Assembly (NCBI RefSeq): GCF_030812255.1 | Contig: NZ_JAUSSH010000022.1 | Span: forward strand, 1-55,862 | Origin: Paeniglutamicibacter psychrophenolicus | GTDB taxonomy: Bacteria; Actinomycetota; Actinomycetes; Actinomycetales; Micrococcaceae | DNA length: 55,862 nucleotides | Direction of reading: 5' to 3' | Notes under the pieces: generated by a model | Told to the model about the DNA's origin: nothing | What the model saw: only the letters and a program-made list of their open reading frames with translations | Databases searched by the model: none | In this document: positions 1 through 55,862 of the stretch, piece after piece | Position numbering within the stretch: position 1 is the first letter of the stretch | How the letters are laid out: every line of letters begins with the position of its first letter | Translations under genes and position numbers: made by a program

Positions 1-329
1 GTGAGAGTTTCCTCGAAGGACCCACGGTGGCCGCGCCCGTTTCAGGAACGTACAGGTCACCGGTGGGTGTTACACCACTCTACGGGGCACTACTGCTGCT
101 GGTCCCCATCGGCAATATCACTGGCCCCAAAAGTGTCGAATATTCACTGAGGTCGGTGCTGCGCCAGAGCATTTGAGGCGTTGATCTAACGGGTGCGGTC
201 CTGGCTCATGGATTCACGGGCGTTCACCAGGATCCGCAAGCCCTAGCGGAAGAAGAATATGTACCCAGCGGAACGCACGAACTGGTTCCGGGACCCCGCG
301 GTTAACACTTCCGAGTGCCCCGGACGGGG
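1..329. other. Left edge, no recognisable gene
   Basis: I see no convincing gene in this stretch. Every frame is short and none carries a motif I recognise. It directly precedes the readable part of a decayed IS30-type transposase and may include further eroded parts of that element, but I cannot support an alignment. Confidence 0.4.
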
Positions 330-811
330 TTGAGGACCGCGCCGTCCCAGGCCACTGGGAAGGATGATTTAGTGTCCGGGCCGACAATCAATTGCACATC
401 GGGACCCGGGTGGAGCGCACCACCCGGGTCGTCATGCTCGTCGACCTGCCAGTGGACCACAGGCCCGAATCCGTGCGCGACGGCAAGATCAAGACCATGG
501 GCATCCTGCCGGCGCACCTGCGCGGATCGCTGGCCTGGGACCGGGGTGCGGAGATATCCAAGCACGAGGCCTTGATCCTCGCACCCAACATGGACATCTA
601 TGTCTGCGACTCGGCCAACCCATGGAAACGAGGCTCCAACGAAAACACCAACGGGCTGATGCGCCAATACTTCTCCAAGTGCACCGACCTGAACGTCCAC
701 GGACCGCAGGCACTGGAATCCGTCGCGAAATAGCTGAACGCGCGTCCTCGCAAAATACTCGGCTGGTGTATCCCCGTCGAGCGACTTCTTGATCTACCAA
801 TCGACACCTGA
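330..811 (+). pseudogene. IS30-family transposase remnant (C-terminal half)
   Basis: This is the catalytic half of an IS30-family DDE transposase, recognisable from GHWEG near 351-365, IGTRVERTTR near 398-427, AHLRGSLAWDRGAE near 514-555 and GSNENTNGLMRQYFSK near 634-681. The frame is broken. A one-base shift after GHWEG and a compensating shift about 20 bases later surround an in-frame TGA. A TAG at 731-733 then interrupts the conserved end; reading on gives LNARPRKILGW and a stop at 809-811. The N-terminal half with the helix-turn-helix is not visible. It is a dead insertion-sequence fragment at the edge of the surface-polymer island, consistent with that island having been acquired. Confidence 0.85.
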
Positions 812-837
812 CATCAGGTTTTGCATCGACTCTTCGG

Positions 838-873
838 CTTCAAGTAATGGTCAGCCTTCAAGTAATGGTCAGC
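838..873. repeat. Perfect 18-bp tandem duplication
   Basis: An 18-base unit beginning cttcaagtaatggtcag occurs twice back to back (838-855 and 856-873) with no mismatch, just after the IS30-type remnant. It may be a slippage duplication of an element end. Confidence 0.9.
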
Positions 874-947
874 GGGGATTGCCGCCCATCGTCACTTTAG
901 AACTGCCACGGACAGCGCTCGAAGCGGATTGACTCGTGCGCCCTCGC

Positions 948-2174
948 TTACTCCCGGGCTTCCGTGTCCGTTAGTGCGACCGCTGCGTCGATGAATCGTT
1001 CCGTCGCCCGGCCCAAGGCCGGATCCCCAAACACATTGTTGCGCAGGGACCGTTGATCCTTGAGGGGCCCCGACGTGCCCAGGGCAGCAATAGCATTCAG
1101 CAGAGCGCTACCGTGATCGTCGTCGAGCAACTGGCGTACATGCTGAGTGGCCAGCGCTTGCCCGGGTGTAAGCTTTTGCGACATCGTAGTCGGCGCATTG
1201 TGGAATAGCAGGAGAGCCACATCCAATCCTACGCAATCCATCGCTATCGCGGAGATATCGCAAAGCACGATGTCGGATTCCAGAATGCTGGGTGTTGAAT
1301 CGCCGGCCGTGTCGACACGATGCCCCGCCTCGGGCGATGTGTGCGTGGCGACGGCAATGGCCTTCTCAATGTGGACCAGCGCGCTCCGGGCCTTCGCCGA
1401 ACAGCTTCCAGTCTTGGGGTGCGGTCGGAATATGACCGTAAAGCGCTTGTCGTTCAGCAATTCCGAGACTAGACTCTCCCCGATCGCGGTAATTGAGCTA
1501 TATGCCATGTTTTGCCCATCCCCCTCCCAAGTTGGGGCGTAGAGGACCCTAATGCGTGATGTGGGACGCTCCGCTGCGGCCCGCTCGCATTGAACATCGA
1601 GCTGGGGTCGGCCAATCTCCACAAGATTGGTGGGATCAAAGCGTGGGACGTTTGACAGAATTCGATTCCGGGCAGCCTGGCCGGCTATGAAAGCAAAGTC
1701 GTACGCCTTTAGCTGGTTGGAAACCATCGATGACTTCTCACTCTCACCGTGGCTTAAGTGCACATGTGCGGGACCATTGACCCGCAGCATCGTGAAGTTA
1801 GCTTGTGAATTGTTGACGTAGAAGATGCCTGCCGTTCCCCAAGAAAGTAGGGCGGTTTCAATTTGGTCCATGGAACGCGTTTGAAGTATCGGGAGGGCGG
1901 TCTGTTTGGCCAATTGCCGAGCGCTAAGCGCGTTCATTGCAATCAGGCATACTCCATATCCGCGATTCCGAAGGGCCTCGAACGGCGCCGTCCATTGATT
2001 GAGCTGATAAATTTGGCTTGGCCCATCTGCGTAAAAGACCACGAAATCGATGGAGTCCGTGGACTTTGGGGAGCCTTGGCGCAGCTTGCTGCGGAACGCT
2101 TTTTCCACGGCCAACGTCTGAAGCTTGTTGAACATGAGGCGAAACTGTCGTATCAGTAGTTCGGAGTTGGTCAC
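948..2174 (-). CDS. CDP-glycerol glycerophosphotransferase-like protein
   Basis: This 408-residue protein resembles the TagB/TagF (CDP-glycerol:polyglycerophosphate glycerophosphotransferase) family, which transfers glycerol-phosphate or a similar unit during wall teichoic acid synthesis at the inner face of the membrane. Supporting stretches are HVHLSHGESEKSSMVSNQ with the family histidine, VLYAPTWEGD, RPHPKTG, and the C-terminal DIVLCDISAIAMDCVG, which corresponds to the usual 'TDYSS' site. No signal peptide is visible. The same architecture and several identical blocks occur in the gene at 24682-25959, so the two are paralogues. It is divergent from the Stealth gene at 2306, with a short shared promoter region. 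The exact polymer cannot be read from the sequence. The start is the first ATG of the frame and is not fixed by a strong ribosome-binding site. Confidence 0.75.
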   Translation of the reverse strand: MTNSELLIRQFRLMFNKLQTLAVEKAFRSKLRQGSPKSTDSIDFVVFYADGPSQIYQLNQWTAPFEALRNRGYGVCLIAMNALSARQLAKQTALPILQTRSMDQIETALLSWGTAGIFYVNNSQANFTMLRVNGPAHVHLSHGESEKSSMVSNQLKAYDFAFIAGQAARNRILSNVPRFDPTNLVEIGRPQLDVQCERAAAERPTSRIRVLYAPTWEGDGQNMAYSSITAIGESLVSELLNDKRFTVIFRPHPKTGSCSAKARSALVHIEKAIAVATHTSPEAGHRVDTAGDSTPSILESDIVLCDISAIAMDCVGLDVALLLFHNAPTTMSQKLTPGQALATQHVRQLLDDDHGSALLNAIAALGTSGPLKDQRSLRNNVFGDPALGRATERFIDAAVALTDTEARE

Positions 2175-2305
2175 GAGACCATCCTATGTCCGTCCCCTTG
2201 TGGATCGTGGACGAGTTGTCTTCGGCCATGTAGAAAACTGAATAGACTGTTTGGGTCTCCTATGTAGCCATTCGTGTGGAGAGCGATACTTTGAAGGATG
2301 TGACT

Positions 2306-3694
2306 ATGGGTCTTCTACCTCGTTGGAAAAGCCTTGTGGGAGGACTTGTTCCACCCCGGTATTGGCGGCAGGCCATCGAACTTGCTGACAGGAAGACCCC
2401 TGCTTCGAGCATTCCCATGGCTGATCTTCGAGTTCTTCAAGTGGAGGCCTTCGAAACCGGTTCGCTCGGTTTTGCACTCAAAGTCCAGTGGGTCGGCAAC
2501 GAGGCGCGGGTTTATGTCGACCCTCGCGACTCACAAAGAGTAACCGAGTCCCTAAAATCGCAGGGATTCGTTCTGGTTCCGATTGCCAAAGATTCCCTCG
2601 ACCCTGCAGCTATTGCAGGCTGGTCCTGTGCTACGAAGTCTCAGGTTGGTGCCCGCATGGATCTAGTTGAAGCTATCGGGGTACGCCTTTTGGTGATCCC
2701 TGGAGGTAGGCGACCGGCAAAGCAATCCATACTTGACGTATTGGAACCAATCGATTTGGTCTATACGTGGGTGGACGGCGCCGATGAAACGTGGCAGGCC
2801 CGACGACGTGAATCCGAAGCCTGCATTGAAGGAGAGCTTCCACCAACTGCAAACGATGCTGCACGCTACATGTCCCACGATGAGCTGCGTTACTCGCTTC
2901 GATCGGTCGAGGCGTTTCTTCCTTGGGTCAATCACATTTACGTGGTCACGGCGGGACAACGTCCGGACTGGTTAAACGAGGACCATCCAGGTATTTCGGT
3001 GGTGGACCATGAAGCTATTTTTGAAGACCTTGACGCACTGCCTACTTTCAATTCCCATGCCATTGAAAGCCAAATCCATAGAATCCCGAATCTGTCGGAG
3101 CGTTTTCTCTATGTCAATGACGACGTCTTTTTCGGGCATCTACTGGGCAAGCAGGTATTCTATACGGCCGCCGGATACCCCAAATTCGCGTTATCGGAGG
3201 GGCGCTTTGACCTCGAGAAGACCGCAAATCTTCCGGTAAATATCGCTGCGCAGAACAACAACCGGCTCCTGGAATCGATGTTTGGGAAGGCAGCGGCCCA
3301 CAAGTTTAAGCACGTTGCCCATGCCCAGCTAAAAAGCACGCTTGCCCGCATTGCAGTAAATCATCCAATTGAAACCCAAGAAACAGCCAGGGCCAAGTTC
3401 AGGAGCGAAAATGATCTGTCGATCCCGTCAGCGCTTGCACATTACTATGGACTGGCCCTAGGCGCCGCTTATCCCGGAGATGTCGACTACCGGTATGTCG
3501 ATCTTGCGTCGGGAGACGTTCACCTGAAACTCACGAAGTTGTTCTTCCAGAAACGTCCTCAAATGTTCTGCATCAACGAGGTTAGTGACGAACTTCGTGA
3601 CCAGATCGAACGAACGTGCGTGATTCATGAAATTCTGCAGCGATTGTTTCCCTGGCCCTCCTCGTTTGAAATGCTGGGGAAGCAGCCCAAATAG
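2306..3694 (+). CDS. Stealth-family sugar-phosphate transferase 1
   Basis: This is a Stealth-family protein of about 462 residues. The family transfers hexose-1-phosphate to build phosphodiester-linked capsules or wall polymers. The conserved regions appear in order: CR1 with LVYTWVDGADETW near residue 150, CR2 with SHDELRYSLRSVE and HIYVVTAGQRPDWL followed by NDDVFFG, CR3 around HVAHAQLKSTLARI, and CR4 around RPQMFCINEVSDELR near the C-terminus. About 150 residues precede CR1 and match nothing I know. A GTG at 2276 is also open, but the ATG at 2306 has GAAGGA eight bases upstream, so I chose it. It belongs to the surface-polymer island and has a second Stealth homologue at 8844-10517. Confidence 0.88.
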   Translation: MGLLPRWKSLVGGLVPPRYWRQAIELADRKTPASSIPMADLRVLQVEAFETGSLGFALKVQWVGNEARVYVDPRDSQRVTESLKSQGFVLVPIAKDSLDPAAIAGWSCATKSQVGARMDLVEAIGVRLLVIPGGRRPAKQSILDVLEPIDLVYTWVDGADETWQARRRESEACIEGELPPTANDAARYMSHDELRYSLRSVEAFLPWVNHIYVVTAGQRPDWLNEDHPGISVVDHEAIFEDLDALPTFNSHAIESQIHRIPNLSERFLYVNDDVFFGHLLGKQVFYTAAGYPKFALSEGRFDLEKTANLPVNIAAQNNNRLLESMFGKAAAHKFKHVAHAQLKSTLARIAVNHPIETQETARAKFRSENDLSIPSALAHYYGLALGAAYPGDVDYRYVDLASGDVHLKLTKLFFQKRPQMFCINEVSDELRDQIERTCVIHEILQRLFPWPSSFEMLGKQPK

Positions 3695-4380
3695 GCCGCC
3701 GAGAAAGACTCGCTCCAGATCCAATGAAGAGTCGAACCGGCTTCCGAGCAGGTCTAAAAGGGGTCCCCGCCAACATTGAACGTCAAAGTTCCAGTATTGG
3801 CCTATTGCGGTGAATCGGTGGCTAATCAAGAGATGGAATACGGTGGGTTGGTCTACTTTTGCGTGGTTGGCTACGTGGTGTTCCCATTTGGTCCCTACGT
3901 GTCAATCGTCGGGCACCTCGATGGTGTGTTGTTGACGATCATTCCTGATGCTGCCAGCAGACAGAACAGAGCCATCAGGCTGATCCATGCCTCGTATCAG
4001 GGCGACTGATGAAATCACCGGTCTCTGCAGGGGTCCATCCATGGGCTTCGTCTGCTCGCAGGATGCACAGCGTTAGCAGTCCACTACCTCATACACGTTA
4101 ACCCCAATTTCCGAATCTTTCAGTGGGATGTCTGAACTTCAGCCCCCTCTCGCCCCCAACCTCAATCCACGGCCGCGGACAGCTCTGTTCGTTGATGCCA
4201 ACAGGGAAACGTGGCTTATTGAACCCCGTATGGCCCACTCCCTTCCAGTGGGCCGTCGTCTCTTTCAGGATGCCCACGCCGCCGTCTAGGTGCCCCCAAA
4301 ATCAGCCTGCCAGAGCTCCGAATAGGAATGACCCGAGTCCTTTCCTGTGGCCGTACGAAAGCTAACGGCAGGGGAGAGCC
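3695..4380. other. Intergenic, no recognisable gene
   Basis: Between two convergent genes lie 686 bases with no supported gene. A short open frame at 3776-4009 encodes a hydrophobic 77-residue stretch that could be a remnant of a membrane protein, but it has no clear ribosome-binding site and no motif. I see no strong terminator hairpin. Confidence 0.4.
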
Positions 4381-5316
4381 TTAGGATGAAATGGGCTGCT
4401 CTTCAGGAAAAAGTTCACCTCTGAAAACATTCCTGTAGCTCGCTGCTATGTGTCCTATGTCGATGGCTTGGATCCCATGCACATTCAATCGATTAGCCAC
4501 GATCGTTCCTGCTGGTCCCAGCGCGATAAGCGCGAGGTCCTTGCCTGTTTCCAGCGTCTTCTCAACCACTCGATCGATATCTGCAAATGCGTGTGCCGGC
4601 AAAGACTCGATGGTTTCGAAGCCTGCCAAAGTATCGAAGAGCTGCGGGATTAGCTCAAAGCGCGACCCCTGGCCTGCCAGAACTGCTGCCTCGCGTCCCG
4701 CCCAAACGGAGCGCCAAGCGTCAACGCCCTCATGTCCGTGAAAAGAGAAGAAAAGAGGGCGCGTTACGTGACTGTCCCCAAAACTATCAACGGCAGGAAG
4801 GGCGGGGGCGATGAAGTGCCAAAGTTCGGCGAAAACTCCAGACCAATGGGCATTGCCGAATATGTGTGGCATTCCGAGCAATAGGTTCTGTGATGGTGTG
4901 GAAAGAACTTCCTGCAATTCCGCGGTGAGTCGAGCACTGTTTTTTTGGAATTTAATGTCAAATTCCGGTCTGAACATCAACCGTAGTTCACCGTCGCCAA
5001 ATCTGGCAAAACTTAGACGCTGATCTCGGATTCTCTCTACGGTCTCCAGTAGGCCAAGCTGACGTGTGCCGATCAGACTGGCGATTTCCTCGCGCAGCGG
5101 GAGCATTGACGCCAGTCGAATGTTTTCGAGTGCTGCCTGCTGCGCGTTGACGACACGCAAAATCTGTCGGTTGACTTCGAGCTGCTGCTCAGCCGTTTGA
5201 AGTCCCGAACGCAGGATGGCGTTTTGCTCGTCTATCCGGCGTAGCACTCCTTTTCGAAATTTTGGCGTATTTGCCAACGTACTTTTCAGATTTTCAATGG
5301 CTGCCAAGACATTCAT
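4381..5316 (-). CDS. GT-D fold glycosyltransferase (DUF1792-like)
   Basis: This 311-residue protein carries the signature of GT-D-fold glycosyltransferases (DUF1792, SP_1767 type): LSFARFGDGELRLMF near residue 120 and a C-terminal nucleotide-sugar-binding-like stretch LIALGPAGTIVANRL. The first roughly 100 residues look like an amphipathic or coiled-coil lead (long runs with Q, E and L). No membrane span or signal is visible. The frame opens at 5397, but the ATG at 5316 has CGGAG five bases upstream and removes an unlikely cysteine-rich leader, so I use it. It lies in the surface-polymer island, so a role in adding a sugar to a wall polymer or glycoprotein is inferred; the acceptor is unknown. 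Confidence 0.72.
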   Translation of the reverse strand: MNVLAAIENLKSTLANTPKFRKGVLRRIDEQNAILRSGLQTAEQQLEVNRQILRVVNAQQAALENIRLASMLPLREEIASLIGTRQLGLLETVERIRDQRLSFARFGDGELRLMFRPEFDIKFQKNSARLTAELQEVLSTPSQNLLLGMPHIFGNAHWSGVFAELWHFIAPALPAVDSFGDSHVTRPLFFSFHGHEGVDAWRSVWAGREAAVLAGQGSRFELIPQLFDTLAGFETIESLPAHAFADIDRVVEKTLETGKDLALIALGPAGTIVANRLNVHGIQAIDIGHIAASYRNVFRGELFPEEQPISS

Positions 5317-6054
5317 CAGGACTCCGTTGGTAGGGGAGCTGCAAACACAATAATGCATCGTCAGGCAGCTGCGATCGGCACAAGGAGCATGAATCAAGGC
5401 CAGATCGTTTGACGGACTGAATCCACTATCTCCGAAATTATGTTCATCATAACTCGCGAACTTAATTTACGTTCAACCCGGAAGTCGGCAGTGGTCCTTT
5501 GACTGCATGCGCTGTAGAGGGCATTTGTTCGCTGACACCATTTGCCACAGTTGTGATCAGGATCGAATTTCCGGCTGGAGGGCCTTGAATAGGGTGTGGG
5601 TGTGTCTCAAGGCTCTGGTTGCGCGAGTGCCACAGTTTCGTTAGATTCCTCATGGCTGACGGTGGATAAGTCCGGGCTGATCTGGCTCGTCGGATGGCAA
5701 TCGCCCGCCTTGGAAGGGGTGCCGCTCCCTTTCAGCTAATGAAGCGTCCGTAGGCTTCGTTGTAACGAGTGCTTGTTATCTGCGAATCGAATACAGGTTC
5801 ATATGCCCGCGGCGATCAGTGGACGATACATGAACGGTTGGCCCGCCGAGGCGATATATGACTACCACGACGTGGATGTTAATGGTCATCAGGGCGGGGT
5901 AGAAGCCCGTCAACTGGGCGCCCACAACATATTCTCGCTGCATACGCCTGCGCCCAAACGCCTGCACCGGCAGTGCTACCCTTGGCCAGTCTCTATGGCA
6001 CCATCAGGTCCCCGATGCCAGCACCTGCGGCCATCACCACTACAATCAATTACT
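5317..6054. other. Divergent intergenic region; start of next gene uncertain
   Basis: About 740 bases separate the GT-D gene from the supported part of the GT2/TagF fusion. The downstream frame is already open from a TTG at 5773, with ATGs at 5803 and 5830, but the encoded 5773-6054 segment has no family resemblance and no clear ribosome-binding site. A TACAAT hexamer at 6041-6046 sits eight bases before an in-frame GTG at 6055 and could be the -10 box of a leaderless transcript; no good -35 partner is seen. Confidence 0.4.
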
Positions 6055-8766
6055 GTGTATGCTGCATCAGAAAAACAGGTCAACCCGTTTGTGTCGAAAA
6101 GATCTCGAGTGGTTGGTGAGGAAGTCCCACCCAAGATTTCAGTTGTATCTGCCGTCTACAACGTAGAAGACTACATCGGCGAGTACTTGGACTCATTGGA
6201 TAGGCAGACTACGCCCAGCACATTCGAGGTAATTCTGGTGCTCGACGGCTCGACGGATTCTTCCGAGCGCATCGTCCGCGAGTGGGCCGAACAAACTGCG
6301 CTATCCCACTCCATCCTCACCAAAGTCAACGGTGGACAGGCGTCGGCCCGAAATGTGGGCATACGGGAAGCTCATGGTGAGTGGATCACTTTTTGCGACC
6401 CGGATGACTACCTGGCCGAAGACTACTTCGAGAATCTCACCGCATTCATGGAGAAGGATCCATCTAACCACGCTTCGATGTATGCAACACGAGTCGTTGG
6501 ATTCGACGAAGCGAGCGGAACGGTCTCGGCATCACATCCACTCAACGGGCGGTTCCGCGACGGAAATCGCTTTGTGAGCTTGGAACGATCCCCTAGCTTC
6601 TTCCACATGAGCGGGGCGACCGCTGTGGTGAGGAGTAGCGAACTAAAGCGCCTTGGTCATGAGTTCCAGGAGGAACTCACCTTCAGTTTCGAAGACGCAC
6701 ACTTCGTAGCGGCGTACTTGCTGCAACAACCAGAACCCGTAATAGGTGTTGTGGCCAACAGCGACTATTTCTACCGGCGTCGTGCCGCAGGCAATTCCTC
6801 AGTTCAAACGTCCGCATTCAAGGAAGAGAAATATGGTGCTGTGCTTTCGCATGGGCACCTGGACCTCCTTGCTCGCGCCAAGGCCATATCTGGAAGAGTT
6901 CCAATGTGGTTGCAGCTCATGCTCATTTATGATCTGCTCTGGTACTACCGAGGGGATCGAAGGGTCGGGGCACCCTCGCGAAGGATGGATACCGCTGTCC
7001 TAGAGAACTTCCACAAGCTCGTTACGGAAGTTATGGGTGATATTTCAGAAATCGCCATCCACTCTTTCGAGGTCATGCCAACGGACAATGACTTGCGTAA
7101 CGCTTTGATACTGGGATACAAAAAACCGGAGCACAGACCACAAGAAATTTACGTGGAAAAGCTCGATATTGATCAGCAGATGACCCTCCTGCATTATGTC
7201 TATTCCGGATCGATGCCAGAAGAGACTATTACGTACAAGGGTAAGCAAGTCATCCCACGTCATGCCAAGACGAGAACGATGACTTTCTTGGGGAAGACGC
7301 TTTTCTCCCACAGATACATTTGGATTCCGGCCGACGGGACTTTTGACGTGGCGCTCGACGGTGTGCAACGGCAACTTATAATTGGGCGTCCGCGCCGCGA
7401 GCATTATAGTCTCAGGCCCTACACCGTGAGTAAGGCCTTGGCCGGCGTGGACCTAACTAGGCCTACATCCATCCCAAGGACCACTAGATCTAAGTATCTG
7501 CCGGTTCGAGCAGTTCGCAAGGCTCAGCGTATTGGGATGGATTATCGCCAGCGGTTGTTGGATGCCTGGAAGATGAAGTCGGACGAGGAAAGAAAACTTC
7601 TTCGGTTGGCCGATACTCCGAAGGTCAAGGCAAAGTACCGCAATTCCTGGATCTTCATGGATCGTATATATCGGGCCAACGACAACGCCGAGCATCTTTA
7701 TCGGCATATCTCCAACAAATACCCGCGCGTCAATACATGGTTTGTGCTAGATCGGCACTCGCCTGACTGGGATCGACTGAGCGCAGGGGGATTCAAGCTC
7801 CTCGAGCACGGATCGGAAGATCACAAACTTGCGCTCATGAACGCCAAGATTTACGCTTCTTCACACTTGGACAAGTTCGTCACCGATCCGCTTTCCGGGC
7901 TTCTCGCCAGCAGGGCCCGCTGGAAATTCGTATTCCTTCAACATGGTGTTACAGACCATGACCTCTCTTATTGGTTCAATACCAAGTCCATAGACTTGCT
8001 GGTGACCAGTACCGTAGCGGAGCATGAATCAATTGTCGGGAACGATACCGCGTACCGTTTTTCCACGAAGGAAGTCAAGCTTACCGGTTTCCCAAGACAT
8101 GATGCTCTGGCTAGCCGATCGACTAGACCTGCGAAGCAGTGGATCTTGGTTTCACCAACTTGGAGGCAGAGCTTGGTTGGGCCCTCAGATTCTCTTGGGC
8201 GACGTGGCCGCATACTTGGCTTTGCAGAGTCTGATTATGCGCTGTCGTGGGGGGCGTTTCTCCGTAGTCCAGAATTGGTTCGCTTCGCCGAGGACCACGG
8301 ACTACGCATCGGGCTGCTTCCACATCCGTCGTTGGCAGAATATGTCTCTGAAATGGATCTGAGTCCGGATGTGTCAGTCTTAGATTGGGATGACAAGCCC
8401 TTTGCTGAATTCGTTCATGAGAGTGCGGTGCTAGTAACCGACTACTCGTCCACAGCATTTGAAGCGGCCTACTGTGGAGTCCCAGTCGTTTACTATCAAT
8501 TCGATCAGGAAGCCATCAAGGCAGGATCCCACACATACGATGTTGGATACTTTGATTTTGAGGATCATGGCTTTGGTCCAGTCACAGTTGATGCGGATAC
8601 TGCTGTAGCTGCAACCGTGACTTCCATTGCCGGTGATCCCGACCCAAAATTCGCTGCACTAACTAAACTGACATTCAAATACGTTGATGCCGGGAACTCA
8701 GAACGCGTTTACCGTGAAATGACTAAACTGATTCGACCTGCGAGACTGAAAGAAATTATTCAATAG
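6055..8766 (+). CDS. Bifunctional GT2 glycosyltransferase / TagF-like glycerophosphotransferase
   Basis: Two catalytic domains are fused. The first, roughly residues 25-300, is a GT-A family 2 glycosyltransferase: ISVVSAVYNVEDYIGEYL, ILVLDGSTDSS, ASARNVGIREAHGEW and the metal-binding DPDD. The second, roughly residues 510-890, is a CDP-glycerol glycerophosphotransferase domain: FVFLQHGVTDHDLSYWFN, VKLTGFPRHDAL, ILVSPTWR, and VLVTDYSSTAFEAAYCG near the end. Such fusions build glycerol-phosphate polymers carrying sugars. The middle region is basic and may contact the membrane. The true start is unclear: TTG 5773, ATG 5803, GTG 6055, GTG 6091 and GTG 6109 are all in frame, and 6055 was chosen because of the TACAAT box just ahead. 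It is followed after 77 bases by the second Stealth gene on the same strand. Confidence 0.85.
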   Translation: MYAASEKQVNPFVSKRSRVVGEEVPPKISVVSAVYNVEDYIGEYLDSLDRQTTPSTFEVILVLDGSTDSSERIVREWAEQTALSHSILTKVNGGQASARNVGIREAHGEWITFCDPDDYLAEDYFENLTAFMEKDPSNHASMYATRVVGFDEASGTVSASHPLNGRFRDGNRFVSLERSPSFFHMSGATAVVRSSELKRLGHEFQEELTFSFEDAHFVAAYLLQQPEPVIGVVANSDYFYRRRAAGNSSVQTSAFKEEKYGAVLSHGHLDLLARAKAISGRVPMWLQLMLIYDLLWYYRGDRRVGAPSRRMDTAVLENFHKLVTEVMGDISEIAIHSFEVMPTDNDLRNALILGYKKPEHRPQEIYVEKLDIDQQMTLLHYVYSGSMPEETITYKGKQVIPRHAKTRTMTFLGKTLFSHRYIWIPADGTFDVALDGVQRQLIIGRPRREHYSLRPYTVSKALAGVDLTRPTSIPRTTRSKYLPVRAVRKAQRIGMDYRQRLLDAWKMKSDEERKLLRLADTPKVKAKYRNSWIFMDRIYRANDNAEHLYRHISNKYPRVNTWFVLDRHSPDWDRLSAGGFKLLEHGSEDHKLALMNAKIYASSHLDKFVTDPLSGLLASRARWKFVFLQHGVTDHDLSYWFNTKSIDLLVTSTVAEHESIVGNDTAYRFSTKEVKLTGFPRHDALASRSTRPAKQWILVSPTWRQSLVGPSDSLGRRGRILGFAESDYALSWGAFLRSPELVRFAEDHGLRIGLLPHPSLAEYVSEMDLSPDVSVLDWDDKPFAEFVHESAVLVTDYSSTAFEAAYCGVPVVYYQFDQEAIKAGSHTYDVGYFDFEDHGFGPVTVDADTAVAATVTSIAGDPDPKFAALTKLTFKYVDAGNSERVYREMTKLIRPARLKEIIQ

Positions 8767-8843
8767 CAGTTTGAATTTTATCTCCCTTTCAGTGTCATTC
8801 CAAACCCCGCAATCATCCTTGATTCTTATGTAAAGGGATAATT

Positions 8844-10517
8844 ATGAACAATTTCTCAATTCGTTCCGTAATGCACCGCTTAGGAGCGAAGAGCATAATT
8901 GAACGTTCCTTGGGAGCGGACGTCTACCGGGCGCTGCGGGCGAGGGGGCTTAGGACCGAGAGAAGGGTCAATCGTCTGCAAGCCAAGGTGACACAGCGAA
9001 TCGTTAACTTAGGCCAAAACGTTGCGGGGGAGGACATCGTCCGCAGAAACGGTGTCTCCTGGGTTGTAGTGCGCCAGATGACTCTTCCCCAAGCCATTGA
9101 GGCAAACTACCGTCTGGTTACTGACGCTCTCGACTCTATGAGTCTCTCCTGGTGGTTGATTGACAGCACCCCGACTCGGAATGCCGTGGTCGGGGTGCCC
9201 GAAGACTCGAGAGAACTCGTCTTACGTGCGTTGTCTGCCCTGGGCTCCAATGCCCCGGTATATACGGGGGTGATAAGCGCGCCCGTCGTTCTTCGACACA
9301 TCACCAATGCCGCGGCGGCGAACGAACTAAAGACTGCCGAAGTGATCAGCGTATTGATGCCCAAGATAGTTGGCGATTCGCCGCTTCGGTTTGGCATCGA
9401 AACTGCTTGCCAAATTGAATTCTGGCAGTTTGACGAGACAGGCCAAGCTATGGCTCCTCGGGAAAACCGTGCATCTCGCGTGCTTTCACAGCAGGACTTT
9501 GCCCTCGTGAATGACGACGCCATGGTTTCAAATGTGCAGATTCCAAATGTACTGAAAAAGCGGATGCTGGACGATGTGAGTTTTCCCGTCGATGCTGTCT
9601 ACACTTGGGTTGACGGTGAAGACCCTGAGTGGATTGATTCCAAACAGCGGGCGGAAGCGGAGATCTCTGGGGTTGAGTACCATGGCGAAGCCAATCATGT
9701 GGCGCGCTTTCGGTCCCGAGACGAACTCAAATACTCTTTGCGTTCGCTGGAGATGTACGCACCCTGGTTTAGGCACATATACATTGTCACGGCAGGGCAG
9801 GTCCCAGAATGGTTGAACACGGATCACCCGAAGGTCAAACTCATTGATCATCAGCACATCTATCCGGATTCCACATATCTGCCAACGTTCAACAGCAATT
9901 CCATCATCTCGCGGCTCCATCACATTGAAGGGCTTAGTGAGCACTACGTCTACATAAATGACGATGTGTTTTTTGGCAGGCCTCTGGCGAAGGACCGGTT
10001 CTTTTTGCCGAGTGGAATTGCGAAGGTGTCACCGTCCAGAAATCGGCGTCCGTTCGGATCCCCAACTGCCCATGACGAACCACACTTGAATCTGACCCGC
10101 AACATGAGGACCTTACTCGAGAAGGAATTTGGTGTGACGATTTCGCGGGCCATCAAGCACACCCCACATCCCCAGCTGCGGAGCGTCCATTTTGAAATGG
10201 AAGCCAAATTCGCAGACGCCTATGAACGGACGTGGTCGAGCCGCTTTCGCCACCACCAAGACATTGTGGCGGATCAACTCCACCATTATTATGCCCAGAT
10301 TGTTGGGAAAGCCGTGCCCACAAACTTGCGATACAACTACATCAATATCCTCGATGACCAGTATCGGGGAACCATGGAAAACACGCTCCGGCTACGTCAC
10401 CGAGACACTTTCTGCATCAACGATGCGCCAGTGGATGGGGCCGCGCCGATCCCCGACGAAGAAGTCAACAACTTCTTGGAAAATTACTTTCCCGTGAAGT
10501 CAACTTTTGAAAAATAG
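8844..10517 (+). CDS. Stealth-family sugar-phosphate transferase 2
   Basis: This is the second Stealth protein of the island, 557 residues. CR1 is VDAVYTWVDGEDPEW near residue 250, CR2 is SRDELKYSLRSLEMY with HIYIVTAGQVPEWLN and YINDDVFFG, CR3 is IKHTPHPQLRSVHFEM, and CR4 surrounds RDTFCINDAP near residue 520. The region before CR1 is about 250 residues, longer than in the first Stealth protein, and is not recognised. The ATG is preceded by AAAGGG with suitable spacing. The leader ends in cttatgtaaagg, which recurs almost unchanged before the next gene at 10580. By family it transfers a hexose-1-phosphate; donor and polymer are unknown. Confidence 0.88.
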   Translation: MNNFSIRSVMHRLGAKSIIERSLGADVYRALRARGLRTERRVNRLQAKVTQRIVNLGQNVAGEDIVRRNGVSWVVVRQMTLPQAIEANYRLVTDALDSMSLSWWLIDSTPTRNAVVGVPEDSRELVLRALSALGSNAPVYTGVISAPVVLRHITNAAAANELKTAEVISVLMPKIVGDSPLRFGIETACQIEFWQFDETGQAMAPRENRASRVLSQQDFALVNDDAMVSNVQIPNVLKKRMLDDVSFPVDAVYTWVDGEDPEWIDSKQRAEAEISGVEYHGEANHVARFRSRDELKYSLRSLEMYAPWFRHIYIVTAGQVPEWLNTDHPKVKLIDHQHIYPDSTYLPTFNSNSIISRLHHIEGLSEHYVYINDDVFFGRPLAKDRFFLPSGIAKVSPSRNRRPFGSPTAHDEPHLNLTRNMRTLLEKEFGVTISRAIKHTPHPQLRSVHFEMEAKFADAYERTWSSRFRHHQDIVADQLHHYYAQIVGKAVPTNLRYNYINILDDQYRGTMENTLRLRHRDTFCINDAPVDGAAPIPDEEVNNFLENYFPVKSTFEK

Positions 10518-10579
10518 AAATATGTTTCGATTCATTGCAAGAAACAGACATTTGTTGAACTTATGTAAAGGATTGTTGT

Positions 10580-12190
10580 ATGCGTAGTTTATTGAGGTCG
10601 CTGGCGAGGGTTCAGACGTCGAGAAAAGTCGGCCACGTAGAACGGTATGAAAAGCAGGGGATCGATGGACGCATCAGATTGCCCAAGGGTGTAGAGCCAC
10701 CTGTCTATGTTGAGCTGTTCATCAATGAAACGCTGGTACTTAAGGCGCCGGTGGTTCCGAACGGACACGATTCTGGAACCTTCAAGATAGGTGTATACGA
10801 TGTTTGGCGTTTTGCTAAACGTACCGACCGCGTATCGGTGAGGTACGCAGGCCATTCCTTGGTGATGCCAAATGGCGAGCTATTTAGCCACCCGGCCAAA
10901 GATGGTAAAGAAAACGAAGTAGCGCTCAAGAGAAGGCTTGCGTCAGGCCAGGCGTTCGACTTAGACGGCAAGGTTACGCATCTCCCTAAAGACTTGGATC
11001 ATACCTGGCAAGATGGCGTGCTCTCGCTTTATCAAGTAGTAGATCGCGTCATACAAGAAGTTACAGGTTCCAAATCGTTCATTTATAGCGGCACGCTGCT
11101 CGGTTATGTGCGGAACAACGGCTTCATTCCTCATGACAAGGATATGGACTGCGCGTATGTCAGCAAGGAGGGTTCCCCATCCGAAGTGGCAAGCGAATTT
11201 GCTGCACTTGGCGAGGCCCTCATTGCGGCTGGATATCAAGTGACTCCGAAAGCCTCCTGCATCTCGGTGAGGGAATCGACCGGCTCTAAAGTCATGGTTG
11301 ATATTGCGCATCTCTTTGTGAAGGCAGACGGCTGCATCGGATTCCCCTTTGGGACTGTTGGGATGGAAGCTGTGCCGCCACAAGACTTCGAGCCTGTGGG
11401 AACGGGTCAACTGAGTGGATTCAGCGTTGGGATCCCCGCGAGCCCGACGGCTGTCGTAGCGCACGTTTATGGTGAGGGATGGGGAACTCCCGATCCGGAT
11501 TTCAAATGGTCTGAGCGGAGGCAGCGGCGCGACGCACAAGCCCTGCTTTCTTATGCCCAGCGTTCACGAATTGCCATGGATGACTTTTATTCGCGTCCGG
11601 CGGACCAAACACCGTCGACGTTTGCGCATTGGTTGGTGGGCTCAGGTCTGGTGCCAAAATTTGCTCGGGTCGTGGATATAGGGTGCGGTAACGGACGTGA
11701 TTTGTTCCACTTGCAAGGGCTTGCCACCGAAGTCGTAGGCCTTGATCGGAGTGACTATGCAGTCCGCGCTGCACAAACGCGTGTTCACTCAGCAAGCGAG
11801 ATTTTCGTTGAGCGAGGCGACGCTCTGGTGCCGGGCACCATCGGCGCACTGGCCACGAAGGACCGCAGTGAAGCGCAAGGTCGTGTGCTGTACTACCACC
11901 GCTTCTTCCTCAACGGACTAACCGCTTCGGAAGAGGACGTCCTCTTCGCTGAACTTGCTGCTTCATGTACGCCCGGCGATTACGTTGCATTCGAGCATCG
12001 GACGGATCAGGACAAAGACCTAAAGAAGGCACTGTTTCGGTCATACCGGCGATTTGTCTCCCCGGCTGAGACCGTTGCATCCCTCGAAGCGCACGGGATG
12101 GCTATCGTTCACTGCGAAGCGGACCGCGGGCTTGCGTCATACGGACGCGAAGACCCACATGTTGTGAGGATCATCGCAAAACGGGTCTGA
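10580..12190 (+). CDS. LicD-like phosphotransferase fused to a SAM methyltransferase
   Basis: A 536-residue two-domain protein. Residues about 165-310 form a LicD-type (fukutin-related nucleotidyltransferase-fold) domain: SGTLLGYVRNNGFIPHDKD with the metal-binding DKDMD at 186-190. LicD proteins attach phosphocholine or similar groups to wall polymers. Residues about 360-536 form a class I SAM-dependent methyltransferase: motif I VVDIGCGNGRD at 364-374, then VVGLDRSDYAVRAA. The first 130 residues are unrecognised and rich in beta-type sequence. The natural reading is that one protein adds and methylates a phospho-substituent, or modifies a polymer end. The ATG at 10580 has AAAGG about eight bases upstream. 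It is the last gene of the island before the housekeeping block, 42 bases after the Stealth gene counted to the leader repeat, so probably co-transcribed with it. Confidence 0.8.
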   Translation: MRSLLRSLARVQTSRKVGHVERYEKQGIDGRIRLPKGVEPPVYVELFINETLVLKAPVVPNGHDSGTFKIGVYDVWRFAKRTDRVSVRYAGHSLVMPNGELFSHPAKDGKENEVALKRRLASGQAFDLDGKVTHLPKDLDHTWQDGVLSLYQVVDRVIQEVTGSKSFIYSGTLLGYVRNNGFIPHDKDMDCAYVSKEGSPSEVASEFAALGEALIAAGYQVTPKASCISVRESTGSKVMVDIAHLFVKADGCIGFPFGTVGMEAVPPQDFEPVGTGQLSGFSVGIPASPTAVVAHVYGEGWGTPDPDFKWSERRQRRDAQALLSYAQRSRIAMDDFYSRPADQTPSTFAHWLVGSGLVPKFARVVDIGCGNGRDLFHLQGLATEVVGLDRSDYAVRAAQTRVHSASEIFVERGDALVPGTIGALATKDRSEAQGRVLYYHRFFLNGLTASEEDVLFAELAASCTPGDYVAFEHRTDQDKDLKKALFRSYRRFVSPAETVASLEAHGMAIVHCEADRGLASYGREDPHVVRIIAKRV

Positions 12191-12214
12191 CACCCCGTCG
12201 TTGGGGGGCCCCGT

Positions 12215-12244
12215 TTGGGATCTCATGTTCGATCAGGCTAAGAT
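12215..12244 (+). promoter_or_regulatory. Candidate sigma-A promoter for the DUF177-rpmF-rnc-mutM operon
   Basis: TTGGGA (12215-12220) and TAAGAT (12239-12244) are separated by 18 bases. A start of transcription near 12251 would give a leader of about 26 bases carrying AGGAG at 12267-12271. Confidence 0.5.
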
Positions 12245-12276
12245 GTAATGTCGGTCTATGTTCTACAGGAGTCATC

Positions 12277-12897
12277 ATTAGCGAAAAGCGTTCAGATCGT
12301 TCGTCGTCACACGGCATCGATCGCAGTTCGCCCTTGGTTTTTCTAACCAAGGATCTCGGGCGCAGCCCGGGAAACATGACGACCCTTGATGAGGTGGTCG
12401 CCGCACCGGCTGAAATCGGTGTTGCACTCATCGGAGTCCGTGAAGGGTCAGAGATTGACCTTGATCTGAGATTCGAAGCCGTGCATGAGGGTATTCTGGT
12501 TTCCGGAATCGCCACCGTCGAAATCGACGGTGAATGCGGCCGGTGCTTGGAAGCTATCGCGTATGACTTCGATGCCGACATTCAAGAACTTTTCTACTAC
12601 GAGGGCTTACACGAGTTCACCGAAGAAGAAGAGCTTGACCAGTACCAGGTTGTAGATGATCGCATCGATCTCGAACCTGTGCTCCGGAATGCAGTGGTGA
12701 CCGCGCTGCCGTTCCAACCGGTATGCCGGGAAGACTGTGCAGGGCTTTGCTCCGAATGTGGAAAAAGCCTGAATGAGGATCCTGAGCATCACCATGAGGT
12801 CTTGGATCCTCGTTGGGCAGCGCTTGCCGGGCTGACCGACATCGTCGCAGAGGACGCGACACAGAGTACACATTCAGTCGAGAGAGAAGAGAAGTAG
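12277..12897 (+). CDS. YceD/DUF177 family protein
   Basis: This protein belongs to the DUF177 (YceD) family, almost always encoded just before rpmF and thought to act in 23S rRNA maturation or ribosome assembly. The core reads [19 protein letters not shown] and a C-terminal cysteine cluster [16 protein letters not shown] that could bind a metal. The start is odd. The first conventional start in frame is TTG at 12334 (187 residues), but it has no ribosome-binding site. The frame is open upstream, and a good AGGAG at 12267-12271 sits five bases before ATT at 12277, giving 206 residues beginning with [10 protein letters not shown]. No ATG, GTG or TTG lies between the AGGAG and 12334. I therefore give 12277 as the likelier start. 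The stop is followed after two bases by rpmF. Confidence 0.85.
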
Positions 12898-12899
12898 CC

Positions 12900-13103
12900 G
12901 TGGCTGTCCCGAAGAGGAAGATGTCCCGCTCAAACACTCGCGCCCGTCGCGCCCAGTGGAAGGCAACCGCGCCTACCCTGGTGAAGACCATGGAAAATGG
13001 TCGCGTCACCTACAGCCTGCCGCACCAGGCAAAGGTTGTCACGGATTCCGCAGGCACCGAGCTGTTCCTTGAATACAAGGGTCGCAAGGTCGCAGACGCG
13101 TAA
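12900..13103 (+). CDS. rpmF: 50S ribosomal protein L32
   Basis: A 67-residue basic protein of the large ribosomal subunit: [20 protein letters not shown] at the N-terminus is the L32 signature. The cysteine pairs of zinc-binding L32 are absent, so this is the C-minus type. The GTG start lies two bases after the stop of the DUF177 gene, and rnc begins nine bases after its stop, so the three are one operon. Confidence 0.95.
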
Positions 13104-13112
13104 GTCTGTCTG

Positions 13113-13814
13113 ATGCCTTCAACAGAAGAGCTTTTGAAGCGTCTCGGGGTCGATATTGACCCCGAGACGCTTCGTCTTGCCCTCACACACCGTTCTTACG
13201 CCTACGAGCATGGCGGCATTCCCACCAACGAACGCCTCGAGTTCCTGGGGGATTCGGTCCTCGGCTATGCCGTCACCGACCATCTCTACAAGAACTACCC
13301 GGATCTGCCCGAAGGCGATCTGGCCAAGCGACGCTCAGCAGTGGTCAGCACCCGTGCCCTGGCGGGCATAGCCCGTTCCCTAGGCGTGGGGGAGTTCATC
13401 CTCCTGGGCCAAGGCGAGATTCTGACCAATGGCAAGGACAAGTCGTCCATACTTGCCGACACCATGGAATCCCTTATCGGCGCCACGTTCCTGAACCACG
13501 GCATTGAAGTTGCCCGGCAAATGGTCATGCGCCTGATCCTGCCGCTGCTGCACGACGTGGACGTCTTGGGCGCCGGCACCGACTGGAAGACTGCCATCCA
13601 AGAGATTGCCGCAGCCAAAAAGCTGGGCAACATCGAGTACCGGGTCACAGGTTCCGGCCCTGACCACCAACGCACGTACCAAGCAGTGCTGCACATCGGC
13701 GGAACTGCCTACGGCGCCGGAACCGGACCTTCAAAGAAGGAAGCCGAACAGGAATCCGCAGCAGTGTCGTGGAAGATGGTTCGCCCACATGACGATTCCG
13801 CCGAAGCCAAATAG
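13113..13814 (+). CDS. rnc: Ribonuclease III
   Basis: RNase III cleaves double-stranded RNA, including pre-rRNA. The 233-residue protein shows the catalytic signature NERLEFLGDSVLGY near residues 38-51, a second acidic site around DTMESLIGA, and a C-terminal double-stranded RNA-binding domain (from about residue 155, ending with GPSKKEAEQESAA). The length is normal for the family. The ATG is close after rpmF and mutM follows four bases downstream. A perfect 16-bp hairpin lies within its own early coding region (13136-13173) and could be a self-cleavage target. Confidence 0.95.
   Translation: MPSTEELLKRLGVDIDPETLRLALTHRSYAYEHGGIPTNERLEFLGDSVLGYAVTDHLYKNYPDLPEGDLAKRRSAVVSTRALAGIARSLGVGEFILLGQGEILTNGKDKSSILADTMESLIGATFLNHGIEVARQMVMRLILPLLHDVDVLGAGTDWKTAIQEIAAAKKLGNIEYRVTGSGPDHQRTYQAVLHIGGTAYGAGTGPSKKEAEQESAAVSWKMVRPHDDSAEAK
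13136..13173 (+). promoter_or_regulatory. Perfect hairpin inside the start of rnc
   Basis: 13136-13151 and 13158-13173 are perfect inverted repeats of 16 bases around a six-base loop, within codons 9-20 of rnc. An RNA stem of this length is the kind of substrate RNase III cuts, and RNase III self-regulation by cleaving its own message is known in Escherichia coli and Streptomyces. A role here is inferred. Confidence 0.6.
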
Positions 13815-13817
13815 GCA

Positions 13818-14735
13818 ATGCCAGAGCTGCCTGAAGTAGAGGTGGTGCGGCGCGGCCTGGATGACTGGGTTGTTGGCCGCACCATCGAATCGGTCCAGGT
13901 CGTCGATCCACGCTCCGTTCGACGACACGTGGATGGTCCATCCGACTTCGCCGCGAGCCTCACCCACGCACGCATCGCAGCTGCCGTGCGCCGTGGTAAG
14001 TTCCTCTGGATGCCGTTGGACGGCTTGTCCATCCCCAGTGCCTTGGTGGCACATCTGGGCATGAGCGGACAGCTTCTGGTGGAGGAACCCGCCGCGCCGG
14101 ATGAAAAGCATCTCAAGGTGCGCCTCGAACTCTCTGGAGAGCCCAACAAACCCGGCCAGTTGCGTTTCATTGACCAAAGGATCTTTGGTGGCATGTTTCT
14201 CTCGCCCATGGTGCAAACCGGTGACCAATTCCCCGGTGGAGTGGGGTCCGAGGATCCTTTTATCCCGGAGGCTGCCGCGCACATCGCTCGGGATGTGCTG
14301 GACCCGGCGTCCACTCCCGAAACGCTCCATCAAGCCCTGCGCAAGAAAAACACACAGCTCAAGCGGGCCATACTCGACCAGCAAGTGATCTCCGGTGTCG
14401 GCAACATCTACGCCGACGAGGCGCTGTGGGCCGCCAAGCTCCATGGGCTGCGCTCCACGGCCACGATCCGCCGCCCGGACGTTGCCCGGCTTCATGCCGC
14501 CCTTGTAGACGTCATGGGCAGGGCCCTGGACGCGGGCGGGACCAGCTTCGATGCCCTCTACGTCAATGTCAACGGAGCTTCCGGATATTTTGACAGGTCT
14601 TTGAATGCCTACGGTCGTGAAGGCAAGCAGTGCTTGCGCTGTGCCGAGCAGGACCTTGTCTCGCTGATTCGTCGCGATCCGTTCATGGGTCGATCTTCCT
14701 ACAGCTGCCCTCGGTGCCAGCGCAAACCCCGCTAG
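13818..14735 (+). CDS. mutM: Formamidopyrimidine-DNA glycosylase
   Basis: Fpg/MutM excises 8-oxoguanine and ring-opened purines and nicks the abasic site. The 305-residue protein starts [13 protein letters not shown] with the catalytic proline and glutamate directly after the initiator methionine. It has the H2TH region ([19 protein letters not shown]) and ends in the zinc finger CLRCAEQ...[11 protein letters not shown]. All key residues seem present. It starts four bases after rnc and ends the operon; the next gene is convergent. Confidence 0.95.
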
Positions 14736-14761
14736 ACTAACCGCCCAGCGGGGCTGAATCT

Positions 14762-15619
14762 CTACCGACCCCTGATCTCGGAGACAACCTCGTCGTTGAA
14801 CGGTGTCCACGCCTCGACGGCCCACGGACCGAACGGCTTGTCCGTCAACGTCACGCACGCGGCGTCCAACGCCGGGTCTACCCACAGGAAGGTCCCGGCC
14901 TGGCCGAAGTGTCCATAGGTCTCAGGTGAATTGAGCAGCCCGGTCCAGTGCGGGGACTTCTCGGAACGTATTTCGAATCCCAGGCCCCAGGTATTGTCAG
15001 TTTGGCGCCCGTATCCGGGCAGGATCCCGGGAAGGCCCGGGAACACCACATGAGTGGCTTGGGAATGGGTTTGTACGTCCAGGAGCGTGGGACTGTGCAA
15101 TTCGGTTGCGAATTGGACCAGGTCGCCCAATGTGGAGGTTCCGTCCGCCGCGGCACTGCCGTCCAGTGACGTTGAATCCATACCCAGGGGTTGCAGGACC
15201 GCCTCACCCAAGTAGTCGGCGAAGCTCATTTCCGTGGCCTGTTCCAGGGTCTCTGCAAGCACCTCAAAGCCGACATTCGAATACAATCTCCGAGCACCGG
15301 GGGAAAAGCGCACCTTGCGTTCGGCAAAGTCGTAGCCGGAGGTGTGTGCCAAGAGATGCTTGACAGTGGACCCCTCGGGGCCGGCCGGGGTGTCAAGCTC
15401 AAAGGCACCCTCTTCCAAGGCCACCAGGAACGCATAGGAACTGAGCAACTTGGTGACCGAGGCCAGCGCAAAGCGACGATCCGCATCGCCATGCGATCCC
15501 AAGACCGTTCCGTCCGCGGCGACAATGGCGGAGGCCGCGTGTGTCGAAGGCCATGAATCGATGGCCAAAAGACTCTTCAAGGGGTCTGCTCCTAGCATTC
15601 GTGATGAAAATACCTGCAT
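14762..15619 (-). CDS. Serine hydrolase, class C beta-lactamase-like
   Basis: A 285-residue member of the beta-lactamase/esterase family (PF00144). The catalytic serine-lysine pair is in SVTK near residue 54 and the tyrosine motif is YSN near residue 114. HTSGYDF fits the family. No signal peptide is visible, so it is probably cytoplasmic, perhaps an esterase or peptidase. It is convergent with mutM and divergent from smc, with about 100 bases between the starts. A second ATG at 15598 (starting MLGADPLKSL) is an equally possible start. Substrate unknown. Confidence 0.85.
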   Translation of the reverse strand: MQVFSSRMLGADPLKSLLAIDSWPSTHAASAIVAADGTVLGSHGDADRRFALASVTKLLSSYAFLVALEEGAFELDTPAGPEGSTVKHLLAHTSGYDFAERKVRFSPGARRLYSNVGFEVLAETLEQATEMSFADYLGEAVLQPLGMDSTSLDGSAAADGTSTLGDLVQFATELHSPTLLDVQTHSQATHVVFPGLPGILPGYGRQTDNTWGLGFEIRSEKSPHWTGLLNSPETYGHFGQAGTFLWVDPALDAACVTLTDKPFGPWAVEAWTPFNDEVVSEIRGR

Positions 15620-15716
15620 GCCGGGCTTGACCTACGCCATCGAGTCGGAGCGACTCGATAGGATGGAAGGCAGCCCACCGACCACTTTAGCCACCAAAAA
15701 CCCAGGACGCCCCAAC

Positions 15717-18700
15717 GTGCATTTGAAAACACTCACCGTTCGCGGATTCAAGTCGTTCGCCTCGGCGACGACCTTTGAATTCGAACCGGGTGTCACCGCA
15801 GTGGTGGGGCCCAACGGTTCGGGCAAATCAAACGTTGTTGACGCCTTGGCCTGGGTCATGGGGGAGCAGGGTGCCAAGACCCTGCGCGGCGGCAAGATGG
15901 AAGACGTCATCTTCGCCGGGACCTCCGGCCGGGCGCCCTTGGGGCGCGCCCACGTTTCGCTGACCATCGACAACAGCGATGGCGCGCTTCCTATTGAGTA
16001 CGCCGAAGTCACGATCTCGAGGACGCTGTTCCGGGCAGGCGGCTCCGAGTACGCCATCAACGGCAATTCCTGCCGCCTGCTGGACATCCAGGAACTCCTG
16101 TCTGATTCCGGCCTGGGCCGCGAAATGCACGTCATCGTCGGCCAGGGGCAGTTGGACCGGATCCTGCATGCCACACCCGAGGACCGCCGCGGTTTCATCG
16201 AGGAAGCCGCCGGCGTGCTCAAGCACCGGCGACGCAAGGAAAAGACCGTACGCAAACTCGACGCCATGCAGGGGAACCTGAACCGGCTCGAGGACCTCAC
16301 TGGTGAAATCCGCCGCCAGCTCACCCCATTGGGAAAACAAGCCAAGATTGCCCGCCGCGCGCAGGCCGTCCAATTCGATGTTCGCGATGCGAAGTCGCGA
16401 CTCATGGCCGATGACCTGGTAGCCCTGCGAGCGGCCCTTGAAAAAGACGTCGCTGATGAGGCCAGCCAGCGAGCTGCCCAGCAGGTGGTCCAGGGACGGC
16501 TCGAGGAATCCAGGGCCGAATTGACCCGTCTGGAGGTGGCCGCCGCACATGCCACCCCGGCACTGAACAAGGCCCGGGACCTCTGGTTCGGGCTGACGTC
16601 CACCCGAGAGCGCTTCAGGTCCCTGGGTGCCTTGTCAGCCGAACGCTCCCGCCTGCTGGGTACCGACGGCCCCGAATTTGACCCAACCCGCGATCCCGAC
16701 AGGTTGGAGTCGCAGGCCGAGCGCCTCGGCGACGAACTCGAGGAATTGGAAGAAAACCTGGAGATGCGCCAGGAACTTCTGGAAGAAGCACTTGAGGCCA
16801 AGACGGAGGCCGAGGAAGCCGCCCACGCGGAGCAACAGCGATTGACCAACGAATTGCGCACGGCCGCTGACCGCCGCGAAGGATTGGCGCGGCTGGCCGG
16901 ACAGATCGGTGCATCCCGCAGCAAGGCCGAAGCCACAGAGGGGGAACTGGACCGCCTGAGGCAGTCCCTGACGGGCTGGGCCGAGCGCCGAGAAGGAACC
17001 GCGAACGAGTTTGCCGCCCTCGAACAACAGGCAGCCTCCGTCCAAAGCGGCGAAGAGGACCTCGACACAGCCTACGAGAATGCAGCCGACCGCCACGAGG
17101 CCCTGGTGGCCAAGATGGATGCCCAGCGGGCGGCCGAGCAGGAACTTGCCACCACGCTGGGTGCCTTGCGAGGAAGACTGGAGGCGCTGCGCATGGGGGC
17201 AGTCCGCAAGGATGCCTCCGAAGAAATCCTTGCCGGTGGGCACGAAGGTTTGATGGGTCGTCTTTCGCAATACCTTGAGGTCGAAAACGGCTATGAAGTC
17301 GCCGTTGCCGCTGCCTTGGGTCCGGTTGCCGAAGCCATTGCCGTGGAGGAACTTGACCACGCGTTGGCAATCCTTGGGGACCTGCGGGAAACCGACGGCG
17401 GCCGGGTGCACTTGGTCAACGGCAACCTGGATGCAGCAACACGGCCCAATGCCGCAGCTACCCTTGGAAAGCACGTCCTTGAGGTCATCGGAACCCCCGA
17501 GGCGCTGGCTGGAACGCTTTCGCACCTGCTTCACTCCACGGTGGTCGTGGCCGACCTATCCGAAGCCCGGCACCTGCTGGAGAACGACCCACATTTGAGG
17601 GCCGTGACACTGGCCGGAGACCTCCTTACCTCGGGCACCGCCAGCGGCGGGACCACAGCCGCCCCCTCATTGATTGAACAGAACGCCGCCATCAGTGAAA
17701 CCGAGGCCGAGCTGTCAGTGGTTGACGAGAAGCTCGTAGCCATGCGCCTCGAAGCCGCCGAGCTCACCGCCCAGCTCATGGCGGCGGAGGAAGCCGCGGA
17801 TGCGGCGCTGAGCCGGCTGCACGATTCCGATGCCAGGATCTCCGCCGTGGCCCAGCGCATGGAACATCTTGGTTCCTTGCTGCGCCAGGGCCACGGTGAG
17901 CGTGAACGCCTCGAACAACAGATCGCAGTGGCGCAGGAAAAGCTCGAAGTGGAGCAGGAAAAACTCGCCGAACTTATCGAACGCCTGGACATGGCCCAGG
18001 AAACACCTGAGGACCACGAACCCGAAACGGACCAACGCGACGAGCTTGCTGCGGCCGCCTCCGCGGCGCGGCAGAAGGAACTCGAAGCCCGGCTGGCCCT
18101 GCGCAGTGCGGAGGAACGCGCCAACGCACTTCGTGGCCGCGTCGAGTCGCTGAAGCGGGCGGCTCAGACCGAACGCCGGGCACGTGCCGAGGCACAGCGC
18201 CGCGCCGAGATTCGCCGAAGCCAGGCATCAGCTGCCCGAAAAGTCTCGGCCAAGGTCCAGCGCGTCATTTCGTTCATGGATGTGTCGATCGAGCTTGCCG
18301 ACAGGGAACGCGAGCAGCTCCAGCAGCGGCGCGAAGAACTGGAATCAGAGTTATCGGTGGTTCGCGCGCGGGTGAACAAGCTGGGCCACGAATTGGCCGA
18401 ACTGACCAATTCGGTGCACCGCGATGAAATGGCTCGCGCCGAACAGCGCCTGCGGATCGAGACGCTCGAGAACCGGTCCATTGAGGAACTCGGGCTCACG
18501 AGTGAACACCTCGTTGAAAACTTTGGGCCACATTTGCCGGTGCCACAGCCACCCCCCGAAGACGACAAATGGGCAGCCCTTCGCCAGGAAGTCGACGACG
18601 AGGGCAACTCGGTTCCTGAGGGAATTGCCTTTGACCGTGCCGAGCAGGAAAAACGGTTGAAGAAAGCCGAAAGGGACCTTGAGGCCTTGGGTCGGGTCAA

Positions 18701-19301
18701 TCCGTTGGCCTTGGAAGAGTTCGCCGCGCTCGAGGAACGGCACACGTTCCTGACCTCGCAGTTGGAGGACTTGAAAAACAGTCGCAAGGACCTGTTGGAC
18801 ATCATCAAGGACGTTGACGAGCGGGTCGAGCGGGTCTTCACCGAGGCCTACAACGACACCGCAGCACAATTCGAGCGGGTCTTCGGCCGTCTCTTTCCCG
18901 GGGGAGATGGACGCCTCGTCCTTACCGACCCGGAGAACATGCTCACCACCGGAATCGAGGTTGAAGCACGCCCCGCGGGCAAGAAGATCAAACGTCTCTC
19001 CCTGCTCTCGGGAGGGGAAAGGTCCCTGACGGCGGTCGCCTTGCTGGTAGCCATCTTCAAGGCCCGGCCATCACCCTTCTACGTCATGGACGAGGTGGAA
19101 GCGGCACTGGACGACACCAACCTGGGTCGGCTGATCACGATCTTTGAGGAGTTGCGCGAGTCAAGCCAGCTCATTGTGATCACCCACCAGAAGCGCACCA
19201 TGGAAGTTGCGGATGCGCTGTACGGGGTGACCATGCGTGGAGATGGAGTTTCCATGGTGATCAGCCAACGCGTGGAGCGCGAGGTAGTTCAAAGCGCATA
19301 G
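15717..19301 (+). CDS. smc: Chromosome segregation protein SMC
   Basis: SMC forms the condensin ATPase that organises and segregates the chromosome. With the GTG at 15717 it is 1194 residues, the usual length; the frame is open further up to 15450 but that part is antisense to the serine hydrolase and unlike SMC. The order is: VRGFKSF and Walker A GPNGSGKSN near residues 32-40, a long coiled coil, a hinge around residues 500-650 (GGHEGLMGRLSQYLEVENGY), a second coiled coil, the signature LSGGERSLTA near 1095, and Walker B FYVMDEVEAALDD near 1120. The ScpA/ScpB partners are not in the window. ftsY lies downstream beyond a convergent transporter gene, as in other actinobacteria apart from that insertion. 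Confidence 0.95.
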   Translation: MHLKTLTVRGFKSFASATTFEFEPGVTAVVGPNGSGKSNVVDALAWVMGEQGAKTLRGGKMEDVIFAGTSGRAPLGRAHVSLTIDNSDGALPIEYAEVTISRTLFRAGGSEYAINGNSCRLLDIQELLSDSGLGREMHVIVGQGQLDRILHATPEDRRGFIEEAAGVLKHRRRKEKTVRKLDAMQGNLNRLEDLTGEIRRQLTPLGKQAKIARRAQAVQFDVRDAKSRLMADDLVALRAALEKDVADEASQRAAQQVVQGRLEESRAELTRLEVAAAHATPALNKARDLWFGLTSTRERFRSLGALSAERSRLLGTDGPEFDPTRDPDRLESQAERLGDELEELEENLEMRQELLEEALEAKTEAEEAAHAEQQRLTNELRTAADRREGLARLAGQIGASRSKAEATEGELDRLRQSLTGWAERREGTANEFAALEQQAASVQSGEEDLDTAYENAADRHEALVAKMDAQRAAEQELATTLGALRGRLEALRMGAVRKDASEEILAGGHEGLMGRLSQYLEVENGYEVAVAAALGPVAEAIAVEELDHALAILGDLRETDGGRVHLVNGNLDAATRPNAAATLGKHVLEVIGTPEALAGTLSHLLHSTVVVADLSEARHLLENDPHLRAVTLAGDLLTSGTASGGTTAAPSLIEQNAAISETEAELSVVDEKLVAMRLEAAELTAQLMAAEEAADAALSRLHDSDARISAVAQRMEHLGSLLRQGHGERERLEQQIAVAQEKLEVEQEKLAELIERLDMAQETPEDHEPETDQRDELAAAASAARQKELEARLALRSAEERANALRGRVESLKRAAQTERRARAEAQRRAEIRRSQASAARKVSAKVQRVISFMDVSIELADREREQLQQRREELESELSVVRARVNKLGHELAELTNSVHRDEMARAEQRLRIETLENRSIEELGLTSEHLVENFGPHLPVPQPPPEDDKWAALRQEVDDEGNSVPEGIAFDRAEQEKRLKKAERDLEALGRVNPLALEEFAALEERHTFLTSQLEDLKNSRKDLLDIIKDVDERVERVFTEAYNDTAAQFERVFGRLFPGGDGRLVLTDPENMLTTGIEVEARPAGKKIKRLSLLSGGERSLTAVALLVAIFKARPSPFYVMDEVEAALDDTNLGRLITIFEELRESSQLIVITHQKRTMEVADALYGVTMRGDGVSMVISQRVEREVVQSA

Positions 19302-19349
19302 ATGCGCCGAGTCAGTGCCGGGAAATCCAGTTCTGACAGAAGCAAGCAT

Positions 19350-20624
19350 TTATTCGGGGATCGGCGATTCCTGGGTGAAGGCGTCACGTTTCTCCTTGAC
19401 CAGCAACCAAGCCAGGACGCCGAAGAAGCCCAAGGCGCCGCTGACGGTAAAAGCCCAGCCGAAGCCCACCTGGTCGGCAATGAGGCCTGCAAGGATTGGG
19501 CCAATGATGGAACCAAAGTCGGTGGCCATCTGGAATGTTGCCAAGACCTTGCCTCCGTTTCGACCCTGTCCCACCACGTCGGCAATGGCTGCTTGTTGGG
19601 CCGGACCCATGAGACCGGTGCCGATGCCTCCAATGACGGATAGGGCAATGAACCACGGGATGTTGTCGACCCAGCCGATTGCGGCAGTGGAGAGCGACGC
19701 GATTGACAGTCCCACCAGAATCGGAAGTCGTCGGCCGTAGGTGTCGGTCAGCCGGCCGGCAACAGTCAACGCCGCACCGTTTCCCACCGCGAATATAGCC
19801 AGCGCGAGGCCCGCCAGCAAGGTTCCCTTTGAGGCAAATGCGGCGACAGCAAAGAGTGGGATCAATGACATCCGGACTCCAAAGGCCATCCAGCCATTGG
19901 TGAACCCGGACACCAGAGCCGCCTTGAAGGAAGCCGCGCCCCAGGCCTCCGACAGCGGGATGCGTTCAACAACGACGGCTTCTTCAGCTGCGCTCTTCTC
20001 GGTGGCCCCGCGCGAATGTGACAGGGAGAAATACACGATTGATGCGGCAACAATTAGCGCACCACCGTAGATGAAAAACGGAATCCGGAATCCCATGCCG
20101 GCCGCAAAGGAGCCAAGCACGGGCCCTGCGACATTTCCCAGCAGGAACGAGCCGGAATACAATCCGGCGATCCGGCCCCGTATCTCCCGCGGTGACATCC
20201 GGGCAATCAGGGCCATGGCCGAGACCGTGAACATGGTCGATCCCAAGCCTCCCAGACCGCGGAAGATCAGCAGTTGGGTGTACGACTGCGCAAAGCCGCA
20301 CAGGATCGTCGAAGCGGCGACAATCAACACACCCGTGACATAGACGGTGGGTTCCCCCAGCCGATCGGTCAGCTTCCCGCTGACGGGTGCAAAGATCAGC
20401 CGGGCAAAAGCGAAGATGCTGACTATGACGCTGGCGGCGGCAACACCGACGTTAAAGCTGGTGGCAAATTGGGGAAGGATCGGAGCAATGAGCCCAAATC
20501 CCAAGGCAACAACAAAGGCGGCCGCGACAAGGACGCGGATTTCTCGGGGGACCGACGGCAATTTCCGTAAATCCGGATTAACCGGTTTTTCTGGGAAATC
20601 GGAAGTCGAAGCATTCTCAGGCAT
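19350..20624 (-). CDS. MFS transporter
   Basis: A 424-residue major facilitator with about twelve hydrophobic segments. Family marks are the loop 2-3 stretch GKLTDRLGEPTVYVTG and the matching GRLTDTYGRRLPILVG in the second half, plus ARMSPREIRGRIAGLYSG. It resembles drug-efflux MFS proteins, but the substrate cannot be told. It is encoded opposite to, and between, smc and ftsY; its start is 36 bases from the start of ftsY, so the two share a promoter region. Confidence 0.85.
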   Translation of the reverse strand: MPENASTSDFPEKPVNPDLRKLPSVPREIRVLVAAAFVVALGFGLIAPILPQFATSFNVGVAAASVIVSIFAFARLIFAPVSGKLTDRLGEPTVYVTGVLIVAASTILCGFAQSYTQLLIFRGLGGLGSTMFTVSAMALIARMSPREIRGRIAGLYSGSFLLGNVAGPVLGSFAAGMGFRIPFFIYGGALIVAASIVYFSLSHSRGATEKSAAEEAVVVERIPLSEAWGAASFKAALVSGFTNGWMAFGVRMSLIPLFAVAAFASKGTLLAGLALAIFAVGNGAALTVAGRLTDTYGRRLPILVGLSIASLSTAAIGWVDNIPWFIALSVIGGIGTGLMGPAQQAAIADVVGQGRNGGKVLATFQMATDFGSIIGPILAGLIADQVGFGWAFTVSGALGFFGVLAWLLVKEKRDAFTQESPIPE

Positions 20625-20660
20625 AGGTAAGACAAGTTTAGTCTGTGAGAAGCTAGGACA

Positions 20661-21848
20661 GTGTCAGAACAACTTAACTTGATCATTGTCCTCGTTGCAG
20701 TGGTTGCCGTCATCGGTATTGGTGCTGCCTTCTTCCTTGTGCGTGGCCGTAGGGCACCCAAGGGAACGTACACCGGTCCGCGCGACGCCAACGACCCAGC
20801 ACCCACGCTCACCACAGATGCACCGTCCACCGAAGCCCCTGAGGCATTGGTCCCGGCCGAGGCCGCGGAAATCGAAATTGTGGACGAAACCGCCGGCAAA
20901 GTGGTCGTCCCCACCGATGTCCCCGAACCGGTCCAGGGTCGTCTGGCACGGCTGCGCGCCCGCCTGAGCAAGTCCAACACAGTCCTGGGCAAGGGCCTGC
21001 TGGCCCTTTTGAGCCAGGACAAGATCGACGAAGACGTCTGGGACGAAATCGAAGAGACCTTGCTCTTGGCAGATTTGGGCACCGAACCGACCCTTGAGCT
21101 CGTGGACGCCTTGCGGGAACGAGTCAAGGTTGAAGGCAGCCGGGACCCGCAGAGGGTCCACGACATGCTCCGTGAGGAACTTATCAAGCTGGTCGACCCG
21201 ACCATGGACCGCAACTTCATCCCGGTTCGCCATGCGGATCGCCCGAACGTGATCATGGTGGTTGGCGTCAATGGCGTCGGCAAGACCACCACCATCGGCA
21301 AGATGGCCCGCGTCTTGGTTGCCGAAAACAAGGATGTCATCCTTGGTGCAGCAGATACCTTCCGTGCCGCTGCAGCCGAACAGCTGGCCACTTGGGGTGA
21401 CCGCGTGGGTGTACCCACCGTCAAGTCCGACGTCGATGGCGCCGACCCGGCATCCGTTGCCTTTGAGGCAGTGACCGCGGGCATCGAGCAGGAGGTCGAC
21501 ATTGTCATGATCGACACCGCCGGCCGCCTGCAGAACAAGGTCGGCCTGATGGACGAACTTGGCAAGATCAAGCGAGTCATTGAAAAGAAGGCAACCGTAG
21601 ACGAGGTCCTTTTGGTCCTGGATGCGACCACCGGGCAGAACGGCCTGAACCAGGCCAAGGTCTTTTCCGAAGTCGTCAACGTCACCGGTATCGTCCTCAC
21701 GAAGCTCGACGGCACCGCCAAGGGCGGCATCGTCGTGGCCATCCAGCGGCAGCTCGGTGTTCCGGTCAAGCTGGTCGGCTTGGGCGAAGGCCCAGACGAC
21801 TTGGCACCGTTTGATGCCGAAGCGTTCGTCGACGCACTACTTGACTAG
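20661..21848 (+). CDS. ftsY: Signal recognition particle receptor FtsY
   Basis: FtsY is the membrane-associated GTPase that docks the signal recognition particle (Ffh, encoded at 48241). This 395-residue form begins with a hydrophobic anchor (LIIVLVAVVAVIGIGAAFF) followed by an acidic linker. The NG domain follows: G1 GVNGVGKTTTIGK near residue 206, DTFRAAAAEQL, G3 DTAGR, and G4 TKLDGTAKGG near 348. It starts with GTG and is followed by a strong hairpin terminator. Confidence 0.95.
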   Translation: MSEQLNLIIVLVAVVAVIGIGAAFFLVRGRRAPKGTYTGPRDANDPAPTLTTDAPSTEAPEALVPAEAAEIEIVDETAGKVVVPTDVPEPVQGRLARLRARLSKSNTVLGKGLLALLSQDKIDEDVWDEIEETLLLADLGTEPTLELVDALRERVKVEGSRDPQRVHDMLREELIKLVDPTMDRNFIPVRHADRPNVIMVVGVNGVGKTTTIGKMARVLVAENKDVILGAADTFRAAAAEQLATWGDRVGVPTVKSDVDGADPASVAFEAVTAGIEQEVDIVMIDTAGRLQNKVGLMDELGKIKRVIEKKATVDEVLLVLDATTGQNGLNQAKVFSEVVNVTGIVLTKLDGTAKGGIVVAIQRQLGVPVKLVGLGEGPDDLAPFDAEAFVDALLD

Positions 21849-21882
21849 GCATTACCTTGGGAATCGAACCCGCTAGCTAACC

Positions 21883-21919
21883 AAAAGGCGGCCACGCAAA
21901 GAGCGTGGCCGCCTTTTTT
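21883..21919 (+). terminator. Rho-independent terminator after ftsY
   Basis: A 15-bp perfect stem (21883-21897 with 21903-21917), five-base loop and a T-run. An almost identical hairpin stands at 22711-22751 beyond the next gene. Confidence 0.9.
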
Positions 21920-22026
21920 GATTTGTAAGGCTACTTTCTTTGCCGTCTTTATGACCAGTTTATTGTGGTTCTTCTCAATCGACAGCTATGGTTTTGCCCG
22001 GAAACACTCGTAGAAATTTGGAGATT

Positions 22027-22686
22027 ATGAAGAAAATTCTTCTTGGAATTGCTTCTGCTGTATGCGTTCTTGGGGTTGTTGGTTGCTCTACTGGTGATGG
22101 AGCAACAACCAGCGATGTGTCAGCTCCAGTCTCGGCGGCCGCTGTGAATACCGAAGAAGCTGCAGCATCTGCTGCTGCCGCTTTGGAAGCGCAAGCATCA
22201 GCTGAAGCATCGGCAGAAGCGGCTGTAGCTTCGTTGAAGGCTGAAGAGGAGAAGGAGGCCAAGGAAGCAGCTGCTGAAGAAGCAGCGGCGAAGAAAAGGA
22301 AGGCTGCCGCTAAAGAACGGATAGCGAATGCGAAGCCGATGAGTAAACGCGATCTCGCCCGATTGGTAAAGAAGCCCGATAGCGCCACTGGAGACGTTGC
22401 CGTCTTCTATGGCACCATCACCCAATTCGACGCCGCGACCGGTGAATGTATATTTAGGGCCAACATCAGTCACGCAAAGATGTATAGCTCATGGAAATAC
22501 GAACACAATTCTATTTTCGTTGGTGGCGACGGCCTTTCTGACTGTCCGAAGCTTGACGACTTCATTGCGGATGACGAGGTCAAGATAGTTGCTACGTCGA
22601 TGGGCTCGTATAGCTACGACACGCAAGCGGGCGGCAATACAACCGTACCGAAGTTCAAGGTAGAGAAGATTTCCCTGCTCAAGTAG
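22027..22686 (+). CDS. Lipoprotein with Ala/Glu-rich linker, unknown function
   Basis: A 219-residue protein beginning MKKILLGIASAVCVLGVVGC, a lipoprotein signal with lipobox VVGC. Residues about 35-105 are a low-complexity, probably helical stretch of alanine, glutamate and lysine that would hold the rest off the membrane. The C-terminal 100 residues contain GDVAVFYGTITQFDAATGEC and resemble small OB- or SH3-like domains of secreted proteins, but I do not recognise a family. The frame is open from 21988, but the ATG at 22027 gives a clean lipoprotein signal with GGAG just upstream. Its composition is clearly AT-richer than its neighbours, and two nearly identical hairpins flank it, so it may have been inserted between ftsY and amt. 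Confidence 0.75.
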   Translation: MKKILLGIASAVCVLGVVGCSTGDGATTSDVSAPVSAAAVNTEEAAASAAAALEAQASAEASAEAAVASLKAEEEKEAKEAAAEEAAAKKRKAAAKERIANAKPMSKRDLARLVKKPDSATGDVAVFYGTITQFDAATGECIFRANISHAKMYSSWKYEHNSIFVGGDGLSDCPKLDDFIADDEVKIVATSMGSYSYDTQAGGNTTVPKFKVEKISLLK

Positions 22687-22710
22687 AGGACCCCTCTGTA
22701 CTAGAACCGG

Positions 22711-22751
22711 TGATGAAGGCGGCCACGCAAAAAGCGTGGCCGCCTTTGTCA
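22711..22751 (+). terminator. Hairpin nearly identical to the ftsY terminator
   Basis: The core stem (22716-22728 with 22734-22746) repeats the ftsY terminator with one change in the loop, and is lengthened by flanking tga/tca pairing. It lacks a good T-run. It follows the lipoprotein gene. Confidence 0.75.
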
Positions 22752-22819
22752 TGCCACCAAGACCCGGAAACAAGCACGCAATGTGCCAGACACGAGCCTT
22801 TTACTTCAAGGCCGATTCG

Positions 22820-22835
22820 GTAACCACCGCGAAAC
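22820..22835 (+). promoter_or_regulatory. Candidate GlnR operator upstream of amt
   Basis: GTAAC (22820-22824), six bases, then GAAAC (22831-22835) matches the actinobacterial GlnR half-site pair GTnAC-n6-GnAAC exactly. It stands 85 bases before the amt start. A further GTAAC occurs at 22853-22857 without a good partner. Nitrogen-limitation control of amt-glnK by GlnR is known in Streptomyces and mycobacteria. Confidence 0.65.
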
Positions 22836-22920
22836 GGTTGGTCGAATCGCACGTAACACCGCCAAGGAATTCTTGAATCAGGCGAGAAAGACTCGCGAGC
22901 GATTCAGGGAGGCGTTAGAC

Positions 22921-24252
22921 ATGGAGCTAACAACGACTCAGGTGTGGATGATGGTGTGTGCCGCGCTCGTCCTGCTGATGACCCCGGCACTGGCATTCTT
23001 CTACGGCGGAATGACCCGGGCCAAAAGCGTACTGAACATGATGATGATGAGCTTTTCGGCCATCGCCCTGGTCACCGTGGTGTGGGTGCTCTGGGGAAAC
23101 TCCATGTCGGGCGGCGGCGCAAACATTGGCGGCTTGTTCGGAAACCCCGCTGACGGGTTCGGGATGGGATCGATGCTCGGCACCGACGGCTTCATTGCCG
23201 CCGGTTACGGAGCGACCTTCGCGATCATCACCGTTGCGCTGATTTCCGGGGCCGTGGCAGACCGCGCAAAATTCAGCGCTTGGATGGTCTTTGTTCCCGT
23301 CTGGGTGACCGTGGTCTACGCACCGATCGCCTTCTGGGTCTGGGGCGGCGGCATCCTCGGAGCCGATGGCGCCATCGGCTCGGTGGTGGGCGAAGCCATT
23401 GACTTCGCCGGAGGCACCGTGGTGCACATCAACGCCGGCGTTGCCGGATTGATCTTGGCGCTCATCCTTGGCAAGCGCCGCGGATTCGGGAAAGATCCGA
23501 GCCAGCGTCCTCACAACATCCCCTTCGTCATGCTTGGTGCGGCACTTCTTTGGTTCGGATGGTTCGGGTTCAACGGCGGCGCCGCCAGCACCGCTGAGGA
23601 AGCAGGGTTGATCTGGGTGAACACCCTGGCAGCCCCCGCTGCAGCATTGCTGGGCTGGATCCTGGTCGAGCGCCTTCGCGATGGCCACAGCACGTCCTTG
23701 GGCGCTGCCTCCGGTATCGTGGCCGGTCTGGTGGCCATCACCCCGGCCTGCGCCAACATCACTCCGGTTGCCGCCATTGGATTGGGCATCGTTGCCGGCG
23801 TCGCCTCGGCCCTGGCCGTGGGGTTGAAGTACCGCTGGGGCTACGACGATTCACTTGACGTGGTGGGTGTGCACCTGGTCTCCGGCATCATTGGAACCGT
23901 GGCGCTGGGATTCATTGCCCTTCCCGTTGACGGGGTGGGTGGCGGACTCTTCTACGGCGGCGGGTTCGGGCAGCTCTGGGCACAGATTGTTGCCTGCCTG
24001 GTGGTCATGTCCTTCACCGCCATCATGACAGCCATCATCGGCCTTGCCATTCACAAGACCATGGGCTTCCGCATCACCACCGAGCACGAAATCGCCGGAA
24101 TCGACCTGATGCAGCACGCCGAGACCGGCTACGAGTTCGGTGGCTTGGGCACCGGCGGGACCTTCGTCCCGCACCCGGCCACCTCGGCACACCTGAAGTC
24201 CACCGCCGCCGACAAGGATGCGGATCGAGTCAAGGAAGAGGTCAACGCATGA
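22921..24252 (+). CDS. amt: Ammonium transporter
   Basis: An Amt/MEP/Rh family channel of 443 residues that imports ammonium. It has eleven or so membrane segments; recognisable parts are ALAFFYGGMTRAKSVLNMMM, DFAGGTVVHINAGVAGL with the first pore histidine, and GVHLVSGIIGTVALG with the second. The frame is open from 22783, but the ATG at 22921 follows GGAGG at good spacing and gives the normal Amt N-terminus. The glnK start overlaps its stop by four bases (24249-24252), a translational coupling typical of the pair. A candidate GlnR operator lies upstream. Confidence 0.95.
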   Translation: MELTTTQVWMMVCAALVLLMTPALAFFYGGMTRAKSVLNMMMMSFSAIALVTVVWVLWGNSMSGGGANIGGLFGNPADGFGMGSMLGTDGFIAAGYGATFAIITVALISGAVADRAKFSAWMVFVPVWVTVVYAPIAFWVWGGGILGADGAIGSVVGEAIDFAGGTVVHINAGVAGLILALILGKRRGFGKDPSQRPHNIPFVMLGAALLWFGWFGFNGGAASTAEEAGLIWVNTLAAPAAALLGWILVERLRDGHSTSLGAASGIVAGLVAITPACANITPVAAIGLGIVAGVASALAVGLKYRWGYDDSLDVVGVHLVSGIIGTVALGFIALPVDGVGGGLFYGGGFGQLWAQIVACLVVMSFTAIMTAIIGLAIHKTMGFRITTEHEIAGIDLMQHAETGYEFGGLGTGGTFVPHPATSAHLKSTAADKDADRVKEEVNA

Positions 24253-24587
24253 AACTCGTGACAGCCATCATCCGGCCCGAAAAGACCGACCAGATCCGGG
24301 AGGCACTCGAGTCCTACGGAGTCCAGGGCATGACCATCAGCCAAGCCAGCGGTTACGGTCGGCAGCGCGGACACACGCAGGTCTACCGGGGCGCCGAATA
24401 CACGGTCGACCTCCTTCCCAAGGTCCGCCTCGAAATCCTGGTGGAGGAGGACTCCTGCGACGACATCCTGGATGTCTTGATCTCCACCGCAAACACCGGC
24501 AGCGCCGGTGACGGGAAGATCTGGGTCACCCACGTGGAGGAAGTGATCAGGGTTCGAACCGGGGAGCGCGGCATGGCCGCGGTGTAG
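24249..24587 (+). CDS. glnK: PII nitrogen regulatory protein GlnK
   Basis: A 112-residue PII signal protein that binds ATP/ADP and 2-oxoglutarate and gates the ammonium transporter. The T-loop reads YRGAEYTVDLLPKV, with the modifiable tyrosine at position 51 present, and the C-terminal signature is GKIWVTHVEEVIRVRTGE. It overlaps amt by four bases. In related actinobacteria glnD, for the PII-modifying enzyme, comes next; here it is absent and a perfect hairpin closes the operon. Confidence 0.95.
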   Translation: MKLVTAIIRPEKTDQIREALESYGVQGMTISQASGYGRQRGHTQVYRGAEYTVDLLPKVRLEILVEEDSCDDILDVLISTANTGSAGDGKIWVTHVEEVIRVRTGERGMAAV

Positions 24588-24602
24588 CCCGACCAATACG
24601 AG

Positions 24603-24645
24603 AATGCGGGTTGGTCCATTCTGAATGAATGGACCAACCCGCATT
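24603..24645. terminator. Long perfect hairpin between convergent genes
   Basis: 19 base pairs without mismatch (24603-24621 with 24627-24645), five-base loop, no T-run. It lies between glnK and the convergent gene at 24682 and could stop transcription from both sides. Confidence 0.75.
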
Positions 24646-24681
24646 ACTACGTGTCGGCTTATTTGAACGGTGCGGAGCGTG

Positions 24682-25959
24682 TCAGTCGTCGTCCCCGGAG
24701 TCCACGGCGCTGGCGTGCTGCTCGTATGACTGCAGCTGCTGTTCCCGGCCCTTGATCAGCGTGTCGATCGCCGCGATGAAGTCCGTTGTTGAGGAGTCTC
24801 GCTGACGATCCCCAAAATAGAACGCACGCATCTGCAGGCGTTCCTCACTCGGAGCCGCGTTGAGATGCGTGGCCATTGAGGCCAGCAAGGAATCTTGGGT
24901 TGAATCGCTGATCACCGGGCATGCCCTGCTGACGGGAACTTCCCGATTCAGCTTCTCCAAATTGTTTCGCCGATCGGTAAGAATCAACGGCTTCTCTGGG
25001 TGTAGATACAGGAAATCCAGGCCCACGCTCGAAACATCGGTGACCAATGCGTCAATGTCTTCGAAGAGCGCCAGGATGTTCTGGGCTTCAGCGATCACGT
25101 GTTGGGCGCCGGCGGTGTTGTGTTCCTCAAGGATTTCATTGATCCGCGTGTGTGCACTTGCGACTGCGGCTGTCGTTGACGTCAGGATGCGTGGATGGGG
25201 CTTGTAGATGACTCGCGTGTCCGGGAGGGCCACCAATGCCTCGATGATGCTCTCGCCAAAGAGATCCATTGAGGTGTAGTTGTTTGCATCGTTCTCACCC
25301 TCCCACGTGGGCGCATACATTACGGTCCTGCCGGTGAATGCGGGAAGTTCGGACTCAAAACGCGAGTCCAACTGTGGCCTGCCAACGCTGAGAAGTTTGT
25401 CCAGGTCGAAATCCAGTAGGACCGCCTTGTGGCGTTCAATGGCGGCCGGGCCGGCAACAAAGATCTTGTCGTAGGCCTTCGCCTGGTTCGAGACCATGGA
25501 AAGTTTGTCGCTCTCACCATGGTTGACATGGACGTGCACCGGTCTTGAGGCGCTCAGGGACTGGAAGTTCGCCATACCGTTGTTGACGTAGAGGCAAAGC
25601 TTGAAGTCATTGAAGTCGTAGAAGTTCACGAGGTCGTCCAAACGGCGGACGTAGATCTTGGGAAGGTCGGTCAACTTCCTGAAATGGCGCATTGTGGGCA
25701 CCTTCCGGAAGACGAGTACGACGCGGTGGAGCTCGTGGAGCTTTTCCAAGGTGGGGATCCACTGTTCAAGTTGGTAGGCCTTGTTGACCACGTCGCTGAA
25801 GTAAACAACTATGTCTCCGGCCACTGGAATATGGTCCAATTCGTGATTGGCAACGGTCGCCGTGCCCAGGCCAAGCCATCGTCTGGTCTTGAGGCCCGGT
25901 TTGGAGCTGATCGCTGCCTTGAGCTGTTGGCTCAACCAATCCTTCATCGTGCCGGTCAC
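24682..25959 (-). CDS. CDP-glycerol glycerophosphotransferase-like protein, paralogue
   Basis: A 425-residue relative of the gene at 948-2174, with the same blocks: HVHVNHGESDKLSMVSNQAK, FVAGPAAIERH, VMYAPTWEGENDANNY, VIYKPHPRI and DALVTDVSSVGLDFLYLHP, the last being the phosphate-contact 'TDxSS' site intact. By family it moves glycerol-phosphate or a related unit from a CDP donor in wall-polymer synthesis. No signal or membrane segment is visible. It lies directly after the glnK terminator, where glnD is expected, and is paired on the same strand with a family-4 glycosyltransferase 223 bases upstream. The GTG at 25959 or the ATG at 25947 could start it. Confidence 0.8.
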   Translation of the reverse strand: MTGTMKDWLSQQLKAAISSKPGLKTRRWLGLGTATVANHELDHIPVAGDIVVYFSDVVNKAYQLEQWIPTLEKLHELHRVVLVFRKVPTMRHFRKLTDLPKIYVRRLDDLVNFYDFNDFKLCLYVNNGMANFQSLSASRPVHVHVNHGESDKLSMVSNQAKAYDKIFVAGPAAIERHKAVLLDFDLDKLLSVGRPQLDSRFESELPAFTGRTVMYAPTWEGENDANNYTSMDLFGESIIEALVALPDTRVIYKPHPRILTSTTAAVASAHTRINEILEEHNTAGAQHVIAEAQNILALFEDIDALVTDVSSVGLDFLYLHPEKPLILTDRRNNLEKLNREVPVSRACPVISDSTQDSLLASMATHLNAAPSEERLQMRAFYFGDRQRDSSTTDFIAAIDTLIKGREQQLQSYEQHASAVDSGDDD

Positions 25960-26182
25960 CTGCTTCCGTCATTTCATGCCCGTTCTCCGGCCGGCATGAC
26001 GGCCGGCGAGAAGCGGGAAACCCGATATGTTCGTTGCCCTTAAAGCTGGCAGTGCAACCTGTGTGCTTGATGAGGATTAGCTTGATGGAACCAATCTTCC
26101 GGCACGCAAGCGCGTATTGATAGGGCGGGGCTGTTGGCCGCGGTCCACGGATCCTGGTGCACGAGGACGGGGATTCCTCTCG

Positions 26183-28027
26183 CTATTTGAAGCTCAGGTT
26201 TCCGTAGGCCGTGAAATAGGGCACAGAAGCCGGTTTGGGCGTGGCACCGAGGCGTATGGTGCGTGTCAGACCGCCAACGTCAAGGACGGCGTTGATGTCC
26301 AACGCATCGGATCCCGGAAGCTGGGCGCGCAAGGAGGCGGGAATCCTGAAACCGTAGATGCCGTCCGATTCGTTGTACGGTTCGAACGTCGTTCCTTGGC
26401 TGGCGTCGGTTCCCCGTTCGGTGACAACGAGCGTGAGGCCCCCAAGCTGCCCGGAGCCGGTGTTGACGGCGACCTCCAGGTCGGTGTCACCGTCCGCATG
26501 GAAGCGCAGCCCGGCCAGCCGGACCGTGGCAGCCGCGAGGACCTCGCGGTCTTTCTTGTTCAACCGGGCCATCTTGAGGGCGTCCTTCCATTGGGTGAAG
26601 ATTTGCTCGCTGCTGTATTGCCTGGCCGATTCAAACGCCCGGGCAGACATCCCGGCGCACAGCGGATCGTCAGTCAGGAGCCGTCCCAAGGCCATGGCCG
26701 CGGCTTCCTGGTCGCCAAACGGGACCAGGAACCCGTTGCGTCCATCCTGTACGACATCCCTGGGGCCGAAGTCCACGTCATAGGCGACCGGTACGCAGCC
26801 GTGGGCCTGGGCTTCAAGGATGGCCAGCGACTGGCCCTCGAACCTGCTGCACAGCAGCAGGACGCGTGCCCTGGACAGTCGCCGGGCCACGTCGTGGACG
26901 TGCCCGTGGAAGTTCACCAGATGCCCAATGCCGAGCCGATTGACTTGTTCTTCCAGGACCGGGCGTTGGTCCCCGTCTCCGATCAGGTCCAGGTGGACGG
27001 GAACGTTCGCTGTGGCCACGGCGTTGACGATGTCAATGACCGCGCCGATGTTCTTGCCCTTGGTGAACCGCCCCACGTGGACCACCGTGCCGGGGCTCCG
27101 GTCCTCGAAGGACGGCAACGTTTCCGGCCCGTCCACGGGGTTGCTGATGACCACGGTGTTGGAGCTGTCGCCGAACCTCTGCACAAAGGCGGTGCGCTGT
27201 GATTCGGTCAGGAAGGTGATCCCGTCCCAGGCGTCGCGGTTGTCGATGATCTTCCGGTGGGCGGGCGACAGCTTCCCGGTGAGCGTGTCTTGCCCGGCGG
27301 CGACATGCGTGCTGTGGAAGTTGACGAACTTCAGTGCCGTGGGGTGCTGCCAGGCAAAGAGGAACCCGGCCGAGAACTTGCTGTCAATGATCACATCGGC
27401 ATTGCTGCGGTCCACCAATTCGGTGAGCCAATGTCGGTAGAGCCGTGCGGCACTGGTGAATTCGAATTGGACGCTGCCATCGGCGGCCAGCAGCTGCAGC
27501 GTCCTGACTGCTTCGTCGGGATCGTGCGGCGAAGGGAGCATGGCATCGACCAGGTACACGCTGCCGTCTCGCCGGTGGTATTCACGCTTGGACAACTTGT
27601 CGTTGCCGGGGAAAGCGTAAACAGTGCAGTACAGCGACCCGTCAACCGACCGATCGAGCCGCGTGGCCCCTTTCCAGGGAATCCCGGTGCCGCGCAACTT
27701 CAACTCTGGGCCTGTTGCCGTTGCCGGCGCCTGCTCGGCGTAGTACTCGTGGAGATTAAGCAGCGGAACCCCGGAGTGGAGCTTTCCGTTGGCCGTCAGA
27801 GTCGTGCGAATTTCGTCGAGCCCGGGGTTTGCGTCGAAGGTCACCACTGCGCTGGGAACGCCGCGCTCGTGGAAGAGCCCGGCACGCTTCAAGCACATGG
27901 CGGTCATGCCGCCGAAACCCAGTTCGACCGCCCACGTGACCATGAGCACCGACCTTGGTGTCTGGTGGGTTTGTGCCGGCTGGCTGACCACGCGGCCCGA
28001 AGGCCCTGACGCTTCATCGGTTGGCAT
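26183..28027 (-). CDS. Family 4 glycosyltransferase (TagE-like)
   Basis: A 614-residue GT-B glycosyltransferase. The C-terminal donor domain has VVHVGRFTKGKNIGAVIDIV, LDLIGDGDQRPVLE and the E-x7-E motif in SRFEGQSLAILEAQAHG. The long N-terminal part, with MVTWAVELGFGGMTAM and an insert around residues 80-200, is like poly(glycerol-phosphate) alpha-glucosyltransferases. After about residue 480 comes a beta-rich tail of unknown function. The ATG at 28027 is preceded by AAGGAG nine bases away, better than the GTG at 28081. With the neighbouring glycerophosphotransferase it probably makes or glycosylates a wall polymer. Confidence 0.82.
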   Translation of the reverse strand: MPTDEASGPSGRVVSQPAQTHQTPRSVLMVTWAVELGFGGMTAMCLKRAGLFHERGVPSAVVTFDANPGLDEIRTTLTANGKLHSGVPLLNLHEYYAEQAPATATGPELKLRGTGIPWKGATRLDRSVDGSLYCTVYAFPGNDKLSKREYHRRDGSVYLVDAMLPSPHDPDEAVRTLQLLAADGSVQFEFTSAARLYRHWLTELVDRSNADVIIDSKFSAGFLFAWQHPTALKFVNFHSTHVAAGQDTLTGKLSPAHRKIIDNRDAWDGITFLTESQRTAFVQRFGDSSNTVVISNPVDGPETLPSFEDRSPGTVVHVGRFTKGKNIGAVIDIVNAVATANVPVHLDLIGDGDQRPVLEEQVNRLGIGHLVNFHGHVHDVARRLSRARVLLLCSRFEGQSLAILEAQAHGCVPVAYDVDFGPRDVVQDGRNGFLVPFGDQEAAAMALGRLLTDDPLCAGMSARAFESARQYSSEQIFTQWKDALKMARLNKKDREVLAAATVRLAGLRFHADGDTDLEVAVNTGSGQLGGLTLVVTERGTDASQGTTFEPYNESDGIYGFRIPASLRAQLPGSDALDINAVLDVGGLTRTIRLGATPKPASVPYFTAYGNLSFK

Positions 28028-28577
28028 CGAAAGGCTCTCCTTGGGTCGGCGAATCGGCTTCGGGGCCTCGTCTTGGTCCACCTTAACGCCTGATCCTTGA
28101 CGCTACCCGCATACGGGAGCTCCAGTTGAAACTGAGTCGAAGGCCAACGGAGGCGGCTGTTGTTGGTTGCCGCGTAGTGATCGGGCAGGTGCTGATCATG
28201 GCACGGATAGCCGTCACCGCTGTTAGCCGTGGCCACGGGCATAGACGGGAAGTCAACGCTACGTCCGGCGAAAGGGAGCTGAGTTTCCAGGCGTGTTTTC
28301 TCACGCTCGGGCTGCTTCGTATCAGGTAGCGGGGGAGACGCATTTGCCGGTAGGGGACAAATGCCTAGGACCAACTGGAACTGTCGGCCTTTCACGAGCG
28401 CGGGCGAGCTGTCGAGGATGCTCCGGTTCGGTCCAACGTTAGAGAGCCGGATGGAAAAGACAAAAGCGGAGCCTCTGCAAGTTGGTGAACACCGATGAAA
28501 GCTTTTGGCCATTGGCCCACTACGATCGCGAGAGCCGGAAACAGGACGACGAATGCCACCGAGCGCAACGTGCTGCC
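28028..28577. other. Upstream region between a glycosyltransferase and an insertion sequence
   Basis: 550 bases without a supported gene. It must hold the promoter of the family-4 glycosyltransferase on the minus strand, which I could not pin down. Its right end is the target site of the ISAs1-type element. Confidence 0.4.
28568..28577. repeat. Left target-site duplication of the ISAs1-type element
   Basis: acgtgctgcc directly abuts the left inverted repeat and is repeated without change at 29874-29883. Confidence 0.92.
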
Positions 28578-28653
28578 CAGGGCGATTGCAAAGTCGTGAA
28601 CGAGCCCATGAGTCTTAAAATATGAGACAAACCGGTCCCAGCTTTTAAAGTGC

Positions 28654-28708
28654 AGGAACTCCCGGTAAGCATGTGAATATCAGCCCACATGTTTCACCAA
28701 GAGTTCCT
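28654..28708 (+). promoter_or_regulatory. Nested hairpin over the transposase start region
   Basis: aggaactc (28654-28661) pairs with gagttcct (28701-28708), and catgtg (28670-28675) pairs with cacatg (28686-28691). The right arm covers the only weak ribosome-binding site (aagag) before the GTG at 28711, so transcripts entering from outside could be poorly translated, as known for other insertion sequences. Inferred. Confidence 0.5.
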
Positions 28709-28710
28709 CC

Positions 28711-29854
28711 GTGCAATCTTCCCACCTGCAGGCCATTGTTGACCAATTTTCCGTTCCCGAGCCTGTTGTCCTCGATCCGGCCAGCGTGCTGGCGGCACTG
28801 TCGGTTCTTCCGGATCCCCGCGCGCGGCGCGGGGTCCGCCACCAATTCGCGCACATGGTGCTGATCATGCTTTGCTCGGTTCTCGCCGCCTCAAAGACGC
28901 TGGTGGAAATGGCCGAGTGGGCCGCCGACACCGCCCGGACCGAGCTGGCCGCCTGCGGGATCGGAACCCCGCACGCGACCACCTTGGCCCGGGTGCTGGA
29001 ACGCCTGGATTCCGATGCGTTTGACCTGCTGGCCGGTGACTGGACCCAAGGCCTGGGACGGTCGGTGGCCTTTGCCGTGGACGGGAATGAAATGCGCGGG
29101 GCGAAGAACGGCCAAGGAAGCAGGGTCCACCTGCTGTCGGCGATCGACCAGGACACCCACGCGGTGCTGGGACAGGTTGCTGTCGGGGAGAAAAGCAACG
29201 AGATCCCGCAGTTCCCGGTATTCATGGACCATTTCCCGTCGCTGCCCGGGGTGGTCGTCACCGCCGACGCGATGCACACCCAGACGGGCCACGCCCGTTA
29301 CCTCGCCGAATGCGCAGGCGCACTACATCTTCACCGTGAAAGCGAACCAGCCCACGCTGCTCGAGCAGCTTTCCACCATCCCGTGGGGCCGTGTTCCCGA
29401 CGGGGACAAAAGCACGGCGAAGGCAAACGGGCGGCAGAACATCCGCACCGTCAAATGCGCCACTCTGAGCCCGGGCATCAGGTTTCCCCACGCCCTGCAG
29501 GCCCTGCGGATCACCCGCAGGTCCCGGCCGATCGGCACCGGGAAATGGCACCTGGAAACCGTCTACGCGGTGACCTCGCTGCCGACCTACCAGGCGAGCC
29601 CGGGGCAGCTGGCGGGTTGGGTCCGCGGCCACTGGGGCATCGAAAACGGCCTGCACTGGCGTCGGGACGTCCTTTTCCAAGAGGACGCGCACCAGGCCAG
29701 AAACGGCCAAACGCCCAGGGCGTTGGCCATACTGAGAAACATCGCCATCACCCTGCTCAAGAACCGGGGCCACAGGAACCTCGCCAAGGCCACCCGCCAC
29801 CTGCGGAACCACCCCGGCAGGATCCTCGAAATGATCGGATTCAGCTCAGACTGA
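28711..29854 (+). pseudogene. ISAs1-family transposase, frameshifted
   Basis: DDE transposase of the ISAs1 family. The N-terminal part reads LSVLPDPRARRGVRHQF and SVAFAVDGNEMRGAKNG with a catalytic aspartate, then VVVTADAMHTQTGHARYLAE. Close to 29311 the reading frame moves by one base and the protein continues in the next frame with AHYIFTVKANQPTLLEQL, WVRGHWGIENGLHWRRDV with the catalytic glutamate, and a stop at 29852-29854. Both halves are otherwise well preserved. There is no slippery A/T run at the shift, so mutation (or a sequencing error) is likelier than programmed frameshifting. Confidence 0.88.
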
Positions 29855-29873
29855 GGACTTTGCAGACGCCCTG

Positions 29874-29883
29874 ACGTGCTGCC
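29874..29883. repeat. Right target-site duplication of the ISAs1-type element
   Basis: acgtgctgcc, identical to 28568-28577, follows the right inverted repeat. Confidence 0.92.
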
Positions 29884-30063
29884 AGGGGTTTCGTGGAACC
29901 GGGAAGGCGCCCCGGGATATGCCGCCAGATGCGCCCAGGCTGATCCTTTTATCAGCCTGACCTGCAAAGATCCTGTGACGTCACCTGTTCACAGTTGGTT
30001 CAACCGACGGTTCCTGAAACTATTACTTTCAATGGAATTTCCATTTCGAACTTTAGGAATCCG

Positions 30064-30927
30064 ATGTTGAAGACCAAAGCACCTTTCCGTTTGCTGGGCA
30101 TGGCAATAGCTGGAGCGTTGCTGCTCACATCCTGCGCAGCTGTTGCAGGAACCCCGGCCCCGAATAACGCATCGGCCTCAGCGTCTGCCGAAAAAACAAA
30201 ATCCCCCATTGAACTCGTCCGTGAGGCGGACCCGGATCGGATCGGTCCGGGCCTGGCGTACAGCGAGCTCAGCAAGAATGCTGCGGGACCATACGTCCGG
30301 ATTGGTGTCGACAAGGATTCCGCATTGGGCAAATTCGACAATGCCCGGTGGACGGCAACTGGCAAGAACTGGACCGAGGCGGACCTGGCCCAGGGGCAAC
30401 TTGCGGCGGTTGACTTCGTCTACGCTGAACTCTTTTCCGGCACCACGGTTGGCGGAAATACTTCAGACGTAAAAGCGCAAGTGACGCGCATGACCAAGCT
30501 CTTTGGCAAGGACGCACGGAAGGCGGGAATTGAAGAGCAGCTGAACGGGTTGTTTGAGCAGCCCGTGTCGAAAAACATGGTCGTGGCCTGGACCGATCCT
30601 GCCACCAATAATTTCCAGGGCTACGACTTCTACCAGTCCAAGGACTCCTCGCGATTCATGAACCCCCAGGTAACGATCGCCAAAGCCAGTGCCTACGATG
30701 AGGGATCGACCGTGGATTCCCAAAAGGCCGGAATCGATGGGGCCACTGTCACCGTCGTCGCCAAGTTCGATTGGAAATTCTCCAAAGGCAAGAAGCGGTT
30801 CCTCAAGCCCACCGAGATCGAATACGACGTCTACCTCATCAAGACCGATGAAGGGGTCAGGATCCACGGAGTAGGCCTTCAGCGTGGCGAAATCGGTGCA
30901 GCACCCGAGGAAAGCACCAAATTCTAG
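30064..30927 (+). CDS. Lipoprotein of unknown function
   Basis: A 287-residue protein beginning with a lipoprotein signal (LLGMAIAGALLLTSC, lipobox LTSC), followed by a short Ala/Ser linker. The remainder, with KNWTEADLAQGQLAAVDFVY and VVAWTDPATNNFQGYDF, has no family I recognise. The frame is open from 29995, but the ATG at 30064 gives the clean signal and has aggaa just upstream. It was probably separated from its upstream promoter region by the insertion sequence ending 190 bases before. The next gene also encodes an exported protein, so the two may act together at the surface. Confidence 0.75.
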   Translation: MLKTKAPFRLLGMAIAGALLLTSCAAVAGTPAPNNASASASAEKTKSPIELVREADPDRIGPGLAYSELSKNAAGPYVRIGVDKDSALGKFDNARWTATGKNWTEADLAQGQLAAVDFVYAELFSGTTVGGNTSDVKAQVTRMTKLFGKDARKAGIEEQLNGLFEQPVSKNMVVAWTDPATNNFQGYDFYQSKDSSRFMNPQVTIAKASAYDEGSTVDSQKAGIDGATVTVVAKFDWKFSKGKKRFLKPTEIEYDVYLIKTDEGVRIHGVGLQRGEIGAAPEESTKF

Positions 30928-31664
30928 GGCTGCCGCAACGCCAGCCACGGCCGGGCCCACCATGGGCCGGAAGGGGGCAGGCCTTGTCGGCCGGGCTCCT
31001 TGCCGCTTTGAAGCGGGGTCTGGTGTCGAGTGGTGATAAGCCGGATGCAGATTTCACCTGCAGTCGATTGCGTGTTCCAGGAGGTAGCTGAGCAAGCAGC
31101 GTTGCGTAGCTGATGTTTTGAAAGGGGCTCGCGATTGTGGTTCACAGCTTCCAAGTTCCAACGTCACGCGCGCGGCATGGCCCGGACACGGTTTGGTTCG
31201 TCAGATGTGACAATCTCGGGAAGACTTTCCCGCCGACTGCTGGCCCGCTCATCGCGGATGAAAGGCCATAAATGGCGGACATTCCTTGGCAACTTCGATG
31301 TCTTGCATGTCGCGGTGGGAGCGGCGGGACCCGGAAGAGGCCACCGAACCTGTCGTGGTGAGCTGGGGTGAACCTGGTTGCCGAGGTGGCCCGGCCGGTG
31401 CACGGGGTCATGAAGGACCCCCCCGAGATTCCGTGGAAGCATCGCAATTTGTGTTCACGACTAATTCTCAGTCCCACCCTTTGGGATTCGCCATGGACCG
31501 CGGTGCTCCTTGTGGAGCCGGGATTTGGACAGGCGGGATCAAACGCTGGGAGTTCCCTGGAAAGGGTGAATGTCGTGCCTGTCCAACGCCAAAATATGAG
31601 GTAGATTCCTTTCGGCGCTGTAATGCGCATTCGCTCGCACTCTTTTCTAATTTCTGGGGGAAAC
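30928..31664. other. Intergenic region, no recognisable gene
   Basis: About 740 bases between two genes for exported proteins. A gggccca/tgggcc hairpin near 30950-30970 may end the lipoprotein transcript. Short open frames on both strands have no ribosome-binding site or family likeness. Confidence 0.4.
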
Positions 31665-33110
31665 TTGAACCGTCTGAGACCAATTGCTGCCGCGGTTGCA
31701 GCTGTATTTGCACTGGGGCTCGTGAGCGCAACACCTGCCGCTGCCGCCGCGCCGCCGCCGGCCGGGTGCAAGTTCGAGTTCAGCGACACCCTGTACTGTC
31801 CTACCGCGACAGACAAGATCACCGATCTGAGCAAATACAGCTCGGTCAAGTACCTGACCCTTGGGGATGGATTCGACTACTCGTACTGGTCCGGATATGC
31901 CAAAACCAAGTCGACCATCACTCGCCTGCCCAAGCTGCCGCCGAAGTTGGAGTCGCTCACCGTCATCTCGAACAAATTCACGAACCTCTCAAACATCACC
32001 AGTGCACCACTGTTGGTTGATCTCGATATTCGAAGCACGAACGTCTTTCCTTCGCTTGCTCCCGCGGCCAAGCTGACACGGCTCAAGTCCTTCAACTACG
32101 ACGGGGCAGGCAACGCCAATCTTTCGCCGCTGGCCAAGATCAAGGCGCTGCGTTCGGTGGAAGTGAGTGCGATGTCGAATCGCACATCTCCCAAAATCAC
32201 TGTGGGTTCCTACCAAAACGTGGGGTCCATTGTCGGCATCAATGGCAAGAAGCTCAAGCCGATATCCGTTCGAAACACCGGCGTGGTCTTCGGCGGGGGA
32301 AAGAACAAAAAGCCCGTCATCGGCAGCGACGCTCGCGTCAAGCTCGGCCAAGTTGGATTCTACGAGGTGGATTGGAAGACATCCTCCAAGCCAACGGGAT
32401 TCGCACACCTGAACAAATACAAGGTCGAGGGCCTGAAATCCATTACCGGGTATGACTACGTTCCCTGGAAGACCAACAAGAAGCTTTTTGCCTGGATTGG
32501 CGGCGACATGGTTGTCGGGAATGAACTTTGGGCCAACATGTCCGGGACAGGCAAGAAGAGCGGGAACGGGAGCTCTCCGTATTTCCTGGAAGGATTCCAG
32601 TGGATGCGCAACGGCAAAGCCATCAAGGGCGCCACGGAGCGAAACTACACACTCAGAAACGCTGACGCCGGCAAGAAGATCAGCGTCAAGGTCACCGACA
32701 AGGTCGGTGACATCCAACTGATGAACGTTTCGGGCCAGGGCTGGTACCCGGTCTCCAAGGTCCTGAAGTCCAACAAGGTTGTGCTGAAGTCAATCAAGAA
32801 CACGAAATACCCCACCATCAAGGGCTCCCCGCGTGTTGGTAAGAAAATCATGTCAACCAAGGGCAGTTGGACCGGTTCTCCGACCAAGTTCAAGTACCAG
32901 TGGTACCGCTCCAACATGACGATCAACCACGCCATGAAGGGCAACTGGTTCTACTCGGTCAAGCCCATCAAGGGTGCCACCAAATCCACCTATGTCCCGA
33001 CTAAGGCAGACAACGGTCGCAGGCTCCAACTGAAGGTCACCGCCACGCGAAAAGGCTCGAAGACAGCCTCCGAAACGAGCCATTTCACGGACTTCGTTTA
33101 CAGGCCGTGA
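31665..33110 (+). CDS. Secreted protein with LRR-like and Ig-like repeats
   Basis: A 481-residue exported protein. It begins with a Sec signal peptide (LRPIAAAVAAVFALGLV, probable cleavage after ATPAAA). Residues about 40-185 contain leucine-rich-like repeats such as LTLGDGF, LESLTVISNKFTNLSNI and LVDLDIRSTNVF. From about 290 there are two copies of an actinobacterial Ig-like module, each with a tryptophan core and then IKGAT: FQWMRNGKAIKGATERNY and, near the end, KYQWYRS with IKGATKSTYVPTKADNGR. No anchor is seen, so it is probably secreted or held to the wall non-covalently. The TTG at 31665 has GGGGGA just upstream; an ATG at 31623 without one is the alternative. Its partner is unknown. 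Confidence 0.75.
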   Translation: MNRLRPIAAAVAAVFALGLVSATPAAAAAPPPAGCKFEFSDTLYCPTATDKITDLSKYSSVKYLTLGDGFDYSYWSGYAKTKSTITRLPKLPPKLESLTVISNKFTNLSNITSAPLLVDLDIRSTNVFPSLAPAAKLTRLKSFNYDGAGNANLSPLAKIKALRSVEVSAMSNRTSPKITVGSYQNVGSIVGINGKKLKPISVRNTGVVFGGGKNKKPVIGSDARVKLGQVGFYEVDWKTSSKPTGFAHLNKYKVEGLKSITGYDYVPWKTNKKLFAWIGGDMVVGNELWANMSGTGKKSGNGSSPYFLEGFQWMRNGKAIKGATERNYTLRNADAGKKISVKVTDKVGDIQLMNVSGQGWYPVSKVLKSNKVVLKSIKNTKYPTIKGSPRVGKKIMSTKGSWTGSPTKFKYQWYRSNMTINHAMKGNWFYSVKPIKGATKSTYVPTKADNGRRLQLKVTATRKGSKTASETSHFTDFVYRP

Positions 33111-33128
33111 GCTGACTGACGAACGCAG

Positions 33129-33182
33129 ATGCCTCCGGGCGGAGCAGGACACAAAGTCCAACTCCGCGCGGAGGCATTTTGC
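33129..33182. terminator. Strong hairpin between convergent genes
   Basis: Arms 33129-33150 and 33156-33177 pair over 22 positions with three mismatches, followed by a T-rich stretch. It ends the secreted-protein gene and possibly the ole operon coming from the other side. Confidence 0.85.
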
Positions 33183-33349
33183 TTTTCGAGATGCTTAAAG
33201 CACAACACAGTCCTGAACAACAGCTGCCGCTTTGGGATCGCACCGGAGGCGCGCCAGCGCAACCAGAAATGAAACCGTCCCCCGCTGGAATCAAACGAAG
33301 GGCAAAGGCCGTTTGGTGCTCAAGGGTTCTGCCCCGCGCTGGTTTCCGG

Positions 33350-34360
33350 TCAGCTGCCGCCATAGTAGGCGGCAAGTCGTTCCAATCCCTCGTCAAGGCT
33401 TACCGTCGGAGTCCAGTCCAGCACCTCGCGAGTTTCGCGCTGGTCGAACCAGTGCGCGGTGGAGAGCTGTTCGGCCAGGAACTTGGTCATGGGCGGTTCG
33501 TCGTGCACCAGGTTCCGGGACCCGGCCGCGAGCCACAACCGCTCAATGACCGAGCCCGCGCCGCGCGCAAGCCAGCCCGGGACGCTCATCCGCGGTGCCG
33601 GCACGCCGCCAGCCCGGCAGATCCCGGAGATCAGCTCGCCCACGGGGCGGGGCTCGCCGTTGGTGACCACCAGGGCGCGCCCGTGGGCGTGTTCCATGCG
33701 CTCGAGACCGCGCACGATGGCACCGGCGGCATTGTCGATGTAGGTGGTGTCTATCAGCGCGGCACCGTGGTCCAGCAACGGAAGCCTGCCGTCCCGGGCC
33801 CGCTCGATCACGCGTTCCACCAGCTGGGTGTCGCCCGGACCCCAGACCACGTGCGGCCTGATGGCCGTCACCCGGAAACCCGGTGCGTCCTGGGCCAGCG
33901 CGTTGTGCTCGGCGGCTGCCTTTGACCGGGCGTAGTTCCCGCGGGCCCGGTCTGGATCGGCAACCCCGGCCCCGGCTCCGGCCAGCGGCTCGCCGAAGTG
34001 GGCGACCGAGGGGGAGGAGACAAACACGAAGTCCCTGGCTCCGGCGTCCTTGGCCGCTTCGAGCAGGGTTTTGGTTCCGGTGATGTTGGTGGCCACGAAG
34101 TCGTGCCAGGAACCGGTGAAGGAGACCTTGGCCGCCAGGTGGATGACCGCGTTCATGCCGTGCACGGCAAGCCGGACCGCGGCAGGGTCGGTCAACGAGC
34201 CGAGCACCTCGTCCGTGGCTGCCGTGGAGGCCCGGCGCTGGAAGGTGCGCACGTGGTGCCCCTTGGCCCGCAGCAGCGCGGCCACGGCCCCGCCGAGCAG
34301 CCCGCTGGCCCCGGTGACCAGCACGCGGCGCTGGGACTCGAGATTCAGCTCGCTGCTCAT
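33350..34360 (-). CDS. oleD: 2-alkyl-3-oxoalkanoate reductase OleD
   Basis: OleD reduces the beta-keto acid made by OleA to a 2-alkyl-3-hydroxy acid with NADPH in long-chain olefin synthesis. The 336-residue protein is a short-chain dehydrogenase/epimerase: RVLVTGASGLLGG nucleotide-binding loop near the start, VIHLAAKVSF, FVSSPSV, and the catalytic YARSK. The ATG at 34360 overlaps the stop of oleBC as ATGA, so it is translationally coupled and is the last gene of the operon. The earlier frame opening at 34402 is not needed. Confidence 0.9.
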   Translation of the reverse strand: MSSELNLESQRRVLVTGASGLLGGAVAALLRAKGHHVRTFQRRASTAATDEVLGSLTDPAAVRLAVHGMNAVIHLAAKVSFTGSWHDFVATNITGTKTLLEAAKDAGARDFVFVSSPSVAHFGEPLAGAGAGVADPDRARGNYARSKAAAEHNALAQDAPGFRVTAIRPHVVWGPGDTQLVERVIERARDGRLPLLDHGAALIDTTYIDNAAGAIVRGLERMEHAHGRALVVTNGEPRPVGELISGICRAGGVPAPRMSVPGWLARGAGSVIERLWLAAGSRNLVHDEPPMTKFLAEQLSTAHWFDQRETREVLDWTPTVSLDEGLERLAAYYGGS

Positions 34361-36945
34361 GGGTTGCGGATCCTTCCGCCAGCTAACGTGGTGGTGGCCC
34401 ATGCGGCCAGTGCGGCCCGGTCGATCTTGGAATTGTGCCGGATATCGGTGGGCAGCACCGGGACCACCATCACCGCGGAGACCTTGGTCCCGGTGCGGGC
34501 GACCGCGGCACGCACGGCCTGGGCCAGTGCCTCGGGTGCGGGGGCCGCGTGACGGGCCGGCGGCACAGCTTCCATGACCACCACGGAGGCCTGGGTCCCC
34601 GTTGGGCCCACTCCGACCAGTGCGGCACGTCCCGCGCCGGTCACGGATTCGGCGGCCTGCTCGGCCGCCACCGGGGTCTTGGGCCCGGTGGGGGTGTTGA
34701 GCACGTGGCCCAGCCGTCCCTCGACCCAGAGGCGTCCGGCGTCATCGAGGTGTCCCACGTCCCCGGTGCGGTGCCAGCCGGGGATCGAGGTGCTGAGCTG
34801 TTCGGTGATCCAGAGCCTGTCGTAGCGGTCCTTCACGTGCGGGGCACGGACCAGGATCTCACCGGTGAGGTTGGGCGTTGTTTCCGGCGTGTCGCCCGCT
34901 TTCCCGCTTGCGTCCAGGGGCGCAATGGCAACCTGCGCCCCGGCGACCGGGGTGCCCACGCAGACCCCGTTGCCCGATCCGGCGGCACGGATGGACTCCA
35001 GGTCGATGTCGGTGACCGGAAGGGCCTCGGTCATGCCGTAGGGGGTGTGTACCCGGGCATTGGGGACCAGGTGTTGGACCTTGGCGAGCAAGGGCTCGGG
35101 GATCGGGGCCCCGGCCGAAAGCATCAGCGAGATGCCTTCCAGGACAAGGCGCTGGGATGCGTCCAAGGAATCCCGGGTTTCCAGGACATTGGCCAGGGCC
35201 GCGGGGGAGGCAAACACCGTGGTGGCATCCACGGCGGCGGCGGCATCCGCCAGGGCGCCGGCGGTGAGCGTGCGCGGTGCGGTGACATCCATGTCCGGGG
35301 TCACCGAGGTGGCACCCAGGGCCGGGCCCAGCAGCGCGAACGGGGCGAACCCGGCCACCAGTGCCGAGCCGGCCTTCAGGTCGTAGGTCTCGCGCAGGGT
35401 GTCCCGCATCGCGGCCAGCTGCCGGTGGGTGTACACCACGCCCTTGGCCGGTCCGGTGGAGCCGGAGGTGAAGAGCACCGCGGCGTCCGCGTCCGGGTCC
35501 GCCGGGGTGAAGTCCGTGAGCGTTGGTGTTGCGTGGTTTCCCGCCTCGAGCAGCTCCGGGATGGTGTGTGCCACGCCGAGCAGCTTGCGCTTGGCGCTTG
35601 GCATGTCCTCGACGGCGATCCGGGTCCCGGGCCAGCCCAGGAACCTGGCGCCGGTCAGCGCCCGGTCGATTCCAATGAGGTAGCTCGGTCCCGCGCCGCG
35701 GATGGCCCGTCCCAGTCCCTGGGTGCCAAGTCCGGCGTCGGCCACGACAATGACCGCGCCCAGGCGCAGGCAGGCATAGATCAGCGAGGTCAGCTCGATG
35801 CCCGGGGGCACCAGCAGGTTCACCCGGTCCCCTGGCTTGACCCCGATCCCGGCCAGGCCGCCGGCCAATGCGTTGACCCGTTGGCCCAGCTGCGACCAGG
35901 ACAGGGACCTCGGAGGGTTGATGTCAACGACCGCGGTGCTGTCGTCCTCGGTGCGCTCGTCGAGCTCGGCCAGCATCGGCCGGTAGGCGGCCAGGGCCTC
36001 GGCCCGGTGGGCGGTTTTCGACTCCGTGTTGTGGCCAAGGAAGTCAAAGACCGGGGTGGCGATGTCGCGGTCCTCGGGCAGCAGGTGGCCGGCTCCCTCG
36101 AAACGGTGGACCGCGGCGTGGGGGAGCCGGCCCACCAGATCGCGCAGGTAGCGATCGGAGAACACCGGGTCCTTCGGGCCCCAGAGCAGCAGGGCAGGGA
36201 CCTTCAGGGATTTGATGCCCTCGGCGATTGCTTCGAGCGCGGGCCGGCTGGGGTGGTCCTCGGTGAAGGGGATGTCGGCCACGAAGTTGCCGACCCCGGT
36301 GCGCCGGTTGGCGTTGGTGTAGGGGGCCATGAAGGCCTTCCGGACCTCCGGCTTCAGGGCCGGGTGGGCCAGCGAGTGTGTGGTGCGCAGGAACGCATCG
36401 GTGGATTTGGTTCCCCAGCCGTGCACCGCCGGGTGGGAAGCCAGGCGCAGGGCGGCGGGCAGCTCGAAACCGGCCGGGTGAACCGCGGTGTTGGTGAGCA
36501 CCACGTTGGCCAGCTGCTCCCGGTGTGCCAAGGCCCAGCCCAGGGAGATGAGTCCTCCCCAGTCGTGTCCCACCGTGGTGACCGGGCCGGTGATCCCCAG
36601 CGTGGTGGTCAGGTCGTCGAGGTCGTTGACCCGGTCCGCGAGCCGGCGGAACACGCCGGTGCGGGCGGAAAATCCCATGTCCAGCTGGTCCACTGCCACC
36701 ACGCGCCAGGGCAGTTCGTGGGCGGAGACGTGGTTCAACAGGCCGCGCCAGAGGTAGGACCAGGTGGGGTTGCCGTGCACGCACAGCAGGGTGCCCACCG
36801 GTTCGATGCCCTGGTCCCTGAGCTCGGAGTCGTTGTCCAGCAGGTGCCACTGGTGGCTGGTGCCCGGTGCATCCACGACCGAGGTGGAGGGAACCTGGAC
36901 GCGGCGGGAGTACCTGCGATCGACGCCGGGGAAGATCTCGGTCAC
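34357..36945 (-). CDS. oleBC: OleBC fusion: beta-lactone decarboxylase and beta-lactone synthetase
   Basis: An 862-residue natural fusion of two steps of olefin synthesis. Residues about 20-300 are the alpha/beta-hydrolase OleB, which decarboxylates the beta-lactone to the alkene: LLCVHGNPTWSYLWRG, the nucleophile region VTTVGHDWGG with aspartate instead of serine as in haloalkane-dehalogenase relatives, and a late histidine in EGAGHLLPED. From about 320 on is the AMP-forming OleC, which closes the beta-lactone: LFTSGSTGPAKGVVYTH, TPYGMTEALPVTD and WHRTGDVGHLDD. The GTG at 36945 overlaps the oleA stop (GTGA). The fused form is known from Micrococcus and Arthrobacter. Confidence 0.92.
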   Translation of the reverse strand: MTEIFPGVDRRYSRRVQVPSTSVVDAPGTSHQWHLLDNDSELRDQGIEPVGTLLCVHGNPTWSYLWRGLLNHVSAHELPWRVVAVDQLDMGFSARTGVFRRLADRVNDLDDLTTTLGITGPVTTVGHDWGGLISLGWALAHREQLANVVLTNTAVHPAGFELPAALRLASHPAVHGWGTKSTDAFLRTTHSLAHPALKPEVRKAFMAPYTNANRRTGVGNFVADIPFTEDHPSRPALEAIAEGIKSLKVPALLLWGPKDPVFSDRYLRDLVGRLPHAAVHRFEGAGHLLPEDRDIATPVFDFLGHNTESKTAHRAEALAAYRPMLAELDERTEDDSTAVVDINPPRSLSWSQLGQRVNALAGGLAGIGVKPGDRVNLLVPPGIELTSLIYACLRLGAVIVVADAGLGTQGLGRAIRGAGPSYLIGIDRALTGARFLGWPGTRIAVEDMPSAKRKLLGVAHTIPELLEAGNHATPTLTDFTPADPDADAAVLFTSGSTGPAKGVVYTHRQLAAMRDTLRETYDLKAGSALVAGFAPFALLGPALGATSVTPDMDVTAPRTLTAGALADAAAAVDATTVFASPAALANVLETRDSLDASQRLVLEGISLMLSAGAPIPEPLLAKVQHLVPNARVHTPYGMTEALPVTDIDLESIRAAGSGNGVCVGTPVAGAQVAIAPLDASGKAGDTPETTPNLTGEILVRAPHVKDRYDRLWITEQLSTSIPGWHRTGDVGHLDDAGRLWVEGRLGHVLNTPTGPKTPVAAEQAAESVTGAGRAALVGVGPTGTQASVVVMEAVPPARHAAPAPEALAQAVRAAVARTGTKVSAVMVVPVLPTDIRHNSKIDRAALAAWATTTLAGGRIRNP

Positions 36946-37967
36946 CAGGCAAGCTCCATCATGGCGGTGTTCAGGCCCGAGCCGACACCCATGCACAGCA
37001 CCCGGTCACCGGGCTTCAACGTCTTGGCTTCCTGGGAAAGCGTCATCGGCAGCGAAGCCGGCCCGACATTGCCCCACTTGGGGAACGTGATCGGCACCCG
37101 GTCCCGGACCAGGCCCACGGCCTTGATGATGGCATTGGTGTAGGAATTGGATACCTGGTGGGTCACGTAGCGATCCATTGACCGCCAGTTCCAGCCCGCT
37201 TGGTGCGCCTCGTCCCAGGCGTTGACCACCAATTCCAGTCCGTTGTCCAGCAGCCCCTTGGTGTCGGTGTACATGCCGTTCAGGCCGCCCACACACAGTT
37301 CGTGGTGTTCGGTCCCGGCGCGCGAGACGCCGCCCACGATCCGGTGGGCGCCGGGATGCGCGTCGGCCGGGCCGATCACCGCGGCGGCGGCACCCGAGCC
37401 CAGAGTCAGGGTGGCGAACTGGTTCAGGTAGTCCTCGCGGGTCGAATCCTCGGCGTTGAGCCGGGCAAAGGTGGTTTCCTGGGTGGTCTGGGCGTCCTCG
37501 CCGGCCACCACCAGCGCGTACTTGATCTGCCCGGAGTCGATCATGTTCGCGGCCAGGGTCATGCCGTTGACAAAGCCCAGGCAGGCATTGGTGATGTCAA
37601 AGTTCATCGCCGAGGAAGGCAGGCCGAGATCGTTGTGCACCTTCGAGGCAACCGAGGGCTCGAGGTTGCGCCGGGTCACCGAGGTGTTGATCAGCAGGCC
37701 GATCTGGCCCGCCTCGATGCCGGCCTGGGCCATGGCCTTTCCGCCGGCCTCCACCGCTGCGTCGTCGAAGCTGGTGCCCTCGGACCACCAACGGCGTTCC
37801 ACGACACCGGAGACGCGTTCCAGCAGTTTCTTGGACAGGCGCAACCGCTTGAGGCTGGGGGCCAGGCGTTCGTCGAATTCGGCCGAACTCAGGACCCTGG
37901 GGGCCTGCACGCTGGTGACGGCCAAAAGGGCCGCGTTTTCGTGCCTAAACGTTGCATTGCCGTTCAA
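36942..37967 (-). CDS. oleA: OleA, acyl-CoA head-to-head condensing thiolase
   Basis: OleA joins two fatty acyl-CoAs into a beta-keto acid, the first step of olefin synthesis. The 341-residue protein belongs to the ketoacyl-synthase III/thiolase superfamily. The active-site cysteine is in FDITNACLGFVNGM near residue 125, and LGSGAAAAVIG and the C-terminal GVGSGLNTAMMELAW fit the fold. A stop codon lies two codons upstream of the TTG at 37967, so this TTG is the earliest possible start and gives the family-like N-terminus GNATFRHENAALL. First gene of oleA-oleBC-oleD. Confidence 0.92.
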   Translation of the reverse strand: MNGNATFRHENAALLAVTSVQAPRVLSSAEFDERLAPSLKRLRLSKKLLERVSGVVERRWWSEGTSFDDAAVEAGGKAMAQAGIEAGQIGLLINTSVTRRNLEPSVASKVHNDLGLPSSAMNFDITNACLGFVNGMTLAANMIDSGQIKYALVVAGEDAQTTQETTFARLNAEDSTREDYLNQFATLTLGSGAAAAVIGPADAHPGAHRIVGGVSRAGTEHHELCVGGLNGMYTDTKGLLDNGLELVVNAWDEAHQAGWNWRSMDRYVTHQVSNSYTNAIIKAVGLVRDRVPITFPKWGNVGPASLPMTLSQEAKTLKPGDRVLCMGVGSGLNTAMMELAW

Positions 37968-38280
37968 AATCTAGCCTTTGTGTCGGGGCTGTCGTGCCGG
38001 TGCCGGCCGCGCAGAATATGGTCGTCGGGGTCATCGGGGAATCCAACGATAAAGGTTGTCCTCCTCCTACCGTATTCCCTGCCGGTCCCTGCGCCACACA
38101 CGGGCGCGCCCTTTGTTGTATGCGGTGCGCAACGGAAGGGGCCTCCCTGTGGCCGGGAGGCATGCGCAATCAGGCCGGAATCCGGGGGCTGGAATCAGCA
38201 GTTCCTTCGCGGGAAGGCCGGTGCCGGTTTCCCTAAGAGCCAAGCGCAAAGCGGGCCAGGCCGCAAGGAACTGCGGGCGG
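37968..38280. other. Region upstream of oleA
   Basis: About 313 bases between oleA and the first of four paralogous membrane-protein genes, all on the minus strand. A TAGATT stands immediately before the oleA TTG, too close to be its only promoter. No gene seen. Confidence 0.4.
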
Positions 38281-39039
38281 CTAAGCGGCAGGCAACGAGC
38301 CCCGCGCAAGGAATAGGGCACCCACCGCCATGGCCACCGCCGCGGCTGCGGTCGACACCGCCATCACCGTCTCGGCCCACCGGGCGTCATAGGCCTTGAG
38401 CGCAATCAGTGGCGAGATCACGTAGATGGCCGCGAGGTAGCCCGCGAAGCCGGTGCCGAGCAGGAACAGGCATGCGGCGCCGGCGGCCGGCAGCCTGACG
38501 CGCCACAGGGCAGCAAGGATCAGCGGAGACACCACCCCGGCCACGAGCACGCCCCAGGACAGCCCCGTGGCATCCGGCATCCCGGACGCGGCTCCGGCGA
38601 GGCCGGAAATGAGCGCATGGGACCCGATCACGGCGAAGGAGGCCGCGAAGAGGACGGCAAGCAGTGCCTCGCATGTGGCAGCGGCGATCCCGACGATCCT
38701 GAGGTGGTCCACCGTTGGATCCGGCAGGAACATGACGCCGGCGGCCATGGCCAGGACCCCGATCGCCTGCAGCAGCATGGCGAGACCGAACAGCTGCGCG
38801 GTCGTGCCCAGCGGGACCCAGTTCTCCACGGGGAAGTAGTAGTCGTAGCGGTGGTTTTCGATCAACAGGCCCCTGGGCCCACGGGCGCCGGCGGGGACCA
38901 CCCAGCGCTGCAGGACCGCGACCAGCTGCACGAGGCAGGAGACCAGGAACAGGGCGGCGGCAATGGACAGCCACAGGATCCTGGCCCTGCGAAAACGCAG
39001 GGCTTTGAGGCCCGTTCCCAATGGCTTGCTGCCCGACAT
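38281..39039 (-). CDS. Six-pass membrane protein, paralogue 1 of 4
   Basis: A 252-residue membrane protein of unknown function, one of four adjacent homologues. About six hydrophobic segments. Between segments 1 and 2 lies a likely outside loop with family residues: LVAVLQRWV, then ENHRYDYYFP and WVPLGTTAQLFG, followed by LLQAIGVLAMAAGV. The fifth segment carries LPAAGAACLFLLGTGFAGYL. The ATG at 39039 lies six bases after a -10 box, so the message is probably leaderless and the upstream opening at 39066 is not used. The cytoplasmic ends are short and basic. I do not recognise the family. Confidence 0.75.
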   Translation of the reverse strand: MSGSKPLGTGLKALRFRRARILWLSIAAALFLVSCLVQLVAVLQRWVVPAGARGPRGLLIENHRYDYYFPVENWVPLGTTAQLFGLAMLLQAIGVLAMAAGVMFLPDPTVDHLRIVGIAAATCEALLAVLFAASFAVIGSHALISGLAGAASGMPDATGLSWGVLVAGVVSPLILAALWRVRLPAAGAACLFLLGTGFAGYLAAIYVISPLIALKAYDARWAETVMAVSTAAAAVAMAVGALFLARGSLPAA

Positions 39040-39045
39040 GGCCCA

Positions 39046-39073
39046 ACCGTAGCAACGTGCCCGCACGAGTCAA
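39046..39073 (-). promoter_or_regulatory. Leaderless-type promoter of paralogue 1
   Basis: On the minus strand: TTGACT (39073-39068), 16 bases, TACGGT (39051-39046), six bases, ATG. The same layout precedes the other three paralogues. Confidence 0.8.
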
Positions 39074-39137
39074 TGGTTGCGCTGGTTTCCGCCGCCGGGC
39101 GAGGCTGGCCGGGGCCCGGATCAATCCGGTTCGGACA

Positions 39138-39908
39138 CTATGCGGGCTCCACGCGGGCGGCCGCGCGCCGAACCACGTCCCTGGCGCCGAAGGCCGCGGC
39201 CACCGCCGCGGCGGCGGTGGATGCGGCGACAACCGTCTCGGTGAAGCGCGCGGTGTCGTGGGACATGCCAAAGAAGAGCGGTGCCACCATGTAGGTGGCC
39301 AAGAGGTAGCCCGCCATGGTCGATCCGATCAGGAACACGCACGCAACCCCGGCCGCCGGCAACCTGTTTCCCCAGAACAGGGCCAAGGCCACCAGCCCCA
39401 CCAGCGCGACCAAGAGCATCGGCCAGAACACCCCCGGTCCGATCTCCAGCCCGGTAGGCGTCCCGTTGAGCCCGGCGACCAAGACCAATCCGCCATGGAG
39501 CGTGAAGGCGGCCGCCACCAGGAGCACCAAAACGACTTCGACCACGGCGATGCCAACGGTGGCGGCCCGGCCGAACACCTTTGACGCGGCCGGCAGCAGC
39601 ATGACCGCCAGCGCCATCGCGAGCAGGCCGAGCACCTGGATGAGCAAACTCGCTCCGAGGAGCTGGGCGGCGTTGCCGATGGGCTCCCAGCCCTCAAACG
39701 GCAGGAAGTAGTCATAGGCGTGGTCTTCGACCGAGCGGTCAGTCGTCCCCCGGGTGCCGCTGAAGGTGACCCAGCGCTGCAACGAGGCGATCAGCTGCAG
39801 CGTAAAGGACACCAGGAGCAGCACCGTGGCGGCGAGCATGAATAGGAACGATGTCTTGCGGAAGCGCACTTCCCGGGCATACCCACCGGTTTCGTTTAAC
39901 CCCAACAT
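39138..39908 (-). CDS. Six-pass membrane protein, paralogue 2 of 4
   Basis: A 256-residue homologue of the neighbouring genes. First loop: LQLIASLQRWV, SVEDHAYDYFLPFEGWEPIG, then AAQLLGASLLIQVLGLLAMA. Late segment: LPAAGVACVFLIGSTMAGYL. It ends with a long alanine-rich helix. The DH and DY pairs and the QRW of the loop are shared with paralogues 1 and 4. The ATG follows a -10 box by six bases. Function unknown; the conserved polar loop suggests ligand or partner binding outside the membrane, which is inference. Confidence 0.75.
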   Translation of the reverse strand: MLGLNETGGYAREVRFRKTSFLFMLAATVLLLVSFTLQLIASLQRWVTFSGTRGTTDRSVEDHAYDYFLPFEGWEPIGNAAQLLGASLLIQVLGLLAMALAVMLLPAASKVFGRAATVGIAVVEVVLVLLVAAAFTLHGGLVLVAGLNGTPTGLEIGPGVFWPMLLVALVGLVALALFWGNRLPAAGVACVFLIGSTMAGYLLATYMVAPLFFGMSHDTARFTETVVAASTAAAAVAAAFGARDVVRRAAARVEPA

Positions 39909-39914
39909 GGCCCA

Positions 39915-39942
39915 ACCGTAGCAATGTGCCTGCAGGAGTCAA
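39915..39942 (-). promoter_or_regulatory. Leaderless-type promoter of paralogue 2
   Basis: Minus strand: TTGACT (39942-39937), 16 bases, TACGGT (39920-39915), six bases, ATG at 39908. Confidence 0.8.
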
Positions 39943-39977
39943 TGGTTGCCCGGGCAGCCGGCCAAGGTCCCCGGTGC

Positions 39978-40691
39978 TCAGTCGGTAGGGCTGGCCCTGC
40001 GCACCTGCGAACCGACTGCGAAAAGCATCGAGATGCCGGCCGCGGCTGTGGTTGCAATGACCACCATTTCGGCGACCGGGAAGAACCCGTCGCCGGCAAA
40101 CATGAAGAGCAGGGGCGTGATGACGATGGAGGCCACGAAATCGCCCAGCACGGTGGAGCCGAGCAGGAACAGGCACCCGATCATGGCCGGCAGCGAGCTG
40201 CCCCGCCACCAGATGGCCGCGGCCACCAGGCCGACCAAGGAGAGAAGAAATATCATCCGCACCGGCAACTCTGGATCCATCATGAGGGTCTGGATGCCGG
40301 TGGAACCCTGGTCCCCGGCGAGCATTGCGTGGATTCCGAATGAGACGGCCACGAGGACCACTGCCACCGACCCGGCAACCACTGCCTTGCGTTTTTGCGC
40401 CACCCGCGGCAGTGCCAGCACCCCCGCGGCCATCGCCAGCATCCCGAGCACCTTGAGCCAGTTGGCCACACTGTACAGCCGAGCCGTGGCGGCGAACGGA
40501 TCCTGAGGGTCGACCCCCGGCCCGTCGCCGGACAGCTCGCCGTTGAAGACCTCCCAGCCCTGGATCGAGGCCCGCTGCTGTATGACGGCCGAGGCGAGAA
40601 ACAGTAGGGCGGCTCCGATCAGGAGCGTGAACGAAGAAGTGCGGAAGCCGACGCTCCGCGTGACCCGGGACGAATCGTTGACGGCCGACAT
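39978..40691 (-). CDS. Six-pass membrane protein, paralogue 3 of 4
   Basis: A 237-residue member of the same group and the most divergent. It keeps ASIQGWEVF, KVLGMLAMAAGVLALPRVA and the late segment LPAMIGCLFLLGSTVLG, but the loop lacks the DH/DY residues of the other three and reads VDPQDPFAATARLY. It may therefore have lost or changed the shared ligand site. The ATG follows a -10 box by six bases like the others. Function unknown. Confidence 0.72.
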   Translation of the reverse strand: MSAVNDSSRVTRSVGFRTSSFTLLIGAALLFLASAVIQQRASIQGWEVFNGELSGDGPGVDPQDPFAATARLYSVANWLKVLGMLAMAAGVLALPRVAQKRKAVVAGSVAVVLVAVSFGIHAMLAGDQGSTGIQTLMMDPELPVRMIFLLSLVGLVAAAIWWRGSSLPAMIGCLFLLGSTVLGDFVASIVITPLLFMFAGDGFFPVAEMVVIATTAAAGISMLFAVGSQVRRASPTD

Positions 40692-40697
40692 GGCCCC

Positions 40698-40725
40698 ACC
40701 CTAGCCAGCGCACCGCCGAAGTCAA
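40698..40725 (-). promoter_or_regulatory. Leaderless-type promoter of paralogue 3
   Basis: Minus strand: TTGACT (40725-40720), 16 bases, TAGGGT (40703-40698), six bases, ATG at 40691. Confidence 0.8.
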
Positions 40726-40760
40726 TGGCAGTGGACCTGCGCCGGTGCGTGGGCTTGGTC

Positions 40761-41507
40761 TTATCCCGCGCGCCGGTAGCGGCGCACCACGGTGCCGGCT
40801 GCGAGGACCATGGCCAGGGCGGCCGCGGCGCTCGTGCCGGCGACCACGCTTTCGAGCCAGGGGGTCGTGTCGTGCGAGACGTAGCCGGCGATCATGGCAG
40901 CGACCGTGAAATTGGCGATCGCGGCCCCGAACATGTTTGAACCCAGCAGGAACACGCACGCCACCGATGCCGCCTTCGACATGCCCGCCCACAGCCACGC
41001 CAGGGCGATCATGCCGCCGAGCCCGCCCCAGACCATCAGCGGGAGCAACACCCGGGAGTGCTGCAGGTCGGAGGGAGCGGCGTTGGTCCCCGAGATCAGG
41101 GCATGGGCGCCCAGGACCGCGAAAGCGGCGGCAACCAGGAGTGCGAGCACCGGCTCGGCGATGATGCCGATCTTGTTGGGTGCCACCCGGGGCACGGCCA
41201 GCACGCCCAGGGCCATGGCCAGGACACCGACGGCCTGCAGCAGCGTGCCCGCCCCGAAGAGCTGGGCCGCTGTCCCGATCGGTTCCCAGGGATCGGCGGG
41301 GAAGCTGTAGTCCAATTGGTGGTCTTCGACCGAGAGCTCATAGCCGGGCCGTTGTCCCCGCAGCCCAACCCAGCGCTGGATCGAGGCCAGGTGCTGCAGC
41401 ACCGCCGAGGCCAGGAACAGCACGGCGGCCGCAAGGAACCCGAAGACCGAGGCCCTGGGGAGGCGAACGGCCAGTTCGGACTGGCCTGTTTTGCTGGTGG
41501 CCGACAT
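40761..41507 (-). CDS. Six-pass membrane protein, paralogue 4 of 4
   Basis: A 248-residue homologue with hydrophobic segments at roughly 20-42, 83-108, 115-140, 150-175, 180-210 and 215-240. The loop after segment 1 has LQHLASIQRWVGLRGQR, SVEDHQLDYSFPADPWEPIG, then AAQLFGAGTLLQAVGVLAMA. The late segment reads ASVACVFLLGSNMFGAA. It is closest to paralogue 2 in the loop. Its own promoter borders a 116-bp repeat that carries a broken DUF1003 end. Function unknown. Confidence 0.75.
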   Translation of the reverse strand: MSATSKTGQSELAVRLPRASVFGFLAAAVLFLASAVLQHLASIQRWVGLRGQRPGYELSVEDHQLDYSFPADPWEPIGTAAQLFGAGTLLQAVGVLAMALGVLAVPRVAPNKIGIIAEPVLALLVAAAFAVLGAHALISGTNAAPSDLQHSRVLLPLMVWGGLGGMIALAWLWAGMSKAASVACVFLLGSNMFGAAIANFTVAAMIAGYVSHDTTPWLESVVAGTSAAAALAMVLAAGTVVRRYRRAG

Positions 41508-41513
41508 GGCACC

Positions 41514-41541
41514 ACAGTAGCTGTGCCGTGCGGCAAGTCAA
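41514..41541 (-). promoter_or_regulatory. Leaderless-type promoter of paralogue 4
   Basis: Minus strand: TTGACT (41541-41536), 16 bases, TACTGT (41519-41514), six bases, ATG at 41507. The -35 and spacer are part of the 116-bp repeat whose other copy at 46146 has lost the -10. Confidence 0.8.
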
Positions 41542-41636
41542 TGGTGGTGCTGGCGGTTCACCGGCCCGGGGTGCCCGGGGTCGTTCCGGGCTTGCCAAGG
41601 CGCTGCAGCTCGGTGCGCAGCTCCTCGATCATGGCC
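41521..41636. repeat. 116-bp direct repeat, left copy
   Basis: Aligns without gaps to 46146-46261; about 85 percent identical by eye, with the last roughly 40 bases identical. It contains the spacer and -35 of the paralogue 4 promoter and the 3' end of a DUF1003 gene. The two copies bracket about 4.5 kb of IS5-type remnants and the diiron/CDGSH/ligase genes. Confidence 0.88.
41558..41636 (-). pseudogene. Truncated 3' end of a DUF1003 gene
   Basis: Translates to MIEELRTELQRLGKPGTTPG and a stop at the same place as the DUF1003 gene at 46183-46554, then breaks off at 41637. Only about 25 codons remain. Confidence 0.82.
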
Positions 41637-41699
41637 GATTCCTGGGCCTAAGCGGAGAGCGCAGTTCAACGACCGCCGGCTCGTGGTTCATGGCAGCAT

Positions 41700-42385
41700 C
41701 TCCCGCTAATGCGTCGGCAATCCCCGGCGGGACCTGCCCGAACACTTCGGTTCGAGGATGAGCTTGTGGAAGGGCCACCGCCGGTACGCCGCCGACTGCA
41801 TCTGGAACATCGTCTCCTGGAACACCGTGGTGGCGGCCATGCTGGGCCAGGCCGAGAGTCGCGGCCTGATCGACTGGGGCGTGTCGGTGGACTCCGCGAT
41901 CAACCGTGCCGACCAGCACTGCACAACCTCCCGCGCCGCGCAGGGGAGCGTGTCGATGGACAAGAATATGCCCGGCGAGCCACCTGGCCGCGCCATCGGC
42001 ACGTCCCGCAGCGGCCTGGGGATCAAGATCCACTGACTGGTCGACGGGAAGCAGCGCCGGTTGGTGATGCCGATCTGACCCGGGCAGCCCGATGATTTCC
42101 CGATGTTCGAAAACCTCCTGGACGCCCTGAGGGCCAAGGCCGCCTTGCCTGGCCGCTCAGGACCCGTCCGAAGACGACCCTGGCCGACAAGGCCTAATCC
42201 TCGAAGGACAACCGGGAATACCTCCGGGACCGCGGCGTCCAATGAGTGATCCCCGAAAAGGCGACCGGGCAGGACTCAAGCATCGCAATGAAAGTCGAGC
42301 GCAGCTTCAACGCCCTGCGGCAGTGGCACGGCATGGCCACCCGGTGTGCCTGGTCCGCTCTGGCCTATCGCTGAGCTGTCTACCT
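41700..42385 (+). pseudogene. IS5-family (IS427-type) transposase remnant 1
   Basis: A multiply frameshifted DDE transposase of the IS5 family. Pieces in order: DLPEHFG-like remains near 41737-41757, WKGHRRYAADCIWN near 41766-41807, GVSVDSAINRADQHCTTSRA near 41879-41938, then a run matching 'LGIKIH' near 42015, MFENLLDALRAKA near 42102-42140 in another frame, and VERSFNALRQWHGMATR near 42294-42344 ending in WSALAYR and a stop. At least three frames are needed, so it is inactive. Same strand as remnant 2 at 45800. Confidence 0.82.
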
Positions 42386-42690
42386 CCACGCCGTGCCTAT
42401 CCGGAGAGCCGCCCCCCAAAAAAACACCATGGGGGGACTCACCCTGGTGCGTCTCGAAGTCGTGCCCCACGACATGGATGGTCCGTCTCCCGGCCGGAAC
42501 CGGCCTTGCCCACCGGCGGTGCTGCAGGCCGCCTGTCGACGGATGCCAAAATCCTTGTCGGCCAGGAATCGGTGAATTACGGTTGGTGGGGGACGAAACC
42601 CTGCAGACGGCAACGAGGACCATGGCAGCCCAACTCAAGCGCAGCTGCCTGGCCGGATTTCCAACTGCACCAATTCACGAACGGAGCATC
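42386..42690. other. Gap before the diiron-protein gene
   Basis: About 300 bases. It starts with a G/C-rich stretch containing cccccc-aaaaaaa that may be the end of the IS5-type element. No gene. The promoter of the next gene should lie here but is not evident. Confidence 0.4.
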
Positions 42691-43722
42691 ATGCGAGTAC
42701 TTCCCACGGAACGTGGACCGCTCAGTTCCGCCCTGTTGGCGACACTCATCCGCACGGACCTGCCCCCGGACCTGGGCCACCTCGAGGAAACGCTTCAGGA
42801 GGCCTTCGGAGCCGATGCCGACATCCTGTTCAACGAGGACCTCCAGCTGACCCTGTTTGTCCTGTACGAACTGCACTACTCGGGCTTCGATGCCATCCGC
42901 GAGGACTGGGAATGGCATCCGCCGCTGCTCGCCCTGCGCAGGCGGATCGAAGAACGCTTCGAGCAACACCTGAAGGACGCCGTGGGAGGCCTTCCCCACC
43001 CGGCCCCGAACGTGCAGGCGGTTGCCGACGCGCTATTCGAGATGACCCGGGCGGCGACGGGCCCCTCGGTGTCCTCGTTTGTGGCACGCCATGCAACCCT
43101 GGAACAGGCGCGCGAATTCCTCGTCCACAAATCCATCTACCAGCTCAAGGAGGCCGATCCGCACACCTGGGCGATTCCCCGGCTGAGCGGACGGGCAAAG
43201 TCGGCGCTGGTGGAGATCCAGGCCGACGAATACGGCGGCGGGGTCCCCGGCCGAACGCATGCAGAGCTGTTTGCCAGGACCATGGAGGGCTTGGGACTCG
43301 AGCACGACTTCGGGAGCTACATCGAGGCCATCCCGGCCATCACCCTGGCTTCGGTCAACGCCATCTCCCTCTTCGGGCTCCACCGGCGCCACCGCGGAGC
43401 GACCTGCGGCCACCTCGCGATCTACGAGATGACATCGTCGTTGCCCAACGCCAAGTACGCCCGCGGATTCCGGCGCCTAGGATTCGACTCGCCCGTCACC
43501 GACTATTTCGATGAACACGTGGAGGCGGATGCCGTCCATGAGCAGATCGCCGGTAGGGACCTTGCCGGCGGACTCATCGAAGCTGACCCCCGGATGATGC
43601 AGGACGTGTTCTTCGGTGCGGCGGCCGTCATCCTGCTCGACACGTTGGCCGGGACCTGGCAGATGAACGCGTGGCAGTCGGGAACCAGCTCCCTGCGCGC
43701 CCAACTCCAGGGCGCATCGTGA
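42691..43722 (+). CDS. Iron-containing redox enzyme, heme-oxygenase-like fold
   Basis: A 343-residue member of the 'iron-containing redox enzyme family', the heme-oxygenase-like diiron oxidases (HDO). The all-helical C-terminal half carries candidate metal ligands: QADEYGGGVPGRTHAELF near residues 177-195 and YFDEHVEADAVHEQ near 271-284. The first 100 residues are an extra N-terminal domain. Related enzymes oxidise or cleave amines, amino acids or fatty acids; the substrate here is unknown. The ATG at 42691 follows CGGAG; the open frame continues to 42346 but that part lies over IS debris. The stop overlaps the GTG of the CDGSH gene (GTGA), so the two are coupled. Confidence 0.82.
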   Translation: MRVLPTERGPLSSALLATLIRTDLPPDLGHLEETLQEAFGADADILFNEDLQLTLFVLYELHYSGFDAIREDWEWHPPLLALRRRIEERFEQHLKDAVGGLPHPAPNVQAVADALFEMTRAATGPSVSSFVARHATLEQAREFLVHKSIYQLKEADPHTWAIPRLSGRAKSALVEIQADEYGGGVPGRTHAELFARTMEGLGLEHDFGSYIEAIPAITLASVNAISLFGLHRRHRGATCGHLAIYEMTSSLPNAKYARGFRRLGFDSPVTDYFDEHVEADAVHEQIAGRDLAGGLIEADPRMMQDVFFGAAAVILLDTLAGTWQMNAWQSGTSSLRAQLQGAS

Positions 43723-44165
43723 GCGGTTCCGGGCCGACCAGCATCACCGTGTGTCCGCGCGGCCCGCTGATCGTGCGGGGCAGCTTCGACATCCTCGACG
43801 GCGACAACCAGCCGGTCGATCCGCGGCGCGGGACCGTGGCATTGTGCCGATGCGGCGGGTCGAGGATCAAGCCGTTTTGCGACGGCACGCACAAGCTGCT
43901 TCGCTTCGACGAGCCCCAGCAGCAGAACGCCGGCCGGGACGGCGGCGTTCGACTGAATCCTTCACAACACAACAACAAGGAGCACGACACCATGAATGAA
44001 AACCAGGAACCCACCAACGACGTTTCGGATGAAGCCAAGGACCGGGACACCAGGAAGGACCACGTCTCGGACCCGGCATTGTCCACCGACACGGGCCATG
44101 ACTGGACCGACGAAGGCGGAGCCACCGAATCCGGACCGGCTCTCGACGCCGACGGCAGCAAGTAG
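43719..44165 (+). CDS. CDGSH iron-sulfur protein with in-frame C-terminal extension
   Basis: The first 80 residues form a CDGSH-type domain: CRCGGSRIKPFCDGTHK near residues 44-60 has the three cysteines and one histidine that hold a redox-active, labile 2Fe-2S cluster. Such proteins pass electrons or clusters and respond to oxidative stress. The frame does not stop after the domain but runs on for about 70 polar, acidic residues to 44165 (148 in all). Within this tail an ATG at 43992 has its own AAGGAG, so the tail may be a separate small protein that has lost, or never had, an upstream stop. The GTG start overlaps the diiron-protein gene by four bases, pointing to a shared role, perhaps as its electron donor. 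Confidence 0.82.
   Translation: MSGSGPTSITVCPRGPLIVRGSFDILDGDNQPVDPRRGTVALCRCGGSRIKPFCDGTHKLLRFDEPQQQNAGRDGGVRLNPSQHNNKEHDTMNENQEPTNDVSDEAKDRDTRKDHVSDPALSTDTGHDWTDEGGATESGPALDADGSK
43992..44165 (+). CDS. Possible internal start: 57-residue acidic protein
   Basis: In frame with the CDGSH gene, an ATG with AAGGAG at 43978-43983 would give a 57-residue, strongly polar, probably disordered protein (MNENQEPTNDVSDEAKDRD at the start). It may be made separately, as part of the CDGSH fusion, or both. Confidence 0.4.
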   Translation: MNENQEPTNDVSDEAKDRDTRKDHVSDPALSTDTGHDWTDEGGATESGPALDADGSK

Positions 44166-44360
44166 GACTTCGGCACCAAGGCCGTTGATCCGTGGTCCCG
44201 GGCGTCGCACGTCGCCCGGGACCACTCAAGCCCGGCATCCCCCGAGGGGATGCCGGCGGGCCTTCCCTGCCACCACGACCCGAGCGATCGTCCGTCCGGC
44301 CGTTGGCCGGCCACGCCACAAGCACCTTGCCTCGTCCACACATCGTCCGGGAGGACCCCC

Positions 44361-45443
44361 ATGAGCACGTTCGGCATCGAAGAAGAGTTCTTCCTGCTCA
44401 ACCCGGACACCGGGATGCCCGGCGTTCCGGATCCCGTGGCCTCCGCCGCACTGATGGACATCCGGGCTGGGGGGAATTCCACCCAGTCCGAGCTGTTGGC
44501 CTGCCAAGTGGAGACCGCCACGCCGATCTGCAGTGACGGACCGGCGGCGCTTGCCTCGTTGCGCGAGTACCGCAAGGAACTGGCCCGCACCACCCAGGAG
44601 CTGGGCCTGCTGCCCGTCGGACTCGGAGCGGCACCGGTGGTCCCCACCGGTCCGGCGGTCATCGCCGACCAGGAACGCTACCGCAGGCTGCACGAGTACC
44701 TGCCCGGAATCAGCTCGGAGCAATACGTCTCGGGTCTGCATGTCCACGTCTCGGTGCCCGATGCGGATGCCGGTGTCACGGCCCTGAACGCCCTGCGGCC
44801 CTGGCTGCCGCTGCTGCTGGCGATCGGATCGAACTCCCCGTGGTGGCACGGTGCCGACACCGGCTTCGCTTCCTGGCGCAGCATCCATTACCGGCGGTGG
44901 TCGGTGCAGGGCATCCAGCCGCATTTTGCCGACGGGCACGAGTACCGGACCCGGTTGGACACCCTGTTGGCTTCCGAGGTGGTCGTGGACCAGGGCCACA
45001 TCGGCTGGGCCGCGCGCCTGTCCAGCCGGTATCCGACCGTTGAGGTCAGGATCGCGGACGCGCAGCTGCGCGCCGAGGACTCGGTGTTGCTGGCACTGCT
45101 GGTGCGCTCGCTGGTCGACACGAGCCTGCGTGCCCCCGCCATGGCCGCTCCGCTGTTGCCCGAGGTCCTGGACCTCGCCTTCTGGCAGGCAGCCAAGCAC
45201 GGCATGGTCGGCAACCAGGTGGACCCCGGCAGCGGGCGGACGCTGGGGACCGGCCTGTTGCTCGAGGCGTTGCTGCAGTTCATTGGCGAGGCGTTGTCCC
45301 TGAACGGCGACACGGCTTTTGTCCACGCGGGCCTGGAACGCCTGGCACGGCACGGCAACGGTGCCCAGCGCCAGCGCAACAGCTTCCAGCGTGGAGGCCT
45401 GGTCCAGGTGGTCGGCGATGCCGGTGAGGAGCTGACGGCCTGA
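44361..45443 (+). CDS. Carboxylate-amine ligase, YbdK family (GCS2)
   Basis: A 360-residue member of the glutamate-cysteine ligase 2 superfamily, ATP-dependent enzymes that join a glutamate-like carboxylate to an amine. It shows FGIEEEFFLLNP at the N-terminus, the metal/substrate stretch VSGLHVHVSVPDADAG near 120-135, NSPWWHGADTGFASWR, and PTVEVRIADAQ. Length is normal for YbdK-type proteins. The ATG at 44361 has GGGAGG upstream; the open frame to 44250 is not needed. It is 195 bases after the CDGSH frame on the same strand. Actinobacteria normally use mycothiol, so simple glutathione synthesis is unlikely; the product is unknown. No other ergothioneine genes are present to argue for EgtA. 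Confidence 0.82.
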   Translation: MSTFGIEEEFFLLNPDTGMPGVPDPVASAALMDIRAGGNSTQSELLACQVETATPICSDGPAALASLREYRKELARTTQELGLLPVGLGAAPVVPTGPAVIADQERYRRLHEYLPGISSEQYVSGLHVHVSVPDADAGVTALNALRPWLPLLLAIGSNSPWWHGADTGFASWRSIHYRRWSVQGIQPHFADGHEYRTRLDTLLASEVVVDQGHIGWAARLSSRYPTVEVRIADAQLRAEDSVLLALLVRSLVDTSLRAPAMAAPLLPEVLDLAFWQAAKHGMVGNQVDPGSGRTLGTGLLLEALLQFIGEALSLNGDTAFVHAGLERLARHGNGAQRQRNSFQRGGLVQVVGDAGEELTA

Positions 45444-45799
45444 GCCAACGGCCGGTGAGCAGGGGCCGGCCGGTGCCCGGGCACAGCCCGGCGAACCCAA
45501 GCGCGGAGGTGCCTTTTTTACCGGAAGGCGGCACGATCCGCTGCAGGTTGCCCAGGCGTCGTGTCCCCGAGGCAAACGGGCCATCATGCACTTTGTCCGG
45601 GTCCCGGGCCCCGCCTGTTTTTTGCCACCGGAGATCGTCGCCCACCCGCCGGCATCAACGGGAATCGGGTCCAAGGTCAGGCCAAGCCGCAGGCAGGGGC
45701 GAAAACAAACGCGACTGGAGTACTGCCGGTCCTGCTGATCCCGTCCGGCCCGGGGTGGAAGGACCGACCGGTGTATCCCCGGTGCGCCGTCCTCGTCGA
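45444..45799. other. Gap after the ligase gene, probably element debris
   Basis: About 356 bases without a supported gene. A T-run near 45510-45517 after G/C-rich sequence may mark the end of transcription. A tgcccgggca palindrome is at 45475-45484. Confidence 0.4.
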
Positions 45800-46130
45800 T
45801 GCGAGGGGAACCGATCTCCCCGATGATGAGCGATTCCTCGGGCAGGGCGGGGAGAACAGCCCAGGGCCACCGGATCGTGGTCGAGGGCGGCATCCACCGC
45901 TACCGTGTCGGCATCGCCTGCCGGGACCTGCCCGAACACCTCGGTTCGTGGGGGACCGTGCAACCGCGGCCGCCGCGTGCCCACCGGCGGTGCCGGGGAG
46001 GACACGCCGGTATCTTGCCGGGCCACGGCAACGCGTAATTCCTGCTCAACCAAGAGGTGTCGTGGACTCCATGAACAGCGGTGCCCACCATCACCTGACC
46101 AACCTCCCGCCGCCCACGGGTAACCACCAT
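45800..46130 (+). pseudogene. IS5-family transposase remnant 2 (N-terminal part)
   Basis: Frameshifted start of an IS5-type transposase: HRIVVEGGIHRYRVGIACRD near 45869-45928, then LPEHLGSWGTVQ, and in another frame VDSMNSGAHHHLTN near 46063-46104. It overlaps remnant 1 in the 'RDLPEHFGSW' region, so the two are separate copies rather than one split gene. It breaks off just before the right copy of the 116-bp repeat. Confidence 0.78.
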
Positions 46131-46145
46131 CGCGAGACCTCCTGG

Positions 46146-46261
46146 CTGTGCCGCGCGGCAAATCAACGGTGGTGGTGGAGGCTCACCGGCCTGGGCTGCC
46201 CGGGATCGTTCCGGGGCTGCCCAGGCGCTGCAGCTCGGTGCGCAGCTCCTCGATCATGGCC
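46146..46261. repeat. 116-bp direct repeat, right copy
   Basis: Partner of 41521-41636. Here it is the 3' end of an otherwise longer DUF1003 gene plus a decayed promoter spacer and -35 (TTGATT); the -10 has been replaced by IS5-type sequence. Confidence 0.88.
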
Positions 46262-46554
46262 AGCTGCGCCCGGTTCATCTCCATCAGCAAGTCCAGGTCC
46301 CGCTTCGAGCCCATGTCCGTGTCCAGGTCGTGCTGGGCCATGGCCGCGGCGATCGCGTCCTGGCGCTTGGCCGCGATCAGCAAGATGGCGCCCTGGAGCC
46401 CCGCCAGCATGCTCAAAAACAGGTTCAGCAGGATGTACGGGTACGGATCCCAGACCTGGCCGGGGCGGATGAAGCTGTTGGCCGCCACCCAGAGCAGCAT
46501 GAACAACACGAAGCTGCCCACGAACGGCCAGCTGCCCATGGAGTTGCGCAGCAC
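46183..46554 (-). CDS. DUF1003 membrane protein, N-terminus possibly lost
   Basis: A DUF1003 protein with two membrane segments: MGSWPFVGSFVLFMLLWVAA and PYPYILLNLFLSMLAGLQGA, then a cytoplasmic helix (DLDLLMEMNRAQLAMIEEL). The GTG at 46554 gives 123 residues, shorter than usual. The frame stays open upstream and encodes family-like residues (QQHRDSLTLGQRSADVL) but contains no ATG, GTG or TTG back to a stop near 46689, so the original start may be damaged. A truncated second copy of its 3' end is at 41558. Function of DUF1003 is unknown. Confidence 0.72.
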   Translation of the reverse strand: MLRNSMGSWPFVGSFVLFMLLWVAANSFIRPGQVWDPYPYILLNLFLSMLAGLQGAILLIAAKRQDAIAAAMAQHDLDTDMGSKRDLDLLMEMNRAQLAMIEELRTELQRLGSPGTIPGSPGR

Positions 46555-46706
46555 GTCGGCCGAGCGCTGGCCCAGGGTCAGGGAGTCCCGGTGCTGCTGA
46601 TGCCACGTTTTCTGGTGTGTACCCTTGGCATCAGCGTAATGCCCGGTCGGGCACCTCGGTTCGGCATTCCTTGCATGGCCTGCCCAGGCTCAGCGGGCGC
46701 CTACGG

Positions 46707-48125
46707 CTACAGCGTGCAGTTGGTGGCCCAGCCCGCCGGTCCGTTGCCCCCGGCCGGGTACTCGTCCAGGTCCACCATGTCATCGGCCCACGCGGTGAGG
46801 ATCGGGTCCACGATCCGCCAGCATTCCTCCGCGGTGTCCCCGCGCACCGAGAGGGTCGGGTCCCCGGAGAGCACCCCGAGCAGCACTTCGCCGTAGGGGA
46901 GCAGGTCCGGGGAGTTCAGTTCCGCCGCCAGGGTCACGTGGTCAAGCGTGTACAGGTCGCCGGGGCCGTTGACGTCCAAATCCAGCGAGAGGGTGTCGGG
47001 GCCGAACCCGATACGCAGCTTGGTGGGCTTGTCGGTGCCCTTGAATCCGGTGGGCAGGTGGGAGACCGGGCGGAAGGTGATGATCGCTTCCTTCCGCGCG
47101 GTGCCCAGCGCCTTGCCGGCGCGCAGGATGAACGGCACCGACGCCCAGCGCGAGTTGTTGATGTGCAGCGTGACCTCGGCCAGCGTCTCGGTCTTCAGGG
47201 CCGGCTCCACGCCCTTCTCCGCCGCGTAGTCCGGCACCGGGCGTCCCTTCGAGGTGCCGGCGGTGTACCGGGCCCGCCGGGTGAACTTCCCCGGGTCACC
47301 GGCCAGGGCCGTGGCACGCAGCACCGAGCCCAGGTGGTCGCGCACGTCGCGCTCCTTCAGGGTGGCCGGCGCGTTCATGGTCAGCAGGCCCAGGATCTGG
47401 AGCAGGTGCGACTGGATCATGTCGCGCAGCGCCCCGGCCCCGTCGTAGTACCCGGCCCGGTCCTCCAGGGCCAGTTCCTCGTCGTAGAAGATCTCGATCT
47501 TCTCCACGTGTTCGGAGGTGAACAGCGGCTCGAGCAGCCGGTTGGCGAAGCGCAGGCCCAGGATGTTGAACACCGTGCCCTTGCCCAGGAAATGGTCGAC
47601 CCGGTGGATGTTCTCCTCCGGCACCAGCCGGATCAGCGTGCGGTTCAGCCCCTGGGCGGACTGCTGGTTGGAACCGAAGGGCTTTTCCATGACCAAAAGC
47701 GTGGTTTCGGGCAGTTGCCCGGGTTCCAGGACCTCGCAGGCCCTCTGGCTCACCGCCGGGGGCAGGGCGAAGTACAGGGCCACCGGGCCATCGAGGGTCT
47801 TCACCATGTTGGCCAGTTCGTTCGGCTTGGTGACATCGAGTTCGGTGAATGAGGTGTGCTTGGCGATCTTCGCCAGTTCCGCCCGGCCCGCCTCGGTGGC
47901 GTGCTCCATGGCGGCCTCGCAGGTCTCGGTGACGCGCTGGGCCCATTTTTCCTGGCTGTAGCCCGGGCCCCCGGCCCCGGCCAGGTGCAGCCCGGTGGCG
48001 CGACCCGATCCGATCAGCCGGGCCAGGCCCGGAAGCAGCAGCCTTCCGGTCAGGTCCCCGGAGGCTCCGAGGATCAACAATGTGCGTACGTGGGTGCCGC
48101 CGGGATGGCCAGTTTCAATGCTCAC
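46707..48125 (-). CDS. zwf: Glucose-6-phosphate dehydrogenase
   Basis: Oxidises glucose 6-phosphate to the lactone, giving NADPH. The 472-residue protein has the nucleotide loop LILGASGDLTGRLLLPGL near the start, VMEKPFGSN, the active-site stretch RVDHFLGKGTVFNIL, where the usual glutamate after GK is glycine, and FVLRAGKAL-like FILRAGKALGTARKE. It is a little shorter than typical Zwf and may be a divergent isoenzyme, as no opcA, gnd or tal genes are nearby. The GTG at 48125 was chosen; a TTG at 48152 and a GTG at 48089 are possible. It is divergent from ffh. Confidence 0.85.
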   Translation of the reverse strand: MSIETGHPGGTHVRTLLILGASGDLTGRLLLPGLARLIGSGRATGLHLAGAGGPGYSQEKWAQRVTETCEAAMEHATEAGRAELAKIAKHTSFTELDVTKPNELANMVKTLDGPVALYFALPPAVSQRACEVLEPGQLPETTLLVMEKPFGSNQQSAQGLNRTLIRLVPEENIHRVDHFLGKGTVFNILGLRFANRLLEPLFTSEHVEKIEIFYDEELALEDRAGYYDGAGALRDMIQSHLLQILGLLTMNAPATLKERDVRDHLGSVLRATALAGDPGKFTRRARYTAGTSKGRPVPDYAAEKGVEPALKTETLAEVTLHINNSRWASVPFILRAGKALGTARKEAIITFRPVSHLPTGFKGTDKPTKLRIGFGPDTLSLDLDVNGPGDLYTLDHVTLAAELNSPDLLPYGEVLLGVLSGDPTLSVRGDTAEECWRIVDPILTAWADDMVDLDEYPAGGNGPAGWATNCTL

Positions 48126-48240
48126 TCCTCTACATTGCCACGTGTTGCCCAAAACGCTCAGTCTTTCTTGGTAATCTTGGATGTTGAGTCCAGCGGGTTA
48201 GACCGCGCCTGAATCCCACAACGAAAGAAGTGCACGGCAC

Positions 48241-49797
<1,557 letters not shown>

Positions 49798-49846
49798 CCC
49801 CCACCCCGGGCCGGGAGGCGGGAGCCCGCCGTGGCTGATCGCCTCC

Positions 49847-51004
49847 ATGGCCCTGATCTTCGACGAGCCCACCGGGAGTGATGCACACCGGCGGATCTCC
49901 GAGACGCTGCGCGCCAGGCAGTGCATTGCGCTGCTGGCCGAGCCGGTCTCCTGGGGTGAGCTCTGCGTGATCGAGATGGTCCTGGCGGTGAACCCCGAGG
50001 GGTTCATCGTCATGGCCGATGCGGAGGGCAACACCAGCTTCGGGCAGCAGATCGAGGGATTTGCCATCGCCCTGAAACGGGGGACCGGGGCCCGCTGGGC
50101 CGACTTCGACGGGGTGGATGCCGAAAGCGGCGAGCCCATCGACGACGCGGCGCTCGAGTATCCCACCGGCGGGCGCTCGGTGCTGCTGGGCACCTTCAAG
50201 GGCTCGGAGGTCGCGCTCTTTGCCGGGGCAACCAAGACCGCCTGGCACCACTTCTCCACCGCCCACGGCGACGTGGCGGTGCACGAGGGCTACATGCCCG
50301 AGATCATGCTCTCCCGCGCCACCTTCCCGGCCATCATGCTTTCCCGCCTGGGCCCGCGCTTTTCCATGGTTTTCTGGTTCGAGGGACAAAATCGCAAGCT
50401 CCACGGCTACCCGGGCTTCGGCCACGGCTGGTCGGTTGCCGCCGCACCGGTGCTGGACACCGCGCCGGGAACCGATGCCGCCGAGGTCGCCGACTTCCTG
50501 TCCCGCGAATGGCTGGCCCCGGACCTGGAGTCCATCGCCGAGCTGACCGAATACGGCATCGGCGAGGACGTGATCGCCCAACTCAACGAGGCCTTGGGCG
50601 GTAGCGGGTCGCTGGACAAGCTGCGCACCGTGCTGAAAATCTTTGGCCGCGATGAATCCCTGGCCGACTACGTCGAGGAAGACACCCTGCCCGAAACCGC
50701 CGTGCTGGTGGAGCCCAAGTCCCTGGGCGGCACGATTGCCAGCGGCATGGGCGCCGACGCGCGCGAGGCCACCGGCATCCGCAAGTTCTTCAACGTGCTC
50801 TCGTGGCGCCCCCGCACCCAGGTGATCTGGGGCGTCGTCGAGGCACTGGTTGCCCTGGCGCTGGTGATGCTCACCGACTGGCAGCAGCCGTGGCTGCCGT
50901 TCTGGGCGGTGGCGCTCATTGCCGCGTTCTGGGGCATCGATGCGTTGACGAACCTGGTCATCGGCGGCTGGCGGCTGGCCAAGGCACGCCGCTCCGCACG
51001 CTAG
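49847..51004 (+). CDS. Unknown protein with two C-terminal membrane segments
   Basis: I do not recognise this 385-residue protein. The bulk is a soluble alpha/beta domain without known motifs (MVLAVNPEGFIVMADAEGN, SMVFWFEGQNRKLHGYP). Near the C-terminus are two hydrophobic segments (VIWGVVEALVALALVMLTDW and PFWAVALIAAFWGIDALTNL), so it is probably anchored with the large domain in the cytoplasm. It starts just after ffh; the ATG at 49847 is the first ATG of the frame, but TTGs at 49775 and 49787 inside the end of ffh are also open. Its position may make it co-transcribed with ffh. Confidence 0.65.
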   Translation: MALIFDEPTGSDAHRRISETLRARQCIALLAEPVSWGELCVIEMVLAVNPEGFIVMADAEGNTSFGQQIEGFAIALKRGTGARWADFDGVDAESGEPIDDAALEYPTGGRSVLLGTFKGSEVALFAGATKTAWHHFSTAHGDVAVHEGYMPEIMLSRATFPAIMLSRLGPRFSMVFWFEGQNRKLHGYPGFGHGWSVAAAPVLDTAPGTDAAEVADFLSREWLAPDLESIAELTEYGIGEDVIAQLNEALGGSGSLDKLRTVLKIFGRDESLADYVEEDTLPETAVLVEPKSLGGTIASGMGADAREATGIRKFFNVLSWRPRTQVIWGVVEALVALALVMLTDWQQPWLPFWAVALIAAFWGIDALTNLVIGGWRLAKARRSAR

Positions 51005-51922
51005 CTTCGCCATCCCTGCGGGGACGGCGGGATTCTTCCCCCGCATCGGGCCCCCGGGCCCGCCACCCGACCCGTCCGACGCTGCCGCCAAATGCCTCTC
51101 GGGCGGCCGCAAGTGCATCTTGCCAGGTCTTAGACGGCTCTTGGTCGGCGGCTTTTCAACGATGTCCCGTGCCCGGGCGCCGGAGGTTTTCGTGGATCGC
51201 CTTGCCGTGCCGCTGCCCGGCCAACCGGGGGGTGGCGCCCGGCCCGGTGGCGGAAAGCGAAACGGAGGACCGGACGGGCGACGGCGAGCCGCTGCCTCCC
51301 GTTCCCGCGTTGGATCGCCCGGCTACCGTCCTCCGGGACGCGTGGCAACGGCGCGTGGCGATCATCCCGTTTTGTTTTGCCTTCCGTTCCGTTATCGTCC
51401 GGCACCCCGGATACCGTTGCCTGGTTCCTGCCCGGTGGCAACAACACCTGCTGTCCGCGCCCGGCCCGGGGCTCGCGGCGGAAGAAATCGCCGCCGCAGA
51501 GCACATCCGGTTCACCGGCAGCCCGGCGCGGAAGCCGTCTGCGGCGCTGCAACCCGTCTGAGGCCGGCAAGCCGGCGGCGGCAGCGGCCACTACGGCGCC
51601 CGTTGCGGTTTTTTTGCGCGGGCGGATGTCAAAAAGGTTGTGCCCGCACGCTTCTCTTGGTTTGCTACTTAAACAACACCGATTCCCAAGAAGACCGGGA
51701 ACCGGAGGGACATTTTGGATCGGTCAACCCGCGCCCGACCCGGGATGGCGGGCGCGGCACGCCTCATCCGCCAAACCATTCGATATCGACACAAGTTCAT
51801 TGATCCGCGCCGGCACACCGGACGCGGCCCGACACACAGGACAATCCCGCCAAGCATGCCGCGGGTCCCGAATTCCGACGAATACAGCCCAGATATGGGC
51901 ATGGATCAACTGGAGGCAAACA
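51005..51922. other. Long gap without a recognisable gene
   Basis: 918 bases. Several frames are open here because of the high G+C content, on both strands, but none has a ribosome-binding site and family likeness. The promoter of the following three-gene operon must lie in the right part; an AT-rich patch at 51608-51690 is the likeliest place. Confidence 0.45.
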
Positions 51923-52840
51923 ATGAGTGAGAACGATTTCAACGCGGAATACCCGACCGGGGAAAACGTCGGCCGGGACGGGCGCGTACCGCCGCCGAAG
52001 CTTTCACCGGGTGTGCCACCCATTGCCGGTACACCCATGTCCTCCGACCCGATCGAGCCGCTGGACCCCATCGAGCCGCTTGAACCGATCGACCCACCGA
52101 TCCTGGGTGGGCCCGGAGCCGTCGGTGGCGATCCCTCGCTGACCGGGCACGGAGCCTTCGCTTCAGACACCGATGCGGTTTCCGGCTCGGGCAAGGGACA
52201 GCAAGCCAAGGATGAGGCACTCGGGTTGGCCCAGGACGGCAAGGAATCGGCACGCCAGGTGGGCAACACCGCCAAGCGCGAGGCCGAGGCCGTCGTGGAG
52301 GATGTCAAGGCGCAGACCTCGAACCTCCTCGATGAGCTTGGCTCCGACGTCCGGGCACAGGCAGCAACGCAGCAGGAGAAAATCTCCCGGAACCTGCGCG
52401 AGATCAGCGAGGAGCTGCGGGGGATGCTGGCGAACTCCGATGCTTCGGGCACCGCATCCTCTCTGGTGGACCAGGCAGCACGGCACAGCGGCAACGCCGC
52501 CGAATGGCTGGGCAACCGCGAACCGGGCGATTTGCTCGACGAGGTCAAGGACTTTGCCCGACGGCGTCCCGGGGCCTTCCTGGGAATCGCGCTGGGGGCG
52601 GGACTGCTTGTTGGCCGTATCACGCGCAACGCGGGAAGCGGACCGGATGCGGCCACGAAGAACGTCAAGACCACACCCGACCTCCCGGAAGGGGGCGTGC
52701 CGCGCACGGCAAGCCAGCTTCCCCCGACCGTGAACCAGACCATTGGCTCCGGCGGGGCCGGAGGCACCGGCACCGATCCGGGAGTTGACTACTACCCGTC
52801 GGCGTTGCGGGACAACGAACAGGGATACACCGGGCCATGA
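51923..52840 (+). CDS. Unknown helical protein, first gene of envelope/stress cassette
   Basis: A 305-residue protein. Residues 30-60 are proline-rich repeats (DPIEPLDPIEPLEPIDPP). The middle, about 90-200, is a long amphipathic helix with many Ala, Glu, Lys and Gln (KESARQVGNTAKREAEAVVE), and near residue 215-230 a hydrophobic stretch (PGAFLGIALGAGLLVGRI) like that of YqjD/DUF883-type ribosome- or membrane-anchoring proteins. The ATG at 51923 follows TGGAGG. Its stop overlaps the next ATG (ATGA). Likely an envelope-stress protein acting with the next two; this is inferred from context. Confidence 0.75.
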   Translation: MSENDFNAEYPTGENVGRDGRVPPPKLSPGVPPIAGTPMSSDPIEPLDPIEPLEPIDPPILGGPGAVGGDPSLTGHGAFASDTDAVSGSGKGQQAKDEALGLAQDGKESARQVGNTAKREAEAVVEDVKAQTSNLLDELGSDVRAQAATQQEKISRNLREISEELRGMLANSDASGTASSLVDQAARHSGNAAEWLGNREPGDLLDEVKDFARRRPGAFLGIALGAGLLVGRITRNAGSGPDAATKNVKTTPDLPEGGVPRTASQLPPTVNQTIGSGGAGGTGTDPGVDYYPSALRDNEQGYTGP

Positions 52841-53292
52841 GCGAATATCCATCGACAACGGGTGCACACAGCGCCGGAAACCCGCCGACAGCCGAGCAGG
52901 CCGACGCCACGTCGGGCTCCTCGCTTGGAGAGCTGTTTAGCGACCTGAGCCAGAACGTCTCGGAACTGGTTCGCCAAGAGGCCGAACTGGCCAAGGCCGA
53001 GATCCGGGAAACCGCACGCTCAGCAGGGAAAGGGGCAGGGCTCTACGGGGGTGCCGGCATCGCCGGGCACTTCTTCTTGCTGTTCCTGTCGCTGGCCGCC
53101 GTGTTCGGGCTCGCCAACTGGGTCGGCTACGGCTGGGGCGCGGTGATCGTGGCGGTGGTGTGGGCGATCATCGCCGCCGTCATGGCCGTTGTGGCCAAGA
53201 AGCAGTTCAAGTCGGCCAAGGGCATGCCGCAGACCGCGGAAACCATCAAGGAAATTCCGCCAACATTCAATCCTAGGGAGGAAACCCCATGA
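52837..53292 (+). CDS. Phage-holin-family (DUF1469-like) membrane protein
   Basis: A 151-residue protein of the actinobacterial 'holin superfamily III' group: a helix SQNVSELVRQEAELAKAEIR near residues 38-57 and two membrane segments, FFLLFLSLAAVFGLANWV and AVIVAVVWAIIAAVMAVVA. Despite the name such chromosomal genes are not phage lysis genes but accompany DUF3618 genes in stress-related operons. It overlaps both neighbours by four bases (ATGA), so all three are coupled. Confidence 0.85.
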   Translation: MSEYPSTTGAHSAGNPPTAEQADATSGSSLGELFSDLSQNVSELVRQEAELAKAEIRETARSAGKGAGLYGGAGIAGHFFLLFLSLAAVFGLANWVGYGWGAVIVAVVWAIIAAVMAVVAKKQFKSAKGMPQTAETIKEIPPTFNPREETP

Positions 53293-53906
53293 GCAGGGAA
53301 CCGCAAGAGATTCGCGAGGACATTGAACGAACCCGTGGAAACCTCAGCTACGACGTAGATGCCATTGCCGACAAGGTCAGCCCCTCAAGCATTGCCCACC
53401 GGCAGAGCGAGAAGATCAAGGGCACGGTCCGCAGGGCCAAGGACGCGGTCATGGGAGGCATGGAATCAGTCGGGGAAGACGCCAGCGACAAGATGCATGA
53501 CGCCCCCCGGACCGTCGCCTCGCAGACCCGCGGAAACCCGCTGGCGGCGGGCCTGATTGCCTTCGGCGCCGGCCTGCTCGCCTCCTCATTGATCCCGGGG
53601 AGCGACAAGGAACGCGAAATGGTCGACACGCTCAAGGACAAGGCCGAACCGCTCACCCATGAAGTGGCCGACGCGGCGAAGTCCATTGCGCAAGACATGA
53701 AGGAACCGGCGGCCGATGCGGTAGAGGCCATCAAGTCCTCGGCCCAGGATTCCGTCCAGACGGTGAAGTCCGAGGCAAGCGACGAGGCCAGCCACCTGCA
53801 GGACCAGGCCGGCGATGCCGCGTCGAACATGAAGGACGATTCCGGCGGTCCGACCGGGCCCGGTGTCCTACCGGGCGATCCGGCGCACCCCGCCGACGGC
53901 CTGTAG
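53289..53906 (+). CDS. DUF3618 protein
   Basis: A 205-residue protein. The N-terminal EIREDIERTRGNLSYDVDAI is the DUF3618 signature. Further on is a hydrophobic stretch (AAGLIAFGAGLLASSLIPG) near residue 88-105 and then a long Ala/Glu/Lys helix that resembles LEA-type stress proteins (QDMKEPAADAVEAIKS). Last of three coupled genes; a 12-bp perfect hairpin follows. Confidence 0.85.
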   Translation: MSREPQEIREDIERTRGNLSYDVDAIADKVSPSSIAHRQSEKIKGTVRRAKDAVMGGMESVGEDASDKMHDAPRTVASQTRGNPLAAGLIAFGAGLLASSLIPGSDKEREMVDTLKDKAEPLTHEVADAAKSIAQDMKEPAADAVEAIKSSAQDSVQTVKSEASDEASHLQDQAGDAASNMKDDSGGPTGPGVLPGDPAHPADGL

Positions 53907-53924
53907 AAGCGGCAGGGACGGTGC

Positions 53925-53952
53925 GAGGGGCCAGGATATTTCCTGGCCCCTC
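53925..53952 (+). terminator. Hairpin after the DUF3618 gene
   Basis: Perfect 12-bp stem (53925-53936 with 53941-53952), four-base loop, no T-run. The rest of the 309-base gap up to 54216 shows nothing else I can name. Confidence 0.7.
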
Positions 53953-54215
53953 CGTACTTTGCGCCCGGGCCCGGGCCCCCGCGCGGGCGTCCCCCCGGAA
54001 AACACCTTCACCATGCCCGCGACGGTGAAACCAAGGGCCGTGACGCCCTTGGAATCCTTGGATGTGCCGTTCACCAGGTGGCTTCCCGTTGCGCCGGCTG
54101 CCGCTTCGGCAGCGGCGGGACACGGGATTGAAGGCGAAGCCACCACGTATTGCCGTGCCCGTTGCGGCCGCGATGCGGCCCCACCCACCCACCCACCACG
54201 CCACCGGAGGAAACC

Positions 54216-55388
54216 ATGAAGGCATTGACTTGGCAGGGAAAACGCAAAATTGAATTTACCGAGGTACCCGATCCGCGCATCGAGGATCCGGGGGACATCA
54301 TCATCAAGGTGAGTTCCACTGCGATTTGCGGATCCGACCTGCACCTCTACGAAATGATGGGCCCGTTCATGCATGCCGGCGACATCGTCGGGCACGAACC
54401 CATGGGCATCGTGGAGGAAACCGGCTCCGGGGTCGTGCGGGTCAAGGTCGGGGACCGGGTGGTCATCCCCTTCAATATCTCCTGCGGCCACTGCTGGATG
54501 TGTGAGCGCGGACTGCAGTCCCAGTGTGAAACCACCCAGGTGCGCTCCCAGCACAAGGGCGCGGCATTCTTCGGCTACTCGGAACTCTATGGCCAGGTTC
54601 CCGGGGGACAGGCCGAGTACCTCAGGGTCCCGCACGGCGATTACGGGGCCATCGTGGTCGGCAGCGAATTGCCCGACCACCGCTACCTCTTCCTTTCCGA
54701 CATCCTGCCCACCGCGTGGCAGGGCGTGGCCTACGCCGATGTGCCGGAAGGCGGAACGCTGGCGGTATTCGGACTCGGGCCCGTTGGCCAGCTGGCGGCG
54801 CGCATCGGTGCACACCTGGGCCACCGGGTGATCGGGGTGGATCCGCTGCCCGAACGGCGCGCCATGGCCGGACGCCACGGCATTGAAACCATGGACTTCG
54901 ACAAGCACATCGCGGACAGATTGCGCGAGAGAACACGCCGCGGTCCCGACGCCGTGCTGGACGCGGTGGGGATGGAGGCCCACGGTTCGCCCGGGGCGCA
55001 GCTGTTGCAGCAGGCCACCGGCCTGCTGCCGGACAAGGTAGCGCAACTGGCGATGAAAAATGTCTCGGTGGACCGCACCGCGGTGCTGCACACGGCGGTG
55101 CGCACGGTGCGCCGCGGCGGCACGATTTCACTCAGCGGGGTGTATGCGGGGGCGGCGACACCCATGCCGATGCTCGAGATGTTCGACAAGCAGATCCAGC
55201 TACGCCAGGGCCAATGCAATGTGCGCCACTGGACCGATCAACTGATGCCGCTGGCAGAGGACCCGGCCGACCCCTTGGGCCTGGACGACCTGGTGACCCA
55301 TACCGTGCCGCTGTCCCGGGGTCCCGAGCTCTACGAGACATTCCAAAAAAAGCAGGACGGATGCATCAAGGTGGTCCTGCAGCCATAG
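54216..55388 (+). CDS. Zinc-dependent alcohol dehydrogenase family protein
   Basis: A 390-residue medium-chain dehydrogenase. Catalytic zinc site: CGSDLH near residue 38 and GHEPMG near 67; structural zinc site CGHCWMCERGLQSQC near 96-110; nucleotide loop FGLGPVGQLAARIG near 188. The family includes glutathione-independent formaldehyde dehydrogenase-like and glutathione-dependent-like enzymes; the insert between residues 110 and 150 and the late 'GVYAG' favour the former type. The ATG follows GGAGG at 54206-54210. The upstream opening at 54150 is not needed. Stress cassettes like the one upstream often carry such a gene. Confidence 0.88.
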   Translation: MKALTWQGKRKIEFTEVPDPRIEDPGDIIIKVSSTAICGSDLHLYEMMGPFMHAGDIVGHEPMGIVEETGSGVVRVKVGDRVVIPFNISCGHCWMCERGLQSQCETTQVRSQHKGAAFFGYSELYGQVPGGQAEYLRVPHGDYGAIVVGSELPDHRYLFLSDILPTAWQGVAYADVPEGGTLAVFGLGPVGQLAARIGAHLGHRVIGVDPLPERRAMAGRHGIETMDFDKHIADRLRERTRRGPDAVLDAVGMEAHGSPGAQLLQQATGLLPDKVAQLAMKNVSVDRTAVLHTAVRTVRRGGTISLSGVYAGAATPMPMLEMFDKQIQLRQGQCNVRHWTDQLMPLAEDPADPLGLDDLVTHTVPLSRGPELYETFQKKQDGCIKVVLQP

Positions 55389-55486
55389 GACGAACCACTG
55401 CGGGCGGAGGCAGGGGAAGGAAGCAGGCCGCCTTGGCTGGCCTCGTCAACGACTCCCGGGGCCGCGAGCGTGGATGGGTGGACTCC

Positions 55487-55762
55487 TCAGGCCGCGAGGA
55501 CCGGCCGTTCCCCGGCCAGCTCGCGGTCGTCGCGGAGCAGCGAAGGCTGGCTGGCCTCATTCACTTTTGTCTCGGGGATCCCGTGATCCAGCGCGGTCCG
55601 GACGATGGCTTCCAACGCCTCGATCCGCTTCTGGAGCAGGACGCGCGCGGAGGCCACGTCCGCGGCTGCAGCTTGGATCAAATCCAGTTCGTGCACGTCA
55701 AAGGCTTTTCGTTGTCGTTGACATGTTCTAACAATGAATTCTAATGGACCCTCATTTTGCAT
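55487..55762 (-). CDS. Small unknown protein (tentative)
   Basis: A 91-residue frame with a plausible helical core (ADVASARVLLQKRIEALEAI). It has no clear ribosome-binding site, and its upstream end overlaps a candidate promoter for the next gene on the other strand. A GTG at 55699, giving about 70 residues, is a possible start. It may be spurious. Confidence 0.35.
   Translation of the reverse strand: MQNEGPLEFIVRTCQRQRKAFDVHELDLIQAAAADVASARVLLQKRIEALEAIVRTALDHGIPETKVNEASQPSLLRDDRELAGERPVLAA
55719..55748 (+). promoter_or_regulatory. Candidate promoter for the last, partial gene
   Basis: TTGACA (55719-55724), 18 bases, TAATGG (55743-55748), 40 bases before the ATG at 55788. Confidence 0.45.
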
Positions 55763-55787
55763 TCAAGGAAAAGGGGTATCCATTTAG

Positions 55788-55862
55788 ATGCCCAAACTGT
55801 ACTCACCGGTCTACTTTGGTGTCGGTGGCTCGCCACGGGCGATCTACCGGCCCAAGGTCCAA
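55788..55862 (+). CDS. Start of a gene running off the window
   Basis: ATG at 55788 with an A/G-rich ribosome-binding site (aaggaaaagggg, 55766-55777) opens a frame starting MPKLYSPVYFGVGGSPRAIY that continues past the edge. Too little is present to name it. Confidence 0.5.
   Translation, partial: MPKLYSPVYFGVGGSPRAIYRPKVQ

Follow-up and report, generated by a model that had tools for sequence, protein, structure and literature searches.

Four tandem genes for six-pass membrane proteins with a repeated, predicted leaderless promoter layout in Paeniglutamicibacter psychrophenolicus

Introduction

Tandem paralogue arrays that arise by lineage-specific duplication are generally known to consist of adjacent homologues falling into separate clades, with one degenerate member among them, and the locus described here resembles them in each of these respects. 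It also resembles a second described class. In leaderless genes of bacteria, a TANNNT element has been reported to lie about 12 bases ahead of the start codon (PMC3160421). The leaderless genes of actinobacteria, as described in two reports (PMC3160421, PMC3898074), share with our locus this placement of TANNNT, the lack of room for a Shine-Dalgarno leader and an ATG start.

Here we analyse a window of 55,862 nucleotides, contig NZ_JAUSSH010000022.1 of Paeniglutamicibacter psychrophenolicus, which contains four such genes. Judged from its sequence, the locus arose by lineage-specific tandem expansion, and the proteins it encodes belong to a small family of actinobacterial six-pass membrane proteins without an earlier description. 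We are highly confident in our description of the array, its promoters and its family. A literature search on the array, on ole and membrane proteins in Arthrobacter, and on Paeniglutamicibacter with olefins or gene duplication, found nothing relevant among the papers listed.

Results

The four genes lie head to tail on the minus strand in the order P4-P3-P2-P1, spanning positions 41507-38281 of the window. P4 (40761..41507, 248 amino acids) is a six-helix membrane protein in which both outside motifs are intact. Its paralogues are P3 (39978..40691, 237 amino acids), in which the first of these motifs is missing and the second is largely lost, P2 (39138..39908, 256 amino acids), with the motifs VEDHAYDY and SHDTARFTE, and P1 (38281..39039, 252 amino acids), with IENHRYDY and AYD-ARWAE. 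The automatic reading frame for P1 begins at an upstream GTG at 39066; the ATG at 39039 is preferred as the putative start, because the promoter layout supports an ATG there. Mis-assembly of the array is ruled out, as the same four genes are present in the complete chromosome CP042428.1. A phage or plasmid origin was also considered, and P4 had no match in either collection at E 0.001.

Identity to P1 is 43% for P2, 32% for P3 and 42% for P4, and AlphaFold2 models of P4 and P3, the two single proteins for which structure prediction was run, each contain six membrane-length helical segments, the fifth broken in two. The first outside loop was modelled with a pLDDT below 50, so that the model showed no contact between it and the last outside loop. 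The reading frames, identities and helices bear out the initial annotation, which had described four adjacent homologous six-pass membrane proteins belonging to no known family. The latter claim also stands. P1-P4 gave no match to Pfam, NCBIfam or PHROGs over the family cut-off or at E < 0.001, and for 20 relatives (P1, P2 and P4 included, P3 excluded) the best E values were 0.0039 in Pfam, 0.0042 in NCBIfam and 0.021 in PADLOC. Exosortase, DUF3624 and Trp_oprn_chp appeared as weak matches, each from only one of these 20 members, and were set aside. Foldseek comparison of the P4 and P3 models (P1 and P2 left out) with the PDB returned no match with E <= 0.001. The best profile matches to solved structures (E 0.0035 and 0.007) were to unrelated kinds of protein. 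We judged four weak sequence matches to be due to chance: farnesyl pyrophosphate synthase (3zcd), the gamma subunit of a calcium channel (7lep), a zinc antiporter (9jj3) and a membrane protein of 112 residues (7qhm chain J). The alignments to 7qhm and 9jj3 follow hydrophobic stretches.

Each array gene is preceded by its own minus-strand promoter block. Before P4 (41505..41541) this reads TTGACT (41541-41536), 16 bases, TACTGT (41519-41514), 6 bases and ATG; the blocks of P3 (40689..40725), P2 (39906..39942) and P1 (39037..39073) repeat TTGACT and both spacings, with TAGGGT, TACGGT and TACGGT respectively as the second hexamer. The pattern TTGACT-N16-TASKGT-N6-ATG has exactly four matches in the window, whereas 100 shuffles gave none. 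The looser TTGACT-N16-TANNNT-N6-ATG likewise has exactly four matches across the whole 4.57-Mb genome, always before P1-P4, and a reversed control pattern has no match there. The shuffles and the genome-wide uniqueness rule out a chance origin, and the fourfold promoter with identical spacing that had been reported from the sequence is confirmed. When the four paralogues of the window are compared with one another, agreement is 0.83-1.00 over the 12 positions of the hexamers but 0.25-0.81 over the 16-base spacer.

The layout extends well beyond this genome. All 20 family copies in the genus carry TTGAC and, after a 16-base spacer, TANNNT, which lies exactly 12 bases ahead of the ATG in every one. 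In a second genus (g45) TANNNT lies exactly 12 bases before the ATG in nine of ten copies, with TTGAC in five of the ten, so that TANNNT is found at this distance in 29 of 30 copies over the two genera; in the nine remaining sequences it is at 12 in three, and TTGAC is in none. Because TANNNT stands at 12 in 20/20 genus and 9/10 second-genus copies, the promoter is shown, by sequence comparison, to predate the family duplications and to keep its layout. Between the window and genome G007, conservation of the P3 promoter block (0.79) is no better than that of the DNA further upstream, for which the values are 0.70 and 0.88.

The actinobacterial housekeeping-sigma consensus is TTGACN and TANNNT with a spacing of about 16-18 bases, and TTGACT, 16 bases and TANNNT before all four array genes fit it, with the spacing as generally given. 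A stricter scan found no promoter match at the array, the consensus used being that of E. coli rather than an actinobacterial one. The promoter of P1-P4 therefore looks housekeeping-type on the basis of its motifs, and its layout is ordinary for actinobacterial leaderless genes. Transcription would begin at the A of the ATG and, through the housekeeping sigma factor, would give four leaderless messages. We regard this predicted leaderless start as very probable. The suggestion that the start codon lies at or near the transcription start is thus supported as a prediction, TANNNT being at the position described for such genes and at 12 in nearly every copy of the two genera. Co-regulation by one sigma factor, as first proposed, reduces to a housekeeping-type promoter, and nothing supports a special sigma factor for the array.

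The further claim that the genes do not form an operon is uncertain. The gaps between neighbouring array genes measure only 69, 69 and 98 bases, and although each gene has its own promoter pattern, a scan of these gaps found no terminator-like site on the coding strand; the only one found in the array lies inside P3 at 40659-40641. Given the short head-to-tail gaps without such a site, read-through between the genes is possible.

Within Actinomycetes the family has a patchy distribution and is rare, and most carriers have a single copy. Seven of the 15 genomes of the genus carry it, and the search for tandem arrays elsewhere that had been advised recovered the same four-copy array, with the order P4-P3-P2-P1 kept, in four of the genus genomes. 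P1, P2 and P4 (four sequences each) and P3 (three sequences) each form one clade with support of 100/100, and P4 clusters with the only family gene of P. gangotriensis (91/90). These clades, and a promoter layout intact in all 16 array copies, show at the sequence level that each copy was duplicated as a promoter-plus-gene unit, in line with the repeated duplication with promoter kept that was originally noted.

The initial annotation had also reported a loop motif present in three of the proteins with its DH/DY part lost from the third, and this is what we find. QRW, DH/DY (NH/DY in P1) and W-x-P-(I/L)-G are all kept in P1, P2 and P4; P3 has QGW and is without EDHxxDY and the WxPxG block. We propose two conserved motifs as new here, both predicted to face outside: RW...EDHxxDY...PW and SHDTxPWxE. 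In P4 these are EDHQLDYSFPADPWEPIG in the first outside loop (41274..41327, minus strand, residues 61-78) and SHDTTPWLE in the last (40851..40877, minus strand, residues 211-219). In a topology count over 36 of 37 sequences, K+R per protein was 0.1 in loop 3 and 0.4 in loop 5, both assigned outside, and loop 1 was acidic, with 5.4 D+E against 1.4 K+R. The N and C termini would sit inside, which would therefore place the first and last conserved loops outside. Taken over its full length, loop 1 does not exceed the helices in conservation (mean entropy 1.95 versus 1.49-2.11), and H63 and H212 fall outside the 30 most conserved residues.

All three P3 sequences lack motif 1 and have lost most of motif 2; in P3 of the window only P and E of SHDTxPWxE are left. 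Since P3 lost the first motif and nearly all of the second, the two may together form one predicted site; the chances are about even, lowered by the second copy in genome G008, from which motif 1 is missing, as is TxPW of motif 2, but which retains HD and E of the latter. In P1 the first motif is kept and the second only in part, so loss of one motif does not always go with loss of the other. As P3 and the second G008 copy group together (85/87), their motif losses may be one event. Of the loop diversification described earlier, the loss in P3 stands and the remainder does not, P1, P2 and P4 keeping the first-loop motif; judged from these motifs, the array looks less like four variants than like a set in which one copy has degenerated.

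P3 is also the fastest evolving copy. Against G007, dN/dS for the window genes is 0.44 (P1), 0.40 (P2), 0.63 (P3) and 0.38 (P4), and it is below 1 in every pair computed. The high ratio of P3 (0.63-0.73), the splitting of its orthologue into two frames in Arthrobacter sp. AQ5-05 (P1, P2 and P4 are intact in all four array genomes, P3 in three) and broken copies or fragments of the family in other genomes would fit a gene-dosage expansion with drift, in which all copies share one unimportant or conditional job and P3 is turning into a pseudogene. We consider this somewhat unlikely, as P1 (88.5-95.6% identity) and P4 (85.5-90.3%) are well conserved between array genomes in the pairs computed and the intact promoters include that of the broken P3. 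P1-P4 could also come together in one mixed complex, be it a channel, a transporter or a receptor, in which P3 would be a structural subunit: the gene order is kept in four genomes, the shared promoter layout perhaps means similar output, and P3 retains the six-helix pattern without the site. However, most carriers outside the genus have a single copy, so that such a complex is not needed for basic function, and we think this reading unlikely.

Directly downstream of the array, on the same strand, lies a ketoacyl synthase III gene (36942..37967), which we take to be oleA from gene order and domains, followed by an oleBC-like fusion of alpha/beta hydrolase and AMP-binding domains (34357..36996) and an oleD-like NAD-dependent epimerase/dehydrogenase (33350..34402), all on the minus strand. 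A family gene or array stands just upstream of oleA, on the same strand, in all seven carriers of the genus, and in G006 a short family fragment sits between the two. The proteins might therefore serve the ole pathway as partners in the membrane, positioning, shielding or exporting long-chain olefins, with duplication to suit several products. However, oleA is present in 15/15 genus genomes and the family in only seven; in four of the eight non-carriers G6PD lies directly upstream of oleA with the family absent; no oleA was found in the stretches fetched around the gene in other genera; and acidic, outside motifs are not obviously suited to hydrocarbons. We hold an ole function to be decidedly unlikely.

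Other genera offer different neighbours. In three of four fetched g23 loci (L113-L115, not L112) EfeU, EfeO and EfeB lie beside the family gene, presumably an EfeUOB iron uptake system, as named from the Pfam domains of these neighbours. Fur is found in four and CueP in three of ten g45 loci. These metal neighbours apparently represent two ancestral neighbourhoods. Elsewhere the neighbours are AAA/VWA, PadR/UbiB, methyltransferase or ole genes, with metal genes absent, and in the window the neighbourhood of the array yielded no efe genes.

Discussion

The conserved D/E residues (H less so) and these neighbouring genes are the basis for proposing metal binding. The RW...EDHxxDY...PW and SHDTxPWxE loops may form a mainly acidic site on the outer face for a divalent metal or other cation; P1, P2 and P4 would then be active versions of a protein for binding, uptake or sensing, while P3, lacking the site, would be a degenerate partner or regulator. 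A cation or metal as the putative ligand is our best guess, though a tentative one, drawing weakly on EfeUOB, Fur and CueP in other genera. The whole explanation, comprising tandem expansion, leaderless messages, a predicted outside cation site and a degenerate P3, we put at somewhat short of even chances. That the family is a putative new class of outside-facing cation-binding proteins, with three members carrying the site, one without it, and matched leaderless promoters holding them in fixed proportion, for example in a mixed receptor or uptake complex, we regard as most unlikely.

This work provides a first anatomy for an unnamed protein family, with two conserved outside motifs and a degenerate paralogue, and surveys its range for the first time. 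The four neighbouring genes, whose separate promoters have the same layout, amount to a clean natural experiment in soil-type bacteria, in which leaderless expression and division of labour between paralogues can be tested side by side. Should the proteins prove ordinary, the locus would still be a tidy case of promoter-plus-gene duplication.

Compared with its neighbours, the family is distinct. EfeUOB is a system for handling a cation at the membrane and in L113-L115 lies divergently beside the family gene, but the family has no Pfam match to FTR1, imelysin or DyP peroxidase. The oleA-oleBC-oleD olefin cluster is adjacent to and co-oriented with the family in its genus carriers, but is not homologous to it; eight genus genomes have oleA without the family, and in other genera the family occurs without oleA nearby. 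Unlike tandem arrays in general, P1-P4 have their own promoter per unit and belong to a family without a name or a solved relative in the libraries searched. Finally, the array, with its predicted starts, differs from the leaderless genes described in the two reports (PMC3160421, PMC3898074) in that the same -35, spacer and -10 arrangement stands before four adjacent paralogues and is kept across species.

An array of four related membrane proteins

The initial annotation described four adjacent genes for homologous membrane proteins, each with its own copy of one promoter, and this array was confirmed by the ORF coordinates, the paralogue identities and the promoter pattern counts. The genes lie head to tail on the minus strand in the order P4 (41507-40761), P3 (40691-39978), P2 (39908-39138) and P1 (39039-38281), with gaps of 69, 69 and 98 bases, and encode proteins of 237-256 residues; P2, P3 and P4 are 43%, 32% and 42% identical to P1. 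Searches with P1-P4 gave no match over the cut-off in Pfam (best E 0.041) or NCBIfam (best E 0.07) and zero matches in PHROGs. Twenty relatives, a set with P1, P2 and P4 and without P3, returned only weak matches from Pfam, PADLOC and NCBIfam, each from a single member. We conclude that an undescribed family has undergone a real, lineage-specific expansion here; the function of its proteins is a guess.

Distribution and evolution

Among named relatives of the host, Arthrobacter sp. AQ5-05 and C2 are nearest, followed by Paeniglutamicibacter gangotriensis. With the window genome counted throughout, family members occur in 7 of 15 genomes of the genus, 24 of 345 in the family-level sample, 6 of 396 in the order-level sample and 4 of 394 in the class-level sample (5 of 394 using a broader profile); these samples overlap, and the counts are not additive. 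A scan for related loci yielded 10 loci from 291 candidate stretches. The order P4-P3-P2-P1, then oleA, is shared by the window genome, C2, AQ5-05 and genome G007, while the other genus carriers have two copies (G008), one (G001), or one and a short fragment (G006).

In the family tree (37 rows, with 14 of 34 inner branches open), P1, P2 and P4 (four rows each) and P3 (three rows) form one clade apiece, with support of 100/100. Support is 91/90 for the pairing of P4 with the copy of P. gangotriensis and 85/87 for that of P3 with the second G008 copy. Over the computed pairs, dN/dS was 0.33-0.45 for P1, 0.35-0.66 for P2, 0.63-0.73 for P3 and 0.29-0.43 for P4. In the draft genome of AQ5-05 the P3 orthologue is broken into two frames. 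The array is under purifying selection, relaxed in P3.

Predicted structure and outside loops

The P4 model (15 sequences, mean pLDDT 74.9) has six membrane-length helical segments and a first loop (residues 47-77) with pLDDT < 50; the P3 model (18 sequences, mean pLDDT 76.5) has a P4-like helix pattern and a shorter first loop. A PDB fold search with both models gave no match at E <= 0.001. Charge counts suit a topology with both termini inside.

Seven of the 30 most conserved P4 residues (R45, W46, E61, D66, Y67, D213 and E219) belong to or border the first and last outside loops; the motif histidines fall outside these 30, and the first loop overall shows no higher conservation than the helices. 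P1 retains the first-loop motif (RW...EDHxxDY...PW) and part of the last-loop motif (SHDTxPWxE). In P3 of the window, C2 and G007 the EDHxxDY block is missing and the last-loop motif is reduced to P and E (also W in G007); the second G008 copy is without the first motif and keeps HD and E of the second. We read this linked, if incomplete, loss as a sign that the two loops may act together, and the losses in P3 and the second G008 copy may be one event. In the distant members L074 and L075, and similarly in L079, a pair of cysteines sits between the RW and QDH of the first loop (one example is RWWPAC...AC...QDH), which suggests that this variant of the loop has a disulfide.

Genomic neighbourhood

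In all seven genus carriers the gene or array precedes oleA and shares its strand. Since oleA is present in all 15 genus genomes, and directly follows G6PD in 4 of 8 non-carriers, the link to ole may be positional. The olefin-type cluster of the window (33350-37967) has a fused OleB-OleC-like protein and an oleA ORF starting with TTG, within a stretch conserved across most of the genus; it adjoins a gene for a predicted secreted protein of 495 aa (31623-33110).

Beside P4, a 117-base direct repeat (41520-41636 and 46145-46261, 90% identical), whose nearer copy covers the P4 -35 box, flanks a 4.6-kb block encoding an iron-containing redox enzyme, a CDGSH protein and glutamate-cysteine ligase. 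This block looks like an insertion separating a DUF1003 gene from P4. A short ORF at 41758-42036, which had zero Pfam matches and resembles part of an IS5-type transposase, is probably a remnant.

Outside the genus, neighbours were surveyed in fetched stretches of 9-17 kb. EfeU, EfeO and EfeB genes stand beside the family gene in three of four loci of one genus, g23 (L113-L115, not L112), whose fifth carrier, G207, has a fragment only; in L113-L115 a distant family member is oriented divergently from the iron uptake genes EfeUOB, as a tandem pair in L114. In another genus, g45, the neighbours include Fur (4/10 loci), CueP (3/10), glyoxalase (5/10) and PadR/UbiB (5/10), and AAA/VWA genes adjoin the family gene in genomes G086 and G312. 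Because of the metal-related neighbours, a cation is our preferred ligand, albeit at low odds.

Promoter layout

The pattern TTGACT-N16-TASKGT-N6-ATG has four matches in the window and none in 100 shuffles. Relaxed to TTGACT-N16-TANNNT-N6-ATG it has four in the whole 4,567,409-base genome, all at the array, and the reversed control has none. TANNNT lies at -11 to -15 in 4 of the 40 window ORFs from a simple ORF caller (P2, P3, P4 and ORF 948-2174), P1 being absent only because the caller chose an upstream GTG.

Between the window paralogues, 10 to 12 of the 12 hexamer positions are identical, and spacer agreement is 0.25 for the three P4 pairs and 0.44 when P3 is compared with P1 or P2. It reaches 0.81 between P1 and P2, whose promoters are 0.91 and proteins 43% identical. 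Against other species, the 34-base promoter block keeps an identity of 0.76-1.00; for P4, as for the AQ5-05 copy of P1, sequence further upstream has diverged to 0.24-0.45. This contrast does not hold everywhere: P1, P2 and P3 are at least 0.94 identical to C2 throughout, and the P3 block in G007 (0.79) is no better kept than sequence farther 5' (0.70 and 0.88).

TANNNT begins exactly 12 bases 5' of ATG in 20/20 genus copies, 9/10 g45 copies and 3/9 other rows, and TTGAC with a 15-18 base spacer occurs in 20/20, 5/10 and 0/9, respectively; in four of the nine other rows the first codon marks where the match begins and is no start codon. By these counts the -10 element and its distance to ATG form the oldest part; the TTGACT box is fixed within the genus. 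Comparison lends good support to the proposal of leaderless messages. The further proposal, co-regulation by one sigma factor, comes down to a shared ancestral promoter of housekeeping type. A leaderless signal is reported to lie about 12 bases before the start, as TANNNT in high-GC Actinobacteria (PMC3160421), and a quarter of Mycobacterium tuberculosis genes are reported to be leaderless (PMC3898074), so the array promoter layout is one of a known, common kind.
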